A DNA stretch of 33,331 nt from Thermoanaerobaculia bacterium. Its GTDB lineage: Bacteria; Acidobacteriota; Thermoanaerobaculia; Multivoradales; JAHEKO01. The stretch spans positions 1-33,331 of the forward strand of contig CALZKB010000062.1 of the NCBI GenBank assembly GCA_945787575.1. The letters run 5' to 3'. This document shows, piece after piece, positions 1-33,331 of the stretch (position 1 is the first letter of the stretch; every line of letters starts with the position of its first letter). The position numbers were made by a program, and so were the translations under genes. The notes under the pieces are model-generated. The model searched no databases. It was not told the DNA's origin and worked only from the letters and a program-made list of their open reading frames with translations.

Positions 1-276
1 AACTACCGGCATCGCGAAGTGACACTCGAGGCCGGCGACGTCGTCGTTTGGCTCTCCGACGGCTTGATCGAGGCGAGCAACGAACTCGACGAACCATTCG
101 GTTACGAGGCGACGGCGGCGGCGCTCGCCGGCCCCCCGAGCTCGGCCGCGGAGGTGCGCGATCGCCTGCTCGCCGCGGTCGAGGACCACGCGGGGGGGCG
201 CGCCGCCGATGACGACCGGACTCTCGTGGCGATGCGCTACTTCCCGGGTCCGCCGCCGCAACCCGAGAGTCGATAG
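1..276 (+). CDS. SpoIIE/RsbU-type PP2C phosphatase, C-terminal part (5' truncated)
   Basis: The reading frame is open from base 1, so the gene begins outside the window; about 91 C-terminal residues are visible. The stretch GDVVVWLSDGLIEASN followed by EPFGYE matches the end of SpoIIE/RsbU-type serine phosphatases, where an acidic SDG(L/V)xEA motif binds metal and is followed by a short FG turn. Such enzymes dephosphorylate anti-anti-sigma or other partner-switching proteins, often fused to a sensor domain, which is not visible here. The C-terminus ends in a short proline-rich tail. It is convergent with the lytic transglycosylase gene, only 12 bp away. The family call is fairly firm; substrate and sensor cannot be inferred. 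Confidence 0.8.
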   Translation, partial: NYRHREVTLEAGDVVVWLSDGLIEASNELDEPFGYEATAAALAGPPSSAAEVRDRLLAAVEDHAGGRAADDDRTLVAMRYFPGPPPQPESR

Positions 277-288
277 CCTGCCGAAGGG

Positions 289-990
289 TCAGCTGCCGGA
301 GCTCTCTTCGGCCGCCTCGCTGATCCCCAGGAACGAGTAGATCCGTCGGATGTAGTCCTGCGTCTCCTTGTATGGCGGCACGCCATTGTGGCGGTCGACC
401 GCTCCTTCGCCGGCGTTGTAGGCGGCAAGAACGAGGGGAAGGTCGTCGGCGTATCGGTCGATGAGCTGCCCGAGGTAGGTGACTCCGGCGTGGAGGTTGA
501 TCTCCGGGTCGAACAGCTCTGCGGGCACCACTCCAAGCCGCTTGCCGGTAGCCGGCATCAGCTGCATGAGGCCGCGCGCTCCCTTGGACGAGACGGCGCC
601 GGGATCGAAGGCGGATTCCGCTCGAACTACGGCGACGACCAGGGCCGGGTTGATGTTCACGGCTCGGGAGAATTCGAAGATGTACTGCCCGAAAGGGACC
701 TCGGGAACGCCGGCAGCTTCGGAAAAGCCGAGGTCGAGCGGCAGCGGCTCCAGCATCCCGTTGATCGCGGCGGGGTCGGAGACTTCGTCCTCCACGATCC
801 GAGCGATGCGCAGCAAGGGGAGGGTCAGCTCGCCGCCGACCTCGAGCTCGATTCGCATCCGGTCGCCGTCCAGCTGGTACCGCGAAGCCTGTAGGAACCT
901 GCCGTCGTCGAGCACGACGATCTCGGCGCCCGACGGCACCGCCGCCGAGAGACCGAACGGGATGAGCCAAAGAGCGAGACGCCTTCTCAT
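289..990 (-). CDS. Secreted lytic transglycosylase (SLT domain)
   Basis: A 233-residue protein with an N-terminal signal peptide (MRRRLALWLIPFGLSAAVPSGA). A short domain of about 60 residues (24-85) precedes the SLT domain (about 100-225). Catalytic Glu125 lies in RAESAFDPGAVSSKGARG, followed by the family signature GLMQLMPATG and the AYNAGEGAV motif near residue 190. Enzymes of this family cleave the MurNAc-GlcNAc bond of peptidoglycan with formation of 1,6-anhydro-MurNAc, acting in the periplasm during wall turnover or insertion of envelope machines. The ATG lies 10 bp after the stop of the Xer-like gene, so the two are probably co-transcribed. Nothing appears missing. Confidence 0.92.
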   Translation of the reverse strand: MRRRLALWLIPFGLSAAVPSGAEIVVLDDGRFLQASRYQLDGDRMRIELEVGGELTLPLLRIARIVEDEVSDPAAINGMLEPLPLDLGFSEAAGVPEVPFGQYIFEFSRAVNINPALVVAVVRAESAFDPGAVSSKGARGLMQLMPATGKRLGVVPAELFDPEINLHAGVTYLGQLIDRYADDLPLVLAAYNAGEGAVDRHNGVPPYKETQDYIRRIYSFLGISEAAEESSGS

Positions 991-1000
991 CGGAGAGACT

Positions 1001-1855
1001 CTAGCAGGACTCCTCGGACCTCGGATGGTGGGTGTCGTAGATCATCTGAACGGCCCGCAAATCCGCGCCGTGCTCCAACAGGTGAGTCGCGAAGCTATGG
1101 CGCACAACGTGAGGCGAAAGCCGTGCCACCCCTGCGGTGACGCCGTGGCCGCGAAGGATCTTCCAGAAACCTTGTCGCGTCATCCCCCGCCCGAGGCGGC
1201 TGACGAACACGACGCCGTGTCGGCCCTTGACGAGCGCCGGGCGAACCTGTCCGAGATAGTCCTCCACCCAGCGCGCGGCCTCGTCTCCGACGGGGACGAC
1301 ACGCTCCTTGCGCCCCTTGCCGAACGCCAGGAGGAATCCGGCGTCGAGTCGCAGCTGCGAAAGGGTCAGACCGACGAGCTCGCTGACTCGCAGACCGGTC
1401 GCGTACAGCAGCTCGATCATCGCCTTGTCGCGCCGGCCGAGCGGCGTCGAAAGGTCGGGCGCGGCGAGCAGCGCCGCGACCTGGCTCTCGGTGAGAACTC
1501 GAGGCAGCTTCCGGCCGACTTTCGGCGGGAGAAGGTTGCCCGACGGATTGTCGCGCCTCTCACCAACCTCGACGAGAAACTCGAAGAAGCCCCGCGCCGC
1601 GACCAGGGCTCGACGGACCGAAGCCGGGGCCAGCCCCGACGCCTTGAGAGATCCCATGTGACGAACGAGCAGCTCGGAGTCGACATCCCGCCAAGCAGCT
1701 CCCTCGTTCGCCAGGTGGCCGGCCAACCTCGTGAGATCGGCTCGGTAGGAGCTGACGGTTCGGGGCGAGAGGCCCCGCTCGTCGGCCAGGGTGTCCAGAT
1801 CGCGGCCGACCAGGCGATCGGGGGCGTCGAGAGCTTCCGAGTCGGCGCGGCTCAC
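1001..1855 (-). CDS. XerC/XerD-type tyrosine recombinase lacking the catalytic Tyr segment
   Basis: A 284-residue protein with an N-terminal SAM-like DNA-binding domain (about 15-95) and a C-terminal phage-integrase domain. The first catalytic Arg is R156 in ATGLRVSEL, the beta-hairpin Lys is K180 in GKGRKER, and the HxxR motif is H249/R252 in SPHVVRHSFATHLL. After GADLRAVQM the protein passes directly to IYDTHHPRS, which resembles the usual Xer C-terminal tail. The family normally has about 24 residues between these, containing the LGH histidine and the QIYTHV tyrosine nucleophile. The frame is kept, so this looks like an in-frame deletion of about 72 nt. As read, the protein should bind DNA but not cut it. 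The GTG start overlaps the leuA-like stop by 4 bp (GTGA). Decay or an assembly error are both possible. Confidence 0.85.
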   Translation of the reverse strand: MSRADSEALDAPDRLVGRDLDTLADERGLSPRTVSSYRADLTRLAGHLANEGAAWRDVDSELLVRHMGSLKASGLAPASVRRALVAARGFFEFLVEVGERRDNPSGNLLPPKVGRKLPRVLTESQVAALLAAPDLSTPLGRRDKAMIELLYATGLRVSELVGLTLSQLRLDAGFLLAFGKGRKERVVPVGDEAARWVEDYLGQVRPALVKGRHGVVFVSRLGRGMTRQGFWKILRGHGVTAGVARLSPHVVRHSFATHLLEHGADLRAVQMIYDTHHPRSEESC

Positions 1856-3105
1856 GAGCGGCCGGGAGCGACTTCCTCGGCGTCACACAGCGAGAGAATC
1901 TCCCTCTCGCTCAAGATGCGGTCGGACTGCTTGGCGCGAGCGAACACTTTCTGGACCCGCTCGGAGGTCGGCTCGATCCCGTGCTCGCGCAGCCAGTAGA
2001 CGACGTTCGACTGCCCCGACATCGGACCGACCTCGATGCGCTGTCGTCGACCGACGAGGCTCGCCGGAACCCCCGAGTAGATCCGATCGGCAAGCCAGTC
2101 TTCGCCCTTCTCGCGAGCCTTGATGACCGCCGCCGCGTGAACGCCGGTACCGGTTCGAAAGGCATCTCGCCCGATCACCGGGTAGTTGTCCGGCAGCGGC
2201 ACTCCGGTCGTCTCGGCAACCAGTCGACAATACTCCGGCAGGCGTTCGAGGTCGCGGTCGGCCCAGCCCATGAGCTGCATGTTGATCAGCAGAAGGTCGA
2301 TCGGCGTGTTGCCGACCCGTTCGCCGATGCCGAGCGCGGTGCCGTGCAACCGGTCGGCACCCGCCGCAGCTGCCGAAAGTGAGTTGAAGACCGACATCCC
2401 CCGATCACGATGGCCGTGCCAGTCGACCTTCACCTCTTCCCCGGTGGCGTCCACCACCTCGCGGATGAAGCGGATGAGCTGCGTCGCGCCGTTGGGCGTC
2501 GCATGCCCCACGGTATCGGCCACGCAGACGCGCCGCGCACCAGCTTCCACCGCCGTCGTGTAGAGGCGGCGCAGATCTTCGGGGCGAGCCCGCGTTGTAT
2601 CCTCGGTCACGTACATGACCGGCAGTCCCTCTTTCGCCACCAGCGCCACCGCGTTGCGGGTCAGGTCGAGCAGACGGTCGAGATCCCAGCTCTCGGTGAA
2701 CTGCCGGATGGGACTCGAGCCCAGAAAGCACGCCACTTCGATCGGCAGACCCACCTTCTGTGAGATGTCGACGATCGGCAGGATGTCGCTTTCCAGGGTT
2801 CGCGCCGCGCAGTTAGGGGCGACTTCGAGCTTCTCGTCGGCAATCTCCCGTGCCAGTCGAGTCACGTCGGCGACGACATGAGGACCGGCGCCGGGCAAGC
2901 CGATGTTCGCGGACTCGATTCGAAGCTCCGCGATCAGATGGAGGATCCGCAGCTTGTCTTCGATCGGTGGCGACGTCACCGACGGAGACTGCAGTCCGTC
3001 GCGCAGGGTCTCGTCGTCGAGCTCTACCCGATCGCGGGCCGGCTCGATCTCGCCGTCGCCAGCGAGGTTCCAGTCGTGGATCAGTTCTGATTCGGAGAGG
3101 CTCAC
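1852..3105 (-). CDS. 2-isopropylmalate synthase-like (HMGL/DRE-TIM family) enzyme
   Basis: About 417 residues from a GTG at 3105; an in-frame GTG at 3177 would give 441. The TIM-barrel begins with DETLRDGLQSPSV (metal-binding Asp and catalytic Arg), and continues to WHGHRDRGMSVFNSL (HxH metal ligands) and GIGERVGNTPIDLL (Asn ligand region). This pattern belongs to the acetyl-CoA-condensing family with 2-isopropylmalate, homocitrate and citramalate synthases. The protein is shorter than classical LeuA and has no recognisable C-terminal regulatory LeuA dimer domain. A leuB-like gene lies just upstream on the same strand, supporting leucine biosynthesis, but leuC and leuD are not in the window, so substrate is inferred. 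Start 3105 is preferred because a perfect TATAAT lies seven bases before it and similarity to the family begins after it. Confidence 0.82.
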   Translation of the reverse strand: MSLSESELIHDWNLAGDGEIEPARDRVELDDETLRDGLQSPSVTSPPIEDKLRILHLIAELRIESANIGLPGAGPHVVADVTRLAREIADEKLEVAPNCAARTLESDILPIVDISQKVGLPIEVACFLGSSPIRQFTESWDLDRLLDLTRNAVALVAKEGLPVMYVTEDTTRARPEDLRRLYTTAVEAGARRVCVADTVGHATPNGATQLIRFIREVVDATGEEVKVDWHGHRDRGMSVFNSLSAAAAGADRLHGTALGIGERVGNTPIDLLLINMQLMGWADRDLERLPEYCRLVAETTGVPLPDNYPVIGRDAFRTGTGVHAAAVIKAREKGEDWLADRIYSGVPASLVGRRQRIEVGPMSGQSNVVYWLREHGIEPTSERVQKVFARAKQSDRILSEREILSLCDAEEVAPGRS

Positions 3106-3112
3106 AACCGGA

Positions 3113-3118
3113 ATTATA
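3113..3118 (-). promoter_or_regulatory. Possible -10 box for a leaderless leuA-like mRNA
   Basis: The minus strand reads TATAAT followed by TCCGGTT and then the GTG codon at 3105. That spacing would put the transcription start at or next to the start codon. A -35 element is weak: TTCCGA at a 16-bp spacing. No Shine-Dalgarno sequence precedes this GTG. Confidence 0.4.
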
Positions 3119-3249
3119 GGCCGTCGAAGACGACTCGGAACGTGCCGACCATCGAATCGCCCCGAGGTTGGCTCCACGACTCCTCAACCGTGCCGCCGAG
3201 CGCCTGCGTCAGGAGGGCGGCGCGAGCCGAAACCCGATTCCGGCCGCGG

Positions 3250-4338
3250 CTACTCTCCGGACACGCTCCCGGCAGCGAGCCGGTCGCCGACCTCGGAGGT
3301 CGACGCCTGCCCTCCGAGGTCCGCTGTAGTGAACCGGGCACGGATCGACTCTCCGATCGCCCGGTCGACGGCGTTGGCGGCGGCGGCGTGCCCCAGGTTC
3401 TCCAGCAGCAGAGCGACGGTCGCCACCGCGGCCACCGGATTGGCCCGACCGGTGCCCGCGTACTTCGGCGCCGAGCCATGCACCGGCTCGAACATCGAAA
3501 CCCTGCCGGGATGCAAGTTGGCCGAGGCCGCCACGCCCAACCCCCCCTGCAGCGCCGCCCCGAGGTCGGTCAAGATGTCGCCGAACATGTTGTTGGTGAC
3601 GATCACCTCGAAGTTCTCCGGCTTGCGGACGAGCTGCATGGCGAGAGCGTCGACGAACATGTGCTGCGCCTCGATGGCCGGGTACTCCGTCGCTACCTCG
3701 GCGAAGGTGCGCTGCCAAAGGTCATGTCCGAAGCGCATGACGTTCGACTTGTCGGACATGCAGACCTTCCTCCTGCCGTGGCCGCTCGCCCATTCGAAGG
3801 CGGCGCGAATGATGCGCTCGACCCCCTTGCGGGTGTGCATCTCTTCCTGGATCGCCACCTCGTCCGCCGTCCCCTGCTTGAAGTTGCCGCCGATACCGAC
3901 ATAGGCGCCCTCGGTGTTCTCTCGAAAGACGACGAAGTCGATGTCCTCCACCGTCTTGCCGACCAGCGGGCACAGCGACTCGCTGTAGAGCTTGATCGGA
4001 CGGTAGTTGATGAAGAGGTCCAGGCCGAACCGGATTCCCAGCAGGATGTCGGCGGCGTGCTTCATGTCCGGAACTCGCGGGTCGCCGTAGGCACCGATGA
4101 AGATCGCGGAGTAGTTGTCACGGAGATCCTCGAGCGCCCCTTCGGGCAGCGACTCACCGGTCTCCAGGTAACGGTCGGCGTCCCAGTTCAGATGTACCAG
4201 CTCGAGGGGCAGGTCCCAGTGCGCTCGGACCGCATCGAGGACCTTGACCGCCTCGGCCGTCACGTCCTTGCCGATCCCGTCGCCGGGCAAGACGGCGATT
4301 CTCTGGGGGCGGCGATCCCTTGGATCCGTCTCGTTCAA
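3250..4338 (-). CDS. Isocitrate/isopropylmalate dehydrogenase family enzyme, probably 3-isopropylmalate dehydrogenase
   Basis: A 362-residue beta-decarboxylating dehydrogenase starting at TTG 4338, with a good GGGAGG six bases upstream. Family marks are IAVLPGDGIGKDVTAEAVKVL at the N-terminus, NYRPIKLY (substrate arginine region), VVFRENTEGAYVGIGG, DKSNVMRFGHDLW (catalytic Lys region), NMFGDILTDLGAALQGGLG (metal-binding Asp) and EPVHGSAPKYAGTGRANP. Members oxidise and decarboxylate a 2-hydroxy-acid with NAD(P). The FRENTEG signature is nearer to isocitrate, homoisocitrate and tartrate dehydrogenases than to classical LeuB, so specificity is open. The adjacent leuA-like gene favours 3-isopropylmalate. 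The start overlaps the stop of the DUF819 gene (TTGA), showing translational coupling. Confidence 0.88.
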   Translation of the reverse strand: MNETDPRDRRPQRIAVLPGDGIGKDVTAEAVKVLDAVRAHWDLPLELVHLNWDADRYLETGESLPEGALEDLRDNYSAIFIGAYGDPRVPDMKHAADILLGIRFGLDLFINYRPIKLYSESLCPLVGKTVEDIDFVVFRENTEGAYVGIGGNFKQGTADEVAIQEEMHTRKGVERIIRAAFEWASGHGRRKVCMSDKSNVMRFGHDLWQRTFAEVATEYPAIEAQHMFVDALAMQLVRKPENFEVIVTNNMFGDILTDLGAALQGGLGVAASANLHPGRVSMFEPVHGSAPKYAGTGRANPVAAVATVALLLENLGHAAAANAVDRAIGESIRARFTTADLGGQASTSEVGDRLAAGSVSGE

Positions 4339-5528
4339 GCAGCGCCTCCCACCCAGCGGCACAGGGTGGCCGTCACGATCGCCAGATAGTTGCCCATGGC
4401 GTAACCGAGCAGCGCCATCAAGATCGAGACCGGCACCAGGCTTTCGCGATGGTAGGCGGCCACCACCGGCGCCGACGCCGCTCCCCCGACGTTGGCCGCC
4501 GAAGCGATGGCGGCGCTGTGGACGTCGACCTTGAAGAGCCATGCACCGGCCAGGCAGAACAGCCCGTGCACTCCGATCCAGATGCAAGCTCCGAACAGGA
4601 AGGCAGGGGCCTGCGCGAGACCTTCGAGTGACGCCGTCGCTCCCATGCGCGCGACGAAGACGTAGACGATGGCCATCGCCAGGTTGTGTGACCCGGGTAA
4701 CCGTTTCGCCGGCGTGAACGACAGCGCGATCCCCAGAGTGGTCACCAGCAGCACCGCCCAAGTCGAAGTCGACAGTACCGGCTGAAGCTCAGGCAATCGG
4801 GGCGCGAGCCATCCCGAGAACCAGGCGACCGCCGCCGCAATCGCCGCGAGGTAGAGCAGCTCGCGAACCGAAGGTGGCTCTTCGACCCGGACTTCGCGCC
4901 TCGCCGCCTCCTCCATCTTCGCTACCCGGCCCTCGGCCACGCCGGTCCACTGGTTGAACTTCACGGCGAAGTTCTTCGAAATCAGCAGGAGCGGCAGCCA
5001 GCCGACGTAGATCACCGTGTCGGCGAGCACCGCGAGCCCGAACTGGTCGGGCGGCGTGTCGAGTCCCGCGGCGGCCGCCATCATGTTGCCGGTGCCTCCG
5101 ATCCACGACCCGGCGAGCGCTCCGAATCCTCGCCAAGCCTCGGGGTCGAGCCAGCGGTGGACGACGAAGTACCCGACCGGGGCTCCGAGGACGATTCCCG
5201 CCGTGCCGAGCAACATGACGAGCACGCCGCGGCCCATGATCCGCACCGCCGCGCCGACGTCCACCGAGAGCAGCAACAGCACGATGAACATCGGGAGTCC
5301 GAACTGCCGCATGACGTCGTAGGTCGGAGAGCTCGCCGGCAGTACGCCCAGGTTGCGCAGCACCATCGGCGTCGCATAGATCCATATCAGGGGGACGAGG
5401 TAGCGGAAGATCTTCCAGCCGGTCGCCTTCTCGAGCCAGAAATAGAAGGCCGCGACACCGGTCAGAACGGCGAGGACGGCTCCCGGGGATTCGATCACGG
5501 CTAGCGCGGCTCCCGGGGATTCGATCAC
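4335..5528 (-). CDS. DUF819 family multi-pass membrane protein
   Basis: A 397-residue protein with roughly ten to eleven hydrophobic segments. Typical DUF819 features are SWIGGTGNMMAAAAGL after the fourth helix, LADTVIYVGWLPLLL, and the closing segment SAANVGGAASAPVVAAYH with glycine/alanine-rich helices. The family is uncharacterised but resembles secondary transporters. It shares a 4-bp stop/start overlap with the leuB-like gene, so an amino-acid-related substrate is possible but unproven. The N-terminus is odd: a ten-residue block IESPGAxLAV occurs twice in tandem, each copy starting with a GTG codon (5528 and 5498). Either could be the initiator; no clear Shine-Dalgarno precedes either. 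If the second is used, the protein is 387 residues. Confidence 0.85.
   Translation of the reverse strand: MIESPGAALAVIESPGAVLAVLTGVAAFYFWLEKATGWKIFRYLVPLIWIYATPMVLRNLGVLPASSPTYDVMRQFGLPMFIVLLLLSVDVGAAVRIMGRGVLVMLLGTAGIVLGAPVGYFVVHRWLDPEAWRGFGALAGSWIGGTGNMMAAAAGLDTPPDQFGLAVLADTVIYVGWLPLLLISKNFAVKFNQWTGVAEGRVAKMEEAARREVRVEEPPSVRELLYLAAIAAAVAWFSGWLAPRLPELQPVLSTSTWAVLLVTTLGIALSFTPAKRLPGSHNLAMAIVYVFVARMGATASLEGLAQAPAFLFGACIWIGVHGLFCLAGAWLFKVDVHSAAIASAANVGGAASAPVVAAYHRESLVPVSILMALLGYAMGNYLAIVTATLCRWVGGAA
5477..5528. repeat. 30-bp tandem duplication over the DUF819 start codon
   Basis: The 22 bases at 5477-5498 recur exactly at 5507-5528, giving a 30-bp period. On the minus strand each copy begins GTG ATC GAA TCC CCG GGA, so the duplication adds a second potential start codon and ten residues without changing frame. 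Confidence 0.9.
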
Positions 5529-5572
5529 CGCGAGAAGATATCAGACGCCTCGGCGGCGGCTCGGCACGGCTG

Positions 5573-6313
5573 CTAACCGGGAGCCGGAACGCGCGGCGCC
5601 ATCAGCCGCTGGCCGGCTTTCAACAGCTCGAAGCGCAAGGGCATCTCCGGACAGACCCAAGCTGAGTGCACGGGCGGCCACGCCTCCTTCGTTCCTAGGG
5701 CGCGTTGGAGCAGATCGTGCTCGCCGATCTCGACTACCGCGGGCCACAGAGTGGTGCGCTCATGTGAGGTCTCGACGCGGCTCAACCCGTCTCGGCCGAT
5801 GAGGTATCCGCGATCTCGCCGCCGGAAATAGTCGCAGGTAGCCTGCCACGAGCCGAGGTTGGGACCGGTTTCGACTCGTTGCGCACCCGTGCGGGCGACC
5901 ACCTCGAAGCGCCCCCCGGCACAAACCCGCCAGCGCCAACCCTCGTCCTCGCTTCCTCCGCCGATTCGGGGGTAACGCAGGCTGGCGGAGTGCAAGCCAC
6001 GCTGCCCCGCCAGACGCGCCAGCGGGACGACCCAAGCCGGGACCATCAGCGACCGGAAGACGACCGAGGGCACCCCTTCTCCATCGGTCACGTAGAAGCG
6101 CAGATTGAACTGGGGGTAGGCTAGACGGACGAGTGGGACGGGCGCGAGCTGCACCTCGGTTTGACGAAACAGCAGGGCCGAGACCATCGCTCGCTCACCC
6201 GATTCACTCTGGTGACACTCGTAGGTCAGAGGCTCCGGAAGCCGCGGGAGGCTCGTCTTGGGCAGCGCCCAATTGACATAGAGACAATCCCGAACGATGG
6301 TGCGGAGAAACAT
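5573..6313 (-). CDS. DUF2071 (YqjF-like) family protein
   Basis: A 246-residue soluble protein. The N-terminal part RDCLYVNWALP...LPRLPEPL, followed by VRLAYPQFNLRFYVTDGEGVPSVVFRSLMVPAWVVPLARL and the later RVCAGGRFEVVAR and DYFRRRDRGYLIGRDGLSR stretches, follows the DUF2071 pattern, a family related in fold to acetoacetate decarboxylase. No enzymatic activity is established for the group, so none is assigned. The ATG at 6313 has no obvious ribosome-binding site. The gene is divergent from the M28 peptidase with only 48 bp between starts, so the two must share a promoter region. It ends 44 bp before the DUF819 start. Confidence 0.75.
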   Translation of the reverse strand: MFLRTIVRDCLYVNWALPKTSLPRLPEPLTYECHQSESGERAMVSALLFRQTEVQLAPVPLVRLAYPQFNLRFYVTDGEGVPSVVFRSLMVPAWVVPLARLAGQRGLHSASLRYPRIGGGSEDEGWRWRVCAGGRFEVVARTGAQRVETGPNLGSWQATCDYFRRRDRGYLIGRDGLSRVETSHERTTLWPAVVEIGEHDLLQRALGTKEAWPPVHSAWVCPEMPLRFELLKAGQRLMAPRVPAPG

Positions 6314-6361
6314 GAGGTTTGTTGCTAGAGTTCGCGCCGGCTCAAACTATCAGGAGGTTCC

Positions 6362-8053
6362 ATGCCGCTCAAGACAACTCTTTCCTCGACGCTCGTCGTC
6401 CTCGCCGCAATCCCCGCGTGCACCACCCCGGAGATCGGGCCGGCCGAAGAGTCCGCTCAGGGACCCAGTGACGAGGCGCTTGCGGCCGCCTCCACGATCG
6501 ACTCAGCCAGCCTTCGAGCCACAATCGCGGAGCTCGCCCACGACGCTTACGAGGGCCGCGGTCCCGCTTCCCCCGGAGACGCGAAGACCCAGGCCTACCT
6601 CGCCTCTGCCCTCGAAGACCTCGGTTACTCTCCGGGCGCCGCCGAAGGTGGCTGGCTGCAGTCCTTCGACGTGATCAGCGTCACCGCCTCGGCTCCCTCG
6701 ACCTGGCGGTTCGAGGGATCCGGCGGGGCGCTGGAGCTCGCCTATTGGGAGGAGTTCATCGCCGCCTCGGGGGTGCAGGAGCCGAAGGCGACGATCGACG
6801 CCGCGGAGGTCGTCTTCGTCGGATACGGCATCGAGGCTCCGGAGTACGGCTGGGACGACATCGCGGGCCAGGACCTTGCCGGCAAAGTCCTCCTGATGCT
6901 CAACAACGACCCGGACTGGGATCCCAAGCTCTTCGCGGGGGAGCGACGCCTCTATTACGGACGTTGGACCTACAAGTACGAGATGGCGGCTCGGCTGGGC
7001 GCCGCGGGCGCGATCCTCATCCACACGACGCCTTCGGCGGGCTATCCCTACCAAGTCGTTCAGAGCTCCTGGACGGGGCCGCAGTTCGAGCTTCCCGCCG
7101 AAGGTCAGCCGACGGCGGCCGTCGAAGCTTGGGTGACCGAGGAGGCGGCGCGAAAGCTCGTCGCACTGGGCGGCCACGATCTCGAGGAGCTGCTCGAGGC
7201 GGCGCGGAGCCGTGATTTCGAACCGGTGCCGCTTGGCGTGACGACCTCGCTCGAGCTCGAGAACGAGGTCTCCCGCGTTCAGACCGCCAATGTCGTGGGC
7301 TTCCTGGCCGGCAGCGACCCCGAGCTTGCCGACGAAGTGGTCGTCTTCACCGCCCATCACGATCACCTCGGAGTCGGCGAGCCCGACGAGAGCGGAGACG
7401 CGATCTACAACGGCGCCCTCGACAACGCCGCCGGAGTAGCCCAGATCGTGGCGGTCGCTCGGGCGATCCGAGCACTCCCGGCGCCACCGAGTCGATCGAT
7501 CCTCGTGCTGTTCGTCGCCGCGGAGGAGCAGGGGCTGCTGGGCTCCGCCTACTACGCCCGCCACCCCACGATCGCGCCGGGAAAGATCGCCGCCAACATC
7601 AATCTCGATGGCGGCAACATCTGGGGCAAGACTCGCGACGTCGCCTACATCGGCTACGGCAAGTCGAGCCTCGACGCAGTCGTCGAGGAGGCCGCCGCCC
7701 ACCAGAGTCGGACCGTCGTCGGCGACCAGTTTCCCGATCGCGGCTACTTCTACCGTTCAGACCAGTTCAACTTCGCCCGGATCGGAGTACCGGCGATCTA
7801 CCTCGACGTCGGCTCCGACTTCGTCGATCGGCCGGCAGACTGGGGCCACGAGCAGATCGAGGCGTGGGAGAGAGATCACTACCACCAGCCGAGTGACGAG
7901 CTCGAGGACCTTTGGAACTTCGACGGTATGGTCGACGACGCTCGCCTCGCCCTCTTCTGCGGCCTGGCGATCGCCGAAGCCGACGCGATGCCGACCTGGA
8001 ACGAGGGCGACGAGTTCGAGGCGGCCCGGCTCGCGGCCCTCGGTATCGACTGA
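6362..8053 (+). CDS. M28 family zinc metallopeptidase with PA domain, exported
   Basis: A 563-residue protein with a textbook AGGAGG (6352-6357) before its ATG. The N-terminus (LKTTLSSTLVVLAAIPAC) is a signal peptide with a lipobox-like Cys20, so it is probably a lipoprotein. A protease-associated domain lies at about 140-270. The M28 domain (about 300-540) shows the ligand set: H332 in TAHHDHLG, bridging D354 in ALDNAAG, catalytic E388 and adjacent E389 in AAEEQGLLGS, D416 in NINLDGGN and H508 in HYHQPSDE. Family members are aminopeptidases or related amide hydrolases in the periplasm or outside the cell; the exact substrate is unknown. This is one of the few plus-strand genes here; the hairpin element begins 27 bp after its stop. 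Confidence 0.93.
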   Translation: MPLKTTLSSTLVVLAAIPACTTPEIGPAEESAQGPSDEALAAASTIDSASLRATIAELAHDAYEGRGPASPGDAKTQAYLASALEDLGYSPGAAEGGWLQSFDVISVTASAPSTWRFEGSGGALELAYWEEFIAASGVQEPKATIDAAEVVFVGYGIEAPEYGWDDIAGQDLAGKVLLMLNNDPDWDPKLFAGERRLYYGRWTYKYEMAARLGAAGAILIHTTPSAGYPYQVVQSSWTGPQFELPAEGQPTAAVEAWVTEEAARKLVALGGHDLEELLEAARSRDFEPVPLGVTTSLELENEVSRVQTANVVGFLAGSDPELADEVVVFTAHHDHLGVGEPDESGDAIYNGALDNAAGVAQIVAVARAIRALPAPPSRSILVLFVAAEEQGLLGSAYYARHPTIAPGKIAANINLDGGNIWGKTRDVAYIGYGKSSLDAVVEEAAAHQSRTVVGDQFPDRGYFYRSDQFNFARIGVPAIYLDVGSDFVDRPADWGHEQIEAWERDHYHQPSDELEDLWNFDGMVDDARLALFCGLAIAEADAMPTWNEGDEFEAARLAALGID

Positions 8054-8080
8054 CCTCGACGCGGGCGACCTTCCTCTCAC

Positions 8081-8229
8081 GTGGCCGGGGGACTCGTGCC
8101 CCCGGTCGGTCCAACATCGACTGATCGTGTCGGCGCGCGTCCGGCGGATTCAGGCGAAGAAAGCCCTTTCCTCCGGATGGCCAGCCCATCCCAACCCCAT
8201 CCGGAGGAAACCCCTTTCTTCGCTTTGAC
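8081..8229 (+). repeat. 149-bp structured repeat element, copy 1
   Basis: This copy lies 27 bp past the M28 stop. In order it holds hairpin A (CCGGGGG 8085-8091, 7-nt loop ACTCGTG, CCCCCGG 8099-8105), an unpaired linker containing the block CGGCGCGCGTCCGGCGGATT, an outer stem (AGGCGAAGAAAG 8152-8163 with CTTTCTTCGCTT 8214-8225, one G-T pair) and an inner 14-bp perfect stem (TTTCCTCCGGATGG 8167-8180 with 8197-8210) closing a 16-nt loop CCAGCCCATCCCAACC. The same element occurs inverted at 8407-8555. By eye about 121 of 149 positions agree, without net indel. No known element family was recognised. Confidence 0.9.
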
Positions 8230-8406
8230 GATCCGTACGGTTTCAGTTTCTGCGGCGATTACTCTCCATCAGTTGTAGCGCGAAGCCCGTCCAGCACGGT
8301 TCCAACTCCACCTGCCAGAAACCGTCGACGGACGATTGTAGGCTCGACTACCGCTCAGACCAGGTAGCGTCGAGCGACCACGGGAGAAGCTGCACCTTTC
8401 CGAACT
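8230..8406. other. 177-bp spacer between the two inverted element copies
   Basis: No gene is supported here. The spacer contains its own inverted repeats: ACGGTTTC (8237-8244) with GAAACCGT (8318-8325), and GCTCGAC-TACC (8342-8352) with GGTA-GC-GTCGAGC (8363-8375). With its flanks, the whole 8081-8555 stretch could fold into a single large cruciform. No transposase or target-site duplication is visible. Confidence 0.6.
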
Positions 8407-8555
8407 GTCAAGGCGAAGAAGGGGTCTTTCCCAGACTGGGGTTGGGACGGGCTGGCCAGTCTGGGAAGGAGGGCTTCTTCGCCTGAATCCGCCGGACGCG
8501 CGCCGGGACGATCAGCCGAAGGCGAACCAACCGGGGGCACGAGTCCCCCGGCCAC
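8407..8555 (-). repeat. 149-bp structured repeat element, copy 2 (inverted)
   Basis: Reverse-complement copy of the 8081-8229 element, lying 89 bp beyond the stop of the CDGSH gene and in the same orientation relative to it as copy 1 has to the M28 gene. Hairpin A is identical (8531-8551). The outer stem pairs 8411-8421 with 8474-8484. The inner stem pairs TTCCCAGACTGG (8428-8439) with 8456-8467 around a 16-nt loop that differs from copy 1 at one base. The stem sequence is very different from copy 1 yet still fully paired over 12 bp. Confidence 0.9.
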
Positions 8556-8644
8556 CGTGAAGCTCGTTTTCGAAGCGCCGCCGGGGCGGAGCCTCGACAG
8601 ACGAACCGAAGCGGAGGGCCCGGCAGCCGGTAGAGAAACGAGGG

Positions 8645-8884
8645 CTAGTCGAGGCCGGCGTGACTCCCGTCGCAGAGCGGCTGGTTGGCGGTGTGCTTGC
8701 AGCCACATAGCGCCATTCTTCGGCGCTCCTCGACCTCGACGACTTGCGGCCTGAACTCCGACCCCTTGTGGGAACCGTCGCAGAACGGCTGATTCGCGGA
8801 TTGGCCGCATGAGCACCAGAAGTAGGTTCCCGGCTCGAGCTCGAGAACGTAGGGCATTGGCTGGGCGATCTTGGGGTCGGGCAT
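8645..8884 (-). CDS. Double CDGSH-type iron-sulfur protein
   Basis: A 79-residue protein with two complete CDGSH motifs: CSCGQSANQPFCDGSH and CGCKHTANQPLCDGSH. In this family three Cys and one His per motif hold a redox-active, acid-labile [2Fe-2S] cluster. The tandem arrangement resembles the two-motif (Miner2-like) subgroup. The ATG at 8884 is preferred over the GTG directly before it because GGAG then lies six bases upstream. It follows the adenosine deaminase family gene by 26 bp on the same strand and is probably the last gene of that operon. The physiological partner is unknown; electron transfer or cluster delivery are the usual proposals for the family. Confidence 0.9.
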   Translation of the reverse strand: MPDPKIAQPMPYVLELEPGTYFWCSCGQSANQPFCDGSHKGSEFRPQVVEVEERRRMALCGCKHTANQPLCDGSHAGLD

Positions 8885-8910
8885 CACGATCTCCTTGTCC
8901 TCGCGGGGTG

Positions 8911-9927
8911 TCAGAGTTCTGGTTCACTCTCGGCAACGGCACGATCGAATCGATCGAGCGATCGCGCCTTGTCGTCGGGCTCGAGAAACGCCTGCTCGAA
9001 GGCCGCACGCGCAATCGCGACGAGCCGAGCCTCACTATAGTCGAAGGCCTCGGCGAGAGCCTCGTGCTCTGCGGTCAACGTCGTGCCGAAAAGCGGCGGA
9101 TCGTCCGAGCTGACCGACATCGGCACTCCCGCAGCGAGCAAGCGGTCGAAGGGATGAGAGGTCAGCGAATCGGCGTAGCCGAGACAGACGTTGGAGGTGG
9201 GACAGATCTCCAACGGGATTCGCTCCGCCACGATCCGGCGGATTAGATTCGGGTCGTCGACCGCCCTGATCCCGTGGCCGATTCTCTCCGGCCTGCAGAC
9301 GTCGAGAACCTCCCGAATGGAATCCGGGCCTCGCTGCTCTCCGGCGTGTGCGGTGGTGCGCAAGCCGGCGCCGCGAGCCGCCTCGAAATGCTCCGCAAAG
9401 GGCGCCACGCTATAACCCTCGATCCCGGCGATCCCCAGGGCGACGACGGTCCGATCGCGATGTTCGAGGGCCCACTCGAGCGTGCGGTCGGCGTGCACCG
9501 GTTCGATGTTACGGACGATGTCGGGAATCAGCCGGACTCGGACTCCACGCCGCTCTCCGCGTCCGATCGCCTCGGCCAGCGCTTCGCCGACCTCCCCGCC
9601 ATCGACGCCGTTCGTCAAGTGTGTCGAGATCGTGAAGTGGACCTCGCTGTAGACGACGTTCTGCCGCGCCTGTTGCTCGACGAAGTCGTCCATGAGCAGC
9701 TCGAAGTCCTCCGGCTCTCGCAGGCAGCGTGAGCAGGCGAGGTAGATCTCCACAAAATGCTCGAAGTCGCGGAATTCGAACCAGCGCTCGATGCCCGAGA
9801 CTTCGTCGGCGGGAAGCGATACCCGGCGACGACGCGCCAAGTCGAGCAGCAACCCCGGTCTCATCGAGCCTTCGAGATGAACGTGGAGCTCCGCCTTCGG
9901 CAGACTCCGCAGCCGGCTCTCCATCAT
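8911..9927 (-). CDS. Adenosine deaminase family enzyme
   Basis: A 338-residue amidohydrolase-fold enzyme. Zinc and catalytic motifs are all visible: ELHVHLEGSMRPG near the N-terminus, TTAHAGEQRGPDSI in the middle, ERIGHGIRAV, ICPTSNVCLGY and SVSSDDPPLFGTTLT. The family deaminates adenosine or related purines such as adenine or aminodeoxyfutalosine; the SDDPPLFGT version of the last motif is not the classical NTDDP of adenosine deaminase, so the exact substrate is uncertain. It starts 9 bp after coaD. Length is normal for the family. Confidence 0.9.
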   Translation of the reverse strand: MMESRLRSLPKAELHVHLEGSMRPGLLLDLARRRRVSLPADEVSGIERWFEFRDFEHFVEIYLACSRCLREPEDFELLMDDFVEQQARQNVVYSEVHFTISTHLTNGVDGGEVGEALAEAIGRGERRGVRVRLIPDIVRNIEPVHADRTLEWALEHRDRTVVALGIAGIEGYSVAPFAEHFEAARGAGLRTTAHAGEQRGPDSIREVLDVCRPERIGHGIRAVDDPNLIRRIVAERIPLEICPTSNVCLGYADSLTSHPFDRLLAAGVPMSVSSDDPPLFGTTLTAEHEALAEAFDYSEARLVAIARAAFEQAFLEPDDKARSLDRFDRAVAESEPEL

Positions 9928-9936
9928 CGTCTGATC

Positions 9937-10437
9937 TCAGTCCGAGAATCGCTCGTCCTTGATCGACGAGAGCCATTCGAGCACCTTGTCCGGGACCAAA
10001 CCGGTCAGATTGCCACCCAGTACGAAGACCTCCTTGACGAGCCGGCTGGAGAGGTAGATGTAGTCCTCGCGGGGCATCATGAACACCGTCTCCACGCTCG
10101 GGTTGAGCCGACGGTTCATGAGGGCCATCTGAAACTCGTACTCGAAGTCAGACACGGCGCGAAGCCCCCGAACGATCGTCCTGGCGCCGACCGAGCTCAT
10201 ATAGTCGACCAACAGGCCGGTGAAGCTCTCGACTCGACAGTCCTCGTAGCCCGTCAACTCACCGGCGATCATCGCGACCCTCTCTCTTGCCGAGAACGAC
10301 GGTTCCTTGTCCCGGTTGGAGAGCACGGCGACGATCGTCTCGTCGAAGACCTTGCGGCAGCGCTCGACGATGTCCAGGTGACCGTTGTGGATCGGGTCGA
10401 ACGACCCGGCATACACGGCGATGCGAGTCGAGCTCAT
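9937..10437 (-). CDS. coaD: Phosphopantetheine adenylyltransferase
   Basis: A 166-residue nucleotidyltransferase of normal length. The N-terminus IAVYAGSFDPIHNGHLDIV carries the T/HxGH ATP-binding motif, RTIVRGLRAVSDFEYEFQMA binds phosphopantetheine, and the C-terminal YIYLSSRLVKEVFVLGGNL is the ISSTxxR-like signature. The enzyme joins AMP to 4'-phosphopantetheine to give dephospho-CoA, the penultimate step of coenzyme A synthesis, in the cytoplasm. The ATG overlaps the stop of the upstream beta-propeller gene by 4 bp (ATGA). Confidence 0.96.
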   Translation of the reverse strand: MSSTRIAVYAGSFDPIHNGHLDIVERCRKVFDETIVAVLSNRDKEPSFSARERVAMIAGELTGYEDCRVESFTGLLVDYMSSVGARTIVRGLRAVSDFEYEFQMALMNRRLNPSVETVFMMPREDYIYLSSRLVKEVFVLGGNLTGLVPDKVLEWLSSIKDERFSD

Positions 10438-12590
10438 CGAGAGTCTCCTGAGATTTCGAAGGTCGTCGTGTTGAAGGCGGCGTCCATCACTCGCAACAGC
10501 ACGAGCTCCGCCTCGGGAGGCGACTCGACGATGACCGTCTCAGTGCGACCGTCGAGCAGCCCGTCCTTCGCGACGGCCGGCACCCACTCGGCCGCGTCGA
10601 TGCTGACCTCCGCACCACGGATCGGGCTCAGTTCATCGACGATCTCGACCAGGCCGGCGCTCGCGGTGCCCAACGAGGGCGGCGAGTGATCGACGACGAT
10701 CGGAGGTGACACCCGTTCGACCCGCGCCACGTCGTCAGCCGGGTTGGCGGGGGCATCGCTGGCCGTCAACCTGATGCGGTAGATACCGTCGGGAAGAACC
10801 GTCGCATCGAAACCGTAGTGAGTCTCTTCCAGCTCGTCGGCGAGCGGGAGCCACTCCCCTTCACTTCCGTCGCGTCGGAAGTGAAGGGCAAACTCGAGCT
10901 GATCCTCGTTCGGATCTCCCGCCTCCCACCGAAGTGTCAAGTAACCGCGCCGCCAGAGGGTCTTGAGTCGCCCATTCGAGCTCCTCACCGACGGCTCCAA
11001 GCGGGTGAAGATGCCATCGCGATTCGGATGGGCGGGCTCGTACGTCTGGTCGCCCGGATTGAACGATGCCGGCACCAGAACCTGCCCTGGGGGGAGTGCC
11101 GCGAGCGCGGTGATCGTCGGCGGGCGGTTGCTCTGGCGATAGGAGATCTCGACGGCGGAGACCCGCGTGTCGGCTCCAGCCTCCGGCGCTACATCGAGTC
11201 GCCACTGCAGGTAGCGACCGCTGGGAACTTCGGCGAGGCTCACTTCGCGCCCCGAAGCTCCCTCGGTCCAGGCGCTCCACGTTTGATCCGGCTTGGAGCT
11301 CGAGCCCGTTCGGAAGGCATAGCGAAGTGCCGCTTCGTCCCCCGCCGTTCCCACCCAGCGCAGCGTTCCGAAGCGGGCGACCGAACGCGCGTCCAGAGGC
11401 TTGCTCGCGTACGAACCTGCGACCTCGGCGTCGGGAGCGACCCGATGCACGGCTGCGGCGTTGGTCGTCACGAGCGAGGGCGGAGTGCCCCCGAAGACGC
11501 CGATCACCTGGCGGTCGGCGACGGTCGTCTCGAGGGCGAGGCCGTCGTCATGGCGGGAGTAGACCTTCCCCTCGACGCCCGTTCCCACCCACAACCTACC
11601 TTCCACCCAAGCGAGCGAGTAGACGGTCTCGTCCGTGAGCCTCTCGATCTCTTCGACGGCGCCGCCACGGCCCCGGACGATCACGGATCGAGCCTCGCCT
11701 TTCGGCGGCGTCTCGGGTTGACTCGCTGCCTCCACCGAGACCTGGACCGATTCGCCCTCGTCCTCGTCTTGCTTGTTGTTGCCATTGCCGTTTCCGTTGC
11801 CGTTGGCGGAGCGGCTCGAGCTCGCCAGCCCAGCCTCCGAAGCCACCACGGCGGCATACCAGTCGCCGTTCTCTCCAGTCGCAAAGGCGACGACCTCGGG
11901 GGCGTCGGCATCGTGGAGAGTCCGCACGACACCCTGCTCGTCGACGCTGAGGATCAGACCCTCTCCGGAAGTGCCCACGAGCACGCGATCCTCGAGTGCG
12001 TGGAGGCTTCGGAAATGCGGCTCGTCACTGGCGTAGAGCAACCGCGACTCGCCGCCGCGCCCGATCGCGTAGAGCTTGCCTTCATCGCCGGTGGCCACCA
12101 GGAGGTCGCCCCATGGCGCCCTCGTGATCGCCCAGATATAGGTTTCCTGCGGATCGAAGATCTCTTCACCCCCGCCTCCTCGAAGCGCATAGACCTTGCC
12201 ATCGGGAGAAGATCCGGCGTACACCGTCCCGTCATGATCGCGGAACAAGGCGAAGATCTCGGGCTCGGGAGCGGTCCAGAGTACGTCGCTCGCTCCGCTC
12301 GCCGAGACCTCGATGACTCTCCCCGAGTTGCCGGTCGCGAGGACCCAGCCGGTCCCGGACTTCGCCGCGGCAAAGACGAACGGCTCCTCGATCTCGGCCA
12401 GCCGCTCGAAATGCGCCGCACGTCGCAGAGAGCCGTCGACACCGATCGCCAAGCCGTCGAGCTCACCGTCGGCGAAGTCGCTCCGGCTTTGCTGCTGGAA
12501 GATTCGTACTTCCGTCGCGGCGAGCGTCCCGGCCAGCCCCAGCGCCAGGATCAGCGCCCATCGCGCTACGCGCTGGACCGTTCGTTTCAT
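10434..12590 (-). CDS. Exported beta-propeller-like protein of unknown function
   Basis: A 718-residue protein with a clear signal peptide (RVARWALILALGLAGTLAAT). Residues of about 50-420 contain repeated blade-like units ending in patterns such as GWVLATGNSGRVIEV, GTVYAGSSPDGKVYALR, DLLVATGDEGKLYAI and LWVGTGVEGKVYSR, as in WD/PQQ-like propellers. A low-complexity linker of alternating Asn-Gly and then acidic residues interrupts the propeller near residue 265. The C-terminal third is beta-sandwich-like (carbohydrate-binding or FN3 type). No catalytic motif was found. It lies between the S55 peptidase (20 bp upstream) and coaD (4-bp overlap). A role as an envelope binding protein working with the S55 protein is a guess. 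Confidence 0.8.
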   Translation of the reverse strand: MKRTVQRVARWALILALGLAGTLAATEVRIFQQQSRSDFADGELDGLAIGVDGSLRRAAHFERLAEIEEPFVFAAAKSGTGWVLATGNSGRVIEVSASGASDVLWTAPEPEIFALFRDHDGTVYAGSSPDGKVYALRGGGGEEIFDPQETYIWAITRAPWGDLLVATGDEGKLYAIGRGGESRLLYASDEPHFRSLHALEDRVLVGTSGEGLILSVDEQGVVRTLHDADAPEVVAFATGENGDWYAAVVASEAGLASSSRSANGNGNGNGNNKQDEDEGESVQVSVEAASQPETPPKGEARSVIVRGRGGAVEEIERLTDETVYSLAWVEGRLWVGTGVEGKVYSRHDDGLALETTVADRQVIGVFGGTPPSLVTTNAAAVHRVAPDAEVAGSYASKPLDARSVARFGTLRWVGTAGDEAALRYAFRTGSSSKPDQTWSAWTEGASGREVSLAEVPSGRYLQWRLDVAPEAGADTRVSAVEISYRQSNRPPTITALAALPPGQVLVPASFNPGDQTYEPAHPNRDGIFTRLEPSVRSSNGRLKTLWRRGYLTLRWEAGDPNEDQLEFALHFRRDGSEGEWLPLADELEETHYGFDATVLPDGIYRIRLTASDAPANPADDVARVERVSPPIVVDHSPPSLGTASAGLVEIVDELSPIRGAEVSIDAAEWVPAVAKDGLLDGRTETVIVESPPEAELVLLRVMDAAFNTTTFEISGDSR

Positions 12591-12609
12591 CGTCAGCCCA
12601 CTCCCAGCT

Positions 12610-14349
12610 TCACCGTTTCACCTCGATATCGACTCGCACCAAGCCCTCGAGCGGGACGCCCTTCTCCACGACGACTTCCTGTCGAATGGCGGTTGCCAGC
12701 GCCCGAGCCGCGCCTTGAGGAGCTGCGCGCCAGATCCCCCGGATCGAGCCCGGCAGGCGGGTCAGCGCCTCGCCGCCCACGGCATAGCCCGGCTTGGTAT
12801 CGACCCCGAGCACCGCGAGCTGGCTCCGACCCTTGAGGTTGTCGAGAAAGTCGAGTGCCTGCTCGATCCGGCGCGGAGCGAACTTCTCGAGCTTCAACCG
12901 CGCCGCATCGATGCTCGTTCCGTCCCCGATCAACAAGATGTAGCGACCGTCGTCCAGATCGCTAGGAATCTCGAGCTCGATCGTCTCGCGGTAGCCGTCG
13001 CCGCGCCACGGCTGCATCTCGACCCGAAGCTCCACTCTCGATCCTGGCTTCACGACCTGCCTGGAGGCGTGCGCGCCGATGATCCGGACGGCACGTCGCT
13101 CGGCCACGAGGTCGATCTCGACGTCGATCGCCTCGATCTCGAGCTCCGCCATGCCGTTGTTCATGATGAACCCGATGACGTTGAGCAGATGAACGACCGC
13201 GTCGAGACTTGCGCTCGGGCCGTCGAAATTCTGGCCGATCTCGAGCGGTTCGCGATCGGTCAGTCCGAGCCGAGCGGACAGATCGATGCTCCGATCCCCG
13301 CCGGCCCCGGTCGCCTGATCGATCGCGCCGAGAGTCGCCGCGGCCGCGAGTGAGCCGGTGAGAGCGGGGATCGGCGCCAGGCGCATCTCGAATCGCTCCG
13401 CCGCCCCTCCCCGCACCGTGACGCGCAACGGCAGCATCGCCGTTTCGAGCCCGATACGTCCCCGAATTCCCGATGGCCGGTCGCGATCGAAACTGCCGAC
13501 GATCCGGCCGAGATTCGCGATCTTGAAAGAGCTGGCGAGGCTGGGCACGACGGTCACGATCTCAGCCTCGGCCATCGGGACGGCAATATCTCCGAGACCG
13601 AGAAACGGATGGCCGAAGGCCAGCACCGTGTCGCCGATGCGATCGGTGACGGTTCCCGTCGCCGCGAGTCGCAAGTCGCCGTCCACGAGCACGGCGGCAA
13701 CGGCGTCACCCGCCTCGAGGGAACCCTCTTCGGCGCTCTCCATGCGGCCCGCCGCCGCAGTCGGGCCGAGAGCCTCCGCGAGCAGCTCGCCGGCGCGGCC
13801 GCCCAGTCCGACGCTGCTCCACAATAGACCGCCACGGTTTTCGACCCTGCCGCCGAGCAGCTCGAGCTGATCGCGCAGCGACTCGACTCCGGACACCGGT
13901 TGCACGATCTGCTCGGCGGTCACGCTGGCGGTCGGGCGCACCGGCGGTAGCGCGCCCCCCTCTGACATCCGACGCATGCTCTCGATCGGCGTCACCCCGG
14001 CGATCGGCTCTTTGGCGAACGGCCAGCTGAAGGCGACGGCGCCGAGTAAGCGATCGCCCACGTAGACCGGACTTCCGCTCATCCCGGCGATAACCCCGGA
14101 CTCCTCGAGTCCCCGACCTGCAAGGCGCGCGAGAATGTAGCTCGAGCTCGGGCTGATCTCCTGCCAGACGCCGAGAACCTCGACGTCGAAAGGCTCGGGC
14201 TCGCGGCCCGAAAAGACCGACCAGCCCTGCCCTTGGAGGCCGCGCTCGACCTGGTCGAGCGGGACGACGTCGGAGGGCGGATTCGCGCCGAGGGCGAAGA
14301 CCGCAGCCGCACCGATCGTCACGCCCCGGCTGCACATTCTTCGTTGCAT
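12610..14349 (-). CDS. SpoIVB peptidase S55 domain protein, exported
   Basis: A 579-residue protein with a short signal-like N-terminus (GVTIGAAAVFALGA). The N-terminal part matches the S55 fold: ARLAGRGLEESGVIAGMSGSPVYVGDRLLGAVAFSW, where the serine of GMSGSP (residues 89-94) is the expected nucleophile of SpoIVB-type serine peptidases. AFGHPFLGLGDIAVPMA follows later. The C-terminal half is beta-rich. No PDZ domain was recognised, and no sporulation genes are present, so a role in envelope proteolysis rather than sporulation is likely. It heads a run of same-strand genes down to the CDGSH protein. The catalytic His was not placed with certainty. Confidence 0.85.
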   Translation of the reverse strand: MQRRMCSRGVTIGAAAVFALGANPPSDVVPLDQVERGLQGQGWSVFSGREPEPFDVEVLGVWQEISPSSSYILARLAGRGLEESGVIAGMSGSPVYVGDRLLGAVAFSWPFAKEPIAGVTPIESMRRMSEGGALPPVRPTASVTAEQIVQPVSGVESLRDQLELLGGRVENRGGLLWSSVGLGGRAGELLAEALGPTAAAGRMESAEEGSLEAGDAVAAVLVDGDLRLAATGTVTDRIGDTVLAFGHPFLGLGDIAVPMAEAEIVTVVPSLASSFKIANLGRIVGSFDRDRPSGIRGRIGLETAMLPLRVTVRGGAAERFEMRLAPIPALTGSLAAAATLGAIDQATGAGGDRSIDLSARLGLTDREPLEIGQNFDGPSASLDAVVHLLNVIGFIMNNGMAELEIEAIDVEIDLVAERRAVRIIGAHASRQVVKPGSRVELRVEMQPWRGDGYRETIELEIPSDLDDGRYILLIGDGTSIDAARLKLEKFAPRRIEQALDFLDNLKGRSQLAVLGVDTKPGYAVGGEALTRLPGSIRGIWRAAPQGAARALATAIRQEVVVEKGVPLEGLVRVDIEVKR

Positions 14350-14438
14350 TTCAGAAGAGCCTCACCACCACTAGACAATCGCGATTCATCCTCAGAGATT
14401 TCCACAATAACTGCGGAAAACCCCGGGCGCAGGATAGC

Positions 14439-15092
14439 TCAAGATGACCTCACCAGCATCTTCGACGGATAGCGCCCTTCCCGCAAGACGACGAGGCGGC
14501 CCTCTCGCACGGCCACCAGCGTCGATGGCGGCCCGCCCGGCAGCTCTCCGTCGTCGATCACCAATGCGTCGACTCCGCGCAGGAGGCCGACAACCTCTTC
14601 GACCCTGCTCAACGCCGGCTCCCCCGACCGATTGGCGCTCGTCGCCGTAACCGCGGTTCCCAGGCTCGACAACAGGTCGACCAGCCGCCGATGCGCCGGC
14701 ACGCGCACGGCCAGGGTCGTCTCGCCGCACGCCGCCGCGATCGGGCGTCGGAGCGGCGCGACGACCGTCAACGGGGCCGGCCAAGCGGCGATGGCGGAAG
14801 CGAGAAGCGGATCGTCGAGTCTGGCGCCGAGGCCTACGAGCTCGGCCACCGTCCCGGCGACGACGGGGAGCGGCTCTCCGGAAGGCCTCGACTTGACCGC
14901 CAAGACGGCCGCGACTCCGACTGAGCTCTCGGGCCGGACCGCGAGACCGTAGCTCGACTCCGTCGGCACGGCGACGATCCGATCGCTCGCGAGATAGTCG
15001 CGAACCGTGTCCGTGGGATCGTCCCACTTCCAGATGCGAGGCACGGTACCGCTCGGACCGACCTGGGTCGAATCGCTCGAGGAGTCAGTCAC
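14439..15092 (-). CDS. L-threonylcarbamoyladenylate synthase (TsaC/Sua5/YrdC family)
   Basis: A 217-residue YrdC-fold protein. PTESSYGLAVRP, the KxR motif in VLAVKSRPSGEPLPVV, PAPLTVVAPL, LAVRVPAH and TATSANRSGEPALS are all present in the right order. The enzyme makes threonylcarbamoyl-AMP from threonine, bicarbonate and ATP, the first step of t6A37 tRNA modification. It lacks the extra C-terminal Sua5 domain, so it is of the short TsaC type. About 25 poorly conserved residues precede the domain, so a start a little downstream is possible. It stands 89 bp upstream of the S55 gene; cotranscription is plausible. Confidence 0.92.
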   Translation of the reverse strand: MTDSSSDSTQVGPSGTVPRIWKWDDPTDTVRDYLASDRIVAVPTESSYGLAVRPESSVGVAAVLAVKSRPSGEPLPVVAGTVAELVGLGARLDDPLLASAIAAWPAPLTVVAPLRRPIAAACGETTLAVRVPAHRRLVDLLSSLGTAVTATSANRSGEPALSRVEEVVGLLRGVDALVIDDGELPGGPPSTLVAVREGRLVVLREGRYPSKMLVRSS

Positions 15093-15097
15093 CCGTC

Positions 15098-15155
15098 GAG
15101 CTTAGCGGTTTGGCGCCGACATCCCCTCGACGGCGTCGGCGCCGTCGGCAAGCTC
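15098..15155. terminator. Long two-part hairpin between the membrane regulator and tsaC-like genes
   Basis: GAGCTT (15098-15103) pairs with AAGCTC (15150-15155) and GGCGCCGAC (15112-15120) pairs perfectly with GTCGGCGCC (15135-15143). It directly follows the stop codon of the membrane regulator gene on the minus strand. There is no T tract, so it may be an attenuating or RNA-protecting structure rather than an intrinsic terminator. Confidence 0.45.
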
Positions 15156-16206
15156 AGCGGATCTCGACCAGGTAGCTCTCGAGGACGGAGAGCTCGCCGC
15201 CGGCCTCATCGATCAGCTCGACCGTGTACCGACCGGCCGACAGACGCCCGACGGGCAGCGACACCGTAAAGGTCCCGAGGTCATCGCGCTCGGGGCGCTC
15301 GTCCGATGTCCAGATCACCTCGTCGCTCTCGTCGAGGATCCGCATGCCGGTCAGCGGCTCCTCGGCTGCGATCCCCGAGTTCAGGATCAGCGCGACGTTC
15401 CGGGTCTGACGCGGGATCGTGACGACTCGCTCCGACTGCGGCTGTCCCCGAAGCACCATGTCACCCGGGTAGAGATCGACGACCGCCAGGTTGGCTTGGG
15501 GACTCGCGAACTCGGCGACTTGCTCGCCGAGCTGCCGGATCTCGTCGTCCTGCCGAGCCACCTGTTCGACGAGATCGGACTTCCCCGCCGCCAGCTGCGA
15601 GTTCTCGAGCTCGAGCTCCCCCAAACGCCGCTCGAGCGCGGGGTCGGCGGGGGCCTCCGGCACGACCTCGTCGGGCGCCTCCATCGAGGCCGGCTCCTCG
15701 GCAAGCGCCTCGCGCAGGCGGCTCTCCACCTCGGCGAGCCGATCGCCCTGCTCCGCGAGCCTGTTCCACTGCCAGCCGGCCATGCCCAGCGCGGTAAGGC
15801 CGATGAGGGAGGCGGCCAGGGCCAGTCGGCGCCAGCCGGAAGCGATGGGTCGCGAGAACTGGGGGACTCGGGCCGGCGACTCCTCCGAGCCCGTTTCGCG
15901 CTCGAGAGTCTTCTGGCTCTCGCGCACCATTTCGTATTCGGCGCGAGCCAACGGCGACGCAGCGAGGTGGCGCTCGATCAGCTCGCTCGGTATCTCTTCG
16001 TGGCTGCCGTCAAAGGCGTAGTCGACGAGCACTCGCGCCGGCAACCGGTGACCGTAGATCCGAGCGGCTTCCATGGCCTCCCGGAGTTCCTCGCGGTTCT
16101 CCTCCGACGCAGCCAACAGGCGCTCGACTTCGCTTCGCTCGCTTTCTTCCAGCGTACCGTTCAGGTACCAGGCTATCCGTTCCGCTACATATCGATCAGA
16201 AGACAT
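15154..16206 (-). CDS. Single-pass membrane regulator, putative anti-sigma factor
   Basis: A 350-residue protein. The N-terminal cytoplasmic region (1-125) starts with an anti-sigma-like helix pattern (YLNGTLEESERSEVERLLAAS) but has no HxxxCxxC zinc site. One transmembrane helix spans about 126-147 (RRLALAASLIGLTALGMAGW). A coiled coil rich in Glu, Leu and Gln follows (148-245), then a beta-sandwich-like domain to the end that should be extracytoplasmic (LYPGDMVLRG, VSLPVGRLSAGRYTVELID). It lies 69 bp downstream of the ECF-type sigma gene on the same strand, the normal place for a cognate anti-sigma factor. Function is inferred from layout and topology, not from a recognised domain. Confidence 0.7.
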   Translation of the reverse strand: MSSDRYVAERIAWYLNGTLEESERSEVERLLAASEENREELREAMEAARIYGHRLPARVLVDYAFDGSHEEIPSELIERHLAASPLARAEYEMVRESQKTLERETGSEESPARVPQFSRPIASGWRRLALAASLIGLTALGMAGWQWNRLAEQGDRLAEVESRLREALAEEPASMEAPDEVVPEAPADPALERRLGELELENSQLAAGKSDLVEQVARQDDEIRQLGEQVAEFASPQANLAVVDLYPGDMVLRGQPQSERVVTIPRQTRNVALILNSGIAAEEPLTGMRILDESDEVIWTSDERPERDDLGTFTVSLPVGRLSAGRYTVELIDEAGGELSVLESYLVEIR

Positions 16207-16275
16207 GGGAAATGACCCTTTCGCCGGTTACGCTCCCCCCTCTCACCGAGTATGGGCGTCCGACGGCGCGGATTG

Positions 16276-16827
16276 TTACGACTCCCCATCAAGAAGCTCA
16301 TTTCGCAACTCGATCGCCCTCTTTCGGCACCTCAAGACCCGAACTCTGAGAGCGCCCTCCTTGACCGCCATCGCTTGGCTCATCTCGCGATAGTTGTGGC
16401 CCTCGAGCAGCATCTGCCAGAGCTTTCTGCACTCTTCCGAAACCTGCTCGAGAATCCGAGTCAGCAGGTCGGTGGTCGACAGCGAAAGGCGCTCGTCGCG
16501 CATCTTGCGCTCCGCGATCTCTTGTGCCTCCGACGAGTCCTCGATGTCGGTCCAGAGCCATCGGGAGAGCTTGCGAACCTGATCGAGACACGAGTGATTG
16601 ACGACCCTCCAGACGTAGGTCTTGAGGTTCGACTCGCCCCGGAACTGACCACTCGAGAACACCTTGAACACCTCGAGGCGCACGTCCTGCAGAACGTCGT
16701 CCCATTGAGAGGACAGTCTGCGAAAAAACGGGCGTGCCGCGCTCTGAATCCAACGATCCACCTCGGCAACGACTTCGGCCTCACCTGCCAGATAAGCCTC
16801 GATCTTCGCGTCGCTCTCCCTACTCAC
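16276..16827 (-). CDS. ECF-type RNA polymerase sigma factor
   Basis: A 183-residue sigma-70 family protein. Region 2 covers WDDVLQDVRLEVFKVF and NLKTYVWRVVNHSCLDQVRK, the -10 recognition helix. Region 4 covers LLEGHNYREMSQAMAVKEGA followed by LRVRVLRCRKRAIELRNEL, the -35 recognition helix-turn-helix. There is no region 1 or 3, as expected for the ECF group. The GTG at 16827 is chosen because a GGAGG-type site lies just upstream and similarity begins there. The membrane regulator follows it, and the TPR-CHAT gene is divergent, so this sigma factor may control both transcripts. Confidence 0.9.
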   Translation of the reverse strand: MSRESDAKIEAYLAGEAEVVAEVDRWIQSAARPFFRRLSSQWDDVLQDVRLEVFKVFSSGQFRGESNLKTYVWRVVNHSCLDQVRKLSRWLWTDIEDSSEAQEIAERKMRDERLSLSTTDLLTRILEQVSEECRKLWQMLLEGHNYREMSQAMAVKEGALRVRVLRCRKRAIELRNELLDGES

Positions 16828-16866
16828 GCCGTCCGCCCCTCCGGTGCTATCGTACGTTGGCAAGCA

Positions 16867-16895
16867 ATGCTGTCCGACGGCCCGGGGGAAGTCAA
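16867..16895 (-). promoter_or_regulatory. Possible promoter for the sigma factor gene
   Basis: On the minus strand TTGACT (16890-16895) is followed after 17 bp by CAGCAT (16867-16872), about 40 bp before the GTG start. The -35 is good, the -10 weak. Its position supports a start of the divergent CHAT gene downstream of this site. Confidence 0.35.
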
Positions 16896-16962
16896 TGAAC
16901 GCGCGCCTGCGCCCCAGGTCGTCTCGCGAGCGTCTCGAATCTCGTCCTCTTCCGTCCACGCA

Positions 16963-19900
16963 GTGGCCACGATTCGCAAATCGAGTCTGCCGGTCATGGC
17001 GATGCTCGCCGCCATCCAGTGGTCGTGCGGGTCGGGCGCCACTTACCGCGCTCCAAACGCGAAGAGGCTCCACCAGCCCTCGGTACGGGTCGGCAGCGCG
17101 ATCAGCCTGGGTAGCGTGCTCGATCTCGAGCTCGAGGCGGGGTTCCCGTGGCGCGGCTCGTTGGCGGCCGACGCTGTCAGCTATTGCGTCCTGGTAGCGG
17201 AGCAGCGCGCGCTCGACGTCCGGCTCTCGGTGATCGACGCCTCCGGCAGCGAGATCGCCGCCACCGACGGTTTCGCTGGCACGGGGGTCGACGAGAGGCT
17301 AGCTCTGCGCCTGCCGCGGGGCTCTTTCCAAGTCGTCGTCGAGCCGGCGGAGCCCGGCGCGCCTCGTGGGTGGGTACGGCTCAGGGTCGTGACCTCGAGA
17401 CCGTGGCGAGTGAATGACCGGCTCCGGGTGCAACTCGAGGCGATCGGTCGGGAAGCGAGTCGCCTTGATGGCTCGAACTCCCAGGCCGACTGGCAGGAGG
17501 CGCGCGAGTTGACCCGATCGGAGATTGCCGGCTGGAGACGCCTGGGCGACACGCAGTCGCTGATCCGCGCGCTCAACCGCCTCACCTCGCTCGAGCGGGC
17601 GCTGGGTGACCTGGAGCCCTCCGTCCGACATGGAAGAGAGGCCGTGGCGCACAGCGTCAAGTTGGGCGACTCCCGCGCCGAGGCCGAGAGTCGCTACTGG
17701 CTGGCGCAGAGTCTCTATCGCGCAGGAGGGGTGGCAGAGGCAAGCGACCAGTTCGCCAGCGCCTTGGACGCCGCCGAACGGGCCAGCGACCGGAGCCTCC
17801 AAGGCAAGGTCCTCAACTGGCAAGGGCGCATGAGCCGCCAAGCGGGGCGCCTGAGCGAGGCCCACGAGCTGTTCTCACGCGCCGTCGAACATCTCCGCGC
17901 GTCGCACGACATCAAGAGTCTCGGTTCGGCACTCAACAACCTCGCCTTGATCGCCAAGGCGGGAGGGATGCTGGGGGAGGCCCTCGGTTACTACGAAGAG
18001 TCCGTCCAAGTGGCCCGCCTGACCGGAATCCCGGGGGCCGACCTTCAGAGACTCTCCAACTTGGCTGACCTGTTCTTCGCCCGCGGCCAGTGGCAAGAGG
18101 CGCTCGCTGTCTGGAGGGCAGGGCTCGCCACCGCGGTCGCGATCGACGATCACCGGCACGAGGCGTCACTCGCGACGGCGCTCGCACGGGCGCTGGTCAA
18201 GTTAGGGGAGCCGGAGCAGGCTCGGCCGCTGCTCGAACGAGCCTTGGAGATCGAGCGTCGACGGCGCGATCCGTTCTCCCAGATCCTGATCCTCGTGTCG
18301 CTCGGTTGGCTCGAGACCGCCGGCGATTCCCTGGAGGAAGCCGAGCGGTACTTCGAGGAGGCCCGCACGATCTGTCTCCAACGTGGAATCCAGACCGAAG
18401 AGGCGATGATCGTGAGCGGACTCGCTACCATCCAGCTACGCCAAGGGCGCCCCCGAGAGGCGCTCCGCCTGCTGCAGGAGCTGGAGTCCGACCCCGGCCT
18501 GGAATGGCGACCGGCACAGCGGGCTCGGGCATTGATTCTCTCCAGCGAATCCCACTTGCAGGCCGGAGACCCCGCTCGCGCCGCAAGCTCGTTGGGGGAG
18601 GCAGTGGACGCGCTCGGAGACCTCTCCGTCCCCGAGATCCGGTTCCAGGTGGCCTTTCAGGGTGCCCGCGTCCGCCTCGCCCAGGACGATCCGCAGAGCG
18701 CTCTCGCCGCCGCCGAGCTCGCCCTGGAGATCGTCGAGTCGCTACGCTCCACCGTCGCCGACCCCGACCTGCGGGCGACCTATCTCTCGCGCGTCCGAGA
18801 GGCCTACGACTTCACGGTCGAATTGCTGCTGGATATGGCAGACCGAGCCCCGGGACAAGGCCACGCCGAACGCGCTTTTGCCACCGTCGAGCGCGCCCGA
18901 GCCCGGAGCCTCGTCGAGCTTCTGGAGACGGCGAGACAGGGCGCCGAGACCGCGGTCGATCCGGAGCTTCTCGAGAGCGAGCGTAACTCCCTGGCGGCCG
19001 TTGCCTTCGCCCGCCAGCGGTTCGACGCAGCGGTTGCGGCCGGGAGCGAGAACACCGGCGAGCTCGAGCTGCTCAACCGTTCCTTGGCAGCTGCCGAGGC
19101 GCAGCTGCAAGCCGAGGAGCGGCGTATCCGAGAGGCGGCGCCACGCTACGCCCAGATTCGATTCCCCACTCCGATCACGGTCGCCGAAGTGCAGGCCCAT
19201 CTCGGACCGGACGAGGCGTTCGTCGAGTACTGGCTGCGACCAGGAGCGGCGGCCGCCTTCGTCCTCACCCGCGATCGGTTCTCGAGCGTGCGTCTGCCGG
19301 TCCACGAAGATCTCGAAGCTCTCGTCGAGTCGATGCGCCTCTCGGCTGCCCGACCCTCCCGCCGCTCGTTTGGGCGCCTGCTCGACGCTTCGCGCTCATT
19401 GGGCGCTTTCCTCTTCGACCCGATTCTCCCCGCGGTGGAGAGCCGAGAACGGCTGATTGTCGTCGCGGACGGAGTGCTGAACTACCTCCCGTTCGAGGCT
19501 CTTCAAATTGGAAGTGCGACTTCCGCCCCGAGTCCTCGATACCTGATTCGGCGACACGCCGTCACCTACTCGCCGTCGGCCGGGGTCTGGCTGAGCCTCG
19601 AGCGCGACCCCTCTCACTTCCAAGCCGGCGGCGTCCTCGTCGCCTTCGCCGATCCGAAGAACCCCACTCCGCCCGCAGGCGCTTCGGGACCTTCGCCGAC
19701 CTGGCAGCGGCTTCCCGGCGCCCGATTGGAGGTGCAGGCGGCAGCCTCGGCGGTCGGTATCGAGTCACGCGTTTTCGTGGGCGACGACGCCCTGGAGAGT
19801 GAGCTCAAGTCCAACGCCGACGTACCGAGAGCCAGGTGGCTTCACCTCGCGGCCCATGCGCTCATTTCGGAGGAAGATCCCGCGAGCTCGTCGGTGATAC

Positions 19901-20205
19901 TCGCACCCGGCCCGGCCGGCGGGGAAGACGGCTACCTGACGGTGTCGGAGGTCTTCGAGCTGGCGCTTCAGGCGGATCTCGTCGTGCTCTCGGGATGCGA
20001 AACCGCCCTCGGCCGGAGAGTGAGCGGCGAGGGTCTCATCGGCCTCACCCGTGCCTTTCTCTACGCCGGAGCGCGGGGAGTGCAGGTGAGTCTGTGGAAA
20101 GTGGCCGACGAGACGACCGCCGCCCTGATGGCGAATTTCTATCGGGAGCTCGCCACCACGACCCCGCGCGGTCCCATCCGTTTCATTGGGCGCCTTTCGT
20201 CCTGA
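16963..20205 (+). CDS. Exported TPR-CHAT domain protein (putative caspase-like protease), 3' end frameshifted
   Basis: About 1080 residues from GTG 16963; an in-frame ATG at 16867 would add 32. The chosen start gives a signal-peptide-like N-terminus (IRKSSLPVMAMLAAIQWSC) with a Cys that may be lipidated. A beta domain (about 40-150) precedes TPR-type helical repeats (about 210-600), e.g. LSEAHELFSRAVEHL and LGEALGYYEESVQVA. The CHAT domain fills the last 330 residues, with the clan CD dyad His965 (LHLAAHALI) and Cys1012 (VVLSGCETALG). After ALMANFYRELATTTP the frame runs into unrelated residues and stops at 20205. The usual final strand (HPFHWAPFVLIGG) is encoded in another frame up to 20225, and the helix normally before it is missing. 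The gene is divergent from the sigma factor. A protease role is inferred from the dyad. Confidence 0.85.
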   Translation: MATIRKSSLPVMAMLAAIQWSCGSGATYRAPNAKRLHQPSVRVGSAISLGSVLDLELEAGFPWRGSLAADAVSYCVLVAEQRALDVRLSVIDASGSEIAATDGFAGTGVDERLALRLPRGSFQVVVEPAEPGAPRGWVRLRVVTSRPWRVNDRLRVQLEAIGREASRLDGSNSQADWQEARELTRSEIAGWRRLGDTQSLIRALNRLTSLERALGDLEPSVRHGREAVAHSVKLGDSRAEAESRYWLAQSLYRAGGVAEASDQFASALDAAERASDRSLQGKVLNWQGRMSRQAGRLSEAHELFSRAVEHLRASHDIKSLGSALNNLALIAKAGGMLGEALGYYEESVQVARLTGIPGADLQRLSNLADLFFARGQWQEALAVWRAGLATAVAIDDHRHEASLATALARALVKLGEPEQARPLLERALEIERRRRDPFSQILILVSLGWLETAGDSLEEAERYFEEARTICLQRGIQTEEAMIVSGLATIQLRQGRPREALRLLQELESDPGLEWRPAQRARALILSSESHLQAGDPARAASSLGEAVDALGDLSVPEIRFQVAFQGARVRLAQDDPQSALAAAELALEIVESLRSTVADPDLRATYLSRVREAYDFTVELLLDMADRAPGQGHAERAFATVERARARSLVELLETARQGAETAVDPELLESERNSLAAVAFARQRFDAAVAAGSENTGELELLNRSLAAAEAQLQAEERRIREAAPRYAQIRFPTPITVAEVQAHLGPDEAFVEYWLRPGAAAAFVLTRDRFSSVRLPVHEDLEALVESMRLSAARPSRRSFGRLLDASRSLGAFLFDPILPAVESRERLIVVADGVLNYLPFEALQIGSATSAPSPRYLIRRHAVTYSPSAGVWLSLERDPSHFQAGGVLVAFADPKNPTPPAGASGPSPTWQRLPGARLEVQAAASAVGIESRVFVGDDALESELKSNADVPRARWLHLAAHALISEEDPASSSVILAPGPAGGEDGYLTVSEVFELALQADLVVLSGCETALGRRVSGEGLIGLTRAFLYAGARGVQVSLWKVADETTAALMANFYRELATTTPRGPIRFIGRLSS

Positions 20206-20271
20206 TCGGAGGCGCCGGCGGCTAGCGGCTCACGGGGAAGCGCCGTGGGTCGGGCGACAAGGGCCTGCGTC

Positions 20272-20308
20272 AGCCAAAAGGGCCTTCCTGGGGAAGGCCC
20301 TTTCGGCT
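20272..20308. terminator. Strong hairpin, possible bidirectional terminator
   Basis: AAAGGGCCTTCC (20277-20288) pairs perfectly with GGAAGGCCCTTT (20292-20303) around a TGG loop. After one mismatch, AGCC (20272-20275) pairs with GGCT (20305-20308). It lies between the convergent CHAT gene and the recN end, with a short A run on one side and T run on the other, so it can stop transcripts from both. Confidence 0.7.
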
Positions 20309-20334
20309 CGCAGATTCAAACGGCAGGCTGCTCG

Positions 20335-20388
20335 CTATCCCGAGCCGCCCGTACCGCCGTCATCCTGGCCTTCTTCGTCGTCAGGCAT
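20335..20388 (-). CDS. Possible 17-residue acidic/Gly-rich peptide
   Basis: The minus strand has GAGGAG eight bases before an ATG, followed by the short frame MPDDEEGQDDGGTGGSG and a TAG stop. The ribosome-binding site is better than that of most genes here, and the strong hairpin at 20272-20308 follows 26 bp later as a terminator would. The peptide has five acidic residues in its first ten and a Gly/Ser tail. It is 124 bp downstream of the recN stop and convergent with the CHAT gene. There is no similarity I recognise; chance occurrence remains possible. Confidence 0.35.
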   Translation of the reverse strand: MPDDEEGQDDGGTGGSG

Positions 20389-20512
20389 GGTGTCGACTCC
20401 TCAAGAGAAACAAATCTAACCTGAGCCACGCATGGTTGCGGTCCCTCAAGGCCCCAGGCATTTTTGAGCGACCACTTCGGTCCGCCCTTCGCTCCTATTC
20501 TAGCGCGAGCAC

Positions 20513-22222
20513 TCAACGCCGCGCCAAGGCGATCAGCTCTTCGGCGTGGGAGAGCGCGGTCGCCGTCTGCTGCTTGCCGGCCAGCATGCGCGCGACCTCT
20601 TCCACCCGCTCGCCGTGGGACAGCCGGTCGACAGAGGTCTTGGTACGGCCCGACGAGACCTCCTTGCGCACTCCGAAATGGGCGTCGGCAAAGCTCGCGA
20701 TCTGCGGCAGGTGAGTCACGGCCAGGACCTGACTGCCGCGCGCCAACTTCTGGAGTTTGCGCCCTAGCGCGGACGCCGCTTCGCCGCCGAGGCCGGCGTC
20801 GGCCTCGTCGAAGACCATGGTAAGGACCTCCTTCTCTGGACCTCGCGAAGCGAGGCGCAAGGCGAGGAAGACCCGCGACAGCTCGCCGCCGGAGGCGCTC
20901 GTCGCGAGCGGTCGCGGCTCCTCTCCCGGATTGGCCGCTAGCAAGAGCTCGATCTGATCGTAACCGTGCGGGCCGAAGGCGACCGTGACGCCGTCGACGG
21001 CGAGGGCGCTCTGGGGATCGGGTCGGCGGGTCATCTCTACCGACAACCGAGCTTTCTTCAGGGCGAGGTCGGCAAACTCCGCCTGCGCCTCCTCGACGAG
21101 GGAGCGGGCCCAGACGCGCCGCTTGGCGGAAAGCCTTCCCGCGGCATCACCGACCCGACCGAGCGCCCTCTCCACCTCGTTCTCGAGAGCGGCGCTGTCG
21201 TGCATGTCGCTCTCCAGCATCTCGAGCTCGGAAGCGCTCGCCGCTCGATGTTCGAGGATCTGCTCGACGTTGTCTCCGTACTTCCGGCGCAACCGGTCTA
21301 TCACCGCGAGGCGCTCCTCGACTTCGTCCTGCCTTCGTGGGTCGGCAGCCACGTGATCGAGGCTCCGACGCATGGCTACAGCGACCTCCTGGAGGCGAAT
21401 CCGGAGCTCTTCGAGCTCTCGCAGCCACCCCTCGGCCTCGGGCTCCCAAGCGGTAATCCCCCGCAACCCACTCTCGGTTCGGGCCAGGCGTTCAACTGCG
21501 GCTCCGTCCTCCTCGGCGAGCTCGAGGTGTCCTCGACCCAGAGTCGCGGCGATCTGCTCGCTGTTGCGAAGGCGCTCGCGCTCGGTTCGCAGCGCCAGAT
21601 CCTCGCCGGCCTGGAGAGTGGCTCGGTCGATCTCTACAATCTGGAACCGCAGGAGGTCGACCCGTTCCCCGTGCAGGCGGCGATCTCCTCTTACCCGATC
21701 GAGTCGATCGGCGAGGACCCGGTATTCCGCGAATCGGTCGGCCACCTCCGCCAACAGCTCCTCACCCCCGAGTCCACCGAGGCCGTCGACGAAGTCGCGT
21801 TGGGTCTGAGCCGTGGCCAGCGCCAGCTCTTCGCGCTGCGCGTGGATTTGGAGCGTCGACTCGGTCGTCGCTTTCAAGAGCCGAAGGGTTGCCGGCTGAT
21901 CGTTGATGAAGACTCGATTCCTTCCTTCGCGGCCGATCTCTCGCCTGACGACGAGCTCGTCCGCCTCCGAGTCGATACCGGCGGCGGCGAGCGCCGCGGC
22001 CGCTCCGGCATCGAGATCGAAGCGTCCGCTCACCACCAGCCGATCGGCGCCGCTGCGCAGCAGCTCGGCGCTGGCGCGCGCACCACGCAGCAAGGCGAGC
22101 GCATCGACGACGATCGACTTGCCGGCGCCCGTCTCCCCGGTCATGACGTTGAGGCCGCGATCGAATTCGACCGTCGCTTCCTCGATGACCGCCAGATTGC
22201 GGACGGATAGGTCTCTGAGCAT
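20513..22222 (-). CDS. recN: DNA repair protein RecN
   Basis: A 569-residue SMC-like ATPase of full length. Walker A is GETGAGKSIVVDAL at the N-terminus after MLRDLSVRNLAVIEEATVEF. Two coiled-coil arms occupy about 150-370. The signature motif is SASGGELSRVFLALRL and Walker B is LTMVFDEADAGLGGEAA, followed by VLAVTHLPQIASFAD. RecN acts in double-strand break repair. The sequence LQIHAQREELALAT replaces the more usual LQIHGQHEHQ. It follows the YkgJ-type gene by 12 bp and looks like the end of a same-strand run. Confidence 0.95.
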   Translation of the reverse strand: MLRDLSVRNLAVIEEATVEFDRGLNVMTGETGAGKSIVVDALALLRGARASAELLRSGADRLVVSGRFDLDAGAAAALAAAGIDSEADELVVRREIGREGRNRVFINDQPATLRLLKATTESTLQIHAQREELALATAQTQRDFVDGLGGLGGEELLAEVADRFAEYRVLADRLDRVRGDRRLHGERVDLLRFQIVEIDRATLQAGEDLALRTERERLRNSEQIAATLGRGHLELAEEDGAAVERLARTESGLRGITAWEPEAEGWLRELEELRIRLQEVAVAMRRSLDHVAADPRRQDEVEERLAVIDRLRRKYGDNVEQILEHRAASASELEMLESDMHDSAALENEVERALGRVGDAAGRLSAKRRVWARSLVEEAQAEFADLALKKARLSVEMTRRPDPQSALAVDGVTVAFGPHGYDQIELLLAANPGEEPRPLATSASGGELSRVFLALRLASRGPEKEVLTMVFDEADAGLGGEAASALGRKLQKLARGSQVLAVTHLPQIASFADAHFGVRKEVSSGRTKTSVDRLSHGERVEEVARMLAGKQQTATALSHAEELIALARR

Positions 22223-22234
22223 CTCTCGGGTCGA

Positions 22235-22606
22235 CTACGCCGACGGAATGAAGTCGGGGTCCTCCTGCACTCGTCGCTCGAAGCTCAGGAAGTCGTAGTA
22301 GCCGCAACGGGTACTACCAGGATAATGCCTACAGATGGCGGGGCGAGCCTTGTAGGCGGTGCAGGCTCGGGTCTCCTGATCGAGGAATCTGCAGACCGAG
22401 TCGTAGACGGTGTCGTGACGATGACGCAGAACCCGTTGGCCTTCTTTTTCACCCGGCTTGGTGAACTTCTCCCGAGCTCGGTCGAAGGGGAGGTCGAAGT
22501 GCCGGGCGAGTCGCTCGATGTCGCGGCGGGTCGTGTGAATTCGAGGGTAGGAGCAGCAGTATGCCGGGCATTTCGCGCAGTTGTAGAAAACCGGCAGCGA
22601 GCCCAC
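22235..22606 (-). CDS. YkgJ-type cysteine cluster protein
   Basis: A 123-residue protein with the CxxCxxxCC pattern (NCAKCPAYCCSYPRIHTT) and later CRFLDQETRACTAYKARPAICRHYPG, typical of the Fe-S or zinc-binding cysteine cluster family (CxxCxxxCC). Members have no firm biochemical role. The GTG start lies 16 bp after the stop of the Crp/Fnr gene and 12 bp separate its stop from recN, so these genes are likely translated from one mRNA. Confidence 0.85.
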   Translation of the reverse strand: MGSLPVFYNCAKCPAYCCSYPRIHTTRRDIERLARHFDLPFDRAREKFTKPGEKEGQRVLRHRHDTVYDSVCRFLDQETRACTAYKARPAICRHYPGSTRCGYYDFLSFERRVQEDPDFIPSA

Positions 22607-22622
22607 GCTCGAGTCTCGTCGA

Positions 22623-23318
22623 CTACTGGAAGCGCGCGATGAGCGCGTCCGGGTCGTGGAGGCTGATGCGGTGGGTGGGGTCGACGGAGATGAAGCCGCT
22701 CTCCTTGAAGTCGACGATGACCTGGTTGACCCGCTCCCGCGAAGCGCCGACGAGCGAGGCGACGTCGGTCTGCGTCAGACGCAGCGGGATTCGCAGGCCC
22801 GCGGGCTCGATCGGCTCTCCGTACTGCTGGGCAAAGGCGACGATCTGGCGCGCCACCCGCCCGCGCACGTCCAGGGTCGACAGTGCCTGAATCTGCTCGT
22901 TCGCCAGGCGAAGCCGGCGCGCCGTGAGCCGGACGAGGTTGTAGCTGAGCTCGTTCATCTCCTTGAGGCAACGGTGGAACGACTCGCGGTCCATCGCGAG
23001 AGTGACGCACCGCTCGAGGGTTACGACATTGGCCGATCGCCCTGCGCTTCCCACCAACCCCATCTCACCAAAAGTGTCACCGGGGCCGAGAAAGGCGAGG
23101 ATGACCTCGGAGCCGTCGATCTGGTCGACGTAGATCTTGACCGTGCCCTCGAGAAGGATGAAGACGAGCTCACCGCGGTCGGCGACGGTAATGACGTTGG
23201 TGCCCGTCGGGAAGGCCTTCTTGTGCAAGAGCCCGTTGAGCTCCGCCAGATCCGCCGCCTCGACCCCTTCGAATAGAGGGATCTTCGAGAGAATGTTGAG
23301 ATCTTCAACCGCAGGCAT
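22623..23318 (-). CDS. Crp/Fnr family transcriptional regulator
   Basis: A 231-residue protein with an N-terminal cyclic-nucleotide-binding type domain (about 10-125; FGEMGLVGSAGRSANVVTLERC) and a C-terminal winged helix (about 150-215; LTQTDVASLVGASRERVNQVIVDFKESGFI), the Crp recognition helix. The N-terminal region has no Fnr cysteine set, so an oxygen-sensing Fe-S cluster is unlikely. The ATG is preceded by AAGGAGGAGG. A TAGAAT box (23393-23398) in the 93-bp gap after the proline dehydrogenase gene could be its -10. The effector is unknown. Confidence 0.92.
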   Translation of the reverse strand: MPAVEDLNILSKIPLFEGVEAADLAELNGLLHKKAFPTGTNVITVADRGELVFILLEGTVKIYVDQIDGSEVILAFLGPGDTFGEMGLVGSAGRSANVVTLERCVTLAMDRESFHRCLKEMNELSYNLVRLTARRLRLANEQIQALSTLDVRGRVARQIVAFAQQYGEPIEPAGLRIPLRLTQTDVASLVGASRERVNQVIVDFKESGFISVDPTHRISLHDPDALIARFQ

Positions 23319-23411
23319 GCAGCCTCCTCCTTGTGTTGAGCCGAGCGTCCCGCGAAGCTTATGTCATCTTACCAGGCGGATTCATCGTTCGTATTCTATC
23401 GGTCGAACCAA

Positions 23412-24311
23412 TCATCGGAGGCCGAGCGCGGCGCGAACGACGTGGCGAGCGATCTCGGGATTCTCTCGCAGCCGCCGGATCGAATACTGGTACCAGTCCG
23501 GCCCGTACGGGACGTAGACCCGAAGGCGGTGGCCCTGTGCCAGCAGCACTTGTCGTAGCTCCTTGTCCACCCCCAGCAACATCTGGAATTCGTACTGAGA
23601 GCGATCGAGGCCGTAGCGATCGATGAGTGCCGTCGCGGCGCAGGCCAGGTACTCGTCATGGGTGGCGATCCCGACGTAGACGCCGTGGTCGAAGAGCTTC
23701 TCGAGTGCCGCCACGAAGTTGTGACGCACGGTCTCATAGCCCTTCCAGGCGTCGTGGCGAGGCTCGACGTAAATGCCCTTGCAGAGTCGAGCGTTCGCTC
23801 CCTCCGAAGGGAGGTTCTCGATGTCGGCCAGGGTCCTGCGCATGTAGGCCTGGAAGACCACCCCGAGGTTGCCGTGCCGCTCCTGGAGCTCACGGTAGAT
23901 CGCGATCGTCGCGTCAGTGGTCGTGCGGTCCTCCATGTCGATCCGCACGAAATTGCCGAATCGCTTCGCCACCTCGGCGATCTGCTCGACGTTGTCCCGA
24001 CAGAAGCCCTGGTCGATCGTGAGACCGAGCAAGGTGAGCTTGATCGACACGTTGGCATCGAGACCCAACGCCTCGATCTCCTCGAGCAGGGCGACGTACT
24101 CCGAAACCGCGGCCAGCGCCTTGTCCCGCTGGGTGACCTCCTCGCCGAGCAGGTCGAGGGTCACCATCGAACCCTCACCGTTGAGGCGCTTGGAGACCGC
24201 GAGCGCGGCGTCCCGGTCCGCGCCGGCGACGTACTTCTTCGCGACCTGCCTGACCAGCACCTTTGGAGCGAGCGGCAGCGTAAGCAAGACGAGGCGGCTG
24301 AACAAGCTCAC
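23412..24311 (-). CDS. Proline dehydrogenase
   Basis: A 299-residue monofunctional proline dehydrogenase. Family motifs in order are VSIKLTLLG, VRIDMEDRTTTDATI, VVFQAYMRRTLADIE, ARLCKGIYVEPRH, and the substrate-binding YQYSIRRLRENPEIA at the C-terminus (the usual YxxRRLxEN region). The FAD enzyme oxidises proline to pyrroline-5-carboxylate at the membrane, feeding electrons to quinones. No pyrroline-5-carboxylate dehydrogenase gene is in the window. It starts at GTG 24311, 103 bp after the upstream di-iron gene. Confidence 0.93.
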   Translation of the reverse strand: MSLFSRLVLLTLPLAPKVLVRQVAKKYVAGADRDAALAVSKRLNGEGSMVTLDLLGEEVTQRDKALAAVSEYVALLEEIEALGLDANVSIKLTLLGLTIDQGFCRDNVEQIAEVAKRFGNFVRIDMEDRTTTDATIAIYRELQERHGNLGVVFQAYMRRTLADIENLPSEGANARLCKGIYVEPRHDAWKGYETVRHNFVAALEKLFDHGVYVGIATHDEYLACAATALIDRYGLDRSQYEFQMLLGVDKELRQVLLAQGHRLRVYVPYGPDWYQYSIRRLRENPEIARHVVRAALGLR

Positions 24312-24414
24312 CCGACTCGCCTTTCGGCTTCCCTAGCAAGAAGTCGTGCCGGTCGTGCTGCCAGCTGCACCGCAAGCCCCAGTCGCGCGACCCACAGGAC
24401 TCCCACCACGGCCG

Positions 24415-25740
24415 TCAGTGGCTGGTCGTAGCACCGGCGCCGTTGTCGGCGATCCACCGCACCGACTTCGAGCAGGGGCAGGCGCCGCCCACCCGCCGGA
24501 GCGCTGGCATCTGGTGGGAGGCCGCCGCCGCATCGATCTCTCCCCGGCCGACCCGCCGGAGCTGCTCTGCATAGTCGCGAAAGTCGCTACTCGCGCGATA
24601 GGCGTCCGGCAGATGCCGGCTCAGATGCTGAAGATAGCTCTCGACCTCGTCGAACGGCGTGCCGTCCCAGCCGGTGAGCTCGAAGGCGGGAACTCCGCGA
24701 CGCCGGAAGAAGTGCCTGTGGGGGACGTGCACGAGCTCCTCCCAGGCGATCCCCTGCACGGTATCGCCGTCGGCGAGAATCCTATCGAGCAACGCCTCGG
24801 CCTCCTTGAGCTTGAGCTCCGGCAGCCGCGCACGTACATAGCGCATGTTGAGATCGCGCACCAGCTTTTCGACTTCGGCGTAATACTGACCCTGCGCTTC
24901 GGCGTTCTTCATCGGCTTCAAACCATAGCGAACGTTGGTGCCGCCTCCACGCTCGTCTCCGAACATCTCGAGTCCCCGCGGCAGCCACTTGTTGAGCACC
25001 TTCTGGATATCGGCCGTCGTGATGTAGACGCCCCCGCGGGCATGGTCCTCGACCCACCGCCGCAGCGGCACGACGCCGGCGGCCAGGTGGAACGCCTCTT
25101 CGCGCAGCATCTGCGGCATGCTCTCGGCGAAAGGCTTGTAGGCGCTGATCCGCTGCATGGCCAGCTGATACTTGCCCACGCGGTCGATCAAGGTGCAAAA
25201 CATGGCGTTGTCGACGAAGGAGTCGAACTCGATATTGAACGCCCCGAGCACGTGCGAACCCGTCGTCATCGAGAGGATCTCCTCGACCATGTCCGGGCCT
25301 GTCAAGTACGACACCGAGCTCCAATCGTCATCGAGCAGTAGATGCAGCATCTGGTATCCGTGGCGGAGCTCCTCCGCCATCATTCTGAGAATCCACACCT
25401 GGTCCTTCTCGTCCTGGGCGCGAGCGAGGGTCAGCCGGTGCTGCTGAATCGATCCGAACTCGGTGCTCGCCTGAGCCTTGATCGCGCCGAGGAGATGGGA
25501 CGCCTGCTTGTCCTCGAGATCGACAGCTCTGGTGAACTTCGGCTGCCCCTTCAGATCGCCGCACTCGATCTCGTCGCAGATTCCGACCTCACGGAAGGCG
25601 CACGCCTCGAAGCGCGGCTCCTTGGGGAAGTGCTTGTCCCAGCTCTCCATCAGGAAGCCGTAATCGGGGAGGAAGGTCTCCCGCCATTTGATCACCGCAT
25701 CGTGGAACTTCTTCGGCAGATGGGTCTTGGTAGTCGCCAT
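24415..25740 (-). CDS. BoxB/PaaA-like ferritin-type di-iron oxygenase family protein
   Basis: A 441-residue protein. The ferritin-like four-helix bundle shows a complete di-iron set: Glu94 (ASTEFGSIQQH), the ExxH pair Glu124/His127 (MMAEELRHGYQM), Glu171 (FNIEFDSF), and ExxH Glu215/His218 (REEAFHLAAG). The pattern fits phenylacetyl-CoA (PaaA/PaaC) and benzoyl-CoA (BoxB) epoxidase subunits; length is nearer BoxB. The usual partners (paaB/C/D/E, boxA/C) are absent, so this appears to be an orphan member and the substrate is unknown. The last 40 residues (after RVGRGE) are outside the bundle and contain a CPC motif. The start is 9 bp after the damaged GNAT gene, suggesting one transcript. Confidence 0.75.
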   Translation of the reverse strand: MATTKTHLPKKFHDAVIKWRETFLPDYGFLMESWDKHFPKEPRFEACAFREVGICDEIECGDLKGQPKFTRAVDLEDKQASHLLGAIKAQASTEFGSIQQHRLTLARAQDEKDQVWILRMMAEELRHGYQMLHLLLDDDWSSVSYLTGPDMVEEILSMTTGSHVLGAFNIEFDSFVDNAMFCTLIDRVGKYQLAMQRISAYKPFAESMPQMLREEAFHLAAGVVPLRRWVEDHARGGVYITTADIQKVLNKWLPRGLEMFGDERGGGTNVRYGLKPMKNAEAQGQYYAEVEKLVRDLNMRYVRARLPELKLKEAEALLDRILADGDTVQGIAWEELVHVPHRHFFRRRGVPAFELTGWDGTPFDEVESYLQHLSRHLPDAYRASSDFRDYAEQLRRVGRGEIDAAAASHQMPALRRVGGACPCSKSVRWIADNGAGATTSH

Positions 25741-25749
25741 CGCGGTCCC

Positions 25750-26181
25750 CTATTCGAGCTTCTTGACGAACGGAGTCAGGCCGGCGGGCTCGAACCCGAG
25801 TGCCGTGAAGAACTCCGCGATCCCGGGCGTTCCTTCTTCGACGAGAGTGCGCACCGATCGCGCCCCGCGGCGCTTGAAGTGCGCGAGCATCTCCTCTGCC
25901 AACCGGCGGCCGATCGCCTGCCCCCTGAGGTCGGGATCGACGCCCATCACCTCGATCCAGCCGGTCGGCTCCTCGAGGCCGAATTCGCCCGAGCGCAGTT
26001 CGCCCATCATGAAGCCGACTACTCTGCCTCCGCTGTCCGCTACGAGCGAAGCCTCGGGGTCCCGCCGCATGTAGTAACCGAGGCGCATCTCCCAGATCTG
26101 CGGGCGGTACTCACCGCCGATCAGCTAGTCGAGCGCCGTGATGTCGCCGAGGTCGGTGTCCTCGAGAGGGCGAATCTTCAC
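25750..26181 (-). pseudogene. GNAT N-acetyltransferase with an in-frame TAG
   Basis: Read from GTG 26181 the frame gives KIRPLEDTDLGDITALD, then a TAG stop (26127-26125, codon 19), then LIGGEYRPQIWEMRLGYYM and a complete GNAT domain with the acetyl-CoA loop EVMGVDPDLRGQAIGRRLAEEML. The family aligns straight across the stop (DEKxxGEYRPxxWE), so one substitution from a sense codon is likely. An ATG at 26088 would start a 112-residue fragment lacking the first strand and helix. The preceding codons ACG ACG ACC CAA would read MTTQ if the first were ATG, so the original start may be lost too. It lies directly upstream of the di-iron gene. Confidence 0.7.
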
Positions 26182-26382
26182 TTGGGTCGTCGTGTCCGTG
26201 ATGAGTAGGAGTTAGTTGGAGTCCTCGAGCCAGAACGGCTCCTCAAGGGCGCGCTCATTGTAGCGATGCGTGTGGGGGGGCGCAATTGGCGGCCGCTGGC
26301 CGTGGTGTCTACTTCGTCCCAGAGACCGATGTGGATGCGGCGCCCCGAAACGGGCCGAGAGCTGCCCCTCGGCACGCTGCGA
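26182..26382. other. 201-bp stretch between lipA and the GNAT remnant, no gene supported
   Basis: On the minus strand one frame ends in HRYNERALEEPFWLEDSN before a TAA, and another contains RIHIGLWDEVDTTASG. These have a coding-like look but need a frameshift to be joined, and no family is recognised. It may be a degraded gene, in keeping with the damaged GNAT next to it. Confidence 0.35.
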
Positions 26383-27309
26383 TCAGCCGGCGGCAATCGC
26401 GAGCTCGTTACCGACGTGCTCGTGAGCGTGATAACTGCTGCGAACCAGAGGTCCCGATTCGCAGTGCTTGAAGCCGAGCTCGAGAGCCAGCCACCGGTAC
26501 TCGGCGAACTCGTCCGGGGGCACCCAACGGGCCACGGGCATGTGATTGCGCGTCGGCTGCATGTACTGGCCGAGGGTGATCACCTCGACTCCCGCGCCCC
26601 GGATGTCGCCAAGCGTCGTCTCGATCTCGTCGCGGGATTCGCCGAGCCCGAGCATGATGCCGGTCTTGACGACGCCACCGTACTCGCCCGAGGCTTTGCG
26701 TGCCGCGGACTCCGCCAGGAGCTCGAGCGAGCGAGCGTAGCGGCTCCCCGGTCGCGCCTTCCGATAGAGCCTGGGCACCGTCTCCATGTTGTGGGAGAAG
26801 ACCTCGGGGCTTGCCGCGAGGACGATGCCGAGCGCCTCCGGAACGCCCCGAAAGTCCGGCGTCAGCACCTCCGCGGCGCACTCCGGCGAGGAGGCTCTGA
26901 TCGCATCGATGACGTCGGCGAAATGCCGCGCGCCGCCGTCCGGCAGGTCGTCGCGATCGACCGAGGTGATGACGGCGTGACGCAGGCCCATGACCTCGAT
27001 CGCCTCGGCGACGTTCGCCGGCTCTTCAGGGTCTACGCCGGCTTTGGGGCGGCCCGAGGTCACCGCGCAGAAGCCGCAGCGACGAGTACAGATGTCGCCC
27101 AAGATCATGAAAGTCGCCGTTCCATGATCGCCCCAGCACTCGTAGATGTTGGGACAGCGGGCCTCCTGGCAGACGGTATTGAGATTCAGCCGATCGACGA
27201 GCTGCCTGACGTCGTGGTATCGACGCGGCGTGGCGAGCCGGATGCGCAGCCACTCGGGTCGCGGTTCCCGTCGCCCCGCTCCGATCTGGAGAAGTCGGTC
27301 GCTCATCAT
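26383..27309 (-). CDS. lipA: Lipoyl synthase
   Basis: A 308-residue radical SAM enzyme of full length. The auxiliary cluster cysteines are in NTVCQEARCPNIYECWG, the radical SAM CxxxCxxC motif is DICTRRCGFCAV, and the C-terminal RSSYHA signature is present. The enzyme inserts two sulfurs into octanoyl-lipoyl domains, completing the lipoyl cofactor made by LipB. Position downstream of nadABC and in the same strand as lipB and the E2 gene fits the shared need of the E2 for lipoylation. Two adjacent ATG codons (27309, 27306) could start it. Confidence 0.96.
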   Translation of the reverse strand: MMSDRLLQIGAGRREPRPEWLRIRLATPRRYHDVRQLVDRLNLNTVCQEARCPNIYECWGDHGTATFMILGDICTRRCGFCAVTSGRPKAGVDPEEPANVAEAIEVMGLRHAVITSVDRDDLPDGGARHFADVIDAIRASSPECAAEVLTPDFRGVPEALGIVLAASPEVFSHNMETVPRLYRKARPGSRYARSLELLAESAARKASGEYGGVVKTGIMLGLGESRDEIETTLGDIRGAGVEVITLGQYMQPTRNHMPVARWVPPDEFAEYRWLALELGFKHCESGPLVRSSYHAHEHVGNELAIAAG

Positions 27310-27330
27310 CCGGAGTTTACCAGCGACCCA

Positions 27331-27371
27331 GGGGGCACCGGTCCCCGGCCGCCGACCTGATCCGGGGTCGG
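27331..27371. other. Two hairpins in the nadC-lipA gap
   Basis: GGGGGCACCGGTCCCCGGCC (27331-27350) is nearly the same as hairpin A of the 149-bp element in its plus-strand copy 2 orientation (two substitutions, one deletion). Immediately after, CCGACC (27352-27357) pairs with GGTCGG (27366-27371). The other parts of the element are absent. Confidence 0.45.
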
Positions 27372-27442
27372 GCCGACACCTGTGGCGGACCTTCTCTTCG
27401 CCGCAACCGGGAGCACGGGTCGCGAGCAGGGCGGTCGGCACT

Positions 27443-28220
27443 TCAGTCCGTCAGATCGAACGCCACGTCGAGCGCCGGCGCGCTGTGGGTGAGCCAACCG
27501 ACGGAGATGAGATCGACTCCCGAGGCCGCGACCTCCCCGATCGTGTCGGCGGCTATCCCGCCCGACGCCTCGGTCACCGCGCGTCCGCCGCAGATCCTTA
27601 CGGCCTCGGCCAGCTCGGTGGGGTTCATGTTGTCGAGCAGCACGGCGTCGGCACCGGCATCCAGCGCTTCGCGCAGTTGATCGAGAGTGTCCACCTCCAC
27701 TTCGACGGTGACGCAATGACCGACGGCCGAGCGTGCGCGACGCACCGCTTCGCCGACCGAGCCGACGGCCGTTAGGTGATTGTCTTTGATCAGCACCGCG
27801 TCGTCGAGCGCGAATCGGTGGTTGCGGCCGCCGCCGACTCGCACCGCGTACTTCTCCAGCGCCCTCAATCCGGGCGTCGTCTTGCGGGTGCATACGACCC
27901 GAGCGCCGCTGCCCTCCACGAGACGCACCAGATCGCGGGTCGCGGTCGCGATACCGGAGAGCCGCGCGATCCGACCCGTCGGTGGCCATCGTCTCCCATT
28001 CGACGGTGGGCTCTAGCCGCTCGAAGACGAGCCTCGCTATCTCGACGCCGCAGACTCGACCGGCTTGGCGAGCCACCAGGAAGCCGACGCCTTCGTGCTC
28101 GGGCGGCAGCAGGTTGTCGCTGGTCAGATCGCCGGCGCGGCCTAGATCCTCTTCGAGTCCTCGATCGACGATCGCTCGGCAAGCGAAGGCGGGCGGCGGG
28201 GTCGCCTGGCGCCCCGTCAT
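27443..28220 (-). pseudogene. nadC: Nicotinate-nucleotide pyrophosphorylase, frameshifted with an internal deletion
   Basis: The gene starts at ATG 28220, overlapping the nadB stop (ATGA). The first frame gives the normal N-terminus ([45 protein letters not shown]). At about 27966-27982 the frame changes by one and similarity resumes with [38 protein letters not shown] and the rest to the stop. The span is 778 nt, not a multiple of three. The roughly 27-30 residues usually between the DG and RLSGIA motifs (containing the LTxERTALNFL helix) are missing, so about 80 nt seem lost. NadC condenses quinolinate with PRPP to nicotinate mononucleotide, the last step encoded here. As read it would make no active enzyme, which is odd beside intact nadA and nadB. 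Confidence 0.85.
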
Positions 28221-29830
28221 CGACCCACCGCCGCGAAGTAGCTCCTGCCGGGACGGAATCGCTCGACGACCGGCTCGAGGGGATTGCGCTCGCCCATCCA
28301 CAGGGCGAGCCGATACGAACCGTCCTCCGACGGCGCGGCAAAGTCAGGGCGATTGTGGCTCCCGCGTGATTCCCGCCGATGATGTGCCGCGCTCGTCACC
28401 AGCGCGGCCACCGTCCACAGGTTGCGCGTCGTCGGGTGGCTTGCATAGACGTCGTCCGCCATCACGGCGAGCTCGGCGTGAGCCTTGCCGAGACCCTCAG
28501 CGTGACGCAGAACGCCGAGATGCCGCGTCATCAGCTCTCGCACGCGGGTCTCCAACTCCGGCTCGCGGCGCCCGTTCGTGCTCGCTGCCATTGGTCCCAC
28601 CTCGACGAGTGGCGGCGGCGCCGCCGGCCGACTACGCACGATGTCCTCGGCGGCCTCGCGTCCGAAGACCAAGCACTCGAGCAGCGAGTTGCTGGCCAGT
28701 CGATTCGCACCGTGCACGCCGGTGCAGGCTACCTCTCCGGCGGCCCACAGGCCTGGCAGCGAGGTGCGCCCGCGAAGGTCGGTGACCACCCCTCCCATGT
28801 GGTAATGCGCCGCCGGTCGTACTTCTAGCAGATCCCGCCGAGGGTCGAGCCCATGCTCTCGGCAGATCTCGAAGACCGTGGGGAAACGGCTGGGAAACGA
28901 ACCGCGAGCGACGTCCGTCGCGTCCAGCCAGACCCGTTCGCCTGCGGCCACCAGCTCCGCGATCGCGCGAGCCACGATGTCGCGCGACGCCAGCTCTGCT
29001 CGTGAGTCGATCGCTGCCAGAAACCTCCGGCCGCTGGCATCGACGAGCCGCGCTCCCGCACCGCGAAGGGCCTCGGTCAGGAGGGGGCGCGGGTCCGTCT
29101 CTACGGCGAGAGCCGTCGGATGGAACTGAACGAACTCGAGATCGGCGAGCGCGGCGCCCGCTCGCGCCGCCATCGCCAAGCCGTCTCCGGTCGACGAGGA
29201 CGGGTTGGTCGTGTCGCGATAGACCCGCCCGATTCCCCCGGTTGCGAGTACCACTGCCCGCGCCAGGTACGCCACCGAGCCATGCTCGGGATGGTCGGCG
29301 ACGACGCCGACGACCTGCGAGCCGTGTCGGATGAGGTCGCACGCGAGCGCGCCGTCTTCGAGCTCGACGTGCTCACTGTCTGAGACCGCGCCGCCGAGCG
29401 CGAGGGAGATGTTGCGACCGGTGCTATCACCCTCGGCGTGAACGATCCGCGGACGGCTGTGAGCGGCCTCGCGGCCCAGCGCCAGGTCGCCATTCCCGTC
29501 CCGATCGAAACCGGCGCCGAGGCTCTCCAGGGTCACGATCCAGTCGGCGGCCCCGGCGGTCAGTTGCTCGATCGCAGACTCCACCGCGATCCCGCCCGCT
29601 ACGTCCAGAGTGTCGCCGGCGTGCCTTTGGGGGCAGTCATCGGGTCCGATCGCCGCCGCGATCCCGCCCTGGGCCATCGCCGACGCTCCGTCGGCGCCAG
29701 CCGGTCCCTTGGCGAGCAGCCGCACGTGCAGCCCCTCGAGACCGAGCGCCGCGGCCATCCCGGCCGCGCCGCCGCCGACGACGACGACGTCCGACGTTTC
29801 GATGGCATCGACCGCCCTGCTCGATTTCAT
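28217..29830 (-). CDS. nadB: L-aspartate oxidase
   Basis: A 537-residue flavoprotein. The FAD Rossmann motif VVVVGGGAAGMAAALGL is at the N-terminus, GASAMAQGGIAAAIGPDD and LGREAAHSRPRIVHAEGDSTG follow, and the active-site region FVQFHPTAL and HYHMGGVVTDLRGRTSLPGL, GANRLASNSLLECLVFGR are present. The enzyme oxidises L-aspartate to iminoaspartate, the first step of NAD synthesis. The ATG at 29830 shares a base with the nadA stop (TGATG), and its stop overlaps the nadC start. Confidence 0.96.
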   Translation of the reverse strand: MKSSRAVDAIETSDVVVVGGGAAGMAAALGLEGLHVRLLAKGPAGADGASAMAQGGIAAAIGPDDCPQRHAGDTLDVAGGIAVESAIEQLTAGAADWIVTLESLGAGFDRDGNGDLALGREAAHSRPRIVHAEGDSTGRNISLALGGAVSDSEHVELEDGALACDLIRHGSQVVGVVADHPEHGSVAYLARAVVLATGGIGRVYRDTTNPSSSTGDGLAMAARAGAALADLEFVQFHPTALAVETDPRPLLTEALRGAGARLVDASGRRFLAAIDSRAELASRDIVARAIAELVAAGERVWLDATDVARGSFPSRFPTVFEICREHGLDPRRDLLEVRPAAHYHMGGVVTDLRGRTSLPGLWAAGEVACTGVHGANRLASNSLLECLVFGREAAEDIVRSRPAAPPPLVEVGPMAASTNGRREPELETRVRELMTRHLGVLRHAEGLGKAHAELAVMADDVYASHPTTRNLWTVAALVTSAAHHRRESRGSHNRPDFAAPSEDGSYRLALWMGERNPLEPVVERFRPGRSYFAAVGR

Positions 29831-30843
29831 CACCGAGCTCCCACGGCGAGCATCAGCTCGACGGCGCGTCGCGCTCGCGCCCCCGTCTCCGGTTCCACCT
29901 CGACAGTCGGCGCTAGGGTGCGCAGCGCCTGCTCGATCTTCGGGAGGGTGATCTTCTTCATGTGTGGGCAGAGGTTGCACGGTCGGATGAACTCGACCTC
30001 TGGAAGCTCGACCGATACGTTGTCGCTCATCGAGCACTCGGTGACCATCAACACCTGCGCCGGCCGTCGCTCGCGGACGTGATCGATCATCTTCGCCGTC
30101 GATCCGACGAAATCGGCCTCGGCCAGCACGTCGGGCGAGCACTCCGGATGAGCGATGACGTCGAGTCCCGGGTGGCTCGCGCGGTAGTCCTGGAGCTCCT
30201 CGGCCCGAAAGCGCTCGTGGACCTCGCAGTGACCCTTCCAGAGGACGATCTCGACGTCTGTCTGGGCGGCGACGTACTTACCGAGAAACTCGTCGGGGAG
30301 GAAGATCACCCGCTCGGCGCCCAGCGACTCCACCACCTGGACGGCGTTGGCCGAGGTGCAGCAGATGTCGGACTCCGCTTTGACCTCGGCGGAGGTGTTC
30401 ACGTAGGTGACGACCGGTACGCCCGGGTAGCGCCGGCGAAGCTCGCGAACGTCCTCCCGCCGGATCGAGGCAGCGAGCGAGCAACCGGCCGCGATATCGG
30501 GGATCAGAACCGTCTTCTCGGGACTCAAGATCTTGGCCGTCTCGGCCATGAAATGGACGCCGCAAACGACGATGACGTCGGCCTCGGTCGCCGCACCCGC
30601 ATAAGCCATCGCCAGGGAGTCGCCGGTGAAGTCGGCCACACCGTGGAAAATCTCCGGAGTCTGGTAATTGTGGACGATCACGAACGCGTTGCGCTCCTCC
30701 TTGAGCCTCGCGATCTCCGCTATGTAGGGCTCGTGAACTCGCCACTCGATCTCCGGCACCACCCCAGCCAAGAGGCTCCCGATCGCAGCGAGTCTCTCGC
30801 CGCCCGAGGGCTCACCCGTCTCGCTTGCAGTGCTCATCGACAT
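29830..30843 (-). CDS. nadA: Quinolinate synthase
   Basis: A 337-residue protein with the three [4Fe-4S] cysteines in CCTSANAVQ, HPECSPD and NLCPHMKKITL, as well as VIVHNYQTPEIFHGVADFTGDSLAMA and VTYVNTSAEVKAESD for substrate binding. It condenses iminoaspartate with dihydroxyacetone phosphate to quinolinate. The ATG at 30843 follows a GGAG. The upstream region holds a promoter and two candidate NrtR operators, and nrtR itself precedes it. Confidence 0.96.
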   Translation of the reverse strand: MSMSTASETGEPSGGERLAAIGSLLAGVVPEIEWRVHEPYIAEIARLKEERNAFVIVHNYQTPEIFHGVADFTGDSLAMAYAGAATEADVIVVCGVHFMAETAKILSPEKTVLIPDIAAGCSLAASIRREDVRELRRRYPGVPVVTYVNTSAEVKAESDICCTSANAVQVVESLGAERVIFLPDEFLGKYVAAQTDVEIVLWKGHCEVHERFRAEELQDYRASHPGLDVIAHPECSPDVLAEADFVGSTAKMIDHVRERRPAQVLMVTECSMSDNVSVELPEVEFIRPCNLCPHMKKITLPKIEQALRTLAPTVEVEPETGARARRAVELMLAVGAR

Positions 30844-30853
30844 CGTCGTCTCC

Positions 30854-30872
30854 TATGCTCCTAGTGAGTATA
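30854..30872. promoter_or_regulatory. Candidate NrtR operator 1 (nadA leader)
   Basis: An inverted repeat TATGCTC-CTAGT-GAGTATA with six of seven arm positions paired. It lies 10 bp before the nadA start codon, in the 5' leader. Its half-site TAT(G/A)CTC is shared with operator 2. Confidence 0.55.
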
Positions 30873-30913
30873 AGTGGCCGCCAAAAAAAAGAAGCAGCCG
30901 GCTCGATCTACCC

Positions 30914-30934
30914 TAATGCTACAAGAGAGCATAA
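30914..30934. promoter_or_regulatory. Candidate NrtR operator 2 (overlaps the nadA promoter)
   Basis: On the plus strand TAATGCT, a 7-bp centre, then AGCATAA; six of seven arm positions pair. It covers the -10 box and most of the spacer of the nadA promoter at 30916-30945, so a bound repressor would block RNA polymerase. Confidence 0.55.
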
Positions 30935-30945
30935 CTGCCCGTCAA
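30916..30945 (-). promoter_or_regulatory. Probable promoter of the nadABC-lipA operon
   Basis: The minus strand has TTGACG (30940-30945), an 18-bp spacer and TAGCAT (30916-30921), 17 bp after the nrtR stop. The predicted start of transcription is near 30909. Confidence 0.55.
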
Positions 30946-30962
30946 GTGTCGCAAGGTCTCGC

Positions 30963-31874
30963 TCAGCTGGCGAGCCCGGGAAGCCCCACACCCGGCGCGG
31001 GCCGTTCGCGGAGCACTTCCTGGCGGAAGCGGAAGAGCTCGGCAGGGCGGCCTCCGGTCTCGGTCTCGAGCGCACCAGTACCCTCGACGAGGCCGCCACG
31101 CTGGACGAGCCGCCGGAAGTTCTGCTTGTGGAGCCTGGCGCCGGCGAGCGCCTCGGCGACCCGTTGAAGCTGAAGTAAGGTGAACTGCGCCGGCAAGAGC
31201 TCGAAGATCACGGGCCGGTAGCGGATCTTGCCCCGCAGGCGCCCGAGCGCCGTAGCGACCATCCGGCGATGATCGAGCGCCATCGACCGGCCGGACGACT
31301 TTCCCCCGGCGTTGGGCGACGACTCGAGCACCAGGCCCGCCTCGTAAAGCAGCTCGAATCGCTCGAGTACCCGCTCCCCGTCCCACGGAGCCCCGCGCAG
31401 TCCGAAAGAGACGGCGCATCGCTGGCGGCGGTCGGCGGTGCGGCCCACTCGCTCCATCCACTCCCGGAGACCGGGGGCGAGCTGCCGGTCGATCGACCCT
31501 GGCTTGCCATTCCGCCAGTCCTCCCACGGCAGGAAGTCGTAGATCGGTCTCCAAGTCGCGTCGGCCAAGGGGACGCTCCGCTCTCGGCCCAGGGCGAGGT
31601 AGACCACCGATAGCAGTCGCTCGTCATGGCCGCTCACCCGGTCACGGTCGCCGAAGGTATAGAGCTGCTCGACGTAACCGAGCTCGAGGCCGGTCTGCTC
31701 GCGCACCCACGAGCGAAGGCCGAGCTCGAGTGTCCGATGGCGATTCGGATCGAGAGGCCCATAAGGCAGAGCGACCCCCTCCTCGCTGTCCACTGCGAGC
31801 ACCCGCGGCTGCTCGTCCGTGACCGCGACGATGACCGCGTTGAGTCCGAGCACGATGCTTCGGCTCACGCTCAT
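30963..31874 (-). CDS. nrtR: NrtR-family Nudix-related transcriptional regulator of NAD metabolism
   Basis: A 303-residue protein. The N-terminal half is Nudix-like (VLGLNAVIVAV, VREQTGLELGYVEQLYTFGDRDR) but the Nudix box is degenerate (REQTG in place of RExxEExG), as in NrtR where it binds ADP-ribose or related ligands rather than hydrolysing them. The C-terminal half has the NrtR winged helix: PVIFELLPAQFTLLQLQRVAE, RLHKQNFRRLVQRGGLVEG and GRPAELFRFR. It is directly upstream of nadA, with two palindromic candidate operators between. In this family DNA binding represses NAD genes and is relieved by an ADP-ribose-type effector. The ATG at 31874 overlaps the lipB stop by 4 bp. Confidence 0.85.
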   Translation of the reverse strand: MSVSRSIVLGLNAVIVAVTDEQPRVLAVDSEEGVALPYGPLDPNRHRTLELGLRSWVREQTGLELGYVEQLYTFGDRDRVSGHDERLLSVVYLALGRERSVPLADATWRPIYDFLPWEDWRNGKPGSIDRQLAPGLREWMERVGRTADRRQRCAVSFGLRGAPWDGERVLERFELLYEAGLVLESSPNAGGKSSGRSMALDHRRMVATALGRLRGKIRYRPVIFELLPAQFTLLQLQRVAEALAGARLHKQNFRRLVQRGGLVEGTGALETETGGRPAELFRFRQEVLRERPAPGVGLPGLAS

Positions 31875-32536
31875 CCCTCCACCGGCTGCCGGTCGAACAC
31901 CTCGGCGAAATGCCCGATCACTCTCGCGGCTACGGCGGCGACCGTCGGAGAATTCCCCGTGAGACTCTCGATGGAGGCCATCCGCACGTCGTCCAAGCCG
32001 CACGCCACGATGCCGCCAAAGTAGTCGAGGTCGGTCGTAACGTTGAGGGCGAAACCGTGCATCGTCACCCACCGTCGAATGTGAATCCCGAGCGAAGCGA
32101 TCTTGGCGTCTCCGACCCAGACTCCGATCTCGGGGTGGGACCGCGCCTTCGCCTCGAGGTCGAAATCGGCCAGCGTCCGGACGAGTACCGCTTGAAGATC
32201 GCGCACGTAGCGCCGAATATCGCGACGATCGGGATCGAGGGCGAGAATCGGATAGCCGACGAGCTGCCCGGGCCCGTGGAACGTCACCTGCCCTCCCCTG
32301 CTGCTCTCGGCGACCGTCACTCCCCGAGCCTCGAGCCACTCGGTCGAGGCCCGCACGTCGGCCCGGTCGGCGTTGCGGCCGACCGTGAAGACCGGAGCGT
32401 GCTCGAGCATGAAGAGCGCCTCCGAGGCACTTCCCTCGATCACCGCCGCCCGTCGACGCTCCTGGAGCTCGACCGCCGCGGCGTATTCGACGCGCCCCAG
32501 GAAGGTGGTCTCCAGGAGCTTGCGATCGTCCGACAT
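31871..32536 (-). CDS. lipB: Octanoyltransferase (lipoate biosynthesis)
   Basis: A 221-residue LipB with its signature RGGQVTFHGPGQLVGYPI, the catalytic Lys in DAKIASLGIH and the catalytic Cys in GIVACGLDDVRM. It transfers octanoyl groups from acyl carrier protein to lipoyl domains. The ATG at 32536 has a GAGG-type site six bases upstream. It sits 47 bp downstream of the 2-oxoacid dehydrogenase E2 gene, the likely acceptor protein, and overlaps nrtR by 4 bp. Confidence 0.96.
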   Translation of the reverse strand: MSDDRKLLETTFLGRVEYAAAVELQERRRAAVIEGSASEALFMLEHAPVFTVGRNADRADVRASTEWLEARGVTVAESSRGGQVTFHGPGQLVGYPILALDPDRRDIRRYVRDLQAVLVRTLADFDLEAKARSHPEIGVWVGDAKIASLGIHIRRWVTMHGFALNVTTDLDYFGGIVACGLDDVRMASIESLTGNSPTVAAVAARVIGHFAEVFDRQPVEG

Positions 32537-32583
32537 GGCGGCCTCGTAGACGCCGACCGGAACCGGGAACGGCCCCCGCCCGA

Positions 32584-33331
32584 TCAGAAAGCGTCCAGCT
32601 CGCTCCAGCTCTCCTCGAGCAGCGTGCGCTTGATGTGGTTCATGAACTGATCGGCGTCGGCGCCGTCGACGAGCCGGTGATCGTAGGTGATGGCGAAGTA
32701 CGACATCGGCTTGATGACGATCGTATCGTTCTCGTCGCCGTCGGTGACGACCACGGCACGCTTCTCGATCGTGCCCAAACCGAGGATCGCGACTTGTGGC
32801 TGATTGATGATCGGAGTGCCGAAGAGCGTCCCGAACACGCCGGGATTGGTGACCGTGAAGGTCCCACCCTTGAGCTCGTCGGGCGAGAGCTTCTTTGCGC
32901 GTGCGCGGTCGGCCAGGTCGTTGGCGGTGCGAGCCAAGCCGACCAGGTTCAACCGATCGGCGTTGCGCAGTACCGGCACCAGCAGGCCCCAATCGAGGGC
33001 CACCGCCATGCCGATGTTGATGTCCTTCTTGTAGACGATGTCGGTGCCGTCGACCGCCGCATTGAGCTTTGGGTTGGCTTTGAGCGCCGTCGCCACCGCC
33101 TTGAAGATGAAGGGCTTGTAGGTGAGCTTGGTGTCGTGCTCGCGGAGGAAACCCGGCTTGGCGCGGGCGCGCGCCCGGTCGACTTTCGAAAGATCCATGT
33201 GGAAAACCGTCGTCACGTGGGCGGAGGTCGCCTTCGAGTAGGTCATGTGCGCCGAGGTGATCTGCCTGAACTTCGACATCGGCTCGATCTCCACCCGCTC
33301 TCCCTCGACGTAGGGGGGCACGTAGAACCCC
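32584..33331 (-). CDS. Dihydrolipoamide acyltransferase (2-oxoacid dehydrogenase E2), 5' truncated by window
   Basis: The C-terminal 248 residues of an E2 catalytic domain; the gene continues past the right end. Family features include TSAHVTTVFHMDLSKV, KLTYKPFIFKAVATALK, NIGMAVALDWGLLVPVL, FTVTNPGVFGTLFGTPIINQPQVAILGLG and the catalytic YDHRLVDGADADQFM with its His and Asp. It transfers the acyl group from lipoyl to CoA. Whether it belongs to pyruvate, 2-oxoglutarate or branched-chain complexes cannot be told from this part. Confidence 0.94.
   Translation of the reverse strand, partial: GFYVPPYVEGERVEIEPMSKFRQITSAHMTYSKATSAHVTTVFHMDLSKVDRARARAKPGFLREHDTKLTYKPFIFKAVATALKANPKLNAAVDGTDIVYKKDINIGMAVALDWGLLVPVLRNADRLNLVGLARTANDLADRARAKKLSPDELKGGTFTVTNPGVFGTLFGTPIINQPQVAILGLGTIEKRAVVVTDGDENDTIVIKPMSYFAITYDHRLVDGADADQFMNHIKRTLLEESWSELDAF

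Follow-up and report, generated by a model that had tools for sequence, protein, structure and literature searches.

A REP/BIME-type repeat whose REPIN-like inverted ends enclose an unusually long structured spacer in the genome of a Thermoanaerobaculia bacterium

Introduction

REP sequences are among the commonest repeats in bacteria, and both their spread and the cause of the pairing in their hairpins are unsettled. One genome with 19 diverged copies of a single long hairpin, flanked on either side by a neutral yardstick, makes it possible to distinguish between re-copying of hairpin arms and selection acting on either RNA or folded DNA. Among the closest described systems, GTAG REPs carry a GTAG tag, form HH dimers, possess structured spacers and lie at convergent or tandem locations, and the associated REPtrons can be missing in species (PMC3733652). 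Cleavage of single-stranded REPs depends on the GTAG (PMC8266576), and the REPIN units of Pseudomonas fluorescens carry compensatory hairpin changes (Bertels and Rainey 2011, PMC3116915). The present study describes a repeat found in a 33,331-nt stretch of Thermoanaerobaculia bacterium DNA (contig CALZKB010000062.1; hereafter the window), together with its relatives in the same genome.

Results

Anatomy of the element

A sequence-only reading of the window had described two collinear, inverted 149-bp copies with about 28 differences, and gapless alignment of positions 8081-8229 with the reverse complement of 8407-8555 returned exactly 28. Its statement that the loop of the inner hairpin was nearly unchanged while the stem had changed on both sides was also borne out, with a single base change in the 16-nt loop (8188) and the remaining hairpin differences located mainly in the arms, mostly affecting both members of a pair. 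The arms of the two hairpins were placed at 8154-8180/8197-8223 and 8411-8439/8456-8484, with those of copy 1 extended to 8152-8180 and 8197-8225 in the map of the element (Table 1). The inverted similarity of the two halves extended to 184 nt at 77%. Folding of positions 8075-8560 (486 nt) gave a z of about -19 against dinucleotide shuffles as single-stranded DNA, and likewise about -19 against shuffles as RNA, the latter being a very stable fold. The features of the element and the main forms of the family are listed in Table 1.

Table 1. Features of the element in the window, and full-length and minimal copies in the genome
Feature	Position	Strand	Remarks
Whole element	8081..8555	.	475 bp; inverted half-elements, GTGG tags outside (HH-dimer / REPIN-like)
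REP-like terminal hairpin	8081..8105	+	GTGG-CCGGGGG-ACTCGTG-CCCCCGG
Linker, module A, half-element 1	8106..8151	+	ends GGCGCGCGTCCGGCGGATTC
Inner hairpin H, copy 1	8152..8225	+	arms 8152-8180 / 8197-8225; loop 8181-8196 (C-rich, conserved)
Distal arm, module B, degenerate copy	8226..8264	+	
Central spacer between half-elements	8265..8371	.	107 nt between arms
Distal arm, module B, good copy	8379..8411	-	GGTGCAGCTTCTCCC
Inner hairpin H, copy 2	8411..8484	-	arms 8411-8439 / 8456-8484; loop 8440-8455
Linker, module A, half-element 2	8485..8530	-	
Second REP-like terminal hairpin, inverted	8531..8555	-	
Flanking M28 peptidase gene	6362..8053	+	ends 27 bp before the element
Flanking CDGSH iron-sulfur protein gene	8645..8887	-	convergent with the M28 peptidase gene
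Full-length copy, C62 (the window)			475 bp
Full-length copy, C8			455 bp
Full-length copy, C79			468 bp
Minimal palindrome	C165:13023-13050		
Minimal palindrome	C190:7428-7455		
Minimal palindrome	C6:97081-97118		
Minimal palindrome	C197:900-937		
Minimal palindrome	C140:4659-4687		

A modular repeat family

The sequence-only reading had tied its hairpin to the existence of copies beyond these two and to retained pairing in them, and had proposed a covariance-model search of the genome and its relatives. A nucleotide search of the genome from which the window comes (5.59 Mb in 484 contigs) yielded 37 matches to the 184-nt unit, and the covariance model recovered 19 copies of the inner hairpin H, with pairing kept. 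The terminal motif R, GTRG followed by CCGGGGG-ACCCGTG-CCCCCGG, matched the genome 50 times at ≤3 mismatches, whereas the reversed control pattern matched nowhere; among 64 loosely scored R hits the tag was GTAG in 47 and GTGG in four. The matches proved to be modular, with R followed by linker A (form ..GGCGCGCGTCCGACGGATTC), then by hairpin H, and lastly by distal arm B (form GACGG..GGTGCAGCTTCTCCC). In the feature map, three full-length elements had the module order R>A>H>B..B<H<A<R<, with some modules degenerate; the 149-bp unit is therefore one half of an inverted pair, and its two copies in the window are the halves of a single, almost fully palindromic element. As such, the unit described from the window alone was real, but the outer GTAG/GTGG-tagged hairpin that defines the element had not been singled out. 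Of the affiliations then offered, the REP kind agrees with the tagged terminal hairpins in inverted pairs and with a family of at least 50 R copies.

Shortened forms, representing deletion derivatives, were present on five contigs (C99, C141, C103, C105 and C325). In addition, a second subfamily of 398-417 bp shared the R ends but contained different inner modules and hairpins (398 bp in C37; 417 bp in C1). Its copies, some of them partial, were observed at L073 413-810 (C37:15412-15809), at L071 1964-2177 and on C1, C73, C165, C45 and C17, and its long inner hairpin (CGAGAGAGGGATGAG..) encloses about 110 nt of conserved sequence that may be a captured fragment of a gene. At the other extreme, minimal palindromes of 28-38 bp consisted of R fused to its own mirror image, alone between genes; single tagged hairpins also occurred alone, with many singlets beside inverted doublets. 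Two wider R-bounded inverted pairs, on C339 (1.56 kb) and C165 (3.4 kb), were considered as a candidate autonomous element and rejected, as they enclose ordinary genes.

Genomic location and empty sites

Gene context was derived from a simple codon-usage gene caller, which misses small genes such as the CDGSH gene. Among 57 gene pairs holding an element, 35 were convergent, 19 tandem and three divergent, compared with five, 55 and 14, respectively, among 74 pairs without an element at the same loci (Fisher p = 8e-12, with control pairs drawn from the element loci and not from the whole genome). No copy lay within a gene called in this way, and 60 of the 63 sites adjoined at least one gene 3' end, in line with the earlier remark that the copies lie just past gene ends. 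This strong preference, together with the stability of the RNA fold, would suit a functional 3'-end RNA element, that is, a bidirectional terminator or mRNA-stabilising hairpin of convergent genes under RNA-level selection, whose loop binds a protein or RNA. A search for U-run intrinsic terminators returned none, which argues against this explanation.

Two full-length copies, those in the window and on C8, correspond to short empty junctions in a sister species. In the sister genome G002, about 3 nt separate the stop codons of the M28 peptidase and CDGSH genes, versus 591 bp here, and the convergent small protein and pyrF genes of the C8 locus are 56 bp apart, versus 570 bp here. The latter gap is short in most other relatives and longer in G008 (678 bp), G023 (265 bp) and G006 (183 bp). 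In G001, which belongs to the same genus, the M28-adenosine deaminase junction (C51, ~12.6-15.0 kb; L122 / L139) accommodates an additional gene as well as a palindrome of another sequence, GTAGCCG..CGGCTAC, and G001 may have a REP-like family of its own.

Inspection of the flanks of the full-length copies by eye gave no apparent target-site duplication. The long inverted arms, the size of ~400-475 bp and the modular deletions would also be expected of a MITE, namely a DNA transposon derivative that ends in long terminal inverted repeats and depends on a DDE transposase instead of a RAYT. The conserved tag and small hairpin, which are typical of REPs, and the occurrence of lone tagged hairpins and lone 28-bp palindromes speak against such an origin, as may the lack of a duplication visible by eye. 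A DDE-driven MITE is improbable.

Occurrence outside the genome

Searches of 147 related genomes by DNA, pattern or covariance model did not detect the repeat family, apart from two weak single hits. One, in G031, was a weak three-mismatch pattern hit and the only pattern match among the relatives. The other, in G017 (same family; L181, G017:C90:184-260), was a weak covariance-model hit with a GGGGTCTTCCCAGGC / GCCTGGAAAGACCCC stem and a C-rich loop, which probably arose by chance. The repeat was likewise not found in collections of genome contigs and viral contigs (exact pattern) or in plasmids, and a search of 40 genomes for the palindrome GTAGCCGG..CCGGCTAC revealed nothing above control level outside this genome. 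The family seems to have expanded recently in this species. Its absence from relatives that retain the same convergent genes is a further point against a 3'-end RNA function. Known RNA families were also considered: Rfam gave no match above the curated threshold, again to the disadvantage of the RNA explanation, and its four sub-threshold matches (three of them to microRNA families) were taken as chance; no tRNA or tmRNA was found.

Covariation and the conserved loop of the inner hairpin

Alignment of 18 H copies over the 29-pair stem showed 90.8% of cells paired, compared with 80.3% after shuffling and at most 56% in slid structures. Both-side changes affected 13 pairs and a total of 73 cells, against 29.7 such cells after shuffling, and the covariation score was 0.330, versus at most 0.130 in slid structures. 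The stem base and the loop were conserved, with mean pairwise identities of 0.973 and 0.855, respectively, whereas the upper stem reached only 0.584. The hairpin family with a conserved loop and covarying stem proposed from the window is therefore upheld. The flanking arms had a mean pairwise identity of 0.58-0.64, the same as the upper stem, which keeps its pairing nonetheless; this part of the stem is therefore free to drift as long as its pairs are retained.

The sequence-only reading had taken the covariation as strong evidence of selection on a hairpin in RNA or single-stranded DNA, a claim that needs to be softened on two grounds. First, selection for pairing at the RNA level would favour G-U intermediates, and none were favoured: one-side changes inferred on the H tree led to G-U six times and to A-C six times, and the R stems contained 13 G-T and 17 A-C cells. 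The covariation thus does not specifically support RNA, and this counts against the 3'-end RNA element, which is nevertheless favoured by a conserved loop in a single orientation in all 16 copies with distinct arms; overall, that explanation is unlikely. Second, template switching is known to yield both-side changes (PMC8794818). Single-stranded DNA structure or re-copying of arms by template switching fits the covariation at least as well as RNA does, which is a leaning rather than proof because the numbers are small and the tree-based parsimony is rough, mismatched ancestors being reconstructed at times.

If template switching at a quasi-palindrome re-copies the arms in the absence of selection, the covariation of the stem would have no function. 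This explanation, which is compatible with a mobile element, accords with the flank-like divergence of the upper stem, with the few G-U intermediates and at least 12 both-side Watson-Crick swaps on single branches of the H tree, including transversions among close copies, and with the documentation of the process (PMC8794818; quasipalindrome mutation papers). Conservation of the loop and the stem base is contrary to it, and template switching can invert loops, yet the loop was inverted in none of the 16 directional copies. On balance, purely functionless covariation is a serious possibility with somewhat less than an even chance.

The other strand of the loop is G-rich, reading GGGGTTGGGATGGGCTGG or GGGGTAGGGGATGGGCTGG, and its G4Hunter score was 1.28-1.84 in every copy, while 1.2% of background windows reach 1.2; with no fourth GGG run on this strand, quadruplex formation is no more than possible. 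Tentatively, and with a rather low probability, the inner hairpin might be a second, independent recognition structure, in which a dedicated factor binds the conserved 16-17-nt C-rich loop, whose other strand is G-rich and quadruplex-prone. If so, mobility or a gene-end function would depend on two different folded signals.

Candidate transposases

The genome harbored 13 RAYT-like Y1 genes, which in NCBIfam scored highest against the REP-associated tyrosine transposase, with 39-60 bits (cut-off 80); RAYT-like proteins are encoded, for example, at C28:21809-22156 and C242:7373-7747. Among those scanned, none had an R core beside it. As R was not detected beside the RAYT-like genes examined and none of the genes reached the cut-off, no REPtron is shown. 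Moreover, neither a transposase-bearing element with R ends nor a linked IS was found, and membership of IS200/605 proper, another affiliation suggested earlier, is therefore unsupported. The genome's best match to the REP-transposase model was a 207-aa Y1 protein (L152 1396-2019, C28) containing the motifs DHLHWL and YLLANAVAGGLV, and the REP core did not lie beside its gene. Short direct-repeat arrays were observed upstream of RAYT-like Y1 genes (L031, L032, L034, L035, L036, L037 and L040); these repeats differ from gene to gene (e.g., CCAATGAAGTGCC, GGGATGAAAGTACT and CCCCGAAGAGGTCC) and may be the recognition sites of the adjoining Y1 transposases. Since none of the RAYT-like genes examined has an adjacent copy of the repeat, a RAYT acting in trans is proposed as the mover from the tag-plus-hairpin design and the literature.

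Discussion

Taken together, the element probably belongs to the palindromic, non-autonomous mobile repeats of the REP/BIME type (REPIN-like) and would be mobilised as single-stranded DNA through a RAYT acting in trans. Two inverted REP-like ends, each a hairpin with an unpaired GTAG/GTGG tag, enclose a large spacer of mirrored modules, among them the 29-pair hairpin with its conserved C-rich loop. Under the proposed model, when the locus becomes single-stranded, a trans-acting Y1 HUH transposase of the RAYT type would read the terminal tag and hairpin, cut beside the hairpin and join the strand elsewhere. Copies would persist chiefly at convergent gene ends, where promoters are not harmed, and the long inner stem would stay paired either by working as folded single-stranded DNA, or through replication errors that re-copy one arm, or both. 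Spacer length, the modest copy number and the fact that neither a target duplication nor an excised intermediate was seen weigh against this reading, as do the lack of the terminal motif beside the RAYT-like genes examined and their scores below the REP-transposase cut-off. The family also shows that the modular, structured cargo between REP-type ends can greatly exceed the usual 20-100-bp spacer.

Comparison with known systems

Like GTAG REPs and their HH dimers (Di Nocera 2013, PMC3733652), the present repeats place an unpaired GTAG/GTGG tag immediately ahead of a short, GC-rich stem-loop whose stem (7 bp) and loop (7 nt) agree with published size ranges; they also form inverted pairs with the tags at the outer ends, contain structured spacers and comprise subfamilies with complementary stem changes. 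As in that superfamily, they are dispersed, extragenic and multi-copy within one genome, and convergent and tandem sites are preferred over divergent ones (35/19/3), but here convergent sites outnumber tandem ones. They differ further in the element spacer, which at ~425 bp is far longer than the customary 20-100 bp and has 29-pair hairpins of its own, and in that a RAYT flanked by the same REP (a REPtron) was not found among the RAYT-like genes examined. REPtrons can be missing (PMC3733652), so that this feature is not an absolute requirement.

Similar to the REPINs of Pseudomonas fluorescens (PMC3116915), an inverted REP doublet forms one large hairpin with compensatory changes, and singlets resemble decayed doublets; in contrast to REPINs, the full length is 455-475 bp rather than ~71-110 bp, copies are fewer and no adjacent RAYT was found. 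Given the long spacer and the lack of a linked RAYT among the genes examined, neither the label of canonical REPtron-linked REP nor that of standard REPIN is warranted. Unlike IS200/IS605, no Y1 transposase is encoded between the ends. The terminal inverted repeats of degenerated GTAG-1 units in Pseudomonas (PMC3733652, Fig. 8) also combine a GTAG unit with a second, unrelated stem-loop in many copies, although some of those flank transposase genes and none was found to do so here. As in the BIMEs of E. coli, inverted REPs and other short motifs form an intergenic mosaic, but the modules and sequences are unrelated and the inner hairpin has no named counterpart in the literature compared. What is new here is a REP/BIME-type element that combines REPIN-like inverted ends with an unusually long structured spacer.
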